A stretch of 64,000 bases of DNA. Origin: Streptomyces tirandamycinicus (lineage in GTDB: Bacteria; Actinomycetota; Actinomycetes; Streptomycetales; Streptomycetaceae). Below the pieces are notes generated by a model, which was given only the letters and a program-made list of their open reading frames with translations, searched no databases and was not told where the DNA came from. The stretch is taken from the NCBI RefSeq assembly GCF_003097515.1, contig NZ_CP029188.1, positions 6,864,531 to 6,928,530 of the forward strand, read 5' to 3'. A program made the translations under genes and the position numbers. Below are positions 1 to 64,000 of the stretch, in pieces. How positions within the stretch are numbered: the stretch's first letter is position 1; every line of letters starts with the position of its first letter.

Positions 1-337
1 GTGCGGTGGTCGTGCGGGCAGCCGGCCCGGGGGACGCACCCTCGCCCATCTCCCATGGGCGGTGGGCGAGTCCCAGCATGTGCCCCGGGACGCGCAACGC
101 GTCGGAGACGGCCACGGCCTTGTCGAAGCTGGTGATGCGGCCGCGGCCGCGGGCGAGGGTGCCCACGCGCTCCGGTTTGATGCCGCACCCAGCGGCGATC
201 TTCGAGTAGCTGATCCCGGCCATGTCGTGCGCGAGCCGGAAGACGGTGCCGAAGTCGTGAGCCGCGAGAGCGGTGCGCATCTCGGTGCATTCAAGCACGT
301 GAGCGGGGAGCGCGGTGGGCGGTGTGAAGTCGTTCAT
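1..337 (-). CDS. XRE-type helix-turn-helix regulator, C-terminus outside window
   Basis: The gene starts at ATG (position 337) and runs off the left edge after 112 codons. Residues of about 25-85 look like a Cro/XRE helix-turn-helix: a first helix with HDMAGISYSKIAAGCG, a recognition segment IKPERVGTLARGRG, then DKAVAVSDALRVPG. Streptomyces proteins of this kind often continue into a TPR-like domain, but that part is not visible here. It is divergent from the DUF6415/DUF397-like cassette, and a 15-bp palindrome (392-406) lies between the two starts. The HTH and start are seen directly; a role in regulating the neighbouring cassette is inferred from position only. Confidence 0.75.
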   Translation of the reverse strand, partial: MNDFTPPTALPAHVLECTEMRTALAAHDFGTVFRLAHDMAGISYSKIAAGCGIKPERVGTLARGRGRITSFDKAVAVSDALRVPGHMLGLAHRPWEMGEGASPGPAARTTTA

Positions 338-391
338 CGTGGCCGTGTGTACCTGCTCGGGCGAGTGTGTATCACGGTGACTCAACGAGCC

Positions 392-406
392 TACCCATGA
401 TGGGTA
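392..406. promoter_or_regulatory. perfect inverted repeat, candidate operator
   Basis: TACCCAT-G-ATGGGTA is a perfect 7-bp inverted repeat with a one-base centre. It lies 55 bases upstream of the leftward HTH start and 112 bases upstream of the rightward DUF6415 start. The position suits an operator for the divergent HTH regulator. No protein partner can be read from sequence. Confidence 0.5.
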
Positions 407-517
407 TACCGGCGGGAGGGAAGCAACCGCCGTGACATTTCGCAAGAGTTGAGCACCAGACCCCGGCAACCGCGCTACCGGCCACGGGGCACGGCCCACG
501 CCGCGAGGAGCATCGAC

Positions 518-988
518 ATGATTGACCGTACCGTCCCGGACGAGTCCGCTGCCGGGCAGGGCGATACCGACGGCGATACCGACAGCGATGCCGGGGAGAG
601 CGGTCCCGGACCGATGGATCTCGCCGCGATGAGGGAGACCGCCCGTCAGGTCATGGTCGCGCACGAGCCGGGTTCCGACCTCGACGGCCTCAGTGCCGCG
701 ATGCGCGGCTTCGTCCGGCTCCTCGTCCCGGCACTCCGCACGCTCATCGCCGCGCGGCCCTCCGGCGACCGGCCCGCGATGGTCGCGCGGGTGGGCGTTG
801 ACGAGGCATGGCGCCGGCTGCACACCACGCCGGGCCTCGGCCCCGGCGCGGCGCATCGCCGGGCGCGCAGGCTCGCCCTGTCGGTGCTCTCCCTCTGCGA
901 CCACTACGAGAACCTGCGGCCGACGGCCGCGGCGTCGGCGGCCCCCATCCCGGGGCGGCGGCGTCAGGCCGAGCGCAGCAGTCCGTGA
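518..988 (+). CDS. DUF6415 family protein
   Basis: This is a 156-residue protein. An acidic, disordered-looking N-terminus rich in D, G and T is followed by a helical domain with the DUF6415 pattern: a helix around LSAAMRGFVRLLVPALRTLI, the segment VARVGVDEAWRRL, then ARRLALSVLSLCDHYENL near the C-terminus. ATG 518 is chosen because GAGGAG lies 7 bases upstream; an upstream in-frame TTG at 449 has no such site. DUF6415 proteins are common in Streptomyces and have no established biochemical role. It is followed by two small genes on the same strand, so a short operon is likely. Confidence 0.8.
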   Translation: MIDRTVPDESAAGQGDTDGDTDSDAGESGPGPMDLAAMRETARQVMVAHEPGSDLDGLSAAMRGFVRLLVPALRTLIAARPSGDRPAMVARVGVDEAWRRLHTTPGLGPGAAHRRARRLALSVLSLCDHYENLRPTAAASAAPIPGRRRQAERSSP

Positions 989-1124
989 ACGCCTGCCCCG
1001 CCGGTGGTCCGGAAGACGCCGGCGGGGCGGGGTGCCGAACGCCCGCCTCCGCAACCCCAACGGTGACAGGTCGAGCGCGCGGGGGCGGGTTCCACAACCG
1101 CACCAATACCAGAGAGGCACAGCT

Positions 1125-1463
1125 GTGGGAACCATCAGCAACGGCAGGACCACGAAGGCCTACGAGAACCCGAACGCGCCCGGTCTGGACTGGCGGAAGG
1201 CCGGCCGCACCGACCTCGACCCGATCCTGAAGGACTGCGTCATCCTCGCCGCGGCGCCGGACGCCGAGGACCACCCGCACCCCCATGTCCCGGACGGCAC
1301 CCGCATGGTGGCGCTCTCCGACGACAAGGACCCCGCAGGCCCGGTGCTGTACTTCACCCGAGCCGAGATCCGGAAGTTCATCGAGGGCGTCAAGGCCGGA
1401 GAGTTCGACGACCTGATGGCCACCGACGAGGAGATGCGGCAGGCCGCCGCGGTGACCGCCTGA
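1125..1463 (+). CDS. DUF397-like protein
   Basis: This is a 112-residue protein. Its C-terminal half has the DUF397 signature: a short strand MVALSDDKDPAGPVLYF, then a helix TRAEIRKFIEGVKAGEFDDL. The N-terminal half is longer and more divergent than in typical 60-80 residue DUF397 proteins. GTG 1125 is preceded by AGAGAGG at 1111-1117. Streptomyces often pair DUF397 proteins with XRE regulators, and here an XRE gene lies 0.8 kb upstream on the other strand. The next gene starts 2 bases after the stop, which implies co-transcription. DUF397 assignment is good; function is unknown. Confidence 0.8.
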   Translation: MGTISNGRTTKAYENPNAPGLDWRKAGRTDLDPILKDCVILAAAPDAEDHPHPHVPDGTRMVALSDDKDPAGPVLYFTRAEIRKFIEGVKAGEFDDLMATDEEMRQAAAVTA

Positions 1464-1465
1464 CG

Positions 1466-1681
1466 ATGGACGCCCAGCAGGTGAGCACCGCGTTCGCGGC
1501 GGTACGGCAGCGCCTCGCGCGAACACCGTGCCGGGCCTGCCGCAGCAGGGAGACGGACGCGCTGATCGCCTTCGGCAGGGTCCTCGTCTCGTGCGAGAAC
1601 TGCGGCGACGCCGCGAACCTGGGTCCGCTGCACAGCGTTCTCGCAGCCGGTTCGGCCGGTGCAGGCAGGCGAGGCAGGTGA
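1466..1681 (+). CDS. small CxxC...CxxC zinc-ribbon-like protein
   Basis: This is a 71-residue protein starting two bases after the DUF397-like stop codon. Cysteines at 22, 25, 43 and 46 form two CxxC knuckles about 17 residues apart, the spacing of a minimal zinc ribbon. The C-terminus is rich in Ala, Gly and Arg. I do not recognise a named family. Tight spacing to the upstream gene and the strong hairpin directly after the stop (1689-1731) support a real gene that ends a small operon. Nucleic-acid or protein binding through zinc is an inference. Confidence 0.6.
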   Translation: MDAQQVSTAFAAVRQRLARTPCRACRSRETDALIAFGRVLVSCENCGDAANLGPLHSVLAAGSAGAGRRGR

Positions 1682-1688
1682 CGCTCCG

Positions 1689-1731
1689 CCCCGGCCGGCC
1701 TCCCCGTCCAGTACGCGGGGGCCGGCCGGGG
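1689..1731 (+). terminator. strong intrinsic hairpin
   Basis: A 12-bp perfect stem (CCCCGGCCGGCC, 1689-1700, with its complement at 1720-1731) encloses an inner TCCCC...CGGGG pairing. It lies 8 bases after the CxxC gene stop. There is no long T-tract, as is usual for Streptomyces terminators. Confidence 0.75.
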
Positions 1732-1980
1732 CTCGTCCGTCTCACGCATCGCGTGCCCCGCGTCCGCGCGACCGGGGCGGCCACCGGTCCGGGGGCGGCG
1801 CTCCGGGCGGCGGATCGTGCGGTCGGGGGTCCGGGATTCACCGGTCCCGTCACCCGGCCGGGTGCCAGGACACCGGCACGCGACCGGTGGGCTCCACAAG
1901 CGCGGGGCCTCGGTCGCAAGGCCCCCGGCGGGGCGCCCGATCCGTTGGCGGGATCGCCGCCGCCCGGTGAGGATCACCGT

Positions 1981-2838
1981 ATGCCGACCTTCCGCGCGTA
2001 CGACGGCACGGTGCTCGCCTACCACGCCGAGGGCGAGGGCGAGCCGCTGGTCTGCCTGCCCGGCGGTCCCATGCGCGCCTCGGCGTACCTCGGCGATCTC
2101 GGCGGGCTGACCGCGGACCGCCGGCTGGTACGGCTGGACCTGCGCGGCACCGGCGACTCCGCGGTCCCCGACGACGACGCGACGTACCGCTGCGACCGGC
2201 TCGCCGACGACGTCGAGGCGCTGCGCGAGCACTGCGGGCTCGACCGCGCCGACGTCCTCGCCCATTCGGCGGGCGCCAACCTCGCCCTGCTGTACGCGGC
2301 GGCGTGCCCCGGACGGGTGAGCTCCCTGGTCCTGGTCACCCCCGGCGCCCGCGCCCTCGGCATCACGGCCACCGAGGAGGACTGGCGCGGCGCGGTCGCA
2401 CTGCGCCGGGGCGAGCCCTGGTACGAGGCCGGCCGTGCCGCCTGGGAGGCGTTCCTCGGCGGGGCGGAGCTCGACGACCTCTGGCCGGACATCGTGCCCT
2501 TCATGTACGGACGCTGGGACGCCGCCGCCCGGAAGCACGCCGCGGACGACGCACACCAGAGCGACCCGCACGCGCGCGCCGGCTACTACGCCGAGGGCGC
2601 GTTCGACCCGGGTGCCACGCGCGAGGCGCTCGCCGCACTGGAGGCGCCCGTCCTCGTGATCGCGGGCGAGTACGACGGCGCTCCCACCCCCGCCCGCGCC
2701 GGTGAGATCGCCGCCGTGTTCCCGCACGGCACGGTGGCCGTGCGGCCCGGCGCCGGCCACTACCCGTGGCTGGACGACCCCGGCGCCTTCCGCCGCACCG
2801 TGGCCGGCTTCCTGGAGACCGGCGGGCGCCCGCCGTGA
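1981..2838 (+). CDS. alpha/beta hydrolase, proline-iminopeptidase-like
   Basis: This 285-residue cytosolic protein has the alpha/beta-hydrolase order of motifs. The oxyanion loop is LPGGP near residue 27. The nucleophile elbow is AHSAGA with Ser96, where the first position of the usual GxSxG is Ala. The acid lies in GEYDGAP and the histidine in GAGHYPWLD near the C-terminus. A lid region rich in Trp and acidic residues (about 140-200) separates the two halves. No signal peptide is seen. ATG 1981 follows GTGAGGATC. The substrate cannot be told; the GGP loop and overall length fit aminopeptidase/esterase members. It is not obviously co-regulated with tdh downstream (130-base gap). Confidence 0.88.
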
Positions 2839-2968
2839 AGCTCCGCTGTCGACCCGCTTAAGAAGATCTCGATGGACTGAACGCCCGACGCTCGGCAGAT
2901 TGGTGCGCATCACCGCCGGCCGGGACGTCATGCCTGGTCACCCCCTCGTCCCGCCTGGAGCCGCACTC

Positions 2969-3997
2969 ATGAAGGCACTCGTCAAGCAGCACGCCGAGCC
3001 CGGGCTGTGGCTCATGGACGTCCCCGAGCCCGAGTACGGCCCCGGCGACGTGCTGATCAAGGTGCTGCGCACCGGCATCTGCGGGACCGACCTCCACATC
3101 CGTTCCTGGGACGGCTGGGCGCAGCAGACGATCTCCACACCGCTCGTGGCCGGCCACGAGTTCGTCGGCGAGGTCGCCGCCGTCGGTAGCGACGTCGCGG
3201 ACATCGCCGTGGGCGACCTGGTGAGCGGCGAGGGCCACCTCGTGTGCGGGAAGTGCCGCAACTGCCTCGCCGGCCGCCGCCATCTGTGCCGCAGCACGGT
3301 CGGGCTGGGCGTGGGCCGCGACGGCGCGTTCGCCGAGTACGTGTGTCTGCCCGCGTCGAACGTCTGGGTGCACCGCACCCGGGTCGACCTGGACGTCGCC
3401 GCGATCTTCGATCCCTTCGGCAACGCGGTGCACACCGCGCTGTCGTTCCCGCTCGTCGGCGAGGACGTCCTGATCACCGGAGCGGGCCCGATCGGCGTGA
3501 TGGCGGCGGCCGTCGCCCGCCACGCGGGTGCCCGCAACGTCGTGGTCACCGACGTGAGCGAGCCGCGGCTGGAGCTGGCCCGCAAGGTCGGCGCCACCCT
3601 CGCCGTCAACGTCGCCGAGTCCGGTATCGCCGAGGCGCAGCGCACGCTCGGTCTCAAGGAGGGCTTCGACGTCGGTCTGGAGATGTCCGGCCGCCCCGAG
3701 GCCGTGCGCGACATGATCGACAACATGACGCACGGCGGCCGGATCGCGATGCTGGGCCTGCCCGCGGAGGAGTTCGCCGTCGACTGGTCGAAGATCGTCA
3801 CCTCGATGATCACGATCAAGGGCATCTACGGCCGCGAGATGTTCGAGACCTGGTACGCGATGACGGTACTCCTGGAGGGCGGGCTCGACCTCAGCCCCGT
3901 GATCACCGGCAGCTACGGCTACCGGGACTTCGACGCCGCCTTCGACGAGGCCGCCACCGCCCGCAGCGGCAAGATCATCCTCGACTGGACCGCCTGA
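2969..3997 (+). CDS. tdh: L-threonine 3-dehydrogenase
   Basis: A 342-residue zinc-dependent medium-chain dehydrogenase that oxidises L-threonine to 2-amino-3-ketobutyrate with NAD+. Catalytic zinc ligands are visible as Cys38 (TGICGTDLH) and His63-Glu64 (GHEFVGEV). Structural zinc cysteines lie at 93, 96, 99 and 107 ([15 protein letters not shown]). The Rossmann glycine motif is [11 protein letters not shown] near residue 170. Length matches the family. ATG 2969 has GGAG at 2957-2960; the longer upstream reading frame has no support. kbl follows 81 bases later and catalyses the next step, so the pair forms the threonine-to-glycine plus acetyl-CoA route. Confidence 0.96.
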
Positions 3998-4078
3998 CCT
4001 GCTCGACCCGGCAGCACGCCGGGCCCCCGCAGCACCCTCCGCCACTCGCCCGCAGCCACACCCAAGGGAGCACCCCGC

Positions 4079-5278
4079 ATGTACGCCTCCGTGCGCGACG
4101 ACCTCCGCGCCACCCTCGACGAGATCCGCGCCGCCGGCCTCCACAAGCCCGAGCGGGTCATCGGCACCCCCCAGTCGGCGTCGGTGGCCGTCACCACCGG
4201 TGGCGCCCCCGGCGAGGTGCTGAACTTCTGCGCCAACAACTACCTCGGCCTCGCCGACCACCCCGAGGTCGTCGCCGCCGGCAAGGAGGCCCTCGACCGC
4301 TGGGGCTACGGCATGGCCTCCGTCCGCTTCATCTGCGGCACCCAGGAGGTCCACAAGGAGCTCGAGCGGCGCCTGTCCGCGTTCCTCGGCCAGGAGGACA
4401 CGATCCTCTACTCCTCCTGCTTCGACGCCAACGGCGGGGTCTTCGAGACCCTCCTCGGCCCCGAGGACGCGGTGATCTCCGACGCCCTCAACCACGCCAG
4501 CATCATCGACGGCATCCGCCTGTCCAAGGCCGCCCGCTTCCGCTACGCCAACCGCGACATGGCCGAGCTGGAGGCCCGCCTCAAGGAGGCCACCGAGGGC
4601 GGCGCCCGCCGCAAGCTGATCGTCACCGACGGCGTGTTCTCCATGGACGGCTATGTCGCGCCGCTGACCGAGATCTGCGACCTGGCCGACCGCTACGACG
4701 CCATGGTCATGGTCGACGACTCGCACGCCGTCGGCTTCGTCGGCCCCGGCGGCCGCGGCACCCCCGAGCTGCACGGCGTCATGGACCGCGTCGACATCAT
4801 CACCGGCACCCTCGGCAAGGCGCTCGGCGGTGCCTCCGGCGGCTATGTCGCGGCCCGCGCCGAGATCGTCGAGCTGCTGCGCCAGCGCTCCCGCCCCTAC
4901 CTGTTCTCCAACTCGCTCGCCCCGGTGATCGCCGCCGCCTCCCTCACGGTCCTCGACCTGCTGGAGTCCGCCGGCGACCTGCGCGAGAAGCTCTCCGCGA
5001 ACACCGCGCTCTTCCGCCGCCGGATGACCGAGGAGGGCTTCGAGATCCTCCCCGGCGACCACGCGATCGCCCCCGTCATGATCGGCGACGCCGCCGAGGC
5101 GGGCCGCATGGCCGAGCTGCTGCTGGAGCGCGGCGTCTATGTGATCGGCTTCTCGTACCCGGTCGTCCCCATGGGCCAGGCCCGCATCCGGGTCCAGCTG
5201 TCCGCCGCGCACTCCACCGAGGACGTGGAGCGGGCCGTGGCGGCGTTCGTGGACGCCCGGGCGACAATGGCAGGGTGA
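4079..5278 (+). CDS. kbl: glycine C-acetyltransferase (2-amino-3-ketobutyrate CoA ligase)
   Basis: A 399-residue PLP enzyme of the alpha-oxoamine synthase family, converting 2-amino-3-ketobutyrate plus CoA to glycine and acetyl-CoA. Diagnostic segments are [12 protein letters not shown] near residue 51, the PLP-stacking and binding motif [11 protein letters not shown] near residue 212, and the Schiff-base lysine K247 in [13 protein letters not shown]. Length is normal (about 397-400). ATG 4079 has AAGGGAG at 4064-4070. It lies directly downstream of tdh in the same operon, and its stop codon overlaps the start of a LysR gene by four bases (GTGA). Confidence 0.97.
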
Positions 5279-6189
5279 TCGACCCTCGCAGGCTCCGCAT
5301 TCTGCGCGCCGTGGCGGACCACCGTACGGTGACCGCCGCGGCCGCGGCGCTGTATCTGACCCCTTCGGCCGTCTCCCAGCAGCTCGCCGCGCTGGAGCAG
5401 GAGACGGGCCACACCCTGCTCATCCGCAGCGGCCGGGGCGTGACGCCGACGGCGGCCGGTGAGATCCTGCTCGGTCACGCCCACGCGGTCCTCTCCCAGC
5501 TGGAACGGGCGGAGGCGGAGCTCGCCGCCTACGCGGGCGGCGCGGCCGGCGAGGTCACGGTGGCCTCCTTCGCCACCGGGATCGCGGAGGTCCTCGCCCC
5601 GGCCCTCGGCCGGCTCGCCCGCGACCACCCCGGTATCCGGGTGCGCGTCCGGGACGCGGAGGGCGACGAGAGCCTGCCGATGGTCCTCGACGGGGAGGCC
5701 GACCTGGCCCTGGCCGTGGAGTACCGGGGCGCCCCGCGGGAGGACGACCTCCGCCTGGCCCGGGTCCCGCTGTACGCGGAGCCGTTCGACGCGGTGCTGC
5801 ACTGCGGCCACCCCCTCGCGGACGGCGGCGGGGTGGAGCTCGCGGCCCTCGCCGACAGCGACTGGATCGGCCCCTACCCCGGCAACCCCTGCCACGAGGT
5901 CATGCTCCTGGCCTGCGAACTCGCCGGATTCCAGCCGCGCCTCACGCATTCCTCCGACGACTTCCGGGCCGTGGTGGCCCTGGCCGGGGCGGGCGCCGGA
6001 GTGGCCCTGGTACCCCGCTCGGCGCTGCGCGGCATGGAACTGAAGGACACGGTGGTCCTCCCGGTCGCGGGTCCCGCCGCGACCCGGCGCGTCTTCGCGG
6101 CGGTCCGGCGCGGGGCCGAGGGCCATCCGCTGCTCAGCCCCGTCCTGGAGGCCCTGTCCGGGGCGGCGGCGGGTCTCTCCACCGGCTGA
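5275..6189 (+). CDS. LysR-family regulator, coupled to tdh-kbl
   Basis: A 304-residue LysR regulator. The N-terminal winged HTH covers residues 1-60 ([20 protein letters not shown], then [17 protein letters not shown], with ITPTAAG-like wing text). The effector domain follows from about residue 90 ([20 protein letters not shown]). GTG 5275 overlaps the kbl stop by 4 bases, typical of translational coupling. This is unusual for LysR proteins, which more often sit divergent from their targets. Encoding it at the end of the threonine-degradation operon suggests control of that operon or of amino-acid transport, which is inference. Downstream lies the broken GNAT gene, on the opposite strand. Confidence 0.92.
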
Positions 6190-6205
6190 CCGACGCGCGG
6201 ACGCC

Positions 6206-6266
6206 GGCTGCCGGGCGTCGGATCCGCGGGGACGCAGGCTGCCGGTCGCCGGACCCGCGGGGGCGC
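6206..6266. repeat. two imperfect 30-bp direct repeats at the GNAT break point
   Basis: Units at 6206-6235 and 6237-6266 begin GGCTGCCGG and share most positions (TCG/CCGGA, CCGCGGGGACGC versus CCGCGGGGGCGC). The second unit overlaps the last recognisable codons of the truncated acetyltransferase. Confidence 0.6.
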
Positions 6267-6578
6267 CGGCACGAATCCGGCCGCGCGCAGCCGGTCCGCC
6301 AGGTCGCCCGGCCGGTCGTGCCCGTAGAGCTCCCACTCGAACTCCCGGCCCAGGGAGCCGAAGTGGCGCACCTGCTCGGCGACGGCCCGGTCCGCCGTCG
6401 CCGCGTCCAGGTCCGACCAGACGACCCCGTTCCACCCGCCCCGGTGCCCCGCGGTCTGCCGGACGACCCCGCCCACCCGCTCGATGCGCGCGCCCGGCCC
6501 GTCCGCCGCCGCGCCCCGCCGCATCTGCCGGTCGTACCGCGCGAGTACCTCGCCGTGCTGCTCCTTGTGCCGCTCCAT
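6258..6578 (-). pseudogene. truncated GNAT acetyltransferase, N-terminal fragment only
   Basis: From ATG 6578 the first 107 codons resemble the N-terminal part of a Streptomyces GNAT-family protein: EVLARYDRQMRRGAAADGPG, then GWNGVVWSDLDAATADRAVA, FGSLGREFEWELYGHDRPGD and LRAAGFVPAP. Full-length relatives run on for well over 100 more residues containing the acetyl-CoA-binding GNAT core. Here the frame becomes Arg/Pro-rich unrelated sequence right after PAP and reads antisense through the LysR gene to a stop at 5874. The catalytic domain is missing, so I call a pseudogene. The family name rests on recognition, not on a search. Confidence 0.6.
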
Positions 6579-6727
6579 CCGGTCAGTGCAGCACCAGGGG
6601 GCCGCCGCGGCAGCGGGATTGTGCCGGAGGTGGCCGTCGCCGAGACGAGGTCGTGCCGGGAGGGGCCGTCGCCGCGACCGGGACGCACCGGGGTGCGGAG
6701 GAGCGGTGACCGCCGGCCGCGGCGGAC

Positions 6728-8038
6728 TCAGGCGCCCTGCACCAGCCGGTCCACCGCCGCCGTGCCGGAGCCGTACGGCAGCGCGTGCGCCGGTGCGGGA
6801 CGGGCGGGCACCTGCACGTGCATGGGCATCGGCCCGGGAGCCTGAACGGCGGGCACCAGGTCCCGGCCGGGAGGCAGCGCCGGACCGGATATGTCGGACA
6901 TTCTGGATGTCCCGGGCGTCGCGTACAGCGTCCGCTCCAGTCCGGCGACCAGCCGCTGGACGTCCGGCTTCGGCCGCACCACGAGCCGCAGGAAACTGCT
7001 GGAGCTGCCGATCTTGTTTCCGCACTCCCGCACCAGCACCCCGTGCTCCTCCAGCATCCGGTTCCGCAGCAGCGCGCCGTCGGCCCCCTCCGGGAGCCGG
7101 ACGTACACGAAGTTGCCCTGGGACGGGTACACGGTGAGCCCGGGCAGCCGGCTCAGGTGCCGGATCATCTCCTGGCGGTCGCGCTGCACCAGCCGCAGGC
7201 TGTGCCCGTACTCCAGCCGGTACTCCTTCAGCATGAACACCACCGTCTCGGCGAAGGAGTTGAGGTTCCACTTGGGCAGCGCCGCCCGCACCCGGCCGGC
7301 GAGGCCCGGGTTGGCGACGAGGTAGCCGAAGCGCACCCCGTGCAGCCCGAAGTTCTTGCCCAGGCTCCTCAGCACGATCGTGTTGGGCCGCAGCACCGCG
7401 TCGGCGACGACGCTGGAGTCCGCCTCGGCGTCGGCGAACTCCAGGAACGACTCGTCCACGACCACCAGGTCGAGGTCCTGGAGCTGGTCGAGCAGGGCGA
7501 GGACGCCGTGCCGCGGCAGCAGACCGCCGTCCGGGTTGTTCGGATTGCAGATGACGGCGGTACGGGAGCCGCGCGCGCGGACGAAGTCGGCGAACGACGC
7601 CGGGTCGAGCGCGAATCCGCCGGACTCGGGGAGCGGGAACATGTCGACGCGCTTGCCCGTCTCCATCGGCTGGTCGGTCCACCGGCCGAAGGTCGGCACC
7701 GGCACGGCCAGCGACTCGCGCACCAGCAGATGGTCGATCCAGGTGATCAGCTCGGTCGAGCCGTTGCCCATGGCCACGGTCTGCGGGTTGAGGCCGAGCA
7801 CGGAGCACAGCTCCGCGGTGATGGTGTCCGCGCTGCTGGGGTAGTAGGTGAGGATCTCGCGCAGCCGGTCGCCCAGTTCGTCGAACATCTCCGGTGGGGG
7901 GAAGTACGGGTTGCAGGGGATGCAGAAGTCGGTGATCGGCTGCTGGTCGCCGGTGGCCCGGCTCAGCGCGGCGTACGACGGGCTGTGTGCCGTGGACGCG
8001 CGGAAGAGCTCGGTGACGTTGCTGCCGGCATCGGCCAT
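6728..8038 (-). CDS. HisC/CobD-like class I aminotransferase
   Basis: A 436-residue fold-type-I PLP enzyme. Visible motifs are the substrate loop CNPYFPPP, the phosphate-binding GNGSTELI, CNPNNPDG (PLP pyridine/ring contacts), VVVDESFLEF, and the Schiff-base lysine in RSLGKNFGLHGVRFGY. A C-terminal arginine segment SSSFLRLVVRP is present. This is closest in style to histidinol-phosphate aminotransferases and threonine-phosphate decarboxylases. About 65 extra Pro/Ala/Met-rich residues follow the catalytic fold. No his or cob genes are nearby, so the substrate is unknown. ATG 8038 has GGAGGA just upstream. It is probably co-transcribed with the acyl-CoA synthetase gene 140 bases upstream. Confidence 0.88.
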   Translation of the reverse strand: MADAGSNVTELFRASTAHSPSYAALSRATGDQQPITDFCIPCNPYFPPPEMFDELGDRLREILTYYPSSADTITAELCSVLGLNPQTVAMGNGSTELITWIDHLLVRESLAVPVPTFGRWTDQPMETGKRVDMFPLPESGGFALDPASFADFVRARGSRTAVICNPNNPDGGLLPRHGVLALLDQLQDLDLVVVDESFLEFADAEADSSVVADAVLRPNTIVLRSLGKNFGLHGVRFGYLVANPGLAGRVRAALPKWNLNSFAETVVFMLKEYRLEYGHSLRLVQRDRQEMIRHLSRLPGLTVYPSQGNFVYVRLPEGADGALLRNRMLEEHGVLVRECGNKIGSSSSFLRLVVRPKPDVQRLVAGLERTLYATPGTSRMSDISGPALPPGRDLVPAVQAPGPMPMHVQVPARPAPAHALPYGSGTAAVDRLVQGA

Positions 8039-8178
8039 GGGGGTCCTCCGGAGGTGGCTTGGTGCTCCCTGCCGGGGATTACGTACGGCTGCCCGACCGT
8101 GCTCAACGGGAGTGGGCCGTGCGGTGCCCGCGGCGGCCGGGCCTCGGAGCGGAAGGCCGCCCGCGGTGCCCGCTCGGC

Positions 8179-9816
8179 TCACCCGGCCCCGGCCCCGGGG
8201 CCGCCGTCGGCCGAGGCGACCTCCCGTGCCCAGCGGTAGTCCGCCTTGCCGCTCGGGGAGCGCTGGATGACCGGCGCGAGGACGAGCTGCCGCGGGAGCT
8301 TGTACCCCGCCAGCCGGCCGCGGCAGTGCGCCCGGACGGACTCGAGGTCCAGCGCCGCCGCCCCCGGGCGCAACTGCACGACCGCGGCCACGCGGTTGCC
8401 CCAGGTCGCGTCCGGCACTCCGGCGACCAGTGCGTCGTAGACGTCCGGATGGGCCTTCAGGGCCTGCTCGACCTCTTCCGGATACACCTTCTCCCCACCG
8501 GTGTTGATGCACTGGGAGCCCCGCCCGAGCACCGTGACGACCCCCTCCTCGTCCACCGTGGCCATGTCGCCGAGCAGCACCCAGCGCTCGCCGCCCCTGC
8601 GGAAGAAGGTCTCGCCGGTCTTGACCGGGTCGTTGTAGTAGCCGAGCGGCACATGGCCGCGCTGGGCGATACGGCCCGGCTCGCCGGGCACGACCGGCTC
8701 GTGCGTGACCGGGTCGACCACCTGTGTGCGGTGGTTGACCCGCAGCCGGAACCCCTTGCCCGGACCGGAGTCCTCCGTGGCCGTGCCGTTGAAGCCGGAC
8801 TCCGACGAGCCGAAGTTGTCCAGGAGCATCACCTGCGGCGCCAGCGCCCTGAACTGCTCCCGCACGGACTCGGACATGATCGCACCGGAGGAGGACACGC
8901 TGAACAGCGACGACAGGTCCGTGCCCTTCAGCGGGCCGTTGAGCGCGTCGATCAGCGGGCGCAGCATCGCGTCGCCCACCAGCGACACGGACGTCACCCG
9001 CTCCCGCTCGATGGTGCGCAGCACCTCCTCGGGTACGTACTTGCGGTGCAGCACCACCCGCTGGCCGAAGCCGAAGGCGATGAACGCGGTGAGCGTCGAG
9101 GTACCGTGCATCAGCGGGGGAGTGGGGAAGAAGGTGATGCCGTCGCCGCCCGCGGCGACCCGCTCCGCCAGCTCCTCGGGCCGCCGCACCGGCTCACCGG
9201 TGGGCGCGCCACCGCCGAGCCCGGCGAAGAAGAGGTCCTCCTGGCGCCACACCACGCCCTTGGGCATCCCGGTCGTGCCGCCCGTGTAGATGATGAACCG
9301 GTCGTCCGCCGACCGCTCGCCGAAGCCGCGCTCCGGCGAGCCGGACGCCTCTGCGGCGGTGAACGCCGTGCAGTCCAGCGCCGGCGCGTCCCGCTCCGGC
9401 TCACCGACGCGCAGGAGGTGCCGCAGCTTCTCCGTCCGCGGCAGTGCGGCCGCCACCCGGCCGGTGAACTCGGCGTCGAAGACGAGGGCCGCGAGGTCGG
9501 CGTCGCGGAAGAGGTAGACCAGTTCCTCCGCCACATAGCGGTAGTTCACGTTGACGGGGACGACGCGTGCCTTGAGGCAGCCGAGGAGCGTCTGCAGGTA
9601 CTCGACGCCGTTGTAGAGGTGCAGCCCCAGATGGTCCCCCGGCTTGAGCCCCGCGCCGGTGAGATGGTGCGCGATCCGGTTCGCCGCCGCGTCGAGTTGC
9701 GCGTAGCTGAGCCTGCGCCGCGCGCCGGTTCCGGGATGGTCGACGTAGAGGAGCGCCTCGCGGTCGGGCACCACGTCGACGACCGACTCGAAAAGGTCGG
9801 CAAGGTTGTACTCCAC
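8179..9816 (-). CDS. acyl-CoA synthetase, FadD family (AMP-forming)
   Basis: A 545-residue ANL-superfamily enzyme that would activate a carboxylic acid to its CoA ester through an acyl-adenylate. The P-loop-like A3 motif is YTGGTTGMPKGVVWRQED (about residues 180-200). A5 is FGSSESG, A7/A8 is LLGDMATVDEEGVVTVLGR, and the A10 lysine is in SGKADYRW at the C-terminus. The TGGTTGMPKGVVWRQED text is typical of actinobacterial FadD proteins used for steroid or branched side-chain acids. GTG 9816 has AGGAGG 5 bases upstream. It is divergent from the crotonase/DUF35/thiolase genes across a spacer with a perfect inverted repeat, which suggests shared control. Confidence 0.92.
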   Translation of the reverse strand: MEYNLADLFESVVDVVPDREALLYVDHPGTGARRRLSYAQLDAAANRIAHHLTGAGLKPGDHLGLHLYNGVEYLQTLLGCLKARVVPVNVNYRYVAEELVYLFRDADLAALVFDAEFTGRVAAALPRTEKLRHLLRVGEPERDAPALDCTAFTAAEASGSPERGFGERSADDRFIIYTGGTTGMPKGVVWRQEDLFFAGLGGGAPTGEPVRRPEELAERVAAGGDGITFFPTPPLMHGTSTLTAFIAFGFGQRVVLHRKYVPEEVLRTIERERVTSVSLVGDAMLRPLIDALNGPLKGTDLSSLFSVSSSGAIMSESVREQFRALAPQVMLLDNFGSSESGFNGTATEDSGPGKGFRLRVNHRTQVVDPVTHEPVVPGEPGRIAQRGHVPLGYYNDPVKTGETFFRRGGERWVLLGDMATVDEEGVVTVLGRGSQCINTGGEKVYPEEVEQALKAHPDVYDALVAGVPDATWGNRVAAVVQLRPGAAALDLESVRAHCRGRLAGYKLPRQLVLAPVIQRSPSGKADYRWAREVASADGGPGAGAG

Positions 9817-9925
9817 CGTTCCTCCTGACCCCGGCCGCACGGAGTGTCCGCCTCGCGGCGGTCGTTCCCGGAGCGGTCATTAGAGCGCCGCCGCCCGCAA
9901 CTGGGAAGGGGTACCGACGAGGAAA

Positions 9926-9942
9926 TCTGACTGGCTGTCAGA
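9926..9942. promoter_or_regulatory. perfect inverted repeat between divergent acyl-CoA genes
   Basis: TCTGAC-TGGCT-GTCAGA has perfect 6-bp arms and a 5-base centre, 110 bases from the acyl-CoA synthetase start and 81 bases from the crotonase start. The size suits a TetR-type operator. No regulator gene is adjacent, so the binding protein is unknown. Confidence 0.55.
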
Positions 9943-10022
9943 AAACTATTGAACTGGGTCGCGGGCTCCTGCAACCTGTTCCACGTCCGGCGACGCGAGG
10001 ACGCGAGGACGGGAGGACGGGC

Positions 10023-10823
10023 ATGGCGGGTACGGAACACCTCACCGTACGGCGAGAAGGCGCCACTCTGGTGCTCACGCTGAACAGACCGGAGTCCAGG
10101 AACGCGCTGTCCCTGCCCATGCTGGTGGGGCTGTACGACGCATGGCTGGAGGCCGACGCGGACGACGGCGTCCGCTCCGTGGTCCTGACCGGCGCGGGCG
10201 GCTCGTTCTGCGCCGGGATGGACCTCAAGGCCCTCGCCGGGGCGGGAATGGAGGCAGGGGGGTACCGGGACCGGCTCAAGGCCGACCCGGACCTGCACTG
10301 GAAGGCCATGCTCCGCCACCACCGCCCCCGCAAGCCGGTCGTCGCCGCGGTGGAGGGCCCCTGCGTCGCAGGCGGCACCGAGATCCTCCAGGGCACGGAC
10401 ATCCGGGTCGCCGGGGAGAGCGCCGTGTTCGGGCTGTTCGAGGTCCGCCGGGGCCTGTTCCCCATCGGCGGTTCCACCGTGCGGCTCCAGCGCCAGATCC
10501 CGCGTACCCACGCCCTCGAGATGCTGCTCACCGGCCGCCCCTACACGGCGTCCGAGGCGCAGCGCATCGGCCTCGTCGGCAGTGTCGTCCCCGACGGCAC
10601 CGCTCTGGAGCGGGCCCTCGACATCGCGGGGAGGATCAACGCCTGCGGGCCGCTCGCCGTGGAGGCGGTGAAGGCGTCCGTGTACGAGACGGCCGAGATG
10701 ACCGAGAGCGAGGGGCTGGCGGCCGAACTGAGCCGCGGCTGGCCGATCTTCGACACCGCCGACGCGAAGGAGGGCGCCCGCGCCTTCGCCGAGAAGCGCG
10801 ACCCGGAGTACCGCCGGGCCTGA
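10023..10823 (+). CDS. crotonase / enoyl-CoA hydratase family protein
   Basis: A 266-residue crotonase-fold protein expected to hydrate an enoyl-CoA. The oxyanion-hole segment is GGSFCAGMDLKAL (about 59-71). A second is VEGPCVAGGTEI (110-121). Two acidic residues in the hydratase positions, Glu120 (GGTE) and Glu140 (GLFEVRRGLFP), are both present, so activity as a hydratase is plausible. Length is typical. ATG 10023 follows GGGAGGACGGG. It is the first gene of a rightward operon with a double DUF35 protein and two thiolase-like proteins, consistent with breakdown of an acyl-CoA side chain. Confidence 0.92.
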   Translation: MAGTEHLTVRREGATLVLTLNRPESRNALSLPMLVGLYDAWLEADADDGVRSVVLTGAGGSFCAGMDLKALAGAGMEAGGYRDRLKADPDLHWKAMLRHHRPRKPVVAAVEGPCVAGGTEILQGTDIRVAGESAVFGLFEVRRGLFPIGGSTVRLQRQIPRTHALEMLLTGRPYTASEAQRIGLVGSVVPDGTALERALDIAGRINACGPLAVEAVKASVYETAEMTESEGLAAELSRGWPIFDTADAKEGARAFAEKRDPEYRRA

Positions 10824-10959
10824 CCGTTCGGGCCGCCGGGCCGAGCCGCACAACGGAACCAGCGGCCGAGCCGGCGGCACGGCAACGCCACCACGAGCGG
10901 CACCACAAGCGGCTCACCACGGCGCAACCAGCGGCACCACAAGCGGCAGGAGGAGTCCC

Positions 10960-12081
10960 ATGTCCGCCACCCCCGCCTCCGGGGCGCCCTCGGCACCGGA
11001 AGTGCTGCGCGCCCCGCTCGTCGTCGAGTTCCCCTTCACCCGCTCCGTCGGCCCCGTGCAGTCCGCCTTCCTCACCGGCCTGCGCGAACGCACCGTGCTC
11101 GGCGTCAGGACCACCGGCGGCCGGGTCCTCGTACCGCCCGTCGAGTACGACCCCGACACCTCCGAGGAGATCGGCGAGCTGGTCGAGGTCGGCACCGCGG
11201 GAACCGTCACCACCTGGGCCTGGAACCCGGAACCGCGCCGGGGCCAGCCGCTGGAAACGCCCTTCGCCTGGGTGCTGGTGAGACTCGACGGCGCCGACAC
11301 GGGCCTCCTCCACGCCCTCGACGCCCCCGGCCCCGAGGCCGTGCGCACCGGAATGCGCGTCCGCGTCCGCTGGGCCGCGGAGCGCGGCGGATCCATCACG
11401 GACATCGCCTGCTTCGAGCCGTACGCAGACGGCGACGCGGGCCGCGGCGAGGGGGCCGACCCGTGCCGCGGCGAGGGGGCCGACCCGTGCCGCGACGAGG
11501 TGGCCGACGCGAGGAGTGACGCGGGCCGCGCCGAGAGGCGAGCGGAGCCCGTGACGCCGGGCGCCGCCGAGAGGGGCACGGCAGCCGGACCACGGCCCCA
11601 CAGCGGCGCGTTCGACGACCCCGTGACCGGAGTCGTCGCGCCGGCCCGGCTCGACTACACCTACACACCCGGCCGCGCCCAGACCCGCTTCATCAACGCC
11701 CTCGCCGGACGCCGGACCACCGGCGAGCGCTGCCCCTCCTGCCGCAAGGTGTACGTGCCGCCCCGCGGCGCCTGCCCGACCTGCGGCATCGCCACCTCGG
11801 AGCAGGTCGAGGTCGGGCCCCGGGGCACCGTCACCACGTTCTGCATCGTCAACATCAAGGCGAAGAACCTCGACATCGACGTGCCGTACGTGTACGCCCA
11901 CATCGCGCTCGACGGCGCCGACCTGCCGCTCCACGGCCGCATCGCCGGCATCCCGTACGACCGCGTGCGCATGGGCCTGCGCGTCGAACCGGTGTGGACG
12001 CAAGGCGGCCGGCACCCCGACCACTACCGCCCCACCGGCGAGCCCGACGCGGACTACGACACCTACCGGGAGCTGCTGTAG
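10960..12081 (+). CDS. double DUF35 (OB-fold / zinc-ribbon) protein, acyl-CoA-associated
   Basis: A 373-residue protein with two DUF35-type halves. The first (about 20-155) has the OB-fold (GTAGTVTTWAWNPEP, TPFAWVLVRLDGADTGLLH) but no zinc cysteines; its ribbon position reads LGVRTTGGRVLVPP. The second (about 230-350) keeps a ribbon with CPSC and CPTC, followed by an OB-fold (GTVTTFCIVNIKAKNLDIDV, YVYAHIALDGADLPLHGRI). DUF35 proteins are partners of thiolase-fold enzymes, as in ChsH2-Ltp2 steroid aldolase. The linker contains a 24-bp tandem repeat. AGGAGG precedes ATG 10960, and the next gene starts 2 bases after the stop. Confidence 0.88.
   Translation: MSATPASGAPSAPEVLRAPLVVEFPFTRSVGPVQSAFLTGLRERTVLGVRTTGGRVLVPPVEYDPDTSEEIGELVEVGTAGTVTTWAWNPEPRRGQPLETPFAWVLVRLDGADTGLLHALDAPGPEAVRTGMRVRVRWAAERGGSITDIACFEPYADGDAGRGEGADPCRGEGADPCRDEVADARSDAGRAERRAEPVTPGAAERGTAAGPRPHSGAFDDPVTGVVAPARLDYTYTPGRAQTRFINALAGRRTTGERCPSCRKVYVPPRGACPTCGIATSEQVEVGPRGTVTTFCIVNIKAKNLDIDVPYVYAHIALDGADLPLHGRIAGIPYDRVRMGLRVEPVWTQGGRHPDHYRPTGEPDADYDTYRELL
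11442..11513 (+). repeat. in-frame 24-bp tandem repeat in the interdomain linker
   Basis: Two identical 24-bp units (11442-11465, 11466-11489) and a third degenerate one (11490-11513) encode an 8-residue repeat, RGEGADPC then RGEGADPC then RDEVADAR. The unit length keeps the frame. It lies between the two DUF35 halves, where length change is tolerated. Confidence 0.85.
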
Positions 12082-12083
12082 CC

Positions 12084-13136
12084 ATGCGAGACGTCGCGAT
12101 CGTCGCCTTCTCCCAGACCGACCACGTACGCCGCAGCGAGGAGGTCTCCGAAGTCGAGATGCTCATGCCCGTACTCCACGACGTCCTCGAACGGACCGGG
12201 CTGCGCACCGGGGACATCGGCTTCACCTGCTCCGGCTCCTGCGACTACCTGGCGGGCCGGGCGTTCTCCTTCACGATGGCCCTCGACGGAGTGGGCGCCT
12301 GGCCGCCCATCCCGGAGTCGCACGTGGAGATGGACGGCGCCTGGGCCCTCTACGAGGCATGGGTCAAACTCCTCACCGGCGAGGCGGACACGGCCCTCGT
12401 CTACGCCTACGGCAAGTCCTCGCCCGGTTCCGTGCGGGATGTGCTGACCCGCCAGCTGGACCCGTACTACCTCGCGCCGCTGTGGCCCGACTCCGTCGCC
12501 CTCGCCGCCCTGCAGGCCCAGGCGCTCATCGACGCGGGGGAGACGGACGAGCCGGCCCTGGCCGCGATCGCGGCACGCAGCAGGACCGCCGCCGAGGGCA
12601 ACCCGCACGCCCAGCTCCGCGGGCCCCGCCCGCAGGGCGGGTACGTCGTACGGCCGCTGCGCACCGGCGACTGCCCGCCCGTCGGCGACGGCGCGGCCGC
12701 GGTGGTCCTCGCCGCCGGGGACCGGGCCCGGGAACTGTGCCCGCGGCCCGCCTGGATCCGCGGCATGGACCACCGCGTCGAACCGCACGCCCTCGGCGTA
12801 CGCGATCTCACCGACTCGCCGTCGACCCGCCTCGCCGCCGAACGCGCCGGAGCCTTCGCACGGCCCGTGGACACCGCCGAACTGCACGCCCCGTTCACCT
12901 CCCAGGAGGTGGTGCTGCGCAAGGCGCTGCGCCTCGGCGGCTCCGTGACGGTCAATCCCTCGGGAGGCCCACTCGCCGCCAACCCCGTCATGGCGGCGGG
13001 CCTCATCCGCGTCGGCGAGGCCGCCGCCGCCGTCCACCGCGGCGCCTCCGACCGTGCCCTCGCCCACGCCACCTCCGGCCCCTGTCTGCAGCAGAACCTG
13101 GTCGCCGTCCTCGAAGGAGAGCCGCATGTCCGCTAA
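12084..13136 (+). CDS. thiolase-fold (lipid-transfer/Ltp-like) protein, first subunit
   Basis: A 350-residue thiolase-superfamily protein beginning MRDVAIVAFSQT. The region that carries the acyl-accepting cysteine in condensing thiolases reads ESHVEMDGAWALYEAW, so the nucleophile is absent. The C-terminal GHP motif is replaced by NPSGGPLAANPVMAAG. These changes match Ltp-type proteins that catalyse retro-aldol or related chemistry rather than Claisen thiolysis. The start lies 2 bases after the DUF35 stop, and the 3' end overlaps the second thiolase-like gene by 11 bases. Strong coupling suggests the two form a heteromer, probably with the DUF35 protein. Confidence 0.85.
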   Translation: MRDVAIVAFSQTDHVRRSEEVSEVEMLMPVLHDVLERTGLRTGDIGFTCSGSCDYLAGRAFSFTMALDGVGAWPPIPESHVEMDGAWALYEAWVKLLTGEADTALVYAYGKSSPGSVRDVLTRQLDPYYLAPLWPDSVALAALQAQALIDAGETDEPALAAIAARSRTAAEGNPHAQLRGPRPQGGYVVRPLRTGDCPPVGDGAAAVVLAAGDRARELCPRPAWIRGMDHRVEPHALGVRDLTDSPSTRLAAERAGAFARPVDTAELHAPFTSQEVVLRKALRLGGSVTVNPSGGPLAANPVMAAGLIRVGEAAAAVHRGASDRALAHATSGPCLQQNLVAVLEGEPHVR

Positions 13137-14295
13137 GGAGCCGGTGGCCGTCGTCGGCGTCGGCCAGACCAAGCACGTCGCGGCCCGGCGGGACGTGTCG
13201 ATCGCCGGGCTCGTCCGCGAGGCCGCGCGCCGCGCCCTGGACGACGCCGGACTCGGCTGGGCCGACGTCGACGCCGTCGTCATCGGCAAGGCACCCGACT
13301 TCTTCGAGGGCGTGATGATGCCGGAGCTGTACCTCGCCGACGCCCTCGGCGCGGTCGGCAAGCCGCTGCTGCGGGTGCACACGGCGGGGTCGGTCGGCGG
13401 TTCCACGGCACTGGTCGCCGCCGGTCTCGTGGCGGCCCGGGTCCACCGGACGGTGCTGACCGTCGCCTTCGAGAAGCAGTCCGAATCGAACGCGATGTGG
13501 GGGCTGTCGCTGCCCGTCCCTTTCCAGCAGCCGCTCCTCGCGGGTGCGGGCGGGTTCTTCGCCCCACACGTGCGCGCCTACATCCGCCGCAGCGGCGCAC
13601 CGGGTACCGTCGGCTCCCTGGTCGCGTACAAGGACCGCCGCAACGCGCTGAGGAACCCGTACGCACATCTCCACGAGCACGGCATCACCCTGGAGAAGGT
13701 GCAGTCCTCGCCGATGCTGTGGGACCCGATCCGGTACTCGGAGACCTGCCCGTCCTCCGACGGCGCCTGCGCGATGGTCCTCGCCGACCGGGCCGGGGCC
13801 GCCCGCGCGCCGCACCCCCCGGCCTGGGTGCACGGCGGCGCGATGCGCAGCGAACCGACGCTGTTCGCGGGCAAGGACTGCGTGTCGCCGCAGGCCGGCA
13901 AGGACTGCGCGGCCGACGTCTACCGGCAGGCGGGCATCACCGACCCGCGGCGCGAGATCGACGCCGTCGAGATGTACGTGCCCTTCTCCTGGTACGAGCC
14001 GATGTGGCTGGAGAACCTGGGCTTCGCGGCCGAGGGCGAGGGGTGGAAGCTCACCGAGTCCGGCGTGACCGAACTCGACGGAGACCTGCCGGTGAACCCG
14101 TCCGGCGGGGTGCTCTCCACCAACCCCATCGGCGCCTCCGGGATGATCCGGTTCGCCGAGGCGGCCCTCCAGGTGCGCGGCCGGGCCGGCGCCCACCAGG
14201 TGGCAGGGGCCCGGAAGGCCCTCGGCCACGCGTACGGCGGCGGCTCGCAGTTCTTCTCCATGTGGCTGGTCGGTGCCGAGCCGCCGGCGACCTGA
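13126..14295 (+). CDS. thiolase-fold (Ltp2-like) protein, second subunit
   Basis: A 389-residue thiolase-superfamily protein beginning MSAKEPVAVVGVGQT. The nucleophile position reads RVHTAGSVGGST with no cysteine. NPSGGVLSTNPIGASG replaces the usual GHP motif, and the C-terminal loop has GHAYGGGSQFF, with Tyr where thiolases carry Cys. In Ltp2 aldolases tyrosines are catalytic, so this Tyr and the one in VEMYVPFSWYEP are candidates. ATG 13126 overlaps the preceding gene by 11 bases. This closes the acyl-CoA operon. Retro-aldolase activity on a CoA-bound beta-hydroxy acid is inferred from family and neighbours; the substrate is unknown. Confidence 0.86.
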   Translation: MSAKEPVAVVGVGQTKHVAARRDVSIAGLVREAARRALDDAGLGWADVDAVVIGKAPDFFEGVMMPELYLADALGAVGKPLLRVHTAGSVGGSTALVAAGLVAARVHRTVLTVAFEKQSESNAMWGLSLPVPFQQPLLAGAGGFFAPHVRAYIRRSGAPGTVGSLVAYKDRRNALRNPYAHLHEHGITLEKVQSSPMLWDPIRYSETCPSSDGACAMVLADRAGAARAPHPPAWVHGGAMRSEPTLFAGKDCVSPQAGKDCAADVYRQAGITDPRREIDAVEMYVPFSWYEPMWLENLGFAAEGEGWKLTESGVTELDGDLPVNPSGGVLSTNPIGASGMIRFAEAALQVRGRAGAHQVAGARKALGHAYGGGSQFFSMWLVGAEPPAT

Positions 14296-14474
14296 ACGCG
14301 GGGACCCGGGAGCGGCGCGCAGCGGTCCGCCGAGGTGTCCGGTCCGTCGAGGTGCCCAACCCGGCAAGGCGCCCGCCCGGTCCTTCCGGCGGCGACTCCC
14401 GCCGCGGCGGCCTGTGCGCGCCCGGCCCCGATCGCTACGCTGACCCCGGACGAAGAACCGGGAGGAGCAGGGAC

Positions 14475-14717
14475 GTGGCCGACATCATCACCACAGAGCA
14501 GCCGCTTTCGGGTTGGGACAAGCCGGACCTCGACCTCAGCCAGGCGGACTGGCAGTCGGGGTCCCAGGGAGCGGGTGACGTGCAGATCGCCTTCGTCGAG
14601 GGCTTCATCGCGATGAGGAACGGCGGCCGCCCCGAAAGCCCGTCACTGATCTTCAGCCCGGCGGAATGGCGGGCCTTCGTCATGAACGCCCGGCACGGTG
14701 AGTTCGACCTCACCTGA
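14475..14717 (+). CDS. DUF397 protein
   Basis: An 80-residue protein with the DUF397 C-terminal pattern: VQIAFVEGFIAMRNG, PSLIFSPAEWRAFVMNARHGEFDLT. GTG 14475 is chosen; GGGAGGAG lies about 10 bases upstream, and a TACGCT -10-like hexamer (14436-14441) is 33 bases upstream. No XRE partner is adjacent, unlike most DUF397 genes. Function is unknown. Confidence 0.82.
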   Translation: MADIITTEQPLSGWDKPDLDLSQADWQSGSQGAGDVQIAFVEGFIAMRNGGRPESPSLIFSPAEWRAFVMNARHGEFDLT

Positions 14718-14831
14718 TCCGCACCCCGGCGGCGGCCCGTGAGAGGCGCCGGATGGGCCCACAGCCCGGACGCCGGCCTTCGAAGAGAAGGCGCAGACCG
14801 CGAGAGCCTCCCTGGTTCCCAGGTCCTCATC

Positions 14832-14860
14832 CCCCCGGCGAGGGGTCACCCCGCCGGGGG
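14832..14860 (+). terminator. hairpin after DUF397 gene
   Basis: A 9-bp perfect stem (CCCCCGGCG, 14832-14840, with CGCCGGGGG, 14852-14860) around an 11-base loop. It separates the DUF397 gene from the promoter of the ACT-domain gene, which starts 13 bases later. Confidence 0.6.
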
Positions 14861-14872
14861 ACCGGACAGCCC

Positions 14873-14878
14873 TAGGCT
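14873..14878 (+). promoter_or_regulatory. -10 element TAGGCT giving a leaderless transcript
   Basis: TAGGCT matches the Streptomyces vegetative TAnnnT -10. It ends 7 bases before ATG 14886, which puts the expected transcription start at or within one base of the start codon. No Shine-Dalgarno sequence lies in front of the ATG, as expected for a leaderless mRNA. Confidence 0.6.
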
Positions 14879-14885
14879 GCGGATC

Positions 14886-15284
14886 ATGACTCCAGAGCAC
14901 GATCTCGGCCGTCTTCTGAGCGGCATGCGGCCCGAACTCCACCCCGGCCGCTACGTCTTCACCACCGTCCCCGCAGCGGTACCACCCGGCCTCGCCCCCG
15001 TGGTCACCGTCACCGAGGACGAGGGCCTGACCCTCGTCGTACGCAGGGAGGAGGCCGACGGCGCCGGGCTGGCCTACGACTACGTCGCCGGCTGGATCAC
15101 CCTGCGCGTGCACTCCGCACTCGCCGCCGTCGGGCTCACCGCCGCGGTCGCCACCGCCCTGGCCGGCGCGGGCATCAGCTGCAACGTCGTCGCCGGTCAC
15201 CACCACGACCATCTGTTCGTTCCGTACGAACGCGCGGAGGAGGCCGTCACCCTCCTGCGGGAGCTGGCGGAGCGCACCGGCTGA
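14886..15284 (+). CDS. ACT-domain-containing protein
   Basis: A 132-residue protein of the paired-ACT type found as stand-alone amino-acid-sensing proteins. The N-terminal half (HPGRYVFTTVPAAVP, VTEDEGLTLVVRREEAD) and the C-terminal half (WITLRVHSALAAVGLTAAVA, GISCNVVAGHHHDHLFVPYE) follow the beta-alpha-beta ACT layout. The segment AGISCNVVAGHHHDHLFVP is the most diagnostic. It probably binds an amino acid or similar ligand, but the partner is unknown. Translation is probably leaderless. The next gene is 134 bases downstream with its own promoter. Confidence 0.85.
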   Translation: MTPEHDLGRLLSGMRPELHPGRYVFTTVPAAVPPGLAPVVTVTEDEGLTLVVRREEADGAGLAYDYVAGWITLRVHSALAAVGLTAAVATALAGAGISCNVVAGHHHDHLFVPYERAEEAVTLLRELAERTG

Positions 15285-15406
15285 GGTCACGGCCCGGCGC
15301 GCCCGCCCGGCCGGCCCGCTCCGGCGTGTCGTATGGGCCGAGGTCACGGTGCTCCGGCGGGTCGCGCGGGCGTGCGCCCGGTCGGCGGCACCGGCCCCCG
15401 GGCACG

Positions 15407-15412
15407 TACCAT
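15407..15412 (+). promoter_or_regulatory. -10 element TACCAT giving a leaderless transcript
   Basis: TACCAT ends 6 bases before ATG 15419, so the transcript would begin at the start codon. No ribosome-binding site is present upstream. It is the same layout as at 14873. Confidence 0.5.
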
Positions 15413-15418
15413 GTCGGC

Positions 15419-15919
15419 ATGTCCTTCCTCCGCCGCCGCAGCGCCTCCACCCCCGCGGGCCCGGACTTCGACGTCCTGGCCATGGACCCGGGAGACTGGC
15501 CCGGCAATCTGGGCGCCGGGCTGCTTCCCGCGCCCGACGGCAGCTGCCAGGGCGTCTTCCTTCGCTACGACCTGTTCGGCGGCCGGGGTCCCGCGATGAT
15601 CATCGGCAATCTGCCGGAGGGCTCGCCCGCCCGTGACGTCGCCGAGGGGGAGGCCCCCTTCGAGGTCGCCCAGCTGCTCGCGGCTCTGGATGACGACGAG
15701 GAGGTCACGGTCGTCGGCACCGAGGACGTCCCCGTCATGCAGGGCGACAACCTGCTGATCGTCCGCAGGGTCAAACTCTCCCAGGACCGGATCTCCTGCG
15801 TGCAGTTCGACCGCAGCGACAACGTCCTCGTCACGATCGCGAGCTGGGACCGGCCGATCACCGACGATCTGTACGCGCTGCTGAAGCCTCTGCCCGCGGA
15901 ACTCTTCCAGCAGGGCTGA
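15419..15919 (+). CDS. conserved hypothetical protein beside geosmin synthase
   Basis: A 166-residue acidic soluble protein starting MSFLRRRSAS. Recognisable blocks are FDVLAMDPGDWPGNLGAGL, GVFLRYDLFGGRGPAMIIG and DNLLIVRRVKLSQDRISCVQ. No signal peptide, membrane segment or catalytic motif is seen, and I do not know the function. It is convergent with the geosmin synthase gene and shares a hairpin terminator with it. The start fits a leaderless mRNA. Confidence 0.8.
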   Translation: MSFLRRRSASTPAGPDFDVLAMDPGDWPGNLGAGLLPAPDGSCQGVFLRYDLFGGRGPAMIIGNLPEGSPARDVAEGEAPFEVAQLLAALDDDEEVTVVGTEDVPVMQGDNLLIVRRVKLSQDRISCVQFDRSDNVLVTIASWDRPITDDLYALLKPLPAELFQQG

Positions 15920-15923
15920 CCCG

Positions 15924-15948
15924 CCCCGCCCGGTGAGCCCGGGCGGGG
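15924..15948. terminator. bidirectional hairpin between convergent genes
   Basis: CCCCGCCCG (15924-15932) pairs perfectly with CGGGCGGGG (15940-15948) across a 7-base loop. It lies 5 bases after the hypothetical gene stop and 157 bases beyond the geosmin synthase stop. Confidence 0.7.
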
Positions 15949-16104
15949 GAGGAGTCCCGCCGCACCCCGTGTCCCGTCCCGGCCGGACAGACCCAGACCC
16001 GGACCCGGACCCAGGCCCGGTCACCGGGCACCGCATGCCCGCCCGGGCCGGGACACCGCGTTACGGCCCCGGCCCGGCCCCGCCCGGACACCCCGGCGCG
16101 CGGT

Positions 16105-18507
<2,403 letters not shown>

Positions 18508-18516
18508 TCACGGCTC

Positions 18517-20475
18517 CTACCGCTCCGCCACCCGCACGTCGGACGCCTTCACGAAGGCGACCCGGTGGCCGAACTGGATCTCGTAGTACCGCTCCTCGCC
18601 GCGCACCACCGTGTGCTGCGACGTGTCGAACGTCGTCGCCCGGTAGTACTCGCCGGGCGTGCTGCCGGCGGTCACATACCTCTGCCCCGCGGGCAGCCTG
18701 TACGGCAGCGGCGTCACGGCCTGCACCGGAACACCCGGCGGGTACGCCGACGCCTCCGGATAGGCGCGTCCGTACACCGGAACCTCCGCCAGCCCCTCGC
18801 GCGGGGTGACGAGCACGGCCCGCGTGCCCACCGCGGTCGGCCGGGTACGCGGATTGTGGAACCAGGCCTTCTGGCCCAGGTACCACACGGCCGTCCAGTC
18901 TCCGCGGCGCTCCGCGACGGCGTACCGCTGCCCCGTGGAGGCCCGCGCGCCGGTGTCGTTGACGCCCGTCGTCGAGTCGCCGCCGCCCGGGCGCAGCCCG
19001 ATGTCCTTGACCAGCGGCGCCGACGCGTCCGGGGCGGTGTGCAGCCGGACCGCGCCCGAACCGTGCGGCGGGCAGCTGTCGCCGGGCTTGACACAGCCCG
19101 TGTACACCGGCCGGTGCCGGTCGTAGTCGGGACGGATCGTCACCGCGGCCGCGCCGGGTCCGGCGGTGGCGACGAACGGCCGCCCCAGCAGCGTGAAGTA
19201 GTGCGCCCAGTCCCAGAACGGACCCGGGTCGGTGTGCATGCCGGGGATGGTCGACGGCAGCGTACCCGGGACGTTGTCGTGGCCGATGATGTGCTGCCGG
19301 TCCAGCGGGACGCCGTACCGCCCGGCGAGATGGCGCACCAGCCGGGCGGAACTGCGGTACATCGCCTCCGTGTACCAGGCGTCGGGACTGACGAGGAAGC
19401 CCTCGTGCTCCAGCCCGATCGACTTGGCGTTGACGAACCAGTTGCCGGCGTGCCAGCCGACGTCCTTCAGCCTCAGATGCTGGGCGACATGCCCGTCCGA
19501 GGACCGCAGCGAGTAGTGCCAGGACACATACTCCGGGTCCTGGACCAGCCTGAGGGTGGTGTCCCAGGTCGCCTCGGTGTCATGGATGACGATGTACTCG
19601 ACCGACTGCGACGCGGGCCTGTCCGCCTTGTCGTGGTTGCCGTAGTCGCCCGCACCGAACTGCTCGTACGGGGCGGGGATCCACTCGCAGGCCACGGTCA
19701 CCGGACACTCCGTGAGCGTGCGGTCGGCGGTGCGCAGACCCAGCCGGGCCACGGCCGACCTGTCGGGCCGCACACCCGCGTCGGCCCGCAGCGACACCCG
19801 CTGACCGCCGTCCGTGGTCCGGCTCTGACCCGTGCGGATGACGTCGAACACGTCGTCCGCGTACGCCGCCGCGGTCGCCGTGTCATCGGCGCCCGAGAAC
19901 CGGGCGACCGCCCCGTACCAGTCCGCCGCGCCGCCGCCCGCGGCCCGGCCCAACCGCCGCTGGGCGTCGGCGAGCAGCGCCGCGCCGCCCCGGATGTTCG
20001 CGGCCGGGTCGGTGCGCAACCGCTCGGCGGGGATGCCGGTGAGGTCCGCCGCACGCTCCAGGGTCCGCAACCGGGCCGGAAGCGCGGCACGCTCCTCGGG
20101 CGGGTCGCCCTGGCCCGTCCGGGGAGCCCGGGCCGTGTCGCCGCGGGGGTCCTCGGCACCGTGCGAGTGGTGGGGAGCCTCGGCCAGGGCCGTCGCGGCG
20201 TCCGTCAGATGCATCGGCCCGTAGCCGCCGGTGACGCTCGGGGCACCGCCGTGCCCGTCCCAGCGTGACTGCAGATAGGAGACACCGAGCAGCACACTCT
20301 GCGGCACCCGGTACTCCGCGGCGGCGTCCGCGAAGGCGCGCTGGAGCCCGCCGGACGGCGCGGCCTGCTCCGCGGTGGCGGACGGGGCGGCGGACGCCAG
20401 GGTCAGCAGCAGCGCCGCGAACACCGCCCCCCGCCTGCGAGCATGTCTCGGTCGTACGAGGACGGGCGCCTGCAA
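18517..20475 (-). CDS. secreted N-acetylmuramoyl-L-alanine amidase (Amidase_2)
   Basis: A 652-residue exported peptidoglycan hydrolase. The signal peptide (about 1-36) has an RPRHARRRG start, a hydrophobic core AVFAALLLTLASAAP and cleavage near ATA-EQ. A middle region (about 40-220) resembles a lytic or helical adaptor. The amidase domain (about 285-440) shows EYIVIHDTEAT, SWHYSLRSSDGHVAQHL, KSIGLEHEGFL and RQHIIGHDNVPG, which supply the zinc ligands. The C-terminal part has SH3-like repeats. A TTG start is chosen because GGAGG lies 5 bases upstream and no ATG/GTG is better placed. Cell-wall turnover during growth or sporulation is the likely role. Confidence 0.9.
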   Translation of the reverse strand: MQAPVLVRPRHARRRGAVFAALLLTLASAAPSATAEQAAPSGGLQRAFADAAAEYRVPQSVLLGVSYLQSRWDGHGGAPSVTGGYGPMHLTDAATALAEAPHHSHGAEDPRGDTARAPRTGQGDPPEERAALPARLRTLERAADLTGIPAERLRTDPAANIRGGAALLADAQRRLGRAAGGGAADWYGAVARFSGADDTATAAAYADDVFDVIRTGQSRTTDGGQRVSLRADAGVRPDRSAVARLGLRTADRTLTECPVTVACEWIPAPYEQFGAGDYGNHDKADRPASQSVEYIVIHDTEATWDTTLRLVQDPEYVSWHYSLRSSDGHVAQHLRLKDVGWHAGNWFVNAKSIGLEHEGFLVSPDAWYTEAMYRSSARLVRHLAGRYGVPLDRQHIIGHDNVPGTLPSTIPGMHTDPGPFWDWAHYFTLLGRPFVATAGPGAAAVTIRPDYDRHRPVYTGCVKPGDSCPPHGSGAVRLHTAPDASAPLVKDIGLRPGGGDSTTGVNDTGARASTGQRYAVAERRGDWTAVWYLGQKAWFHNPRTRPTAVGTRAVLVTPREGLAEVPVYGRAYPEASAYPPGVPVQAVTPLPYRLPAGQRYVTAGSTPGEYYRATTFDTSQHTVVRGEERYYEIQFGHRVAFVKASDVRVAER

Positions 20476-20822
20476 TGCAGCCTCCAGCGACGGATGGTGC
20501 GCGAGGGACCCGTACAGGGGTAGCGGCTCCCGGACGATCCGTCAATGAGGCTCAGCGACACGGAAGTCCACGTCCGTCCACGCCGGTGACGGCGAGCCCG
20601 CGGCCTGCGGCGCGTCAGTGGAGTGGACCAATGATCATCGGTGACGGGCCGTCGTGTCCGGCCCGCCGGCGCCGGTTCCCGCCCCCGGGGGCGTCGTGAC
20701 CCCCGCACTGCCGGGAGCCGGGGGCGACGGCACGTGCGGGAGGCGGCGCTGCCGCCGGGGGCCGCGATGTCGCGCCGGCCACCGCGACCGGGGCGTCCGG
20801 CTCCCCACCGACGACACCGGGC
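20476..20822. other. spacer between amidase and universal stress protein genes
   Basis: 347 bases holding the amidase promoter region and the 3' side of the stress-protein gene. A self-complementary GCCCCCGGGGGC run lies near 20685. I see no gene, tRNA or riboswitch fold, and no convincing -10/-35 pair. Confidence 0.6.
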
Positions 20823-21707
20823 TCAGTTCGGCGGCACGACCGCCACGGGGCAGGGCGCGTGGTGCAACGCGGCATGGGCGACGGATCCGATCCGCGAACC
20901 GACGGGGGAGCGGTGCGCGCGCCGTCCGACCACCAGCAGCCGCGCCCGGGCGGTGGCGGACAGCAGCACCTGCCCCGCGCTGCCGATCTCGACGTGCTCC
21001 GTCACCGGCACCCCGGGGTAGCGCTCCCGCCAGGGCTTCAGCGCCTCCGCCAGCGCCTTCCTCTCGAACGGCTCCAGGCCCCCGGCCTCGTCCGCGAGCC
21101 TCATCGAGGAGGGGCTGTAGGTGTACAGGGTCGGCAGGCTCCACGCACGCACCGCGCGCACTCCCACCCCGTGTGCGGCAGCGGTCCCGAAAGCGAAACC
21201 GAGGACGGCGTCGCAGTCCTCCGGCGAGCCCTGCTGCCCGACCACGACCTCGTCGCCCCCGCCGGGCTCGGGGACCGCGGCCTGATCCTCCCCGGGTGCC
21301 CGTACGGCGACGACGGGGCAGGCCGCGGCGGCGATCACCTGCTGGCCGTAGGAGCCGACGAGGAACCCGACGACCGCGCCGTGCCCGCGGGAGCCCAGCA
21401 CCAGCATCGTCGCGCGCTCGGCCTCTTCGAGAAGCGCCGCCACCGCCGTGTCCGCAACCACCTCGGCGGACACCGGCACGTCCGGGAACCGCCTGCCGAT
21501 CTCCGACTCCGCCTCACGCAGCAGACCCTCGGCCGCCCGTGCCTGCGCCTCCCGGTCCTGAACGATCGGCACATCGAGCGGCTGCCACAGCCATGCGTGC
21601 ACCAGGCGGAGCGGAAGCCCTCGGCGCGCCGCCTCGCGGGCCGCCCAGTACACCGCCGCCCGGCTCTCCGGCGATCCGTCCACTCCTGCGGTGATGGGTC
21701 GGGCCAT
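20823..21707 (-). CDS. tandem-domain universal stress protein
   Basis: A 294-residue protein with two Usp domains. The first (1-145) starts ITAGVDGSPESRAAVYWAA and ends with the ATP-binding G-2x-G-9x-G(S) type loop LGSRGHGAVVGFLVGSYGQQ. The second (about 150-294) ends VVGRRAHRSPVGSRIGSVA, where the first glycine pair is altered, so its nucleotide binding may be weakened. ATG 21707 has GGAGG 9 bases upstream; the longer frame to 21782 is less likely. These proteins respond to hypoxia, dormancy or redox stress in actinobacteria. No linked hypoxia gene is visible here. Confidence 0.92.
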   Translation of the reverse strand: MARPITAGVDGSPESRAAVYWAAREAARRGLPLRLVHAWLWQPLDVPIVQDREAQARAAEGLLREAESEIGRRFPDVPVSAEVVADTAVAALLEEAERATMLVLGSRGHGAVVGFLVGSYGQQVIAAAACPVVAVRAPGEDQAAVPEPGGGDEVVVGQQGSPEDCDAVLGFAFGTAAAHGVGVRAVRAWSLPTLYTYSPSSMRLADEAGGLEPFERKALAEALKPWRERYPGVPVTEHVEIGSAGQVLLSATARARLLVVGRRAHRSPVGSRIGSVAHAALHHAPCPVAVVPPN

Positions 21708-21971
21708 GGGGGGTGGTGCCTCCGTCCGGGGTCCGGGCTCGACCGCGCGGGCCGCCCTGTGCGAATCGGTCCAGCCGATCACGACCCTACACGGGCGGAC
21801 CGGCCGGCCCCGGCCACCCCTGCCGCCCGAACCGGCCGCGGCCCGTCACCAGTTCCCCGCGCCGGACTCGCCCCCGTCCACCGCGGTCCGTCCCCCGGGC
21901 AGGGCGGCGCGGCCGGTCAGCGGGGCGGGTGACGGGCGATCTCCGCCTCGGTCCGGCGGGGTACGGAAGCC

Positions 21972-22035
21972 GGGGGCAACAGACGCCGCGCGCAACGGAC
22001 GCCGGGCGCAGCGGACGCCGGGGGCAACGGACGCC
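21972..22035. repeat. 16-bp tandem repeat, four copies
   Basis: Units at 21972-21987, 21988-22003, 22004-22019 and 22020-22035 follow GGGGGCAACGGACGCC with one to three changes each; a degenerate fifth follows. The unit is not a multiple of three, so this is not a coding repeat. Confidence 0.85.
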
Positions 22036-22096
22036 GGGCGCGACCGGCTGCCGGAGCCGCCGTACACCCCGGGGCGGCGCGACCCCGGCACACGAC

Positions 22097-22142
22097 AGAG
22101 CGCTGTGCGTCCAGTGTGTCGGCACTGGGCGCACAGCGCTCT
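22097..22142 (-). terminator. long hairpin after APH-like gene
   Basis: A 13-bp perfect stem (AGAGCGCTGTGCG with CGCACAGCGCTCT) is followed, after one mismatch, by six more pairs (CCAGTG/CACTGG) and a 6-base loop. It lies 15 bases past the stop of the leftward phosphotransferase gene. It is the longest hairpin in the left half of the window. Confidence 0.85.
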
Positions 22143-22157
22143 TCCCCCTCGTCGCGG

Positions 22158-23276
22158 TCAGCGGGTGCCGACCGCCGCGCGCACGGCCCGCCGTGCCAGC
22201 GCGCAGTCATCGTGCAGCCGCCGCAGCAGCAGCCGCTGCTCCTCACCCGAGGAGAGCCCGGTGTGCGGCGGCGGAACGGAGCCGGCCGGCGGTGCCTCCC
22301 GCATCGTCCGCTGCACCGCCGTCTCGTAGGTCCTGATCTCCCGCGTCAGCACCAGCATCAGGTTCACCAGGAAGGCGTCGCGCGCCGCCGGGCCCGACTG
22401 CTGGGCCAGCTGGCTGACCTGGCGCCGTGCCACCGGGGCGTCCCCCAGCACCGCCCAGAGCGTCGCCAGGTCGTACCCCGGCAGATACCAGCCCGCGTGC
22501 TCCCAGTCGACGAGCACCGGGCCCGTCGGCGCGAGGAGGATGTTCGACAGCAGCGCGTCGCCGTGGCAGAACTGGCCCAGTCCGCCGTGGCGCCCGCCGT
22601 GGTGCGCCAGCCCGTGCAGCAGCTTCTGCAGATCACCCAGATCACGGTCCGTGAAGAGCCCGAGCTCGTGGTACCGGGCGAACCGTGACGCGTAGTCGAG
22701 CGGCGCGTCGAACGTCCCGGCCGGCGGCCGCCATGAGTTCAGCCGGGCGACGGCCCCGAGCGCGGCCCGGATGTCGGCGCGCGGCGGAGCCTCTGAGGGG
22801 TGCCGGGCGAGGGCGGCGGGGCGCCCCGGCATCCGCTCGACGATCAGCGTGCAGTTCTCCGGGTCCGCGGCGATGAGCCGGGGCACGCGCACCGGCGGCC
22901 GGTGCCGGACGAACGCACGGTATGCCGCTATCTCGTGCCGGAACCGCTCCGACCACGCCGGCGACTGGTCCAGTAAGCACTTGGCGACGGCCGTCATCCT
23001 CCCCGTCGTGCCGACGAGCAGCACCGAGCGACCGCTCCTGCGCAGCACCTGCACCGGGTTGAACTCCGGGCAGATGCGGTGCACCGAGGCGATCGCCATG
23101 CGCAGCTGCGCGCCCTGCGGGCCGGACAAGTCGATTCTCCCGCTGAGCGGTTGACCGACCGCCCCCGGCCACCGCCGGGTCCTGCCGGTCGTGGAGGGTT
23201 CGAGCAACGGCCCGCCGGCTGCCTGAAGGGTGCGCGGGCGGGGCGGGGCGGACACGGAGGACTGTGCTGTGTACAT
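22158..23276 (-). CDS. aminoglycoside-phosphotransferase-family kinase
   Basis: A 372-residue protein-kinase-like fold. The ATP-lysine segment reads [22 protein letters not shown], with the alpha-C-type acidic residue. The catalytic loop is [12 protein letters not shown] (H-x-D-x4-N), and the metal-binding segment is [21 protein letters not shown]. The first 60 residues are variable. Members phosphorylate small molecules such as choline, aminoglycosides or sugars; no resistance role can be claimed. ATG 23276 is the first good start, though its AAGGGA site is rather distant; GTG/ATG further in are possible. It is divergent from the NsdA-like regulator. Confidence 0.85.
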
Positions 23277-23464
23277 GGGCGATACAGATCCCTTCGTGTG
23301 CCGACAACTCGCGTGCGCGGCCCTGCCCCGGAAGCCTTCGGCACCCTGGGGAATGCGGTCTCGCTCCCGGGGCGGGGTGGCGCTTTCCTACCTGACACCC
23401 GGCCGCGGGTGGCACACCATGTGGCGGACCCTGGCGAACCCTGGCGAATAGTCGCGACGCATCT

Positions 23465-23483
23465 GACAGGGGGTTACTGTCAA
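23465..23483. promoter_or_regulatory. inverted repeat upstream of NsdA-like gene
   Basis: TGACAG-GGGGTTA-CTGTCA has perfect 6-bp arms, 26 bases before the GTG start. It overlaps a TACTGT -10-like hexamer, so a bound protein would block the promoter. Confidence 0.45.
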
Positions 23484-23509
23484 CTCAGCCGAGAACCTGG
23501 GGGCTTGAC

Positions 23510-25003
23510 GTGACCGGAGAACCCAACACCCGTCTCGCGGACCTGTTCGGCCTCGCCGGCTGGTCCAAGGGCGAGCTCGCGCGGCTCGTGAACCGGCAGG
23601 CGGCGGCCATGGGCCATCCGCAGCTGGCGACCGACACCTCGCGGGTGCGGCGCTGGATCGACATGGGGGAGTCCCCCCGCGATCCCGTGCCGAAGGTGCT
23701 GGCGGCTCTGTTCACCGAGCGACTCGGCCGTGTCGTGACCATCGAGGACCTCGGGTTCGTACGGCACGGGCGCACGCGCAAGCGAAGGGAGGCCGGCAGT
23801 GCCGGCCACCCCGACGGACTGCCCTGGGCACCCGGACGTACGGCGGCGGTCCTCACCGAATTCACGGGAATGGACCTCATGCTCAACCGACGCGGCTTGG
23901 TGGGCGCGGGCGCCGCGCTCGCCGCAGGCTCCGCACTCAGCAGCGCCATGCACGACTGGCTGCACACCGACCCCGCTCTCGCCACCCACGCCCCTCGTGT
24001 CCACGACCCCCTGGGCGCCGACCCCGCCGGGTTCGACCGCTACGAAGCCGCCCCCATCGGGTCGCAGGAGATCGACGCCCTCGAGCGCTCCGTCGAGGTC
24101 TTCCGCGCCTGGGACGCCTCCCGCGGCGGCGGGCTCCAGCGCAAGGCCGTGGTGGGCCAGCTCAACGAGGTGGGCGGCATGCTCGCCTACCGGCACCCCG
24201 ACCACCTCCAGCGCCGCCTGTGGGGCGTCGCCGCCAACCTCGCCGTACTCGCCGGCTGGATGTCCCACGACGTCGGCCTCGAACCCACCGCCCAGAAGTA
24301 CTTCGTCATCGCCGCCCACGCGGCACGCGAGGGCGGCGACCGGCCGCGCGCCGGCGAGGCCCTCTCCCGGGCCGCGCGCCAGATGGTGCATCTGGGCCGT
24401 CCGGACGACGCTCTCGACCTGATGAAGCTCGCCAAGTCCGGTTCCGGCGAGGCGACACTGCCCCGCACCCGGGCGATGCTGCACACGATCGAAGCCTGGG
24501 CGCAGGCCTCCATGGGGCGGGCGCAGGCGATGCGCCGGACCCTCGGCGAGGCGGAGGAGCTGTTCGTCTCCGACAAGGGGGACGTGCCGCCGCCGAGCTG
24601 GATGCAGATGTTCGACGAGGCGGACATGCACGGCATGCAGGCGCTCGCCTACCGCACCCTCGCCGAGCACGATCCGGCCGCCGCCGGTATCGCCCAACGC
24701 CATGCCAAGCAGGCGCTGGAGCTCAGGGAGGGCGGCCGTCAGCGGTCCAAGATCTTCGACTACATCTCCATGGCGTCGGCGTGCTTCATCGCCGACGACC
24801 CGGAACAGGCGGACAGGTACGCCCGGTTGGCGCTGGTGTCCATGGGGGAGACCTCGTCGCACCGCACCTGGGACCGGCTACGGGAGATGTACCGTCTGAC
24901 CGGCCAGTTCGCCGGCTATGCGAAGATCGAGGATCTGCGCGAGGAGATCCAGGACGCACTGCCCAGCAGTCCCTCCAGGAGCGCGCGCAGTGTCAGGATC
25001 TGA
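23510..25003 (+). CDS. NsdA-like regulatory protein
   Basis: A 497-residue protein matching the style of NsdA, a negative regulator of sporulation and antibiotic production in Streptomyces. The N-terminus (10-90) is a helix-turn-helix-like region, GWSKGELARLVNRQAAAMG, TDTSRVRRWIDMGESPRDPV, LGRVVTIEDLGF. A conserved small-residue segment MDLMLNRRGLVGAGAALAAG follows near residue 125, and the rest is helical with TPR character. Whether it is NsdA itself or one of its paralogues cannot be decided without comparison. GTG 23510 follows a short leader with an inverted repeat. A repeat-rich, relatively AT-rich spacer follows the gene. Confidence 0.82.
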   Translation: MTGEPNTRLADLFGLAGWSKGELARLVNRQAAAMGHPQLATDTSRVRRWIDMGESPRDPVPKVLAALFTERLGRVVTIEDLGFVRHGRTRKRREAGSAGHPDGLPWAPGRTAAVLTEFTGMDLMLNRRGLVGAGAALAAGSALSSAMHDWLHTDPALATHAPRVHDPLGADPAGFDRYEAAPIGSQEIDALERSVEVFRAWDASRGGGLQRKAVVGQLNEVGGMLAYRHPDHLQRRLWGVAANLAVLAGWMSHDVGLEPTAQKYFVIAAHAAREGGDRPRAGEALSRAARQMVHLGRPDDALDLMKLAKSGSGEATLPRTRAMLHTIEAWAQASMGRAQAMRRTLGEAEELFVSDKGDVPPPSWMQMFDEADMHGMQALAYRTLAEHDPAAAGIAQRHAKQALELREGGRQRSKIFDYISMASACFIADDPEQADRYARLALVSMGETSSHRTWDRLREMYRLTGQFAGYAKIEDLREEIQDALPSSPSRSARSVRI

Positions 25004-25030
25004 GCCGTGCCCGGTAGCCGGCAGGCTTCT

Positions 25031-25058
25031 GCTGACTGCTGACTGCTGACTGCTGGTA
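25031..25058. repeat. 7-bp tandem repeat GCTGACT
   Basis: Three perfect copies of GCTGACT (25031-25051) and one degenerate copy (25052-25058). Confidence 0.9.
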
Positions 25059-25099
25059 GATGGCAACGGGCCGCTGACTGACGGCAGATGACAGATGGC

Positions 25100-25134
25100 A
25101 ACTGACAGCTGACAACTGACAACTGACAACTGAC
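25100..25134. repeat. 7-bp tandem repeat AACTGAC
   Basis: Five copies of AACTGAC (25100-25134), the second with A to G at position two. The unit shares CTGAC with the array 50 bases upstream, so both probably derive from one ancestor. Confidence 0.9.
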
Positions 25135-25305
25135 GAAAACTGTCATACCCCCGATTGTTTACACGATCCCTGCATGACCGCCGGTGTGGGCCGTGAGGGA
25201 CGGGCCGTGCCGTGGGAGGAACGATGGAGGAACGTAAGCGGCGAAGACGCACACAGCACGCGCACACTGGCGGCCGAACCGGCTCACAGGGCACCTGTCC
25301 CACAC

Positions 25306-26757
25306 CTATCGGGCGACCCTGACCACCATCAGGGAGGCGTCGTGCTGACGCTCGCCCCTGTCGAACTCCTCGACGATCAGCCGCACGCAGTCCTGTGCGC
25401 TCCGGGCGACGGTGAGGCCGGGGGCGAGGGCGAGCAGGCGGTCGTGTCCGGTGCCGTCGTGGGCGGCTCCCGTTCCTCGCGTCAGTCCGTCCGTGTGCAG
25501 AACCAGCACATCGCCGGGCAGCAGGCCGATCTCGTCCTGCTCGTAGGCCCCTCCGGCCGTCGCGCCGAGCAGGACGCCGTCCGGCTGGGGCAGGGGGTGT
25601 CCCGTCCCGCCGCGGAACAGCAGTGGGGCAGGGTGTCCCGCCTGTGCCCAGGAGAGCACCCGGGTGGCGGGGTCGTAGTGGCAGCACACGGTGCTGCCGA
25701 GCGTGGGCTGTGCCGAGGAGTCGAGCAGCACGTTGAGATGGCCCATCAGCGGGCCGGGAGGGATGCCGGCCACGGCGAGAGCCCGAAGTGCACCCATCAG
25801 CATCGCCATGGTGGAGGTCGTGGCGGCCCCGTGACCGGTCAGGTCGCCCACGCTCAGCAGCGCTCGTCCGCCGGGCAGTTCCAGGGCGTCGAACCACTGG
25901 CTGGCCATGAGTGCCCCGCTGGGCGACGGGAAGTGGTGGCCCGCCAGGTCCAGTGCCGCCGGGCCGTTTCCGGGGAGGCTGCGCCCTCCGCGCCACGGCG
26001 GAAGGACCGCTTCGTGCATCTCCGTCGCCACACGGCGCTCGGTGCGGTCGATGTGCTGCCGCCGGGTGAGGGTGTCCTGGGATTCGCGCACCGCGCGCTG
26101 GGATCTGCGCAGTTCGCTGACGTCGCGGAGGACCGCCCACATCGCGGCGGTGCAGCCGTCGGCGTCGAGGACCGGTTCGCCCATCATATGGAGTGTGCGG
26201 ACCCGTCCGTCGCTGCGGACGATGCGGAACTCCCCGTCGATCGGCTTTCCGTCGACCAGGCAGTCCGTCACCATCTCCGTGAGTAACCCCTGGTCCTCGG
26301 CGAACACCACGGAGGGCAACTCGTCCAGCGTCATCGGGTCGGCGGCGGTGGGACGTCCGAAGATCTGGTGCAGTTCCTCGGACCAACTGACCTCGTCCGT
26401 CAGCAGGTTCCACTCGGCGCTGCCCACCCGGCTGAGCAGCGAGTCCGGATGCAGCGGCGGGTTCTCGTACCGGGCCTGCTCATCCGCTTCTTCGGCCGGG
26501 CCGCCAGGCTCCGGCAGGGCGGGGAGTCCCTCCTTGAGCTGACCCAAGTGCGTACGGAGATCGTCGAGTTGGTGGACTGCCAGGTCGCACAGGGCCCGCT
26601 CCCAGCGTCCCTGGGGGTCGTCGTCGTCCACCACGGCGTCCCGCCGCACCGCGTCCACGTCTCCGCGCAGTCGCCGGGTCTGCGAGATCAGCTCGTCCAC
26701 CGAGTCGCGCCGGGGAGGCTGCGGGGCGGGACGGTCCGCGAACAGATGGGACGGCAT
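25306..26757 (-). CDS. PAS-domain SpoIIE/PP2C-type serine phosphatase
   Basis: A 483-residue signalling protein. A helical N-terminus (20-80) precedes a PAS domain (about 108-215: WNLLTDEVSWSEELHQIFG, GEFRIVRSDGRVRTLHMMGE). The C-terminal PP2C/SpoIIE domain runs from about 240 to 483. Metal-binding aspartates are visible: D290 (SQWFDALEL), D305 (SVGDLTGHG), D423 (LHTDGLTRG) and D473 (QHDASLMVV), so it looks catalytically complete. In Streptomyces such proteins dephosphorylate anti-anti-sigma factors in stress or developmental switches. ATG 26757 has GGAG upstream; the longer frame to 26880 has no such site. No sigma or anti-sigma gene is adjacent. Confidence 0.9.
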   Translation of the reverse strand: MPSHLFADRPAPQPPRRDSVDELISQTRRLRGDVDAVRRDAVVDDDDPQGRWERALCDLAVHQLDDLRTHLGQLKEGLPALPEPGGPAEEADEQARYENPPLHPDSLLSRVGSAEWNLLTDEVSWSEELHQIFGRPTAADPMTLDELPSVVFAEDQGLLTEMVTDCLVDGKPIDGEFRIVRSDGRVRTLHMMGEPVLDADGCTAAMWAVLRDVSELRRSQRAVRESQDTLTRRQHIDRTERRVATEMHEAVLPPWRGGRSLPGNGPAALDLAGHHFPSPSGALMASQWFDALELPGGRALLSVGDLTGHGAATTSTMAMLMGALRALAVAGIPPGPLMGHLNVLLDSSAQPTLGSTVCCHYDPATRVLSWAQAGHPAPLLFRGGTGHPLPQPDGVLLGATAGGAYEQDEIGLLPGDVLVLHTDGLTRGTGAAHDGTGHDRLLALAPGLTVARSAQDCVRLIVEEFDRGERQHDASLMVVRVAR

Positions 26758-27185
26758 GTCGTACTCCGATGCAGGCGCGGCATGGCCAGGTCTCGGTAAA
26801 AGACCGGTTACGACTGTTGCACAGGTAACGGGGGTGTGTAAGGGATTTGGCAACACTCGATACGGTGGTGCACCTGGCATATGTCAATGGCTCACGGTGT
26901 GTCCGACCAGCCATAACATCATTCCCTGTTACTCCTGATGCCTCGTGAGGCGTGACTCCAGGATGTCCTGTTCGATGCCTCGTGGCGTCGCGGCCGACAT
27001 CGAACCGGGCCGCTGTCTCAGTCCCGTGCGCGGTGCAAGCGGCGCCGCGTCACCGGGACCGGGGCCGGGACCGGAAACGTCATGGAATCCGGCCGCACGG
27101 TGCGGCCGAGAGCCGGCAGCGGAGGGCCGGGGCCTGATGGCCGCGGTGCGGGACGCGTCCGCGGCCACCGGCTCCGTCCGTCCGG
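26758..27185. other. spacer upstream of the SpoIIE-type phosphatase
   Basis: 428 bases. The part near the phosphatase start is relatively AT-rich (GTTAC ... GTAAC arms around 26808-26830) and probably holds its promoter. A small palindrome GCCTC-GT-GAGGC lies near 26941-26952, and GATGCCTCGTG recurs about 37 bases later. No gene is called. Confidence 0.5.
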
Positions 27186-27713
27186 TCAGGCGCCGCACCC
27201 TGCGGGGGCACGCCTCACGTCGATCACGATTCGCTCGGGCGCGTGGAGGCGCGTGGTCTTGTAGACCGGCTTGGAGTCGAAGGCCGCCCCGAACGTGACG
27301 TAGCCCTCGAAGTCCCCTGTCATGGCGAGCCCCTTGAGCGTGGGCAGGTGGATCTTGAGCAGTTTCGGCCCGCGGTAGACGGAGCGGCCCGCGTCGTCGT
27401 GCGCGGCGGCGGGGGAGAGTCTGACCTCCAGGAAGTGCTTCCCGGCGAGCGGGACCTTGTGTCCCGTGCCGTCGTACCGCAGGGCCTTCACCGGTCGCAC
27501 CGATGCGTGCGGCTGGGCGCCCCGGAGGTCGATGACGAAGCGGTCGAAGGAACCGTGCCCGCCCCAGCGCGCGTTGGTCACCAGAGTCGTGGCGGGAGCC
27601 GCCTCCGTGGCCGTGGTGCGCGGCGGGGCGGCGGAGGCCGGGACGGTGGACCCGACCCCGGCGGTGAGCAGAACACCGGCGGCGACAGCCGCAAGGCGTG
27701 GACGGCGGTACAT
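27186..27713 (-). CDS. secreted AMIN-like domain protein
   Basis: A 175-residue exported protein. The signal peptide (1-30) has MYRRPRLAAV, a core AGVLLTAGVGSTVP and an ASA-AP cleavage site. The mature part has the AMIN-like pattern: VTNARWGGHGSFDRFVIDLRG near residue 46, and the terminal strand ERIVIDVRRAP. AMIN-type domains bind cell-envelope components in other bacteria; the exact ligand here is unknown. ATG 27713 has AGGGGG upstream and is preferred over an upstream GTG (27740). Its spacer carries two short palindromes. Confidence 0.85.
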   Translation of the reverse strand: MYRRPRLAAVAAGVLLTAGVGSTVPASAAPPRTTATEAAPATTLVTNARWGGHGSFDRFVIDLRGAQPHASVRPVKALRYDGTGHKVPLAGKHFLEVRLSPAAAHDDAGRSVYRGPKLLKIHLPTLKGLAMTGDFEGYVTFGAAFDSKPVYKTTRLHAPERIVIDVRRAPAGCGA

Positions 27714-27775
27714 GGGCGTCCCCCTGACTTTCCTGAGCACGGGACGGCGGTGTCACCAGGGAAGACACTTCGGAA

Positions 27776-27787
27776 AACCATATGGTT
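27776..27787. promoter_or_regulatory. 12-bp perfect palindrome upstream of AMIN-like gene
   Basis: AACCATATGGTT, 63 bases upstream of the leftward start at 27713, lies in a locally AT-rich stretch and is followed by GCAATTGC. It is a candidate operator or promoter element. Confidence 0.4.
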
Positions 27788-28134
27788 GCGGTGCAATTGC
27801 CGATTTCGGGCCCTTTCCCGGCGGGGCTGTGTAGCCCGTCCCCCGTCGGGGTGCATCGGTAGGTCGCCCGTGGGCCCCGGGCACAGGATCCCGGTGCCTG
27901 CATTCCGCCTCCGCCCGTGCGGGGCGAGTCCCGGCGGCAGCGCCCCGCGCCCGGTCCCCGGCTTCGGCCCCGCCGCTGCCGCCCGGCCGGCCACCCATCG
28001 AGGGGCTGTCGAAGCGACTGTCGAAGCGCCTGCCGTCCCGCGCCGAGAGGAAGCACGTGGCCGGTCCGTGGGCCGGTCGTCCGAGCCCGAGCCTGAACCC
28101 GAGCCCGGGCGCTCGGTCGACGGCAGGCGGCAGC

Positions 28135-28184
28135 GGCAGGCGGACCGGTGGCCGGGAAGCCGCCGGGCCGCCGGTCCGCCTGCC
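28135..28184 (-). terminator. hairpin downstream of ferredoxin reductase gene
   Basis: A 14-bp perfect stem (28135-28148 with 28171-28184; core CAGGCGGACCGG/CCGGTCCGCCTG) around a GC-rich 22-base loop that can pair further. It lies about 73 bases past the stop of the leftward gene. Confidence 0.65.
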
Positions 28185-28189
28185 CGGGC

Positions 28190-28269
28190 CGTCAGTCAGG
28201 CGCCGCTCTTACGGACCGTGCGCGACAAGCCCGGCCTGAGGCGCGGAATCCGTCCGTCAGGCGCCGCTC
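28190..28269. repeat. duplicated 3' end of the ferredoxin reductase gene
   Basis: The 19 bases at 28251-28269, which include the gene's last codons and stop, recur at 28190-28208 with one mismatch, offset by 61 bases. Confidence 0.65.
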
Positions 28270-29618
28270 GCGCGGAGCATGCCTTCGCGGTCCACGATCT
28301 TCACCCGCTCGCGGCCCTCGGGCTCGCCCAGCGCGCGCTCGGCCGCGTCGAGCCGGTACCAGCCGTCCCACGTGGTGTAGCGCACGTTCCGGTCCTCGAG
28401 GAAGGCGACGACCGCCTCGGGGTCCGGCGCCGACGGCGTGTGCAGGCGGTCGTTGGCGTGGTCGTCGAGGAGGCTCGCGACCGTCTCGTTGGCGTCGCCC
28501 TTGGTGTGGCCGATGAGGCCGACGGGGCCGCGCTTGATCCAGCCGGTGACGTAGGTCGACTGCAGATGCCGCCCGGCCTCGACGACGCGGCCCGCCTCGT
28601 GCGGCACCGTGCCGCTGCCGAGGTCGAAGGGCAGCTTGGCGATCTCCTCGGAGAGATAGCCGACCGCCCGGTACACCGCCTGCACGTCCCAGTCGCGGAA
28701 CTCGCCCGTACCGGTGACGTTCCCGCTGCCGTCGAGGGCCGTCCGCTCGGTGCGCAGCCCCGTCACCCTGCCGTCCTCGCCCACGACCTCGACCGGGGAC
28801 TCGAAGAAGTGGAGGAACAGCTTGTGCGGCCGGTCGCCGACGTCGCGGATCGCCCAGTTCTCCAGCGTCTTGGCGACCATGTCCGCCTGCTTGTTGGCGC
28901 GGCGCGTGGCGATGGACCCTTCGTCGTAGTCGATGTCCTCGGGGTTGACGATGACCTCGATGCTGGGCGAGTGGTCCAGTTCGCGCAGCTCCATGGGGCT
29001 GAACTTCGCCTGCGCGGGACCGCGGCGCCCGAACACGTGCACCTCGCGCGCCCTGTTCGCGGCCAGCCCGTCGTATACGTTCGCCGGGATCTCCGTGGGC
29101 AGCAGCTCGTCGGCGGTCTTGGCGAGGATGCGCGCCACATCGAGCGCGACGTTGCCGACGCCGAGCACCGCCACCTTCTCCGCCTCCAGCGGCCAGGTGC
29201 GGGCCACGTCCGGGTTGCCGTCGTACCAGGACACGAAGTCGGCCGCGCCGTACGAGCCGTCGAGGTCGATGCCGGGTATCCCGAGCGCCCGGTCGGCGTT
29301 GGCTCCCGTGGAGAAGACGACGGCGTCGTAGAAGGCGCGCAGGTCGTCGAGACCGATGTCGCCGGGGTAGTCGACGTTGCCGAACACCCGGATCTGCGGC
29401 TTGTCGAGGACCTGGTGCAGGGCGGTGATGATGCCCTTGATCCTCGGGTGGTCCGGCGCCACGCCGTACCGGATCAGCCCGAAGGGGGCGGGCAGCCGCT
29501 CGAAGAGGTCGATGGACACGCCCGGGTCGATGGCGGCCTCGGACTTCAGCAGGGCGTCGGCGGCGTAGATCCCCGCGGGTCCGGCTCCTACGACAGCTAC
29601 CCGCAGGGGGCGAGGCAT
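28257..29618 (-). CDS. NADPH:ferredoxin reductase, FprA/adrenodoxin-reductase type
   Basis: A 453-residue flavoprotein passing electrons from NADPH through FAD to ferredoxin. The FAD-binding motif is VAVVGAGPAGIYAADALL (7-24). The glutathione-reductase-like middle has PFGLIRYGVAPDHPRIKG. The NADPH-binding motif is VAVLGVGNVALDVARILAK (about 150-168), and GWIKRGPVGLIGHTKGDA near residue 365 is diagnostic of FprA. Length matches the mycobacterial enzyme. ATG 29618 has AAGGGAA upstream. It probably supplies ferredoxin-dependent P450s. The promoter region contains clustered AT-rich inverted repeats. Confidence 0.93.
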   Translation of the reverse strand: MPRPLRVAVVGAGPAGIYAADALLKSEAAIDPGVSIDLFERLPAPFGLIRYGVAPDHPRIKGIITALHQVLDKPQIRVFGNVDYPGDIGLDDLRAFYDAVVFSTGANADRALGIPGIDLDGSYGAADFVSWYDGNPDVARTWPLEAEKVAVLGVGNVALDVARILAKTADELLPTEIPANVYDGLAANRAREVHVFGRRGPAQAKFSPMELRELDHSPSIEVIVNPEDIDYDEGSIATRRANKQADMVAKTLENWAIRDVGDRPHKLFLHFFESPVEVVGEDGRVTGLRTERTALDGSGNVTGTGEFRDWDVQAVYRAVGYLSEEIAKLPFDLGSGTVPHEAGRVVEAGRHLQSTYVTGWIKRGPVGLIGHTKGDANETVASLLDDHANDRLHTPSAPDPEAVVAFLEDRNVRYTTWDGWYRLDAAERALGEPEGRERVKIVDREGMLRASGA

Positions 29619-29673
29619 GACGATTCCCTTCGAACGGCAACGGTGGTTTCGTGGACACTCTCTCACCCGGATG

Positions 29674-29725
29674 ACCTGGTCAGGTAAGGGGGCCCTAATT
29701 TATGACCTCATAAGTCAGGCTTATG
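29674..29725. promoter_or_regulatory. cluster of inverted repeats upstream of ferredoxin reductase gene
   Basis: Three inverted repeats: ACCTG-GT-CAGGT (29674-29685), TTATGA-CC-TCATAA (29700-29713) and CATAAG-TCAGG-CTTATG (29709-29725). The last two overlap and share the half-site CATAA. All lie 56-107 bases upstream of ATG 29618 in the only AT-rich patch nearby. They are likely binding sites for one or two regulators, not identified here. Confidence 0.55.
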
Positions 29726-29872
29726 GGTTCTGCAAGGCGTGGCGGGGGTTCGTCGTCCGCGCCCCGCTCACCCGATGCCCTCGTGCGGGTCCGCCGGGCG
29801 ATCGCGGCCGCCGGTCGCGCGAGCGGGTGCCGCCCGACTCGCGCCTCCTTCGCCGAGCGGTCCACGGGCCCC

Positions 29873-29987
29873 CGCCGGCTCCGCGTCGATCGTGGGCCCT
29901 CGTCGTCTCCGCGTCGGTCCGTGGATGCCCGCCGTCTCCGTGTCGGTCCGTGGACCCCCCGCCGTCTCCGCGTCGGACTCCGTGCCG
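29873..29987. repeat. ~30-bp imperfect tandem repeat, four units
   Basis: Units begin at 29873, 29901, 29930 and 29960 (lengths 28, 29, 30 and about 28) with the theme CGCCGTCTCCGCGTCGGTCC followed by GTGGA and a C-run. The array starts about 26 bases past the stop of the gltD-like gene. Confidence 0.75.
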
Positions 29988-30013
29988 GTCCGGAACTCCG
30001 GATCGGCCGCTCC

Positions 30014-31621
30014 TCAGGCGACCAGGGGCCGGTCCCGGGGTGCGATGGGCGCCGGCAGCACGGTGGCACCGGTGAGGTAGCGGTCCGCCGCCGCGGCGGC
30101 CGCCCGTCCCTCCGCGATGGCCCAGACCACCAGGGACTGCCCGCGCCCCGCGTCGCCGGCGATGAACACGCCGTCCGCCGGCGTCTGCCCGGTCGCGCGC
30201 CCCAGTCCTCCCGCCCGGTCGTACTCCCCACCCGTCGGGGAGCCCCGTTTTGCGGACGCGTCCCGGCCGGACGGCCGGGACTTCCGGGACCTCCGGGGCG
30301 GCCGGGCCGGGAGGGCGGCGAAGGCGCCGTCGCGGGCGAAGTTCCCCCGCTCGTCCACGGTCAGCCCCAGCTGCTCCATCAGGCCGGAGCCCTGCTCGGG
30401 GCCCGAGAAGCCCAGGGCGATCAGTACCAGGTCCGCCGGCAGCACCCGCTCCGTTCCCGGCAGCGGGCTCCTCGCAGCCGGTTCCACCTCCGTGAGGCAC
30501 AGTGCCCGTACGCGCCCGGAGGCATCGCCTTCGAACTGCAGGGTCGCCGACGAGAACAGCCTGGGATCCATTCCCTCGCGTCCCCGTGCTTCCGCATGGG
30601 CATGGGAGATCCGGTACACCTTCGGATGTGTCACGGGCCACGGCTGGGCATCCGGCCGGGTCTCCGCGGGCTCCGGATTGATGTCCAACTGCACCGCGGA
30701 GAGCGCGCCCTGACGCAGGACGGTGCCGAGGCAGTCGGAGGCGGTGTCCCCGCCTCCCACGATCACGGCGTGCCTGCCCTCGGCGCTCACCGGGGGAGCG
30801 GCGTAGTCGCCCTCCTGCACCCGGTTCGCGTACGTCAGGTAGTCCATGGCCTGGTGGATCCCGTCCAGCTCGCGGCCCGGCACCGGCAGCTCGCGCTGCT
30901 CGGTCGCGCCCACGGCGACGATCAACGCGTCATGGCGCCGCCTGAGCTCGGCCGCGTCCAGCTCGCCGCCGACGTCCACACCCGTCCGGAACTTGGTGCC
31001 CTCCTCCCGCATCTGCTCGATGCGGCGGTCGAGATGGCGCTTCTCCATCTTGAACTCGGGTATGCCGTAGCGGAGTAGCCCGCCCGGCCGGTCCTCGCGC
31101 TCGTAGACGACCACGGTGTGGCCCGTACGGGTCAGCTGCTGCGCCGCCGCCAGTCCCGCGGGACCGGACCCGATGACGGCGACGGTCTTGCCGCTCAGGC
31201 GCTGCGGCGGCTGCGGCGGTGCGTACCCCCGCTCCCACGCCTCGTCGGCGATGGTCTGCTCGACGTTCTTGATCGTCACCGGGTCCGCGTTGATCGCCAG
31301 GACGCACGCGTCCTCGCAGGGCGCCGGGCAGAGCCTTCCGGTGAACTCGGGGAAGTTGTTGGTCGCGTGCAGCCGTTCCGCCGCGGCGCGCCAGTCGCCG
31401 CGCGAGGCGTACGCGTTCCACTCCGGGATGAGATTGCCCAGTGGGCAGCCGCTGTGGCAGAACGGGATGCCGCAGTCCATGCAGCGTCTGGCCTGCTCGG
31501 ACACGAGCGGGAGCAGCGCCTGCCCCGCGTAGACCTCCTGCCAGTCGCCCAGGCGCTCCTCGACCGGGCGCGGCGGGACGGGCCGCCGGGGGATGCTGAG
31601 GAAGCCGCGTGGGTCGGTCAT
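30014..31621 (-). CDS. gltD: glutamate synthase small subunit-like oxidoreductase (GltD), with internal insertion
   Basis: A 535-residue NADPH/FAD/4Fe-4S protein. N-terminal iron-sulfur cysteines are C47, C50, C55 and C59 (CMDCGIPFCHSGC), with C98, C102 and C106 following. The FAD motif is VAVIGSGPAGLAAAQQL (about 148), and the NADPH motif is AVIVGGGDTASDCLGT (about 285). The conserved C-terminal GVFIAGDAGRGQSLVVWAIAEGR is intact. Residues of about 437-480 are an Arg/Ser/Gly-rich insertion absent from usual GltD (about 480-500 residues). The large subunit gene gltB is not adjacent, so this may be an orphan paralogue. ATG 31621 has GGAG upstream. Confidence 0.88.
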   Translation of the reverse strand: MTDPRGFLSIPRRPVPPRPVEERLGDWQEVYAGQALLPLVSEQARRCMDCGIPFCHSGCPLGNLIPEWNAYASRGDWRAAAERLHATNNFPEFTGRLCPAPCEDACVLAINADPVTIKNVEQTIADEAWERGYAPPQPPQRLSGKTVAVIGSGPAGLAAAQQLTRTGHTVVVYEREDRPGGLLRYGIPEFKMEKRHLDRRIEQMREEGTKFRTGVDVGGELDAAELRRRHDALIVAVGATEQRELPVPGRELDGIHQAMDYLTYANRVQEGDYAAPPVSAEGRHAVIVGGGDTASDCLGTVLRQGALSAVQLDINPEPAETRPDAQPWPVTHPKVYRISHAHAEARGREGMDPRLFSSATLQFEGDASGRVRALCLTEVEPAARSPLPGTERVLPADLVLIALGFSGPEQGSGLMEQLGLTVDERGNFARDGAFAALPARPPRRSRKSRPSGRDASAKRGSPTGGEYDRAGGLGRATGQTPADGVFIAGDAGRGQSLVVWAIAEGRAAAAAADRYLTGATVLPAPIAPRDRPLVA

Positions 31622-32100
31622 GCGCCGTCTCCGTCGTCCGCTAGCACTGCACTGCGACGTTCTGACCAGCGTACGCCTGGTTCATCCCGTCTTGTCAGGG
31701 TTCCGGTCGTGCGTGGTCCCGGGGACGCCCGGGACACCCCGCCCCCACCGGCCCCCGGTGACCTCGGCTGCCCCCGTGGCCTCCGCTGCCCCCGTGACCT
31801 TCGCCGCTGCCGCTCGCACTCCCGTGCCTCCGCCGCCTCCGCCTCTGTGGCCTCTGTGGCCTCGGCTGTCCTCGCGGCCGCCAAGGGCGCGGACGCGAGT
31901 GCGCCGGGGGTGGTGCCCTCCCGGACCCGACCCGCCGGTAACGGGGCGAGGCCGAAACCGGCGCCGGGGTTCCCGCCCCATGGCGTGCTGTCCTTCACAG
32001 CGCCGCCGGGCAACGCTGGGGCGGCGGAGGCCGTATTGATCGGTGAGATCCGCGTGCCGCGGGTGCGTGCGCGCGGGGCCCGACCGAGGAGCAGCCGCCC
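31622..32100. other. divergent spacer between gltD-like and PBP genes
   Basis: 479 bases containing both promoters and two short tandem repeats (18-bp units at 31767-31802; CCTCTGTGG twice at 31842-31859). No gene or obvious promoter hexamers are recognised. Confidence 0.5.
31767..31802. repeat. 18-bp tandem repeat, two copies
   Basis: GCTGCCCCCGTGGCCTCC (31767-31784) and a near copy (31785-31802), preceded by a partial copy at about 31751. Confidence 0.7.
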
Positions 32101-34146
32101 ATGAGCGTAGAGACCCAGCCGCCCCGCTCGCGCCTCCGGTGGAGCGCGCCGCCGCGCGGCCGCCTGATCGACTACCCGCGCCGGGGGAGACAGGGTCTGC
32201 GCCGCTGGCTTCCCTCCTGGAAGCTGCTGCTGGGCGCCCTCTCGACCGCCGTCGCCGCACTCCTGGCGCTCTTCGCCGCCGTTTACGCCTATGTCGACAT
32301 TCCGAGCGAGAACGCGGCGGCTCGCCAGGAGGCCAACGTGTACTACTGGGCCGACGGCACCCAGATGGTGAGTGTGGGCGCGGTGAACCGGCAGAACGTG
32401 CCGCTGTCGCGCATCCCGGTCTCCGTGCGCAACGCCGCCATCGCGGCCGAGAACGCCGGATTCTACGAGGACTCCGGCGTATCCGTCTCCGGTCTCGCGC
32501 GGGCCGCCGCGAACATGGCCAGGGGCCGGGAGACCCAGGGCGGCTCCACCATCACCCAGCAGTACGTGAAGAACACCTACCTCTCGCAGGAGCAGACACT
32601 GTCCCGCAAGGTGCAGGAGTTCTGCATCGCGCTCAAGCTCGACAGCCGCACGACCAAGGACGACATCCTCCAGGGGTACCTGAACACCAGCTGGTTCGGC
32701 CGCGGCGCCTATGGGATCCAGGCCGCCGCCGACGCCTACTACGGCATCGCCGCCGAGAAGCTGAACCCCAGTCAGGGAGCCTTCATGGCGGCGCTGCTGA
32801 AGGGAGGCAACGACTACGACCCGGCGCTCGGTGCGGGCCATCGCCGGCGCGCGCAGGAGCGATGGTCGTGGATCCTGGACCGCCAGGTCGAACTGGGCCT
32901 GATGAGCGCGGAGGAGCGGGCCCGGTACACGGTCTTCCCGGCACCCCGCGCCCAGTCCAAGTCCACCAACCTGAGCGGCCAGACCGGGTATCTCGTGGAC
33001 ATCGCCAAGCGTTACGTCAAGAAGCGGACGGACCTCACCGACGCCGACCTCGACCGGGGCGGCTACCGGATCCACACCACGTTCGACCGTGCGGCCGTCC
33101 AGCAACTCGACCGCTCGGTCCGTGAGGTCCTCACGCGGCACATCGACCCGAAGACCCGGGCGGCGGACCGCCACGTCCAGGTGGGCGCCGCCTCCGTGCG
33201 GCCCGACGACGGCGCGATCGTCGCCGTCTACGGCGGGCCCGACGCCACCACGCACTTCACCAACAACGCCGACACCTCCGGGGTGCCCGCGGGCTCGGTC
33301 TTCAAGCCGTTCGTCCTCGCCGCCGCCCTCCAGCACGGCGTCGTGGCCGACGACGGCTCCGTGCGGGCGGTGTCCACCGAGAGCACCTTCGACGAGTCCG
33401 GCCGGCTGACCACCGGCCTCCCGCCGGTTCGGCAGGACGGCGTCTTCGTGTCCCCGCTCGCCGGCACCCGCGGCTCCCTCACCCTGCGCAGGGCGATGGC
33501 CGACGGCTTCAACGCCCCCTTCGAGCGCCTGGGTTCGGCCACCGGGCTGTCCAGGGTCGAGGACATGGCCGTGGGCGCCGGCATGCTCCGCAGCAGCATG
33601 GCGCCCCGCACCGGGGAGTTTCCGCTGGGCACCTCCTCGCCCAGTGCGATCCGGGTGGCGGGCTCGTACGCGACCTTCGCGAGCGACGGCGTGCGGCACG
33701 AGCCCTACTCCGTCACCAGGGTGCTCCGCGGGGACGACCCCGTCGCCGGGTTCACGCCACCGGCGTCACGGCGCGTCATGAACCCGGAGGTGGCCCTGGG
33801 CGTCACCTCCGTGCTGGAGGACACCGCCTTCGGCACCGCGGCGGCGCCCGCCGCGACGGCCCTCGGCCGTTTCGCCGGGGCCGCCACGGGCCGAAGCGAC
33901 ACCCAGCGCGCCGCGTGGTTCGCCGGGTACACCGGGAACCTGTCCACGGCCGTGACGATGTTCCGTTCCCAGCCCGGCAAACCGCTGCTCCCCATGGCCG
34001 GCACGGGCGGTGAGGGAACGGTGCGCGGCAGCCTCTTCCCGGCGCGGATCTGGGCGGACTACATGACCTCGGACCCCCTGCGGAAGGTCGCGCCGCTGCC
34101 CGCCGCGGCCCCGGAGGCCGTTCCCACCGCGCCGTCACGGGGGTAG
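32101..34146 (+). CDS. class A penicillin-binding-protein-like glycosyltransferase with degenerate transpeptidase
   Basis: A 681-residue type II membrane protein. A basic cytosolic stretch (1-40) precedes a transmembrane helix (about 41-64). The GT51 domain (about 75-260) keeps Glu117 in AAENAGFYEDSG, GGSTITQQYVKN (147-158) and RKVQEFCIALKL. The transpeptidase domain (about 320-620) keeps SxxK at S399-K402 (AGSVFKPF). The SxN position reads GFN (469-471), and KTG reads ATG (595-597, GAATGRSD before WFAGYTGNL). Peptidoglycan polymerisation is likely; transpeptidation or beta-lactam binding is doubtful. ATG 32101 follows GAGGAG at 32086-32091. Confidence 0.88.
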   Translation: MSVETQPPRSRLRWSAPPRGRLIDYPRRGRQGLRRWLPSWKLLLGALSTAVAALLALFAAVYAYVDIPSENAAARQEANVYYWADGTQMVSVGAVNRQNVPLSRIPVSVRNAAIAAENAGFYEDSGVSVSGLARAAANMARGRETQGGSTITQQYVKNTYLSQEQTLSRKVQEFCIALKLDSRTTKDDILQGYLNTSWFGRGAYGIQAAADAYYGIAAEKLNPSQGAFMAALLKGGNDYDPALGAGHRRRAQERWSWILDRQVELGLMSAEERARYTVFPAPRAQSKSTNLSGQTGYLVDIAKRYVKKRTDLTDADLDRGGYRIHTTFDRAAVQQLDRSVREVLTRHIDPKTRAADRHVQVGAASVRPDDGAIVAVYGGPDATTHFTNNADTSGVPAGSVFKPFVLAAALQHGVVADDGSVRAVSTESTFDESGRLTTGLPPVRQDGVFVSPLAGTRGSLTLRRAMADGFNAPFERLGSATGLSRVEDMAVGAGMLRSSMAPRTGEFPLGTSSPSAIRVAGSYATFASDGVRHEPYSVTRVLRGDDPVAGFTPPASRRVMNPEVALGVTSVLEDTAFGTAAAPAATALGRFAGAATGRSDTQRAAWFAGYTGNLSTAVTMFRSQPGKPLLPMAGTGGEGTVRGSLFPARIWADYMTSDPLRKVAPLPAAAPEAVPTAPSRG

Positions 34147-34270
34147 CCGGACCGGCCCCCGGGGCCGCCGCCCGGGCGGGCGGGGCTCGTCCGCAGTGCG
34201 TTCAGACGGGGCTGGTCCGGCGCGGCGGGTGCGGTCAGCGGCGGGCGGGGCTGGTCCGGCGCGGCGGGTG

Positions 34271-34420
34271 CGGTCCGGGGCCGGGGGCGGTGCTCATCGG
34301 GTGCAGCGGGTGCCGTCCGGGGCCGGGGGCGGTGCTCATCGGGTGCAGCGGGTGCGGTCCGGGGCCGGGGGCGGTGCTCATCGGGTGCAGCGGGTGCCGT
34401 CCGCGGGCGGCCGGCCCTCG
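34271..34420. repeat. 42-bp tandem repeat containing the 3' end of the hydrolase gene
   Basis: Three full 42-bp units start at 34271, 34313 and 34355, with a partial fourth at 34397. On the minus strand each carries the sequence for GTRCTR-stop of the adjacent secreted hydrolase, followed by AGCACCGCCCCCGGCCC. Only the rightmost stop is the real one. A related 39-bp duplication (GGTCCGGCGCGGCGGGTG) precedes the array at about 34207-34280. Confidence 0.88.
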
Positions 34421-36096
34421 ATCAGATACCTGTCGACGGCCCGGTCGACGCAAGCGCTGCCCACGTTGTACGCGCTGTGGCCGTCGCCTTCGCGGGTCAG
34501 CAGCACGCCGGACTCCAGCTGCCCGGCCAGGGCCTCGGCCCAGTGGTACGGCGTGGCCGGGTCCCGTGTGGTGCCCACGACCAGGATCGGCCCGGTGCCC
34601 GGTGCGCTGACCGTACGGGGCGCGCCGACGGCCTCGACCGGCCAGTCCGTGCAGCTCAGTCCGCTCCAGGCGAGCCACTCGCCGAACACGGGGGAGGCCG
34701 CGCGGAAGGAGGGCAGCGCGGCTCGCACGTCCTCGGCGGAGGCCGCGGCGGGCGGCAGGTCCAGGCACGAGATGGCCTCGAAGGACCGGTCGGACGCGGC
34801 GTCGGGGGACGTCTCGACCAGCCCGGCGAACTCCGTCCCGTTGCCGGCGAGGGCCGCGCCGAGCGCGGACTCCAGCGCGGGCCAGGAGTCCTTGGCGTAC
34901 AGCGCCTGCGCCATGATCACGACTGCGCTGTCCCGGTCGAGGAGTGAGGTTCCGCCCGCCGGCAGCGGGGCGCGGTCCAGCCGCGCGAGCAGTTCCGTAA
35001 GGCGCCCGGCGGCCTCGGCCGGATCGGTGCCGAGGGGGCACTCCGGTCGGCTCGCGCAGTCGGCGAGGAAGGCGTCCAGTGCCCCCTGGAATCCGGCGGC
35101 CTGACCGCGCAGCGACTCCAGTGCGTCGAGTCGGGGGTCGACCGCGGCGTCGAGGACCAGCCGGCCGACCCGGTCCGGGAAGAGGTCGGCGTACAGGGTC
35201 CCCAGATACGTGCCGTAGGAGACGCCCAGGTACGTCAGCCGGGGATCGCCCAGCACGGCGCGGAGCACGTCCATGTCCCGAGCCGTCTCCAGGGTGGACA
35301 CATGGCCCAGGTGCTGCCCCGTACCGGCGCGGCAGGCGGCGGCGGTCTCCCGGGCGGACCGGACCAGTCCGTCCACCTCGGCCGGGGTGTCCGGGGTGAT
35401 GTCGGCCGGGTCGGTGTCACCGGCCGCGCTGCCGGGCGGGCAGTACACCGGAATGCTCTCCCCGACACCGCGCGGGTCGAAGCCCACCAGGTCGTACCGG
35501 GCGGCCAGCGCGGGTGTGGTGGGCGGCTCGGGAGCGGACTTCACGGCGTCGACGCCCGACACACCCGGTCCTCCGGGGTTGTAGACCAGCGAGCCGAGCC
35601 GGGCGGCGGGATCGGCCGCCCGCACCCGGGCGAGGGACAGCCGGATGGTGCCCGCGGCCGGGTCGGCGTAGTCCAGCGGCACCTCCAGCCGGCCGCACTG
35701 GACGCCCCTGCCGCAGATCTCCCAGTCGATCCGCTGCGTGTAGAACGGGCGGAGCCCTTCCGGTACGGAGGCGGGGATGCTCGCCGCGGTGCCCCGCGAC
35801 CGAGTGGCCGGGCCGCCGTCGTCGGCGGCCGCGGTCGGCAGCCCCGCTCCGGCGGCCACGGCGAGAAGCACGGCCGACAGAAGCGCCGTCCATCGCCGCC
35901 GGTACGTGCCCGCCCGGCGGGCGCCGCCGTGCCGTGTGATCGGCGCGCCGCCGGCGGTGAGCGCCCGGTACAGCGCGCCCCGCAGCCCGGCCGTCCGGCC
36001 CCGGGCCGTGCGGCGCACGCGGCCCGGTGCTCCCTGATCCCGGCAGGCGTCCGCGGGCCCGCCGGGCCGGCGGTGGCCGGGTGCTCGGGTGTCCAT
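34378..36096 (-). CDS. secreted tripeptidyl-aminopeptidase-like alpha/beta hydrolase
   Basis: A 572-residue exported hydrolase of the Streptomyces Tap/Slp family. An unusually long basic N-terminus (1-68) precedes the hydrophobic signal core WTALLSAVLLAVAAGAG and an AAA-type cleavage near residue 92. The catalytic triad is visible: Ser293 (GVSYGTYLG), Asp512 (GTTRDPATPYHWA) and His540 (EGDGHSAYN). The oxyanion NPGGPGVSG is near 173. The C-terminal CTR and cysteines at 347 to 570 fit the TAP C-terminal domain. ATG 36096 has GGAGC upstream. It removes N-terminal peptides from secreted proteins in known relatives. Confidence 0.92.
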   Translation of the reverse strand: MDTRAPGHRRPGGPADACRDQGAPGRVRRTARGRTAGLRGALYRALTAGGAPITRHGGARRAGTYRRRWTALLSAVLLAVAAGAGLPTAAADDGGPATRSRGTAASIPASVPEGLRPFYTQRIDWEICGRGVQCGRLEVPLDYADPAAGTIRLSLARVRAADPAARLGSLVYNPGGPGVSGVDAVKSAPEPPTTPALAARYDLVGFDPRGVGESIPVYCPPGSAAGDTDPADITPDTPAEVDGLVRSARETAAACRAGTGQHLGHVSTLETARDMDVLRAVLGDPRLTYLGVSYGTYLGTLYADLFPDRVGRLVLDAAVDPRLDALESLRGQAAGFQGALDAFLADCASRPECPLGTDPAEAAGRLTELLARLDRAPLPAGGTSLLDRDSAVVIMAQALYAKDSWPALESALGAALAGNGTEFAGLVETSPDAASDRSFEAISCLDLPPAAASAEDVRAALPSFRAASPVFGEWLAWSGLSCTDWPVEAVGAPRTVSAPGTGPILVVGTTRDPATPYHWAEALAGQLESGVLLTREGDGHSAYNVGSACVDRAVDRYLIEGRPPADGTRCTR

Positions 36097-36401
36097 GGCC
36101 GCTCCAGGTCTGCTCCAGGTCTGCGTACGGCCGCGGCTGCGGCCCCACCTCGAGTGAAGCGGCGGGCGGCGCGCCGGAACACGTCCGGGAACTCGGGGCT
36201 TGACAGCTCACGCACCTCCCCGGAGCGCTGTGTCCGTGCAGCTGGGAGGGGTCGCGCCCGGGTTCCTGCGGTCCTCGGCGCGCGAGATCGTGTGATGACG
36301 TGGTTTTGAGGGCGTACGGGTGATGTGTGCGGCGGGGAGGAACCGCTCCGCCGCCGGGGAGCGCCCTCAGTGGCGTCAGTGACGCAACCCTGGAGGCTTC
36401 C
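36097..36401. other. divergent spacer
   Basis: 305 bases between the hydrolase and a small hypothetical gene. GCTCCAGGTCT occurs twice in tandem (36101-36122) and supplies the hydrolase ribosome-binding site. Nothing else is recognised. Confidence 0.5.
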
Positions 36402-36746
36402 ATGACCGCTGAGCCCCTTCTTTCGCTGTCGTCGGTGCTGTCGGAGCCGGCCGACGACCCCCGCCGGGTGTTCGGTGCGCGTGACATCGGCGGGCTGTAC
36501 CCCGCGACGGCGGGTGTCGAGACCGACCTCCTGCCGCCCGCCGCGGAGCAGCGGCTGTCCATCCCGATCGCGGCGCACGACCGGCGGCGACTGGACCTGC
36601 ACTCGGCCCTGACCGCCAACGGGGTCGCGCCGCTGCCCGGCGACCTGGACGCGATCAACACCCTCAGTGCGCTCGACGACCGGACGGTGGAGACCATCCT
36701 GCACTGGATCACCGTCCCGGGCCCGAGGGCGGCCCGCGCCAGTTGA
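36402..36746 (+). CDS. small hypothetical protein
   Basis: A 114-residue protein. No signal peptide, membrane segment or known motif is seen. It contains VFGARDIGGLYPATAGVETD in the middle and an acidic helix (LDAINTLSALDDRTVETIL) at the C-terminus. ATG 36402 is well supported by TGGAGG at 36391-36396. Third positions are strongly G/C, consistent with a real gene. I do not recognise the family. A 36-bp tandem repeat begins at its stop codon. Confidence 0.65.
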   Translation: MTAEPLLSLSSVLSEPADDPRRVFGARDIGGLYPATAGVETDLLPPAAEQRLSIPIAAHDRRRLDLHSALTANGVAPLPGDLDAINTLSALDDRTVETILHWITVPGPRAARAS

Positions 36747-36847
36747 CCGGCCTCCGGCGCTCAAGCGGCCTCCGTCAGCCGACCGGCCTCCGGCGCTCGA
36801 CTCGTCCCCGTCAGTCGACCGGTCTCCGCCGGTCGAGCGGCCCGTAG
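36740..36847. repeat. 36-bp tandem repeat starting at a stop codon
   Basis: Three units at 36740-36775, 36776-36811 and 36812-36847 start CAGTTGACCGG, CAGCCGACCGG and CAGTCGACCGG. The first overlaps the TGA stop (36744-36746) of the small hypothetical gene. Confidence 0.8.
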
Positions 36848-37152
36848 GGGAAGGTTTCGTGGTCGGGCGGCCCGCCGGCGAACGGCCGCTTCCGCGAAGG
36901 GCGGGGTAACCGCACCGGCCGACCGCCGGAGTGCGCCCGCGGCCACCGACGACGGCCGCGGGCGCACGTCCGTCCCCGGGAGCCCGGAGCCCGGCCGCCC
37001 GCTGCCGGCGGCTCCCGGCGTCCCCGGCGGCTCCCGCCGGTCCCGGCGACAGCTGGCGGTCTCGGCGACACCTGGCGGCATCCGGTGGCCGCTGGCAGCG
37101 GAAGAGCCCGTGTGCTGTAGTGACGTGCCAAGGGAAAGATGGGGGTCCTCCG
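36848..37152. other. spacer downstream of repeat array
   Basis: 305 bases with a strong hairpin (36931-36967), short CGGCGGCTCCCGG repeats near 37005-37040 and the leader of the TetR gene. No gene is called. Confidence 0.5.
36931..36967 (+). terminator. strong hairpin
   Basis: GTGCGCCCGCGGCC (36931-36944) pairs perfectly over 14 bp with 36954-36967 around a 9-base loop. It lies 184 bases past the small hypothetical gene and 185 bases before the TetR start. Confidence 0.75.
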
Positions 37153-37716
37153 ATGGCGCGTCAGTCCTACCACCACGGCGACCTGCGCAGGGCGATTCTC
37201 GACGCGGCGATCGAGGCGATCGGCGAATCCGGTCCGGGTGCCATGAGCCTCCGGGAGCTGGCCCGCCGGGTGGGGGTCTCGCACGCCGCTCCGCAGCACC
37301 ACTTCGGCGACAAGGCCGGGCTGCTGACCGCGGTGGCGTGCCAGGGCTTCGAGCTCCTCGCCGACGCGCTGACCGAGGCCGGCGGTGAACTCCTGGACGT
37401 GGGCACGGCCTACGTGGACTTCGCCGTGACACACCGGGCGCACTTCGACCTGATGTTCCAGCCGAAGCTGTACCACGCGGACGCTCCGGAGGTACGCGCC
37501 GCGCGTGAGCGGGCCGGTCTGGCGCTGGCCGGGGGACTGCAGCGGATGCCCGCCGGCCCGGGTACCGCGTCCGCTCACGCGCCCCTGGCCGCCTGGTCGA
37601 TCGTGCACGGCTTCGCCACGCTCTGGCTGGCCGGAGCCCTGCCGGAGGACATGGGGGACGATCCCGCAGCGGCCGCACGACCGGTGATCGAGCTCCTCTT
37701 CGCCCGCGGGGGGTAG
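37153..37716 (+). CDS. TetR-family regulator
   Basis: A 187-residue TetR protein. The DNA-binding domain (1-60) reads YHHGDLRRAILDAAIEAIGE, MSLRELARRVGVSHAAPQHHFGDKAGLL, typical of TetR members with the SHAAPQHHFGDK recognition helix. The C-terminal ligand domain (65-187) resembles the WHG-type, with FAVTHRAHFDLMFQP and WSIVHGFATLWLAGAL. ATG 37153 is the natural start. It is convergent with the oxidoreductase gene, so its target is not obvious. Confidence 0.9.
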   Translation: MARQSYHHGDLRRAILDAAIEAIGESGPGAMSLRELARRVGVSHAAPQHHFGDKAGLLTAVACQGFELLADALTEAGGELLDVGTAYVDFAVTHRAHFDLMFQPKLYHADAPEVRAARERAGLALAGGLQRMPAGPGTASAHAPLAAWSIVHGFATLWLAGALPEDMGDDPAAAARPVIELLFARGG

Positions 37717-37885
37717 TGCGCCCCGCCCACGTCAGGAGGGCCGGCCCGGTCCCGGCTCGCGGAGCACGGGTCGCCTCCGCTCGCGGGCCGGGGCTTCCGG
37801 TTGCGGGGACCAGGCCCGCTTGCCTGCCGTCGACCACACCCGCTGCCCCGCCGTCACCCACACCGCGGGCCGACCGAGCGCCCAG

Positions 37886-38809
37886 TCATCCCCGTTCGGC
37901 CCGTTCGGCCCGTTCGTCTCGGGACGGCCGTTCGGCGTCCGTGCGCGCCTCGACCGCCCGCAGCACCGCGACCATGTCGGACGCGCCGTGGCCGAGCGCC
38001 ACGGCCTCCCCGAAGAGGGCGTGGCAGACGTCCAGCAGGGGTGACGCCAGCCCCGACTTCCTCGCGGCCTCCGCGATCAGCCGGTTGTTCTTGAGTACGT
38101 CCGCCGCCGCGGCCTGGGCCTCGAAGTCACGGCCGAGCAGCTTCGGCGCCTTCGTCCGCAGGACCCCGCTGGACATCGGTCCCGCTTCCAGCACTTCGAG
38201 GAACCGTTCCCGGTCCAGGCCGTGCCGGTCCGCGAAGTGGTACGCCTCGGTCAGCCCGGTGACCATCGTGATCAGGAACAGGTTCACCGCGAGCTTCGTC
38301 AGCAGGGCGTTGGGGACCGGGCCGCAGACGAACGCCTCGTGGCACATCGGGCGCAGCAGCGGGCGGACCGACTCCACCGCGGCCTCCCCCCCGGCCAGCA
38401 TGGCGACCAGGCTGCCGTCCTCGGCGGGCCCCCGGGAACCGGAGACCGGGGCCTCGACATACCGTCCGCCCGCGGCACGCACCTCGCACTCGAGACGCCG
38501 GGAGTACTCCGGAGACGTCGTGCCCATGTGGACGATCGTCCGTCCTTTGACGTTCGCTGTGAACTCCGGCGTGCCTCGGCCCAGTACGGCGTCGGTCGAC
38601 GGCCCGTCCGCCAGCATCATGAGCACCACGCCGCACCGCGCGAAGACCTCGGACGGCCGGGCGGCGACCCGGGCTCCCGCCGCGCGCAGCGGCTCGCACC
38701 GGGCTGGGCTGCGGTTCCAGACGACGAGCTCCCGACCCGAACGTACGAGGTTGAGCGCCATGGGCTGCCCCATGATCCCCAGCCCCACGAAGCCCATACG
38801 GGTGTCCAT
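37886..38809 (-). CDS. 3-hydroxyisobutyrate-dehydrogenase-family NAD(P) oxidoreductase
   Basis: A 307-residue beta-hydroxyacid dehydrogenase. The Rossmann motif is [16 protein letters not shown] at the N-terminus. The substrate-binding glycine motif is [17 protein letters not shown] (about 118). The catalytic lysine region is [16 protein letters not shown] (about 165-180) and KNNRLIAEA is the cofactor-side motif near 245. ATG 38809 is used; a second in-frame ATG lies 4 codons later and the ribosome site is weak. It is divergent from a TetR gene across two copies of an 18-bp palindrome and is probably its main target. Confidence 0.9.
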
Positions 38810-38839
38810 CCAGCACCACCACGGTCGCCTTGTCTCGCT

Positions 38840-38882
38840 ATGACGCTCGTCATGATACGGGACCCTATGACGCTCGTCATAG
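38840..38882. promoter_or_regulatory. twin operators for the adjacent TetR regulator
   Basis: ATGACG-CT-CGTCAT occurs twice, at 38840-38853 and 38867-38880, with centres 27 bp apart. The second extends to a perfect 18-bp palindrome CTATGACGCTCGTCATAG (38865-38882). They begin 31 bases upstream of the oxidoreductase start on the minus strand. Confidence 0.75.
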
Positions 38883-38953
38883 CGGAACCTCTGGCCCCGG
38901 CCCCGGCCCCGGCCTCGGCCCCCCGTCGCCCGGGGCGGTCCGGCTCGCGTCGA

Positions 38954-38959
38954 TAAGCT
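38954..38959 (+). promoter_or_regulatory. -10 element TAAGCT of the TetR gene
   Basis: TAAGCT in GATAAGCTGAGG, 54 bases before the TetR start. No clear -35 is seen. The operators lie 70 bases upstream, so they seem aimed mainly at the divergent oxidoreductase promoter. Confidence 0.45.
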
Positions 38960-39013
38960 GAGGCGACCCGGGCGCTGACCACGCGCCCTCGTTCGCCGGT
39001 CGGTGGGAGGTCG

Positions 39014-39622
39014 ATGATGACGGGTTCCGGGCGGGGGCCGCGGGAGCGGATGGTCTTCAGCGCGGCCCAGCTCATCCGGCGCGACGGTGTCACGGCCACG
39101 GGGATGCGGGACGTGGCCACCCACGCCTCGGCACCGCGCGGTTCGCTCCAGCACTACTTCCCGGGAGGGAAGGAGCAACTCGTCAACGAGGCCGTCGCCT
39201 GGGCGGGGCGGTACGCGGCGAAGCGCGTCGACCGGTTCCTCGCCGAGATGCCCCGCCCCACGCCGGGCGGGCTGTTCGCCGCCATGGTGCGCCAGTGGAC
39301 CGACGAGTACGAGACCTCGGGTTTTGAAACGGGTTGTCCCGTCGCCGCGGCGACGGTGGACTGCACGGCCGCCACCGAGTCCACCCGCGTCGCCGCCGCC
39401 GACGCCTTCGCCTGCTGGAACCGTCCGGTGGCCCGCGCGCTGGGCGAGATGGGCGTACCGTCCGGCCGCACCGAGGCCCTCGCCACGCTCATGATCGGCG
39501 CCCTCGAGGGCGCGATCCTCATCGCCCGTGCCGAACGTGACGTACGCGCGCTGAACTGCGTTGCGGGGGAACTCGGCCCGCTTCTCGACGGATGCGCCAC
39601 GGAACGGCCGACGGGGCGGTGA
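39014..39622 (+). CDS. TetR-family regulator, LmrA/YxaF type
   Basis: A 202-residue TetR protein. HTH region 8-60: [51 protein letters not shown]. The [13 protein letters not shown] motif and the C-terminal [11 protein letters not shown] are typical of the LmrA/YxaF subgroup, often repressors of dehydrogenases or efflux pumps that sense flavonoids or drugs. ATG 39014 has GGGAGG upstream. It is divergent from the oxidoreductase, with twin palindromes between them, so it probably represses it. The ligand is unknown. Confidence 0.92.
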
Positions 39623-39769
39623 AGGCCCCGGGGCGGCCGGACCAGGCCAGGCCAGGCCGGTCCCGGCCTGCCGAACCTGACCTTGCTTGCCTGTCTGCCT
39701 GCCTGTCTGCCTGCGCTGACGGGGCCTGGCCTGACCTGACCTGACCTGAACCGACCGGCCCGGGCCCGG

Positions 39770-40339
39770 TCAGTGGCCGCCGCGGTTCTCGACACAGGGT
39801 CCCGTCCCGGGCTGGGGCTCGGCGTAGGCGCCGTGTACCTCGCCGGTCAGCTCCTCCGCGGTGAAGCGCCCGGACACGCACGCGACTCCCGTGTGGACGC
39901 TGTAGAAGCCGTACCCGATGTGTACGCCGTGCTCCTTGCCGCAGCCGAGGTTCCGCAGCGCGGCCGCGATGCGCTCGTCCCGGAAGTCACCCTCCGCACG
40001 GGCCTTCTCCAGTTCCGTCCGGATGAGCGCGGCCGACGCCTCGCCCTGGGCGCGGCTGTCCGCGGCCAGCGGGGCCTGAGTGCGGTAGGCGTGGTTGTCG
40101 GCGTAGTTGGGCGGAGCGTCCACGTTCTCCCTCGTACGACCGCCGTCCACGCTGGGGGCCGGGGAGGACGGCACGGCCACGGGTACCTCGGCGGCCTGAG
40201 CGCACGTCGGCCGTGGAGTGAAGGACGGCGCCGGGGCGGCCCCCTGGGTCCGCGTCGGCCCGTCCCGCTGGGTGCCGCACGCCGTCGCGGTGAGCGCGAC
40301 GAGGACGGCCGTTGCTGCGGCTGATCGTCTGATGGACAT
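39770..40339 (-). CDS. putative lipoprotein
   Basis: A 189-residue exported protein. The signal peptide is MSIRRSAAATAVLVALTATAC with a lipobox-like ATAC at residue 21 (Ala at -3 is atypical, so lipidation is likely but not certain). A Thr/Pro/Ala-rich linker (22-60) follows. The folded part contains RTELEKARAEGDFRDERIAA, NLGCGKEHGVHIGYGFYSVH and CVSGRFTAEELTG, with cysteines that could form disulfides. No family is recognised. ATG 40339 has AAGG upstream; the in-frame ATG at 40375 would put extra residues before the signal. Confidence 0.75.
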   Translation of the reverse strand: MSIRRSAAATAVLVALTATACGTQRDGPTRTQGAAPAPSFTPRPTCAQAAEVPVAVPSSPAPSVDGGRTRENVDAPPNYADNHAYRTQAPLAADSRAQGEASAALIRTELEKARAEGDFRDERIAAALRNLGCGKEHGVHIGYGFYSVHTGVACVSGRFTAEELTGEVHGAYAEPQPGTGPCVENRGGH

Positions 40340-40415
40340 GGGCAGAGCCTTGCGTCTCGGCTCGCTTCGCGCCATGAGTTCGGGTACTCATCTCCGTCCG
40401 CCTCGTCCGCCTCGT

Positions 40416-40451
40416 TCCCCTCACTCCCCTCACTCCCCTCACTCCCCTCAC
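40416..40451. repeat. 9-bp tandem repeat TCCCCTCAC, four copies
   Basis: Four identical units 40416-40451, followed by a C-run. The array lies about 80 bases upstream of the lipoprotein start. Confidence 0.9.
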
Positions 40452-40626
40452 CCCCCTCGTCCCGCACGTGCGCCCCGGGCGGAACGGCACCCGTGCCCGA
40501 GGGCACAGGTGCCGGGCCACCACACCCCGGAGGCTCCCGCATTCGGAGCGACGGACTGCGGCGGGCGGAGTACGGCGGACGGAACCCGGGTGCGGACTGC
40601 GGCGGGCGGAAGACCGCCGGCGGAAC

Positions 40627-40668
40627 ACGGCGGGCGGAATGCGGCGGGCGGAATGCGGTGGACGGAAT
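40627..40668. repeat. 14-bp tandem repeat
   Basis: Units ACGGCGGGCGGAAT, GCGGCGGGCGGAAT and GCGGTGGACGGAAT at 40627, 40641 and 40655, preceded by more degenerate GCGGGCGGA copies back to about 40557. Confidence 0.8.
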
Positions 40669-40945
40669 AGGGCGGCCGTCGGCCGGGTTCAGTAATGGCG
40701 TCCAGCGGCACGCGAAAGGATCGCTCTGATGGGCACCAGGGCCTCCCGCCCCCCGGAGCATCAGGCGCCCTCGCCCCGGCTCCGCCGGCGCCTGCCGTGC
40801 CGCCCATCCCGGGAAGCCCTGCGGGCGGCGAGAAGGAGCCGGTCGACAACGGTTCGAGCCGCTCCCCCGAGGCCGTGTGACAACCCGGCCAGGCGCGCTC
40901 GCCGGGACCCGCATCATCCACCGACCCACCATGCGAGGAATCACC

Positions 40946-41608
40946 ATGAAGATCGGCATCATCGGCGCGGGCAACATCGGCGGAAACCTCACCCGGAGGC
41001 TGACCGCACTGGGACACGACGTCTCGGTGGCCAACTCCCGGGGTCCGCACACCCTGACCGCGCTCGCGGAGGAAACCGGAGCCACCCCGGCCGACGCGAA
41101 GGACGCGGCCCGGGGCGCCGAGCTCGTCGTGGTCACCGTGCCCCTCAAGCGGGTCCCCGACCTGCCGACCGGCCTGTTCGAGGGCGCGGCCGACGGCGTC
41201 GTCGTGATCGACACCGGCAACTACTACCCCAGGGAGCGCGACGGGCGTATCGCGGAGATCGAGGACGGCGGGCTCACCGAGAGCCGCTGGACCGAGCGCC
41301 ACGTCGGCCACGCCGTGATCAAGGCGTTCAACGGCACCTACGCGCAGGACATCCTCGAACGCCCGCGGCCCGCGGGAGACCCCGAGCGGATGGCCCTGCC
41401 GGTCGCCGGGGACGACGAGAGGTCCAAGCGCGTCGTCCGCGCCCTGATCGACGAGCTCGGCTTCGACACCGTCGATGCCGGCGGCATCGACGACTCCTGG
41501 CGCCAGCAGCCCGGCACACCCGTCTACGGCCTCCGGGCCGGAGCGGAGGCGGTCGGCAAGGCCCTCGCCGAGGCGTCCCCCGAAGGTCCGGCCGCCTTCC
41601 GGGGGTGA
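40946..41608 (+). CDS. F420/NADP-reductase-like oxidoreductase
   Basis: A 220-residue Rossmann protein of the F420-dependent NADP reductase family. The N-terminal motif is MKIGIIGAGNIGGNLTRRL, the phosphate-discriminating loop is VANSRGPHTL, and the central VVIDTGNYYPRERDG and KAFNGTYAQDILERPRP are family-typical. ATG 40946 is preferred over 40931 because GAGGAA lies 6 bases before it. Members transfer hydride between F420H2 or NADPH and a partner; the substrate here is not predictable. No operon partner is certain. Confidence 0.87.
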   Translation: MKIGIIGAGNIGGNLTRRLTALGHDVSVANSRGPHTLTALAEETGATPADAKDAARGAELVVVTVPLKRVPDLPTGLFEGAADGVVVIDTGNYYPRERDGRIAEIEDGGLTESRWTERHVGHAVIKAFNGTYAQDILERPRPAGDPERMALPVAGDDERSKRVVRALIDELGFDTVDAGGIDDSWRQQPGTPVYGLRAGAEAVGKALAEASPEGPAAFRG

Positions 41609-41777
41609 CGGCCTTACGCGGTGCGGTGCACGGCGGCGGCCCGGATGCCGTGATGACCGCCGCCACCCCGCGCCCGGCGCCCCGTACGGTGGTGCGAGCG
41701 CTCCGCCGGTCCACGTCCGGCCGACGGGGACGGACGCGCCCACGCCGTGGCGGGCGGCCCTGACGGCCCATCACCCG

Positions 41778-41783
41778 TAGGGT
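41778..41783 (+). promoter_or_regulatory. -10 element TAGGGT giving a leaderless transcript
   Basis: TAGGGT ends 6 bases before ATG 41790 of the MFS gene and no ribosome-binding site is present. The message is therefore predicted to be leaderless. Confidence 0.5.
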
Positions 41784-41789
41784 GCCGGG

Positions 41790-43016
41790 ATGGCCGATCG
41801 CACGGGGGAGACAGGCGGGGCGCACCGCGGCGGAGCGAGCGGGGCACGGCGGCCGGGATATCCGGCGGCTGCCGCGGTGTTCGCCATCGGCATGGCGGGG
41901 ACGACGCTCCCCACGCCGCTCTACGGGCTCTACCAGGAGCAGATCGGCTTCTCCGAGCTGATGGTGACGGTCGTCTTCGCCGTGTACGCGATCGCCGTCA
42001 TCACCGTCCTGCTCGTGGCCGGCAACTACTCCGACCTCGTGGGGCGCCGGCCCGTACTGCTGGCCGCCATGGGCTTCTCGGCCGCCAGCGCCTGCAGTTT
42101 CCTGCTGGAGGGCGGTCTGCCGCTGCTGTTCGCGGGCCGGTTGCTGTCGGGGTGCGCGGCCGGGCTGCTCAGCGGGGCGGCGACGGCCGCCGTCATCGAA
42201 CTCGCCCCGCCGCAGAAGAAGGCGCGTGCCGCCTTCGCGGCCACCGCCGCGAACATGGGCGGGCTCGGCTGCGGCCCGCTGCTGTCCGGGCTGCTCGCGG
42301 AGTACGCGCCGTGGCCGCTGAAGCTGGTCTTCGGCGTGCACCTGGGTCTCATCGCGGTGGCCTGCGTGCTGACGATCCTGCTCCCCGAGACGGTCGAGGA
42401 CCCGCAGCGCCGGCCCCGGCTCAGGCCGCAGGGCATCTCCGTACCGCCCGGGGTGCGGGGCGTCTTCGTCCCCGCTTCCGTCGCGGCCTTCGCCGGATTC
42501 GCCCTCCTCGGACTCTTCACCGCGGTGGCGCCCAGCTTCGTGGCGGTGACCCTCCAGGTGCACAACCTGGCGGTGTCGGGCGCCGTCGTGTTCTCCGTGT
42601 TCCTGGCCTCGACCGCCGGCCAGTCGCTGACACCGTGGGTCGGGGCCGCCCGCGCGCTCCCCGTCGGCTGCGGCGTCCTCGTGCTGGGACTGCTGCTCGT
42701 GGCCTCGTCCCTGCTCGCGCAGTCCCTGCCCCTGCTCGTGCTGGGCGCGCTGTTCGGCGGCACCGGTCAGGGTCTCGCCTTCCGCGCCGCCCTGACCCTG
42801 GTCAGCGACGCGGCACCAGCGCACCACCGGGGCGGAACCATCTCGGCGTTCTTCGTCGTCGCCTACACCGGCATCTCGCTGCCCGTGGTCGGTGTCGGCG
42901 CCCTGGCCGTGGAGCTGGATCTGCGTACGGCCGGACTCGTCTTCGCGGGCTGCGTCGCGGTGGTCGCCTCCGTCGCGGGCGCGTACGCGGCACTCCACCC
43001 GCCGACGCGAGAATGA
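41790..43016 (+). CDS. MFS transporter
   Basis: A 408-residue major-facilitator protein with 12 predicted hydrophobic segments. The loop motif between TM2 and TM3 is GNYSDLVGRRPVLLAAMG, a standard MFS signature A. The N-terminus (1-25) is Gly/Ala/Arg-rich and cytosolic. A variable middle loop (about 205-230: DPQRRPRLRPQ) separates the two six-helix bundles. It probably exports a small drug-like molecule or takes up sugars; the direction and substrate are not determinable. It follows the F420/NADP-reductase-like gene by 181 bases but seems to have its own leaderless promoter. Confidence 0.9.
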   Translation: MADRTGETGGAHRGGASGARRPGYPAAAAVFAIGMAGTTLPTPLYGLYQEQIGFSELMVTVVFAVYAIAVITVLLVAGNYSDLVGRRPVLLAAMGFSAASACSFLLEGGLPLLFAGRLLSGCAAGLLSGAATAAVIELAPPQKKARAAFAATAANMGGLGCGPLLSGLLAEYAPWPLKLVFGVHLGLIAVACVLTILLPETVEDPQRRPRLRPQGISVPPGVRGVFVPASVAAFAGFALLGLFTAVAPSFVAVTLQVHNLAVSGAVVFSVFLASTAGQSLTPWVGAARALPVGCGVLVLGLLLVASSLLAQSLPLLVLGALFGGTGQGLAFRAALTLVSDAAPAHHRGGTISAFFVVAYTGISLPVVGVGALAVELDLRTAGLVFAGCVAVVASVAGAYAALHPPTRE

Positions 43017-43431
43017 GCGCCCCGCCTCGCCCGGGTACCGTCCGGCCTGAGCCCCGCCCCCGCTGGGGCCCGTCTCGCCTCGCCTGCGCCCCTGGCTCGC
43101 CGGCGGCGCCGCACCGCGTCGTCTGAGCCCCGGCCCGCCGGCGGCGACGTACCGGCCCGGCCGGCTGGGCGCGCCCGCACCCGGCTGTGCGCGCCCGCAC
43201 CGGCCCCTCGCCCCGTCCGGATGCCGGGGGAGCATGGCCGTCCTCCGGTGAGACAAGCCGCCCGACCGGTAGTCAAAACGGGCGGAATACTCGCCAACCA
43301 CTTCTCCGTCAGCGGCAGTTGGGTGCGGGCAACACCTTCCCCTGCGGCGCCGCGGTCTGAAATCTTGCGTCCATTCCGTTCATCACACGCCCGGTGTGCG
43401 CCTCGGCGCGACCGGGCTTCCGGAGGATGCA
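43017..43431. other. spacer before subtilase gene
   Basis: 415 bases. A 20-bp tandem repeat lies at 43161-43200, and CACAC-GCCCG-GTGTG arms lie near 43384-43399. The promoter of the protease must be here but no clear hexamers are seen. Confidence 0.5.
43161..43200. repeat. 20-bp tandem repeat, two copies
   Basis: CCGGCTGGGCGCGCCCGCAC (43161-43180) is repeated with one change at 43181-43200. Confidence 0.8.
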
Positions 43432-45249
43432 TTGCCTACCCCCCTCATATCCAGCCGCCTGAGACGTCCGCTCGTGGCGTTCGCCGCCGTCGGGGCGGCT
43501 CTGGTGACGGCCGTCCCCGCGAGTGCCGCACCGGCCGCTCCCCAAGAGGCGAGCGCCCCGGCCGCCCCGGCCGCCCCGGCCGCGTCGGCGGCGCCCGCCG
43601 CCCCGCAGGCCGTCTGGGCCGCCGGGACCCGCGCCTACCTGGTGATCACCGCGCCCGGTGACACGGCCGCCGTGCGCGGCGCCGTCACAGCCAACGGCGG
43701 GACGGTCTTCGCGCACTACGACGCCATCGGTGTGATCGTCGCGCACTCCACGTCCTCGTCGTTCGCCGGCACCATGCGCGGTGTCTCCGGGGTGCAGCAG
43801 GTCGGGGCGACCCGCACCTCGGACGTGCCCGCTGACGCGTACAACCCCGCGCTGCCCGCGGCACCGTCCCAGTCGCCGACCACCCTCACCGAGTCCAACC
43901 GCTGGGACATGACCCAGATCAAGGCGGACAAGGCGTGGGCGGTCAGTACCGGTTCCGCCTCGGTCAAGGTCGGCGTCCTCGACACCGGCGTGGACGACCT
44001 GCACCAGGACATCGCGCCCAACTTCAACGCGGCGGACTCGGTCTCCTGCGCCTACGGCAGGCCCGACACCCGCACCGGTGCCTGGCGCGACATCGGCGAC
44101 CACGGCACGCATGTGGCGGGCACGATCGCCGCGGCGAGGAACGGGAAGGGCGTCATCGGTGTCGCCCCCGGTGTGCGGATCTCCTCCGTCCGTATCGCCG
44201 AACCCACCACCAGCATGTTCTTCGCCGAGAACACCATCTGCGGCTTCATGTGGGCCGGTGACCACGGCTTCAAGGTCACCAACAACAGCTACTACACCGA
44301 TCCGTGGATGTTCAACTGCCCGGACGACGCCGACCAGGCCGCGATCATCGAGGGCGTGAGGCGCGCCCAGCAGTACGCGGAGGGCAAGGGCTCGCTGCAG
44401 GTCGCCGCCGCCGGCAACTCCAACTACGACCTGGCGAACAAGCGCACCGACAGGTCCAGCCCCAACGACTCGACGCCGGTGACCCGCACCATCACCAACG
44501 CCTGCATCGACATCCCGACGGAGCTGCCGGGCGTCGTCACGGTCGCCGCGATGGGGAACGGCAACGTCAAGGCGTCGTACTCCAACTTCGGCCGTGGCAT
44601 CATCGACGTCGCCGCCCCGGGCGGCGACGGTGCGTACGGGGTGTACTCGACACTCCCGGGCGGCAAGTACGGCAACATGAACGGCACGTCGATGGCGTCC
44701 CCGCACGTGGCGGGCGTCGCCGCCCTGATGGTGAGCGCCGACCCGGGCGCGACCCCGGCCGATCTGCGTGCCCGCCTCGCCGCGCAGGCCAACGACACCG
44801 CCTGCCCGTCCGACAGCCGCTGCACGGGTACGACCGCCGACAACGCCTTCTTCGGCGAGGGGCAGGTCGACGCGCTGAAGGCGGTCGGCGGCACACCGCC
44901 CCCGGCCCGCTACTTCGAGAACACCACCGACGTGGCCGTCACCGACAACACCACCGTCGAGTCGCCCATCACGGTCACCGGTCTCACGGGCAACGCCCCC
45001 GCCGCGCTCCGCGTCGGCGTGGACATCAAGCACACCTACCGCGGTGACCTGGTGCTGTCCCTCGTCGCCCCGGACGGCACGGTCTACCTGCTGGAGGACT
45101 TCCCGGACGGCGACAGCGCCGACAACGTCGTGAAGACGTACACGGTGAACGCCTCGTCGGAGGCGGCCGCCGGCACCTGGAAGCTGCGGGTACGCGACAC
45201 CGCAGCCCAGGACACCGGGCGCATCGACGCCTGGAACCTGACCTTCTAG
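43432..45249 (+). CDS. secreted subtilisin-family serine protease with P-domain
   Basis: A 605-residue exported S8 protease. The signal peptide (1-32) is followed by an Ala/Pro linker and an inhibitor-type propeptide (about 60-150). The catalytic triad is Asp184 (GVLDTGVDDLH), His224 (GDHGTHVAGT) and Ser420 (MNGTSMASPHVAG), with oxyanion Asn329 (AAAGNSN). The C-terminal 110 residues form a proprotein-convertase P-domain (TYRGDLVLSLVAPDGTVYLL ... GTWKLRVRDTAAQDTGRID). A TTG start is chosen because GGAGG lies 5 bases upstream and no in-frame ATG/GTG is suitable. A hairpin terminator follows. Confidence 0.94.
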   Translation: MPTPLISSRLRRPLVAFAAVGAALVTAVPASAAPAAPQEASAPAAPAAPAASAAPAAPQAVWAAGTRAYLVITAPGDTAAVRGAVTANGGTVFAHYDAIGVIVAHSTSSSFAGTMRGVSGVQQVGATRTSDVPADAYNPALPAAPSQSPTTLTESNRWDMTQIKADKAWAVSTGSASVKVGVLDTGVDDLHQDIAPNFNAADSVSCAYGRPDTRTGAWRDIGDHGTHVAGTIAAARNGKGVIGVAPGVRISSVRIAEPTTSMFFAENTICGFMWAGDHGFKVTNNSYYTDPWMFNCPDDADQAAIIEGVRRAQQYAEGKGSLQVAAAGNSNYDLANKRTDRSSPNDSTPVTRTITNACIDIPTELPGVVTVAAMGNGNVKASYSNFGRGIIDVAAPGGDGAYGVYSTLPGGKYGNMNGTSMASPHVAGVAALMVSADPGATPADLRARLAAQANDTACPSDSRCTGTTADNAFFGEGQVDALKAVGGTPPPARYFENTTDVAVTDNTTVESPITVTGLTGNAPAALRVGVDIKHTYRGDLVLSLVAPDGTVYLLEDFPDGDSADNVVKTYTVNASSEAAAGTWKLRVRDTAAQDTGRIDAWNLTF

Positions 45250-45270
45250 CGGAACGGAACGGAACGAAAC

Positions 45271-45331
45271 GGGCACGGTACGGGCCCCGGGGAGCGCTTC
45301 GGCGACCTCGCCGGGGCCCGTGCCGGTGCCC
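45271..45331 (+). terminator. hairpin after subtilase gene
   Basis: CGGGCCCCGG pairs with CCGGGGCCCG, extended by GGGCACGG/CCGGTGCCC with small mismatches (left arm about 45271-45290, right arm about 45311-45331). It lies 22 bases past the stop, preceded by a GGAAC tandem repeat (45251-45266). Confidence 0.75.
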
Positions 45332-45397
45332 CGGAAGTGCCGTGGCGTCACGGCCCGCGGGTGAGTCGCGTCTCATCCGCATACCTCCACTTGCCTA

Positions 45398-45411
45398 TGC
45401 AACGAGTTGCA
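45398..45411. promoter_or_regulatory. palindrome before PadR gene, likely autoregulatory site
   Basis: TGCAAC-GA-GTTGCA is a perfect 6-bp inverted repeat 17 bases before ATG 45428. Flanking TA and CATA extend partial symmetry. PadR repressors usually bind such a site at their own promoter. Confidence 0.6.
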
Positions 45412-45427
45412 CATAAGGATCGGGGGT

Positions 45428-45994
45428 ATGGCTCTCGAACACGCGATCCTCGTCTCCCTGCTGGAGAAGCCGGGCTCCGGCTATGAGCTCGCGCGCCGGT
45501 TCGAGCGGTCCATCGGGTACTTCTGGACCGCCACCCACCAGCAGATCTACCGCGTCCTGAAGCGCATGGAGGGCGACGGCCTGCTGCAGGTCCGCGAAGT
45601 CGCCCAGCAGGGCCGGCCGGACAAGAAGGAGTACTCGGTCGCGGGCCCCGGCCGCGCCGCCCTCTCGCGGTGGCTGCACGAGCCGGTCGAACCGGAGAGC
45701 ATCCGCCACGAACTCGCCGTGAAGATCCGCGGTGCCGCCTTCGACGACCCGGCGGCGCTGATCTCCGAGGTCGAGCGGCACCGCGAGGCCCACAGCGACC
45801 GGCTCGCGCACTACCTCTCGGGGGAGCAGCGGGACTTCACCGGACCCGAAGCGCCCCGGCCGCACGACACCCGCCAGGAACTCCAGCACGTCGTGCTGCG
45901 CGGGGGGATCGCCTACGAGCGCATGACCATCGCCTGGCTCGACGACGTCCTCGCGACCCTCCACCGGCTCGGCGCCGCACCTCCGGGCAGCTGA
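45428..45994 (+). CDS. PadR-family regulator
   Basis: A 188-residue PadR protein. The winged HTH (1-85) reads LEHAILVSLLEKPGSGYELARRFE, then YFWTATHQQIYRVLKRMEGDGLL and the wing GRPDKKEYSVAGPGRAAL. A long helical C-terminal dimerisation domain follows (about 95-185). ATG 45428 has AAGGA upstream. It is 118 bases upstream of the acyl-CoA dehydrogenase gene on the same strand, a common pairing in actinobacteria. A palindrome lies in its promoter. It probably represses the dehydrogenase in response to an acyl or phenolic ligand; this is inference. Confidence 0.92.
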   Translation: MALEHAILVSLLEKPGSGYELARRFERSIGYFWTATHQQIYRVLKRMEGDGLLQVREVAQQGRPDKKEYSVAGPGRAALSRWLHEPVEPESIRHELAVKIRGAAFDDPAALISEVERHREAHSDRLAHYLSGEQRDFTGPEAPRPHDTRQELQHVVLRGGIAYERMTIAWLDDVLATLHRLGAAPPGS

Positions 45995-46111
45995 ACCGGG
46001 CGACCGGCGCGGAAGGCCCCGACCGGTTCCGCCGCCCGTGCCCCCGCCCCGCGGCGAACCGCACCGCCCGCGCCCACCCATCCGACCCTCGACCTCCGGA
46101 AGGCGTATCTG

Positions 46112-47830
46112 ATGGCCGACGAACTCCTGTTCAACCCCCGCACCTACGACCCGGCGCACTTCGACCCCGAGACCCGCAGGCTGCTGCGCGCCACGGTCGA
46201 CTGGTTCGAGTCCCGCGGCAAGCGCAGGCTGATCGACGACTACCGCTCCCGCGTCTGGCTGGAGGACTTCCTCGCGTTCTCCGCCAAGGAGGGCCTGTTC
46301 GCCACCTTCCTGACCCCGGCGACCGACGCCGCCCGGCCGGACCAGCGCTGGGACACCGCCCGTGTCGCCGCCCTCAACGAGATCTTCGGGTTCTACGGCC
46401 TCGACTACTGGTACGCCTGGCAGGTCACCATCCTCGGCCTCGGGCCGGTGTGGCAGAGCGGCAACGCCGCCGCCCGTGCCCGTGCGGCCGAACTCCTCTC
46501 CCGGGGCGAGGTGTTCGCCTTTGGTCTCTCCGAGAAGAGCCACGGCGCCGACATCTACTCCACCGACATGCTGCTGGAGCCCGACGGCCACGGCGGTTTC
46601 CGGGCGACCGGGTCCAAGTACTACATCGGCAACGGCAACGCCGCCGGGCTGGTCTCGGTCTTCGGCCGCCGCACCGACGTCGAGGGCCCGGACGGATACG
46701 TCTTCTTCGCCGCCGACAGCCGCCACCCCGCGTACCACCTGGTGAAGAACGTCGTCGACTCCTCCAAGTACGTCAGCGAGTTCCGGCTCGACGACTATCC
46801 GGTGGCGCCCGAGGACGTCCTGCACACCGGCCGTGCCGCCTTCGACGCCGCCCTCAACACCGTCAACGTCGGCAAGTTCAACCTCTGCACCGCCTCCGTC
46901 GGCATCTGCGAGCACGCGATGTACGAGGCCGTCACCCACGCACACAACCGCATCCTGTACGGCCGCCCCGTCACCGCGTTCCCGCATGTGCGGCGCGAAC
47001 TCACCGACGCCTACGTACGCCTCGTCGGCATGAAGCTGTTCAGCGACCGCGCCGTCGACTACTTCCGCTCCGCCGGCCCGGACGACCGCCGCTACCTGCT
47101 CTTCAACCCGATGACCAAGATGAAGGTCACCACCGAGGGCGAGAAGGTCATCGACCTGATGTGGGACGTCATCGCCGCCAAGGGCTTCGAGAAGGACAAC
47201 TACTTCGCCCAGGCCGCGGTCGAGATCCGGGGCCTGCCGAAGCTCGAGGGCACGGTGCACGTCAACCTCGCACTGATCCTGAAGTTCATGCGCAACCACC
47301 TGCTGGAACCGGTGGACTACCCCGAGGTTCCCACCCGGCTCGACGCCGCCGACGACGCGTTCCTCTTCCGGCAGGGGCCGGCCCGGGGACTCGGCTCCAT
47401 CCGCTTCCACGACTGGCGCGCCGCCTTCGACGCCTACGCCGCGGTACCCAACGTCGCCCGCCTCCGCGAGCAGGCCGACGCCCTGTGCACGTTCGTCGGC
47501 ACGGCCGCCCCCGACGAGGAGCAGAGTCGCGACCTGGACCTGCTGCTCGCCGTCGGGCAGCTGTTCGCCCTGGTGGTGCACGGCCAGCTGATCCTTGAGC
47601 AGGCCCGGCTCACCGGCCTGGACCAGGACGTGCTGGACGAGCTCTTCGCCGTCCTGGTCCGCGACTTCTCCGGCTACGCCGTCGAACTGCACGGCAAGGA
47701 CTCCGCCACCGAGCAGCAGCAGGCCTGGGCTCTGGGCGCCGTCCGCCGGCCCGTCGTCGACGAGGCCCGCTCGGCACGCGTCTGGGAGCGGGTCGAGGCG
47801 CTGTCCGGGGCGTACGAGATGGCACCGTAG
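46112..47830 (+). CDS. large acyl-CoA dehydrogenase
   Basis: A 572-residue FAD-dependent acyl-CoA dehydrogenase, longer than the usual 380-400 residues. The FAD-binding and substrate regions include EVFAFGLSEKSHGADIYSTD and FRATGSKYYIGNGNAAG. The C-terminal half has HNRILYGRPVTAFPHVRRELT, KGFEKDNYFAQAAVEIRGLP and KLEGTVHVNLALILKFM. Extra C-terminal helices (about 430-572) resemble those of very-long-chain or oxygenase-like members. ATG 46112 has GGAAGG upstream. It is expected to pass electrons to EtfBA, encoded about 11 kb away. The natural acyl substrate is unknown. Confidence 0.88.
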   Translation: MADELLFNPRTYDPAHFDPETRRLLRATVDWFESRGKRRLIDDYRSRVWLEDFLAFSAKEGLFATFLTPATDAARPDQRWDTARVAALNEIFGFYGLDYWYAWQVTILGLGPVWQSGNAAARARAAELLSRGEVFAFGLSEKSHGADIYSTDMLLEPDGHGGFRATGSKYYIGNGNAAGLVSVFGRRTDVEGPDGYVFFAADSRHPAYHLVKNVVDSSKYVSEFRLDDYPVAPEDVLHTGRAAFDAALNTVNVGKFNLCTASVGICEHAMYEAVTHAHNRILYGRPVTAFPHVRRELTDAYVRLVGMKLFSDRAVDYFRSAGPDDRRYLLFNPMTKMKVTTEGEKVIDLMWDVIAAKGFEKDNYFAQAAVEIRGLPKLEGTVHVNLALILKFMRNHLLEPVDYPEVPTRLDAADDAFLFRQGPARGLGSIRFHDWRAAFDAYAAVPNVARLREQADALCTFVGTAAPDEEQSRDLDLLLAVGQLFALVVHGQLILEQARLTGLDQDVLDELFAVLVRDFSGYAVELHGKDSATEQQQAWALGAVRRPVVDEARSARVWERVEALSGAYEMAP

Positions 47831-47996
47831 GCGGTGGGACCGGCGGCCCGGCTGTGCGCACCGCGGACAGCCGGAATCCCCGTCGACACCCTCCCGCCGC
47901 AGGGGAGCGCCTGAGGGACTGGTGATGCGCGGCGCCCGCCGCCTCACCAGGGCGCGCTGCCGGTGCCCGGCGGTTGCGGGCCCCGGCGGGGCGGGG

Positions 47997-48035
47997 CCCC
48001 TCACCCGCGGCGGGTGTCACGCCGCGGGTGAGGGG
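47997..48035. terminator. shared hairpin with a stop codon in the loop
   Basis: A 16-bp perfect stem (CCCCTCACCCGCGGCG, 47997-48012, with 48020-48035) around the loop GGTGTCA. The loop contains the stop codon (48017-48019) of the leftward SbnA-like gene, and the right stem is its last codons. It also lies 166 bases past the rightward acyl-CoA dehydrogenase stop, so it can serve both genes. Confidence 0.8.
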
Positions 48036-49000
48036 GCCGCGGCGGTCCGCTGGGCGAGTACGTGCTCGCCGTAGAGGTCGTGGACCCAGTTGCTCTGGTA
48101 GATCGTCTCCAGGTACCGCTCGCCCAGGTCCGGCGCGATGGCCACCGCGGTCAGGTCGCGGTCCCCGTGTGCGGCGAGCCAGTCCGTCGCACCGCTGACG
48201 ACGGTGCCGGTGGAGCCGCCGAAGAGGAATCCGCGCCGGGCCAGCCGATGGCACACCCGGATGGTGTCGGCCTCGGGTACGTGGACCACCTCGTCCACGT
48301 ACGAGGTGTCCAGCAGCGGCGGCCGGACGCTGGTGCCCAGACCAGGGATCATCCGCCGGCCCGGGGTGTCGCCGAAGGTGACCGAGCCGACGCTGTCCAC
48401 GGCCACGATGCGCACGGGGCGGTGCCACTCGCGGAAGTAGCGCGCGCACCCCATCAGCGTTCCGGTGGTGCCGGCGCCGACGAACAGCACGTCCAGGTCG
48501 GGGAACTGCCGGGCGATCGCCGGTGCCGTTCTGCGGTAGTGGGCCATGCCGTTGTGCGGGTTCATGTACTGGTTGAGCCAAACGTAGCGGCCGTCCGAGG
48601 CGCACAGCTCCCGCACATGGTCGATACGTGCCCCGAGGAAGCCGCCGTCGCCCGCCTCGGTGACCACGTGGACCTCGGCACCCAGGGCCTCCATCAGCAG
48701 CCGGGTGGACAGATTGCAGCGTGAGTCCGTTACGCACAGGAACCGGTAGCCCCTGCTGGCGGCGATCATGCTGAGCGCCACGCCCAGGTTCCCGGACGAC
48801 GACTCGATCAGGATCGAGTCCGGCCGCAGCAGACCGTCGCGCTCGGCGGCCTCGACCATCTCCGAGGCGGCCTTGAGCTTGATCGAGCCTGCGAAGTTGA
48901 AGCCCTCGCATTTCAGGAACAGCGGGTGCCCGGCAAACGACTCCAGGTCGACATAGAGATCGTCTTCGTTGAAGTCCTGGGGAGCGGATATGACCGGCAC
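48017..49000 (-). CDS. SbnA-like PLP synthase (2,3-diaminopropionate-type / cysteine-synthase family)
   Basis: A 327-residue fold-type-II PLP enzyme. The Schiff-base lysine lies in NFAGSIKLKAASEM near residue 40. The phosphate-binding motif is ESSSGNLGVALSMIA (about 67-81). Middle segments VFVGAGTTGTLMG-like text and DSVGSVTFGDTPGRRMIPGLG, and the C-terminal FGGSTGTVVSGA, match SbnA (N-(2-amino-2-carboxyethyl)-glutamate synthase) better than CysK. GTG 49000 is chosen because AGGAGG lies 7 bases upstream. SbnB, its usual partner, is absent. A broken NRPS gene lies divergently nearby. Confidence 0.85.
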   Translation of the reverse strand: MPVISAPQDFNEDDLYVDLESFAGHPLFLKCEGFNFAGSIKLKAASEMVEAAERDGLLRPDSILIESSSGNLGVALSMIAASRGYRFLCVTDSRCNLSTRLLMEALGAEVHVVTEAGDGGFLGARIDHVRELCASDGRYVWLNQYMNPHNGMAHYRRTAPAIARQFPDLDVLFVGAGTTGTLMGCARYFREWHRPVRIVAVDSVGSVTFGDTPGRRMIPGLGTSVRPPLLDTSYVDEVVHVPEADTIRVCHRLARRGFLFGGSTGTVVSGATDWLAAHGDRDLTAVAIAPDLGERYLETIYQSNWVHDLYGEHVLAQRTAAAPSPAA

Positions 49001-49142
49001 GGCGGCCTCCTGTCGGACAGGGGGTGAGGGGACCAAGTCCGTCCGGGTGTTTCCCGAACGCTCCTCCAGTACGCCCGCCGGGAAGGCCGTCCGTCATGCC
49101 ACCGGAATTCGGGGCTTGACATCGGCCAAAAGTGTGCACTCC

Positions 49143-49171
49143 AGTATCATCCCCATGTCTGCGCAGGTCAG
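49143..49171 (-). promoter_or_regulatory. candidate promoter of the SbnA-like gene
   Basis: On the minus strand CTGACC (49166-49171) and GATACT (49143-49148) are separated by 17 bases, a reasonable -35/-10 pair. Transcription would begin near 49136 and give a leader of about 135 bases. A 13-bp palindrome AGCGTC-G-GACGCT (49195-49207) lies just upstream. Confidence 0.45.
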
Positions 49172-49194
49172 AGGCATGATCTCTCGATAGTGGG

Positions 49195-49207
49195 AGCGTC
49201 GGACGCT
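49195..49207. promoter_or_regulatory. perfect palindrome upstream of SbnA-like promoter
   Basis: AGCGTC-G-GACGCT has perfect 6-bp arms and a one-base centre. It lies 24 bases upstream of the proposed -35, a plausible activator or repressor site. Confidence 0.4.
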
Positions 49208-49775
49208 TTCCGACTGGCTGCTTATCCGGAATAGGTGACCGAGTCAAGTACCGAATCCCAGTGGCAGGACACAGCCGGTCCGATCTGGCCTACTGGAGAT
49301 TGTTCGGCATCGACGGAGAGCACGTAGCTGATCCGCGGCCGCGATCGTCCGGAAAGGGCGATCCGGGAATTGTCGATTCAAAGGGAGAACGGCGGTACGA
49401 CCGCCCAGATTGCAGGTGTGCGACTCATGTGTCCATGGTTCCGCGACCGGGGCGCGGGAACGGCTTCGGCCTACCCGGATTCCCGGGACGGGCGCCGATC
49501 CGGCCTCCGGTCCGGCCTCCGGCCCGAGCGGCTCGGCGGAGACCCGATCGGCGTGACACAACGTGACCCTCTGCCGCTCGCCGCCGAAGTTCCCCCTAAC
49601 GCACGGTGGCGCGGCGGCGCGGTCAGGGAAGCGGTCAGGGGAGGGGACCACGGAGTTCCCCTCGCAGGGCCGCACAGGACGCCGCTACCACACCGTGGCG
49701 CCGGGCACGCCCGCTGACGGCCGACCGGCGCTGCGACGCCACCCCATACGACCGGAACAACCGAGGAAAGACACG
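49208..49775. other. spacer between SbnA-like gene and NRPS fragment
   Basis: 568 bases. A 12-bp tandem TCCGGCCTCCGG pair lies near 49496-49520 and the ribosome site of the NRPS fragment (GAGGAAAG, 49763-49770) ends the region. No gene is recognised. An upstream in-frame extension (to 49563) shows no coding character. Confidence 0.5.
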
Positions 49776-50291
49776 ATGGACATGCATGCGGACAAGGGCC
49801 GGGAGTTCTGGCGCGAGGTGCTCGGTGCCGGTGGCCCGACGGCGATCCCGAGGTGGACGGCGAAGCCGTCGCAGGGGACCGCGGTCTGTGAGACGCGGGT
49901 TCCCGATGAGTTGGTGGGTGGGTTGCGGGGGTTGGCCGGGGTGTTGGGTGTGCCGGTGTCGTCGTTGTGGTTGGCGGCTCATGCGCGGGTGCTGGCGGTG
50001 TTGTCGGGTGAGGACGAGGTGGTGACGGGTTGGGTGCCGGTGGGGGGTGGGCGGGGGTTGCCGTGCCGGGTGGCGGCTGGTGGTGGGCGTTCCTGGCGGG
50101 AGTTGGTGGGGGATGCGGATCGGGTGGCTTCGGGGGTGGTGGGGCATCGGGAGTTCCCGGTGGAGGGGCTGGCGGAGGGCTCGCCGCGCCCTGGCCACGT
50201 CCGCCCGCCGCGCCCGCCCCCGCCACGTCCGCCCGCCCCGCAGGCCCGCTCGCCGCGCGGGCGGCCGAAGAGGTCCCCTGCCCGCCGGTGA
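49776..50291 (+). pseudogene. NRPS condensation-domain fragment, truncated
   Basis: The 171-codon frame starts at ATG 49776 with GAGGAAAG upstream. Residues 1-133 match the C-terminal lobe of a condensation domain: KGREFWREVLGAGG, VPDELVGGLRGLAGVLGVPV, SSLWLAAHARVLAVLSGEDE, SWRELVGDADRVASGVVGHREFP. The HHxxxDG motif is not present, as in some NRPS starter proteins that begin at this point. After GLAEGS the frame becomes Arg/Pro low-complexity (HVRPPRPPPPRPPAPQ) and stops. No adenylation or carrier domain follows. It reads as the stump of a much larger gene. Confidence 0.7.
50195..50238. repeat. direct repeat at the NRPS break point
   Basis: CCACGTCCGCCCGCC occurs at about 50195 and again 28 bases later at about 50223, exactly where homology to the condensation domain stops. 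Confidence 0.6.
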
Positions 50292-50355
50292 AACCCCCCG
50301 TATGCCTCCTTCATGTAGCCGCGTGGGGGTTTGCGCATGGCGTGATGATGGCTGC

Positions 50356-50835
50356 ATGGACGTCAACGAGGTGCTGCTGCCCGGGGTGGGGATGCGCTAC
50401 GAGTTCGCCAACCGCGAGGGGGACCGGATGTGCGTCGTCGCCCGCCGGACGGGCGACTTCGAACTGATGGTCTACGAGGGTGCGGATCCGGACGAGGCGC
50501 GGGTCGTGTTCCGGCTCACCGGCGAGGAGGCCGACACCCTCGCCGAGATCCTGGGCGCGCCGCGCATCGCCGAGCGGTTCGCCGACCTGACGAAGGAGGT
50601 GCCCGGGCTCAGCGCCGGGCAGGTCGAGGTGCGGGCGGCCGGACCCTTCGCCGGCCGACCGCTGGGGGAGACCAGGGCCCGGACCCGGACCGGGGCGTCG
50701 ATCGTGGCGGTCGTGCGCGGCGAGGAGGTGATCCCCTCCCCGGGGCCTGCGGAGCTGCTGCAGGCCGGGGACGTGCTGGTGGTGATCGGGACCCGCGACG
50801 GGATCTCCGCGGTGGAACAGATCATCCAGGGCTGA
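50356..50835 (+). CDS. khtT: K+/H+ antiporter regulatory subunit, KhtT-like
   Basis: A 159-residue cytosolic protein with an RCK_C (TrkA-C) domain in the second half (about 78-158: GLSAGQVEVRAAGPFAGRPL, GASIVAVVRGEEVIPSPGPA, LQAGDVLVVIGTRDGI). The first half has the KhtT N-terminal fold, with YEFANREGDRMCVVARRTGD. The antiporter gene starts 3 bases after the stop, so they are one transcript and probably one complex. KhtT proteins inhibit the transporter and respond to nucleotides such as c-di-AMP in other bacteria. ATG 50356 follows the NRPS stump by 64 bases. Confidence 0.88.
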   Translation: MDVNEVLLPGVGMRYEFANREGDRMCVVARRTGDFELMVYEGADPDEARVVFRLTGEEADTLAEILGAPRIAERFADLTKEVPGLSAGQVEVRAAGPFAGRPLGETRARTRTGASIVAVVRGEEVIPSPGPAELLQAGDVLVVIGTRDGISAVEQIIQG

Positions 50836-50838
50836 ACC

Positions 50839-52035
50839 GTGAACGTCTCGGTCGCCCTGATGCTGGAGCTGGGCGCCATCCTCGCCGTGCTCAGCCTGCT
50901 CGGGGCGCTGGCCCGGCGCTTCGCGCTCTCGCCGATCCCGCTCTATCTCCTGGCGGGACTGGCGCTGGGCGAAGGGGGCATCGCCCCGGTTCCCGCCGCC
51001 GGCCCGTTCGTGGAGACCGGTGCGGGCATCGGAGTGGTCCTGCTGCTGCTGGTGCTCGGTCTCGAGTTCACCGTGCCGGAGTTCGCCGTCAGCCTGCGCC
51101 GCCATCTGCCCAGCGCGGTGGTGGACCTGGTGCTGAACGCGACCCCCGGGGCCGTGGCGGGCTGGCTGCTGGGGCTCGATGCCAGCGGGATCCTGGCCCT
51201 CGCGGGCGTGACGTACATCTCCTCCTCGGGCATCATCGCCCGGCTACTGGGCGACCTGCGGCGGCTGGGCAACCGGGAGACCCCGGCCGTGCTGTCGGTA
51301 CTGGTGCTGGAGGACTTCGCCATGGCGGGGTTCCTGCCGCTGCTCTCCGTCGTCGCCGCCGGCGGCACCTGGCGGCAGGCCCTGCTGGGGGTGCTGCTGG
51401 CCCTCGGCGCGGTGCTGGCCGCGTTCAGCGTGTCGTACTGGTGGGGACACCGGCTGGGACGTGCGCTGCTGCATCTGCGTCCGGACCCCGAGCAGCTGCT
51501 GCTGCGGGTCCTCGGGGTGACGCTGGTCGTCGCGGCTCTCGCCGAGGCCGTCCACGTCTCCGCCGCGGTCGGCGCCTTCCTCGTCGGACTGTCGCTCACC
51601 GGTGAGGCGGCCGACCGGGCGCGCCAGGTGCTGAGCCCGCTGCGGGACCTGTTCGCCGCCGTCTTCTTCCTCGCCATCGGCCTGGCCATCAGTCCCCGGG
51701 CCCTGCTGCCGGTGCTGCCCGCCGCCCTGCTGCTGGCCGTGGTCACGGCGCTGACCAAGGTGGTGACAGGCTGGTACGCGGCGAGGCGCGAGGGCGCGGG
51801 GCCCCGGGGCCGGCTGCGGGCCGGCACCGCGCTGATCGCCCGCGGCGAGTTCTCCATCGTCATGATCGGACTGGTGGGTGTGCGCCAGGACCGGCTCGGC
51901 GCCCTGGTGGCCGCCTACGTCCTGCTGCTCGCCGTAGCCGGACCCGTGATCACCCGCTTCGCCGGTGCCCGCCCGGTCCCCCGGGCAGCGGCGGGGCACC
52001 AGGGAGGCACCCCCGCCGCGGCCGGGCCCGGGTGA
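50839..52035 (+). CDS. khtU: cation:proton antiporter (CPA2, KhtU-like)
   Basis: A 398-residue inner-membrane antiporter with about 12 hydrophobic segments. Family marks include LSPIPLYLLAGLALGEGGI, GVVLLLLVLGLEFTVPEF, GVTYISSSGIIARLLGDL, VLSVLVLEDFAMAGFLPLL (with the transport carboxylate) and GTALIARGEFSIVMIGL. GTG 50839 starts 3 bases after khtT. The C-terminus after residue 380 is short and lacks an RCK domain, which khtT supplies in trans. It would export K+ (or NH4+) in exchange for H+. The gene converges on the P-type ATPase gene with 61 bases between stops. Confidence 0.92.
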   Translation: MNVSVALMLELGAILAVLSLLGALARRFALSPIPLYLLAGLALGEGGIAPVPAAGPFVETGAGIGVVLLLLVLGLEFTVPEFAVSLRRHLPSAVVDLVLNATPGAVAGWLLGLDASGILALAGVTYISSSGIIARLLGDLRRLGNRETPAVLSVLVLEDFAMAGFLPLLSVVAAGGTWRQALLGVLLALGAVLAAFSVSYWWGHRLGRALLHLRPDPEQLLLRVLGVTLVVAALAEAVHVSAAVGAFLVGLSLTGEAADRARQVLSPLRDLFAAVFFLAIGLAISPRALLPVLPAALLLAVVTALTKVVTGWYAARREGAGPRGRLRAGTALIARGEFSIVMIGLVGVRQDRLGALVAAYVLLLAVAGPVITRFAGARPVPRAAAGHQGGTPAAAGPG

Positions 52036-52096
52036 GGCGGAACGCCGGGCGCACGGCCGTGGAGGAAGCGTTCAGGGCACTGCACGTGCGGGCAGG

Positions 52097-54841
<2,745 letters not shown>

Positions 54842-55251
54842 CCGAGCCTCCCGCGACGGCGACGGGCCTGCTCACATCAAGCCTCCAGCTCGGGCCGCGT
54901 CACGCCGGGCGGGAGGCGGCACCGCTGCCGGCCCGCCTGGCACGCCATGCCACGGCGTTCCGCGGGATGACCGGCTGCCTCGCGCAACCGGTGACCCTTC
55001 AGTTCATACCTCTCTGGTCATACCCCTCTGGTCTCAGCATGTGCCCATGCCGTGCCACCCTGCCCATGCGGGGGCCTCGACGGTGGTCCCCGCGGGCCTC
55101 TGGGGCCGGCGTCGGCGGCATCCCGTCCCGGTCCGGCCCGAAGTGCAGTGAACTGGACCGCCCGGTCCTGTAGGATGCATCACACTCCGTGGCCCGGAGG
55201 ACCCTTCCCGGACCCGGAGCACCGTCGCAGCACTTCCAGGCAAGGACGCAG
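54842..55251. other. divergent spacer
   Basis: 410 bases. TCATACCTCTCTGG and TCATACCCCTCTGG are in tandem at 55004-55031, and TAGGAT at 55171-55176 could be the -10 for the B3/4 gene. No gene is called. Confidence 0.5.
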
Positions 55252-55944
55252 ATGCCTCTCACGCTCACCGTCTCCGACGAGGTCCACGCTCTCGTCCCCG
55301 GCTTCACCCCGCTCGTCGTCGAGGCCCGCGGCCTGGTCAACGGGCCCAGCAACGAGGCGAGTTCGGCGCTCCTCGACGAGGCCGCCCGCCGGGTGGCGGA
55401 ACGGCTCGGCGGCCGGGCCCCGCACGAGGACCCGCACATGGCGGCCTGGCGCGCCGCCTACACCGCCTTCGGGGCCAAGCCGTCCCGTACCCGCAACTCC
55501 GCCGAGGCGCTCGCCCGGCGAGCGCTGACCGGCGCCGGGCTGCCGCGGATCAATCTGCTCGTCGACGCGTACAACGCACTCAGTGTGGCCCGCCTGATCC
55601 CGGTCGGCGGCGAGGACCTCGACCGCGTCCGGGGTGGAATGCGCCTGGTGCGCGCCACCGGCCGGGAGCCGTTCGTCACCGTCGCGGGTGGCGAGGAGAC
55701 GGTGGAGTGCCCCGACCCGGGCGAGATCGTCTGGTGCGACGAGGAAGGCGTCACCTGCCGCCGCTGGAACTGGCGCCAGGGCCCCCGCACCCGGCTCACC
55801 GAGGAATCCGTCAACGGACTCTTCCTGCTGGAGTCCCTGGCCCCGATGGACCCGGCGGAACTGGAGGCGGCGGGCGCGGAGCTCGCGGAGTCCCTGGAGA
55901 AGCTCAGCCCCGGAGCCCGGATCACCCTCCGTGACGCGGACTGA
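55252..55944 (+). CDS. B3/4-domain protein (PheRS beta B3/B4-like)
   Basis: A 230-residue stand-alone version of the B3/B4 domain of phenylalanyl-tRNA synthetase beta. Typical segments are WRAAYTAFGAKPSRTRNSAEAL (about 63-84), LPRINLLVDAYNALSVARLIPVGGEDLDRV, PGEIVWCDEEGVTCRRWNWRQ and LFLLESLAPMD. Proteins of this family are thought to edit or bind aminoacyl-tRNA or amino acids; activity is not established. ATG 55252 has AAGGA upstream. It is convergent with the acyltransferase gene and separated from it by GC-rich hairpins. Confidence 0.9.
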   Translation: MPLTLTVSDEVHALVPGFTPLVVEARGLVNGPSNEASSALLDEAARRVAERLGGRAPHEDPHMAAWRAAYTAFGAKPSRTRNSAEALARRALTGAGLPRINLLVDAYNALSVARLIPVGGEDLDRVRGGMRLVRATGREPFVTVAGGEETVECPDPGEIVWCDEEGVTCRRWNWRQGPRTRLTEESVNGLFLLESLAPMDPAELEAAGAELAESLEKLSPGARITLRDAD

Positions 55945-56031
55945 CGGAGGTGGTGGGGGAGTCGCCGCGACCCCCTCGGACCGGAGCCGGTTCCGCCCGC
56001 CCGGCTGGCCGCCCGCCCGGCCGGGCGGCGT

Positions 56032-56057
56032 CCCCGCGCGGCGGGAACGCCGCGGGG
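56032..56057. terminator. hairpin between convergent genes
   Basis: CCCC-(GC bulge)-GCGGCG pairs with CGCCGC-GGGG around a GGAA tetraloop (56032-56057). A second palindrome CCGCCCGG-CCGGGCGG lies just upstream at about 56012-56028. It would stop transcripts from the B3/4 gene, and the stop of the leftward acyltransferase is adjacent. Confidence 0.5.
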
Positions 56058-56063
56058 ATTCGC

Positions 56064-56786
56064 TCAGCGGGCCTCGCGGACCTCGGCGGGAGTCGGTGCC
56101 GTGCCCCCGAGGTGAGCGGGTACCCACCAGGTGTCGGAGGCGTCCCTGGGGCGCACCGGATAGGCGCGCTGCGCCGACTCCAGCAGCTCCTGGACACGCT
56201 CCCGCAGCCGGCGCGTGAGAGCCCCGGCGTACTGGTCGGTCGGCGCCTCCATGGCCTCGCCGACGCGGATCGTCACCGGGATGTGGCTGCGCCGGAGGTT
56301 CCTCGGCCGGCCCTTGGTCCACAGCCGCTGCGTGCCCCACAGGGCCATCGGGACGAGCGGCACGCCGGCCTCCTGCGCGAGCCGGGCCGCGCCGGACTTG
56401 AAGCCCTTCAGCGTGAACGACTGGGAGATGGTGGCCTCCGGGAAGACGCCGATCACCTCGCCCGCGCGCAGCGAGTCCAGCGCGTGGGCGTACGCGTCCT
56501 CGCCCTGGCGCCGGTCCACCGGGATGTGCTTCATGCCCCTCATCAGCGGGCCCGAGACGCGGTGCCGGAAGACCGACTCCTTCGCCATGAAGCGCACCAG
56601 TCGCTTCTGCGGCAGCGCGGCCAGGCCGGAGAAGATGAAGTCCAGGTAGCCGATGTGATTGCTCACCAGCACCGCGCCGCCGGACCGGGGGATGTTCTCC
56701 GAACCCTGGCAGTCGATCTTCAGGTCGAGCGCCTTGAACATCGCGAGTGCGGCGCCGATGACCGGCCGGTAGACGAGCTCTGCCAT
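56064..56786 (-). CDS. lysophospholipid acyltransferase (PlsC-like)
   Basis: A 240-residue 1-acylglycerol-phosphate acyltransferase family protein. The catalytic NHxxxxD motif is VSNHIGYLDFIFSG (about 41-54). The glycerol-phosphate binding FPEATIS is near 115, and LVPMALWGTQRLW is motif IV-like. A hydrophobic N-terminal segment (5-20) likely anchors it to the membrane. ATG 56786 is chosen; AAGGG lies somewhat distant. It makes phosphatidic acid or a related acylated lipid. It is divergent from the thioredoxin-like gene. Confidence 0.9.
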   Translation of the reverse strand: MAELVYRPVIGAALAMFKALDLKIDCQGSENIPRSGGAVLVSNHIGYLDFIFSGLAALPQKRLVRFMAKESVFRHRVSGPLMRGMKHIPVDRRQGEDAYAHALDSLRAGEVIGVFPEATISQSFTLKGFKSGAARLAQEAGVPLVPMALWGTQRLWTKGRPRNLRRSHIPVTIRVGEAMEAPTDQYAGALTRRLRERVQELLESAQRAYPVRPRDASDTWWVPAHLGGTAPTPAEVREAR

Positions 56787-57088
56787 GTCGGGAGAGGCCC
56801 TTCCTTCTGTTTCCCGGGGAGGGTTCTCCCAGCGGAGGTTACGCAGCCGTAGGTATTCGGCATTGGGCAGATGGTGCCCCATGTACGGCGCGACGGCCAG
56901 TCCTCGGCGCGTCGTGCGGCGAGATTCTCGTCACGTCGTGTCACCTGCCACACCGCCACGGTGTTCACCGCCCGGTTACCTCCGTGCCTCCCGTCCCTCC
57001 CGCTCGCCCGCGGGCCGGGGCGGCGGGCGCTTCCGGCGGCTCGGACGGTCGGGAATCATCCCGGCCCCGGGAACGCTGGAGGGAGTCG
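56787..57088. other. divergent spacer
   Basis: 302 bases between acyltransferase and thioredoxin-like genes. I see no gene and no strong hexamers or inverted repeats. Confidence 0.5.
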
Positions 57089-57538
57089 ATGACGGGACTC
57101 GCGGGTGCGCGCGTGACGGTCCCCGCGGTGGCGGGGCGGTCGGTGCGCCGCACCGCGCACGGGCGGACGGGCGGGAGACCGATGGTGAGCGGACCGGGCG
57201 AGGAGCACGGGGAGCGGCGGCTCGGCGCTGCCGAGCTGGGCGCCGAACTGGGGGAGAGGGCGACGCTCGTACAGTTCTCCAGCGCCTTCTGCCAGCCGTG
57301 CCGGGCGACGCGCCGCACGCTCGCGGAAGTCGCGGGAATGGTGGACGGCGTCGCCCATGTCGAGATCGACGCCGAGGACCGGCTCGCGCTCGTGCGCGAA
57401 CTGGACGTCCTTCGCACCCCGACCGTGCTGGTGCTCGACGCCCGGGGCCGGATCGTACGGAGGGCCGCCGGGCAGCCCCGCAAGGCGGACGTGATCGCGG
57501 CCCTCGGCGAGGCCGTGCGGTGGCCGGCGCGCGGGTGA
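57089..57538 (+). CDS. thioredoxin-like protein
   Basis: A 149-residue protein with a thioredoxin fold in residues 45-149. The redox motif is FSSAFCQPCRATRR (CxxC), followed by AHVEIDAEDRLALVREL and the cis-Pro segment VLRTPTVLVLDARGRIV. Close relatives I recall usually begin with a transmembrane segment; here residues 1-40 are Arg/Gly-rich and not convincingly hydrophobic. An internal start at M32 is possible. ATG 57089 has GGAGGGA upstream. It is followed 216 bases later by the flavin reductase gene. Confidence 0.85.
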   Translation: MTGLAGARVTVPAVAGRSVRRTAHGRTGGRPMVSGPGEEHGERRLGAAELGAELGERATLVQFSSAFCQPCRATRRTLAEVAGMVDGVAHVEIDAEDRLALVRELDVLRTPTVLVLDARGRIVRRAAGQPRKADVIAALGEAVRWPARG

Positions 57539-57754
57539 CGGCTGCCGGACGGGCGCCCGTGACGCAGCTCCCATCCGTCCGTGCCCACTTGACTGCGTCC
57601 GCCCGCAATCGTCAGTCTGACGATGTGCCGACAGAACTCCTTCCCGTCGGGCGGGCGCCGCACCGAGCAGCCTCGGCCCGAGCCGCGAGCCCGCTCCGCC
57701 CGGGTGTCTGAGCCGCGACGAACCCGACCGACCCCCTCGCGGAAGGAACCCTCC

Positions 57755-58261
57755 ATGGCGGCCAGGCCCGGCCTCGGCACCCCTCGACTCGCCTCCCCCG
57801 ATCTGCTGCGCTCCGTGTTCCGGCGGCACGCCGCCGGAGTGGCGGTGATCACCGCCCGGGGCGACCGCCCGGTGGGCTTCACCGCCACCTCGCTCAGCTC
57901 CGTCGCCGCCGAGCCGCCGCTGCTGTCGTTCGGCATCGGCACCGCCTCCTCCAGCTGGCGGGTCATCGCCGACGCGGACCATGTCGGGGTGCACATACTC
58001 GCCGAGGACCAGCGCGATCTGGCCGCCACGTTCGCCCGCAGGGGCGCCGACCGGTTCGCCCCGCCGACCCGGTGGCGCATCGGGCCCGAGGGGGTTCCGC
58101 TCCTGGACGGCGTGCCGGCGTGGCTGGTCTGCCGGGTGGTGGCCCGGGTGCCGGCGGGGGACCACCGCGTGGTGATCGCCGAGGCGGTCGCCGGTGACCC
58201 GGAGGGACCCGGTCGCCCTCTGCTGTACCACCAGGGGCGCTTCAACGCGTTGAGGGACTGA
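57755..58261 (+). CDS. flavin reductase family protein
   Basis: A 168-residue split-barrel flavin-binding protein. The N-terminal RSVFRRHAAGVAVITARGDRP and GFTATSLSSVAAEPPLLSFGI are diagnostic, and the C-terminal LLYHQGRFNAL is the closing motif. ATG 57755 has GGAAGGA upstream. Such reductases supply reduced flavin to two-component monooxygenases, or act as NAD(P)H:FMN oxidoreductases. No monooxygenase gene is nearby. The etf operon starts 190 bases downstream with its own promoter. Confidence 0.9.
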   Translation: MAARPGLGTPRLASPDLLRSVFRRHAAGVAVITARGDRPVGFTATSLSSVAAEPPLLSFGIGTASSSWRVIADADHVGVHILAEDQRDLAATFARRGADRFAPPTRWRIGPEGVPLLDGVPAWLVCRVVARVPAGDHRVVIAEAVAGDPEGPGRPLLYHQGRFNALRD

Positions 58262-58341
58262 GGAAATCCGGTTACACAGCGTTGGCAAGGTCACAGTTCC
58301 AAGCGCTTGCTCACCGGGTACGTAGTGGGTGTACTGGCGAG

Positions 58342-58420
58342 TAATATTTCGTTCGGAGCGCCGGTCGCCCCGACCGGAAAACCCCGCCTTCAGGCGCCTA
58401 TGCTGCCTGCACAAGGCAGC
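58342..58420 (+). promoter_or_regulatory. promoter/leader region of etfBA
   Basis: Two -10-like hexamers, TAATAT (58342-58347) and TATGCT (58399-58404), precede the gene. The second overlaps a perfect 7-bp hairpin GCTGCCT-GCACA-AGGCAGC (58402-58420). The start GTG 58452 follows AGGAGAG. The hairpin may be an operator or mRNA element. Confidence 0.45.
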
Positions 58421-58451
58421 TCGGAAATGACGATGCAGTAGGAGAGCCGGC

Positions 58452-59237
58452 GTGAGCTTGAGGATCGTTGTCTGTGTGAAGTACGTGCCCGACGCCACCG
58501 GCGACCGGCACTTCGCCGATGACCTGACGGTCGACCGCGACGATGTCGACGGCCTGCTGTCGGAGCTCGACGAGTACGCGGTCGAGCAGGCGCTGCAGAT
58601 CGCCGAGGAGGCGGACGACGCCGAGATCACCGTGCTGACCGTCGGTCCCGAGGACGCCAAGGACGCGCTGCGCAAGGCGCTGTCCATGGGTGCGGACAAG
58701 GCCGTCCACGTCGAGGACGACGATCTCCACGGCACCGACGTGATGGGTACGTCGCTGGTCCTGGCCAAGGCGATCGAGAAGACCGGCTACGACCTGGTCC
58801 TGTGCGGCATGGCCTCGACCGACGGCGTCATGGGCGTCCTTCCGGCGATCCTCGCCGAGCGGCTCGGCGTTCCGCAGGTGACCCTGCTGTCCGAGGTGTC
58901 CGTCGAGGACGGCACCGTCAAGGGCCGCCGTGACGGCGACACCGCGTCGGAGCAGCTGGAGGCGTCCCTGCCGGCGGTCGTGTCCGTGACGGACCAGTCG
59001 GGCGAGGCGCGCTACCCGTCCTTCAAGGGCATCATGGCCGCGAAGAAGAAGCCGGTGGAGTCGCTGGACCTGTCCGACCTCGACATCGAGGCGGAGGAGG
59101 TCGGCCTGGAGGGTTCCTGGACCGCGGTCGACTCCGCGGCCGAGCGCCCGGCCCGCACCGCGGGCACGATCGTCAAGGACGAGGGCGAGGGCGGCAAGCA
59201 GCTCGCGGAGTACCTCGCGAGCCAGAAGTTCATCTGA
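58452..59237 (+). CDS. etfB: electron transfer flavoprotein beta subunit
   Basis: A 261-residue EtfB. It starts LRIVVCVKYVPDATGDRHFA. The AMP-binding and structural region includes EITVLTVGPEDAKDALRKAL and VLAKAIEKTGYDLVLCGMAS. The recognition-loop region is VSVTDQSGEARYPSFKGIMAAKKK. GTG 58452 has AGGAGAG upstream. etfA follows after 58 bases. The EtfBA heterodimer collects electrons from acyl-CoA and other dehydrogenases and hands them to the quinone pool; acyl-CoA dehydrogenase and related genes are present elsewhere in the window. Confidence 0.96.
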   Translation: MSLRIVVCVKYVPDATGDRHFADDLTVDRDDVDGLLSELDEYAVEQALQIAEEADDAEITVLTVGPEDAKDALRKALSMGADKAVHVEDDDLHGTDVMGTSLVLAKAIEKTGYDLVLCGMASTDGVMGVLPAILAERLGVPQVTLLSEVSVEDGTVKGRRDGDTASEQLEASLPAVVSVTDQSGEARYPSFKGIMAAKKKPVESLDLSDLDIEAEEVGLEGSWTAVDSAAERPARTAGTIVKDEGEGGKQLAEYLASQKFI

Positions 59238-59295
59238 GCTTCGGTCATCAACCCAACCGCCCCGCACACTTCGCAAGCAGGAGAGAAGAAGTCCC

Positions 59296-60270
59296 ATGGC
59301 TGAAGTTCTCGTCTACGTCGACCACGTGGACGGCGCCGTCCGCAAGCCCACCCTGGAGCTGCTGACGCTGGCCCGCCGCATCGGCGAGCCGATCGCCGTC
59401 GCGCTCGGTTCCGGCGCCGAGGCCACCGCCGCCACCCTCGCCGAGCACGGCGCGGTCAAGGTCCTCACCGCCGACGCGCCCGAGTTCGCCGACTACCTGG
59501 TCGTACCGAAGGTGGACGCGCTGCAGGCCGCGTACGAGGCGGCGTCGGCCGGCGGCTCCCTGGCCGCGGTGCTGGTGCCGTCCTCCGCCGAGGGCAAGGA
59601 GATCGCGGCCCGTCTCGCGGTCCGCATCGGCTCCGGAATCATCACCGACGCGGTCGACCTGGAGGCCGGCGACGGGGGTCCGGTGGCCACGCAGTCCGCG
59701 TTCGCCGCCGCCTTCACCACCAAGTCCCGCGTGTCCAAGGGCATCCCGGTCATCACGGTGAAGCCGAACTCGGCCCCCGTGGAGGCCGCCCCGGCCGCCG
59801 GCGCCGTCGAGGCGCTCACCGTCGCCTTCGGTGACAAGGCGACCGGCACCAAGGTCGTCTCCCGCACCCCGCGCGAGTCGACCGGCCGCCCCGAGCTGAC
59901 CGAGGCCGCGATCGTGGTCTCCGGCGGCCGCGGTGTCAACGGCGCCGAGAACTTCTCGGTGATCGAGGCGCTCGCCGACTCGCTCGGCGCCGCCGTCGGC
60001 GCCTCCCGCGCCGCCGTGGACGCCGGCTGGTACCCGCACTCCAACCAGGTCGGCCAGACCGGCAAGAGCGTCTCGCCGCAGCTGTACATCGCCTCCGGCA
60101 TCTCGGGCGCGATCCAGCACCGGGCCGGTATGCAGACCTCCAAGACCATCGTGGCGGTCAACAAGGACCCCGAGGCCCCGATCTTCGACCTGGTCGACTA
60201 CGGCGTGGTCGGTGACCTGTTCGAGGTCGTCCCCCAGCTGACCGACGAGATCAAGGCCCGCAAGGGCTGA
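59296..60270 (+). CDS. etfA: electron transfer flavoprotein alpha subunit
   Basis: A 324-residue EtfA. The N-terminal domain is AEVLVYVDHVDGAVRKPTLE. The FAD-binding C-terminal domain has AIVVSGGRGVNGAENFSVIE, GASRAAVDAGWYPHSNQVGQTGKSV-type text and QLYIASGISGAIQHRAGMQ, VAVNKDPEAPIFDLVDYGVVGDLFEVVP. It is complete and of normal length. CAGGAGAG precedes ATG 59296. It is co-transcribed with etfB and followed by a strong terminator at 60291-60322. Confidence 0.97.
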   Translation: MAEVLVYVDHVDGAVRKPTLELLTLARRIGEPIAVALGSGAEATAATLAEHGAVKVLTADAPEFADYLVVPKVDALQAAYEAASAGGSLAAVLVPSSAEGKEIAARLAVRIGSGIITDAVDLEAGDGGPVATQSAFAAAFTTKSRVSKGIPVITVKPNSAPVEAAPAAGAVEALTVAFGDKATGTKVVSRTPRESTGRPELTEAAIVVSGGRGVNGAENFSVIEALADSLGAAVGASRAAVDAGWYPHSNQVGQTGKSVSPQLYIASGISGAIQHRAGMQTSKTIVAVNKDPEAPIFDLVDYGVVGDLFEVVPQLTDEIKARKG

Positions 60271-60290
60271 GTCCGGCAGGACGCCCGTCC

Positions 60291-60322
60291 GGGGCCGCGC
60301 GGTGACGCCACCGCGCGGCCCC
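60291..60322 (+). terminator. strong hairpin after etfA
   Basis: GGGGCCGCGCGGTG (60291-60304) pairs over 14 bp with CACCGCGCGGCCCC (60309-60322) around an ACGC loop. It lies 21 bases past the etfA stop. Confidence 0.85.
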
Positions 60323-60384
60323 GCCGCGTTCCGGGAGACCATTGACGCAGATCAGTCACCCCGATAGCTTCACCATGCGGATTG

Positions 60385-60407
60385 TTGATTCCGTCAGGTG
60401 GAATCAA
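60385..60407. promoter_or_regulatory. perfect inverted repeat before DUF6986 gene
   Basis: TTGATTCC-GTCAGGT-GGAATCAA has perfect 8-bp arms and a 7-base centre. It ends 22 bases before ATG 60429, directly in front of the ribosome site GGAGG (60415-60419). An IclR- or similar-type operator is possible. Confidence 0.6.
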
Positions 60408-60428
60408 GCGAGTGTGGAGGGTGCCAGG

Positions 60429-61718
60429 ATGGGTCAGCAGGAGAAGGTGTCGACGAGCCTCGCCGGCGCGGTCGGCGAGGGCATCAGCGCCTCCCTCGCA
60501 CCGGTGGACGCCGAGCTCGCCCGCCGGTACCCGGGAGACCCCGGCACCCGCCAGCCCGTCCACACCGTCTATGTGCCCGGCGACGCCTTCGGCGCCGGAA
60601 CGATCCGCTCCTGGGGCGACCAGGCGCTCGCCTCGCTGGACGAGCACGCCCCGGACGCAGCGGCCCTCGCCCGGGTGCTCGGACTCCCCGGCGACCTCGC
60701 GGAGGCCGTCTACACCCGGGTACGGGCCAAGCTGGAACGCGAGCCCGTGGAGGACCTCCGCGTCGACTTCGAGGACGGGTACCACGGCCGCGACGAGGAC
60801 GCCGACGCCGCCCGTGCCGCCCGCCTGCTCTCCGAGGCGCACGCCCGGGGCACGGCGGCGCCGTACACGGGCATCCGCATGAAGTGCATGGAGGCCGCCG
60901 TACGCGACCGCGGCATCCGCACCACCGACGTCTTCCTGACCGGCCTGATGGAGCACGGCGGACTGCCCGGCGGCCTCGTCCTCACCCTCCCGAAGGTCAC
61001 CTACCCGGAGCAGGTCACGGCCTTCGTCCGGCTCCTCGAGGCCTTCGAGAAGACCCACGGACTCGACACGGGACGGATCGGGTTCGAGATCCAGATCGAG
61101 ACCAGCCAGGCCATCCTCGCCGCCGACGGCACCGCGACCGTCGCCCGCATGATCGACGCCGCCGAGGGCCGCGCCACCGGGCTGCACTACGGCACCTTCG
61201 ACTACAGCGCCTGCCTCGGCGTCAGCGCCGCCCACCAGGCGAGCGACCACCCCGCCGCCGACCACGCCAAGGCCGTCATGCAGGTCGCCGCCGCCGGCAC
61301 CGGCGTACGGGTCTCGGACGGCTCCACCAATGTGCTGCCGGTGGGCGGCACCGAGCAGGTGCACCAGGCCTGGCGGCTCCACTACGGCCTGACCCGCCGC
61401 GCCCTGGCCCGTGCCTACTACCAGGGCTGGGACATGCACCCCGGCCACCTCCCGACCCGCTATGCCGCCGTGTTCGCGTTCTACCGCGAGGGCCTTCAGG
61501 CCGCTGCCGCGCGCCTCGCCGCCTACGTGGCCCGCACCGAGGGCGACATCATGGACGAGCCCGCCACGGCGAAGGCGCTCAGCGGCTACCTGCTGCGCGG
61601 ACTGGACTGCGGCGCGCTCGACGACGACGAGGTCACCCGCCTCACCGGCCTCACCCGGGCCGAGCTCGACGGCTTCGCCCGGCCGCGCCGCGGCGATCTG
61701 ACGGCCACCGCCCGGTAG
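60429..61718 (+). CDS. DUF6986 family protein (HpcH/HpaI aldolase-like)
   Basis: A 429-residue TIM-barrel protein related to HpcH/HpaI aldolases and citrate lyase/malate-synthase-type folds. Conserved acid/metal segments include VDFEDGYHGRDEDADAARAA (about 115), IGFEIQIETSQAILAADG, LHYGTFDYSACLGV, and C-terminal YQGWDMHPGHLPTRYAAVFAF. ATG 60429 follows GGAGG by 9 bases; the longer frame from 60342 would span the inverted repeat and is rejected. The chemistry is likely C-C cleavage or condensation of a small acyl or keto acid, but the substrate is not known. Confidence 0.85.
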   Translation: MGQQEKVSTSLAGAVGEGISASLAPVDAELARRYPGDPGTRQPVHTVYVPGDAFGAGTIRSWGDQALASLDEHAPDAAALARVLGLPGDLAEAVYTRVRAKLEREPVEDLRVDFEDGYHGRDEDADAARAARLLSEAHARGTAAPYTGIRMKCMEAAVRDRGIRTTDVFLTGLMEHGGLPGGLVLTLPKVTYPEQVTAFVRLLEAFEKTHGLDTGRIGFEIQIETSQAILAADGTATVARMIDAAEGRATGLHYGTFDYSACLGVSAAHQASDHPAADHAKAVMQVAAAGTGVRVSDGSTNVLPVGGTEQVHQAWRLHYGLTRRALARAYYQGWDMHPGHLPTRYAAVFAFYREGLQAAAARLAAYVARTEGDIMDEPATAKALSGYLLRGLDCGALDDDEVTRLTGLTRAELDGFARPRRGDLTATAR

Positions 61719-61833
61719 CCGCCGCACGGCCGTCGGCCACCGCCGCGCATGCCGCTCGCCGGCGCGGGGCCGACCGCCCGGCGGCGGAACACGACGTGCG
61801 ACGACGGCCGGCCGCGCCGCGCTGCCCGCCCCT

Positions 61834-61856
61834 CGCCCCCCGGGGCCCCGGGGCCC
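61834..61856. terminator. GC-rich palindrome between convergent genes
   Basis: CCCCGGGGCCCCGGGG-type self-complementary sequence in the 154-base gap between the DUF6986 gene and the leftward response-regulator gene, about 20 bases beyond the latter's stop. Confidence 0.4.
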
Positions 61857-61872
61857 GGCGGCGCCCCGAGCC

Positions 61873-62655
61873 TCAGTCGAGAAGGCCGGCGTGGTGGGCG
61901 AGGAGGGCGGCCTGGACCCGGTTGGCCGCGCGGACCTTGGTGAGGATCCGGCTGATGTGGGTCTTCGCGGTGGCCTCGCTGATGCGCAGCGCTGCGGCGA
62001 TGTCCGCGTTGGACAGGCCCCGGCCCAGCGCGACGAGCACGTCGCGTTCCTTCGCGGTGAGCGCCCGGAGGCGTTCCCTGGCTTGGCCGGCCCGCTGCTG
62101 CCGGGCGCGGGCTCCGCGTTCTTCGCCGTCCTCGGCGAAGTGGCGGAGCAGCCGTCGGGTCACCTTGGGGGAGAGCATCGCGTCGCCGCGCGCGGCGCTG
62201 CGCACAGCGTTGATCATGTCGTCCGCGGTGGCGTCCTTCAGCAGGAAGCCGACGGCACCGTGGCGCAGCGCGGTGCGCACGTACTCGTCCAGGTCGAAGG
62301 TGGTGAGGACGACGACGTGGGGTGGGTGCTCCGAGCGGGCGAGCCGTTCGGTGGCCGTCAGCCCGTCGGAGCGGGGCATGCGGATGTCCATCAGGACCAC
62401 GTCCGGCCGGAGGACGCCGGCCATGGTCACCGCGGTGCTGCCGTCGGATGCCTCGCCGGCCACGGTGATGTCCGGAGCGGACTCCATGATGGTGCGCAGC
62501 ATGGAGCGCACCATCCATTCGTCGTCCACGATCAGGACGCTGACGGTCCCGCCCGTCCCGCCCGCCGGAGTCGTCCCGCCCACCGGAGTCGTGCCGCCGG
62601 CTGGAGTCGTGCCGGTCGTGCCGGTCGGGTCGTTCGTGCTGTTCGTGTCGGTCAT
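61873..62655 (-). CDS. NarL/LuxR-family response regulator
   Basis: A 260-residue two-component response regulator. Residues 1-37 are a low-complexity Thr/Gly/Pro head with a TTPAGG-like hexapeptide repeat. The receiver (38-160) has VSVLIVDDEWMVRSMLR and the phospho-acceptor Asp90 in VVLMDIRMPRSDGLTATERL, with the Lys in FLLKDA. The C-terminal LuxR HTH (about 195-255) is LTAKERDVLVALGRGLSNAD, SEATAKTHISRILTKV. ATG 62655 overlaps the histidine kinase stop by 4 bases, so the pair is co-translated. Confidence 0.94.
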   Translation of the reverse strand: MTDTNSTNDPTGTTGTTPAGGTTPVGGTTPAGGTGGTVSVLIVDDEWMVRSMLRTIMESAPDITVAGEASDGSTAVTMAGVLRPDVVLMDIRMPRSDGLTATERLARSEHPPHVVVLTTFDLDEYVRTALRHGAVGFLLKDATADDMINAVRSAARGDAMLSPKVTRRLLRHFAEDGEERGARARQQRAGQARERLRALTAKERDVLVALGRGLSNADIAAALRISEATAKTHISRILTKVRAANRVQAALLAHHAGLLD

Positions 62656-63878
62656 CGGGCACTCTCCGTGGCCGGGGGTCCCTCGGCGGTGTGGGCCGTG
62701 GGCGGGGTTCCGTCGAGGGGGATCTCCGCGAGGATCCCGAAGCCGCCGCCCGGCATGGGCTGAGCGGTGAGCCGGCCGCCGAGGAGGCGGATGCGTTCGG
62801 CGATGCCGAGCAGACCGTGTCCCCCGCCGGGCAGGTCGGTGGTGCCTTCGGCGGTGCCGCGCCGGTTGGTGACCGTCAGCCGCAGCAGCCCCGGGGTGTG
62901 CCGGACCTCGACACGGGTCTCGGCGTCACCGGCGTGCTTGTGCACATTGGTGAGGGCTTCCTGGACGACGCGGTAGACGGCGTGCTCGACCAGTGCGGGC
63001 AGTACCGGCATTGCGGGCGACCCGGATTCGGTGGTGGCCCCGGTGCCGTCGGTCATGGTCAGGGTGACGGGGATGCCGGTACGCCGGGATTCCCCGACCA
63101 GGTCGTCGAGTTCGGCCAGGCCGGGCTGGGGAGCCAGCGGCACCTCGGTGTCGGAGCGCAGCACCTCCACCAGCGAGCGGAGTTCGGTCAGGGCCTCACG
63201 TCCGATGGTGCCGATCTGGCGGCCGAGCGTGAGGGCGGTCTCCCCGCGGGCGGCCTCGAGGGCGGTGGCGTGCAGGACGATGAGCGACACCCGGTGGGTG
63301 ACCACGTCGTGCATGTCCCTGGCGATCCGGGTGCGTTCGTCGCTGCGGGCCTGCAGCACCCGCTGGTGCTGCTCGCGTTCGGCGCGTTCGGCGCGCTCCC
63401 GCAGCTCGGCCAGCAACGCGCGGTGGGCACCGACGTACAGCCCGAGGAGCGTGGGCAGCAGGCAGATCCCCAGACTGATGGGCACCGCGGCGTCGGCACC
63501 GCCCATGTCCCACACCGGTACGGCGACGATCACGAGTGCGGCCACTGTGGCCGGTGCGGCCTTCCGCCAGGAGGCGCTGCGCTCCGCGACCGTGTACTGC
63601 GCGACCATGACGGCCACCCAGGACGACAACGCCACATAGGAGCCCAGGGCGCACAGCAGGAACAGCTTCGGGTGGCGGCGCCGCCGCCAGGCAGCCGCGC
63701 CGGTCAGCAGCCCCAGCGGGACGGCCAGCCAGAGCGGCGGAATCCAGTCGGCGTAGGCGAAGTTGGCGGACCGGCCGTCCTGCACGGCCGTGGTCAGCGC
63801 GAGGGCGACCGCCACGGCGACGTCGGCGGCGGGACGGGCCCGCTTCCGTACGGCGGCGCAACGCAGGGGCCATCTCAT
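62652..63878 (-). CDS. NarL-type sensor histidine kinase
   Basis: A 408-residue membrane histidine kinase with about five hydrophobic segments in residues 15-150 and no obvious extracellular sensor domain. The HisKA_3 phospho-acceptor is His190 in ERTRIARDMHDVVTHRVSLIVLHA-type text. The ATP-binding domain has VVQEALTNVHKHAGDAETRV and a glycine loop GGGHGLLGIAERIRLLGGRL. It partners the response regulator by 4-base overlap. Ligand and target genes are unknown. ATG 63878 is used; no strong ribosome site is seen, so a nearby start is possible. The last 122 bases of the window hold nothing recognisable. Confidence 0.9.
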   Translation of the reverse strand: MRWPLRCAAVRKRARPAADVAVAVALALTTAVQDGRSANFAYADWIPPLWLAVPLGLLTGAAAWRRRRHPKLFLLCALGSYVALSSWVAVMVAQYTVAERSASWRKAAPATVAALVIVAVPVWDMGGADAAVPISLGICLLPTLLGLYVGAHRALLAELRERAERAEREQHQRVLQARSDERTRIARDMHDVVTHRVSLIVLHATALEAARGETALTLGRQIGTIGREALTELRSLVEVLRSDTEVPLAPQPGLAELDDLVGESRRTGIPVTLTMTDGTGATTESGSPAMPVLPALVEHAVYRVVQEALTNVHKHAGDAETRVEVRHTPGLLRLTVTNRRGTAEGTTDLPGGGHGLLGIAERIRLLGGRLTAQPMPGGGFGILAEIPLDGTPPTAHTAEGPPATESAR

Positions 63879-64000
63879 GGGATGAGGCTAGCGGCGCCGC
63901 CGCGAGGCGGCGTCAATCGATAGTCGTACGGCGCCGCCGCGGAGCTGCACCTTTCCGCCGACACCGGGCGCGCGGATCGGCGGACGCCCGCACCCGCGGC

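Follow-up and report, generated by a model that had tools for sequence, protein, structure and literature searches.

L-2,3-diaminopropionate is formed by the SbnA/SbnB pathway in staphyloferrin B synthesis, and also for the poly-Dap of S. albulus PD-1, the synthetase of which is one A-PCP-membrane protein (PMC4668381). The elements denominated GRINS are characterized, in two papers describing them, by GC and TA skews with absolute values above 0.15 (PMC9899208) or 0.25 (PMC10394414), near-identity (>80-90%) to a homologous region and a minimum length of 500 bp to about 1 kb, and are credited there with the promotion of gene conversion in Streptomyces assembly lines (PMC9899208, PMC10394414). 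Intragenomic recombination of A-domain regions between loci, with a noted nucleotide skew, has been described for the wol/dsa NRPS clusters (PMC9205934). Rearrangement of Streptomyces chromosome arms and illegitimate joining are in turn well documented (PMC8627663, PMC5124664).

The locus and its features

The stretch of DNA analysed, hereafter the window, is 64,000 nt long (G000:C1:6864531-6928530, NZ_CP029188.1) and is located near the right end of the 7.29-Mb chromosome of Streptomyces tirandamycinicus (genome G000). Coordinates refer to the window unless marked C1. The Streptomyces relatives used for comparison are G230, one of the two closest genomes among those compared, the sister species G034, G274, G286 and Streptomyces sp. 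I6. Type I denotes an intact cluster found elsewhere in G000, type II the window locus, in which SbnA is divergent from the NRPS gene. The locus is very probably (about 0.9) the remnant of a second diaminopropionate-NRPS cluster, cut by an arm rearrangement, the NRPS gene of which was homogenised with its paralog by gene conversion. Its features are:

46112-47830, plus strand: acyl-CoA dehydrogenase family gene, conserved left neighbour and synteny anchor (96.5% amino acid identity in I6, directly beside SbnA).
48017-49000, minus strand: SbnA-family gene, intact, type II copy, 327 aa, GTG start, within ORF 48017-49036.
49776-50178, plus strand: 5' remnant of the divergent NRPS gene, which has lost its A and T domains and corresponds to a condensation-domain C-lobe (alignment with the full-length NRPSs of G230, I6 and the own type I cluster; profile search).
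49776-49901, plus strand: portion of the remnant that has kept its type II ancestry (identity 0.87/0.86 to the type II genes of G230/G034 versus 0.72 to type I).
49902-50178, plus strand: 277-bp gene-conversion tract, GRINS-like, 277/277 identical to the own type I NRPS gene (C1:4705423-4705699, minus strand).
50179-50291, plus strand: C-terminal tail of the 171-aa ORF, out of family and devoid of similarity to any NRPS, a read-through of junction sequence.
50179-50245, no strand: junction filler, 67 bp, which aligns convincingly with neither flank in relatives and holds most of a tandem repeat.
50246-52035, plus strand: TrkA_C/CPA2 antiporter gene pair and its upstream region, first genes of a relocated block (alignment to I6 from 471345 downwards; Pfam).

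Intact clusters in the same genome and in relatives

The type I cluster of G000 (L131, C1:4694825-4708444), unnoticed in the sequence-only reading, lies 2.2 Mb from the window locus and encodes a carrier protein, an NRPS, a TauD-family oxygenase, SbnB (TIGR03944, 393 bits) and SbnA. The NRPS is 1213 aa long, and is made of half-C, A, T and TE domains. The carrier protein is encoded by a separate gene and has a Pls/PosA-type terminal domain (TIGR02353), unlike the published poly-Dap synthetase, which is a single protein. SbnB had been reported as absent; this holds for the window locus, not for the genome, which has this other SbnB in its type I cluster.

An intact type II cluster, organized as SbnA divergent from NRPS-TauD-SbnB and with an open NRPS frame, is found in G230 (G230:C1:7236142-7241800), to the side of the same acyl-CoA dehydrogenase gene on which SbnA lies in the window. 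A whole type II cluster is also found in I6 (L134), where SbnA directly adjoins the dehydrogenase gene, as in the window. The locus had been taken for the scar of a lost cluster, and the retention of SbnA-NRPS-TauD-SbnB in both syntenic relatives bears this out. The alignment with close relatives that had been proposed as a check revealed an intact cluster beside SbnA, but the khtTU region, expected at the other end, is 338 kb away in I6. Like the SbnA/SbnB pathway, the intact clusters combine an SbnA-family enzyme (TIGR03945) with SbnB (TIGR03944); they differ from it in the addition of a TauD oxygenase and a half-C/A/T(/TE) NRPS, and the window locus in the loss of SbnB. The ancestral type II locus would have carried SbnA on one strand and, divergently, genes for an NRPS (half-C, A, T), a TauD oxygenase and SbnB.

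The evidence for an open NRPS frame comes from G230 and more distant relatives. In I6 the frame is broken in both NRPS copies (L134 and L135), in each inside the G-rich region; these breaks are probably sequencing indels of the I6 assembly.

A tract identical to a distant paralog

The identity of the tract to the type I NRPS gene is complete, compared with 81% between the two SbnA genes of G000, and the chance of a 277-bp identity at an 81% background is about 4e-26. Codons located upstream of 49902 are still type II-like. Judged from these sequences, the tract is to be regarded as the product of gene conversion between loci 2.2 Mb apart, and its zero divergence suggests that the conversion was recent. 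Compared with types I and II of the relatives, which are themselves homogenised or mosaic, the tract is a mosaic, and this is compatible with either direction of conversion. Such patterns warn that clusters identical over a short range may have been overwritten recently, and trees drawn from this NRPS region would mislead.

Exact stretches shared by the two NRPS copies of one genome measure 1712 bp in G230, 1052 bp in I6 and 796 bp in G274. In G034, 100 of the last 101 bp before a break of its own match the type I gene of that genome exactly. GC and TA skews are above 0.25 in the homogenised pairs of I6, G230 and G274. Seven unskewed pairs share only 26-34 bp exactly, except that of G286, which shares 204 bp and is partly homogenised; the other six are clearly not homogenised. 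The association between skew and conversion does not amount to five independent points, as all but one of the five genomes showing the skew signature are closely related. Homogenised pairs (I6, G230, G274), truncated copies (G000, G034) and unskewed pairs constitute together a natural set that allows a direct test of how strand skew, conversion across distant clusters and breakage of the chromosome are linked.

G274 has three copies. Two of them (L090 and L091) share 98.8% identity over 2.5 kb and have GC/TA skews of 0.33/0.27; the third (L092) is unskewed and about 70% identical.

The end of the tract coincides exactly with the truncation, and conversion and cut could have been one event, in which a break in the type II NRPS gene invaded the paralog, copied 277 bp and was then end-joined to unrelated arm DNA. 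The independently truncated gene of G034, similarly identical to the own type I gene right before its break, is in line with this, as are the NHEJ-like genes present in Streptomyces and the illegitimate recombination reported in the arms (PMC5124664). Long converted tracts, however, span the region in the intact relatives I6 and G230, and a cut made later would in any case have a tract at its edge. A single repair event is accordingly possible, though unlikely. Conversion first and cut later is the simplest order, as the intact relatives have long converted tracts at this place already. The A-domain side of the NRPS gene had probably been homogenised with the paralog 2.2 Mb away independently of the rearrangement or just before it, and the sequence shows that a 277-bp piece of the converted region is kept right up to the break.

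Strand skew and likeness to GRINS

The tract has a GC skew of 0.56 and a TA skew of 0.64, versus 0.45 and 0.37 for the intact paralogous gene. No other 277-bp stretch in 464 kb of the right arm is as strand-skewed, and no other 2-kb stretch in 520 kb is as skewed as the I6 copy. At third codon positions the skewed region of type I has 69% G and 15% C, compared with 40% and 53% in SbnA.

With regard to GRINS as portrayed in the papers cited above, likeness is found in the skewed coding strand, in the near-identity to a homologous region, brought about by gene conversion, and in the location in Streptomyces biosynthetic genes. The skews of the tract exceed the higher of the two published thresholds, and its identity to the own type I NRPS gene (277/277) exceeds the range quoted. 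The length falls short, being 277 bp in the truncated copy, and reaches about 2-2.8 kb in I6 and G230. The tract also differs in that it resides in a one-module NRPS instead of a PKS, and in that the two copies belong to two distant clusters, 2.2 Mb apart, rather than to the same assembly line or cluster; moreover, one copy has been cut by a rearrangement. Because of these differences from the GRINS described, the tract is called GRINS-like only. The converted region shows the signature of a recoded stretch of this sort, and would recombine with its counterpart by the mechanism put forward in those papers. Recombination within one genome between A-domain regions of separate loci, as well as the skew, recall the wol/dsa clusters (PMC9205934). 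Here two copies of the same gene family have been homogenised, and the result is preserved in a dead stub.

GRINS-like tracts might act between NRPS clusters megabases apart and be fragile sites at the same time, their asymmetry driving both concerted evolution and the arm breaks that truncate type II clusters. A coding strand rich in G and T would be open to R-loops or quadruplexes, and independent truncations occurred in two species, each apparently inside or at the edge of a converted tract. We regard this proposal as tentative and rather doubtful.

The chromosomal junction

The window is collinear with I6 up to 50174, corresponding to I6 position 133371 (133 kb), and again from 50246, corresponding to I6 position 471345 (471 kb). 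Two segments 338 kb apart in I6 are therefore joined at the break. The block, which changed to the other arm, measures 83 kb in the window genome and 62 kb in I6, and occupies at least 50246-64000 of the window. Left-arm positions 334554 and 335200 of the window genome match I6 positions 409034 and 471519; about 650 bp are found between them, and the block is missing there. In G230 the block is at the old, I6-like position, and the NRPS-TauD-SbnB continuation is kept. Given the old location of the block in both I6 and G230, the arrangement of the window is derived. The first genes of the block encode a TrkA_C protein (50356-50835) and a CPA2 antiporter (50839-52035), a pair fitting the khtTU genes that had been placed right after the stub. 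As the synteny in the two relatives shows, an arm rearrangement joined the NRPS gene to a block that starts a short way upstream of khtTU, and took out all NRPS sequence past codon 135 together with the TauD and SbnB genes.

Two other outcomes were considered. Excision with the lost genes kept elsewhere was ruled out, as the distal half of the type II cluster (TauD, SbnB and the tail of the NRPS gene) was not found elsewhere in G000. A duplication of the khtTU block was ruled out as well, the block being single-copy in G000.

The sequence-only reading had attributed the loss to a local deletion between short direct repeats, which would have taken away the rest of the cluster. The 15-bp direct repeat invoked, CCACGTCCGCCCGCC, is indeed present near the break, at 50195 and 50223. 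It extends to 16 bp at 50194/50222, is part of an imperfect 28-bp tandem spanning 50187-50242, and neither the 15-mer nor the 16-mer occurs in the intact type I paralogous cluster. Both copies are however distal to the break (50178) and lie 28 bp apart, and a deletion mediated by repeats leaves one copy only; the presence of two adjacent copies beyond the break thus shows that the repeat is not a deletion scar. Furthermore, the distal sequence maps in I6 338 kb off, on the proximal side of the locus, an order that no simple deletion can yield. The position of the repeat and the gene order in I6 and G230 led to the rejection of this deletion, which is very improbable.

The scar left by the rearrangement is of an ordinary type. 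As in the arm rearrangements already known (PMC8627663, PMC5124664), segments have been shuffled within or between arms, and genes lost at a breakpoint; the sole oddity is a breakpoint placed inside a GRINS-like tract. The tract kept at the break is instructive, the scar itself being part of the usual turnover of the arms.

The segment at the left of the break (G000:C1:6861649-6914704, I6 177-133 kb) is located in the opposite arm relative to I6, and at about 6860600 it meets sequence of the I6 right arm. Since this segment also changed arm, the arms must have been shuffled more than once.

The 171-aa ORF

The ORF 49776-50291 starts with ATG at 49776, and is homologous to NRPS N-termini through codon 135. 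The full-length Streptomyces NRPSs that it matches are about 850-1300 aa long. The 36 codons that follow, up to the stop at 50291, are Arg/Pro-rich and match nothing, in agreement with the collapse into Arg/Pro low-complexity sequence that had been pointed out. No domain was recognised in a Pfam search of the 171-aa protein alone. A profile of the intact N-termini detects condensation domains, only in their C-terminal lobe (McyA 206-453, AmbE 201-427), and 28 relatives lack the motif HHxxxD[GE] in their first 400 residues. The two-lobed domain with HHxxxDG is thus lacking in the stub as well as in the intact members, and, the C-lobe being all that these have, the half condensation domain is a trait of the family rather than damage. 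The stub stops before the A domain and has neither adenylation nor carrier domain; intact relatives feature AMP-binding and PP-binding domains. The gene had been described as retaining a good start and 133 residues of a truncated condensation domain. Truncation is confirmed, with 135 codons retained; the half domain as a sign of damage is to be discarded, as it is natural in this family.

Among the NRPS matches listed from 296 genomes of the genus, the open frame is of at least 490 aa in all, bar the window (244) and G034 (252). The G034 gene is broken later, and has an unlike tail. A short protein shared by relatives, conserved C-terminus included, had been named as the finding that would speak for a real protein; the lone other short one, that of G034, breaks elsewhere and ends in another tail. 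The 171-aa ORF is a pseudogene stub. A stand-alone role as a functional half-condensation-domain protein, for which the start codon, the upstream region, the open frame and the conserved N-terminal part could be quoted, is very improbable and was rejected for want of conserved short homologs, the same short protein being found in no relative, breakpoints and tails differing in the window and G034, and the tail being junction DNA.

The independent NRPS truncation of the sister species is located at G034:C16:15427-16182, only about 8 kb from the intact type I cluster of that genome.

The surviving SbnA gene

The gene had been described as SbnA-like. Its product scores 384.8 bits against TIGR03945 (2,3-diaminopropionate biosynthesis protein SbnA), above the curated equivalog cut-off of 349.95, which substantiates the assignment with the start moved to GTG 49000. 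This start is better than TTG 49036, is immediately preceded by AGGAGG, and is preferred because all relatives begin VPVIS..DFNEDDLY. Amino acid identity is 95% to the ortholog of Streptomyces sp. I6 and 92-93% to that of G034. dN/dS versus three relatives is 0.11-0.12, equal to the value among those relatives, a test of constraint of little power if the truncation is also recent. As had been proposed, the intact gene may live on with a solo function, but it is at least partly redundant, as G000 hosts a full second SbnA/SbnB/NRPS cluster. The intact type II SbnA might feed its product to the SbnB of the type I cluster.

Diversity and spread of the clusters

In the literature searched no product has been described for the SbnA/SbnB/NRPS cluster; there is work on staphyloferrin and poly-Dap, and a mention of an SbnA/SbnB/NRPS locus in S. 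scabies. The gap between the acyl-CoA dehydrogenase gene and SbnA varies. In G230 (C1:7216431-7233667) and G034 (C16:20096-37245) it holds about 17 kb, with a further NRPS gene and a gene for a SpoIIE-type phosphatase, which are missing from the window and I6. SbnA is located at most 8 kb from the NRPS gene at 57 of 61 loci in the commonly searched genomes, and 8 of those are divergent. Clusters joining SbnA/SbnB, a TauD oxygenase and a C-lobe-only NRPS are hosted by 82 of 296 Streptomyces genomes, as counted by the NRPS N-terminus.
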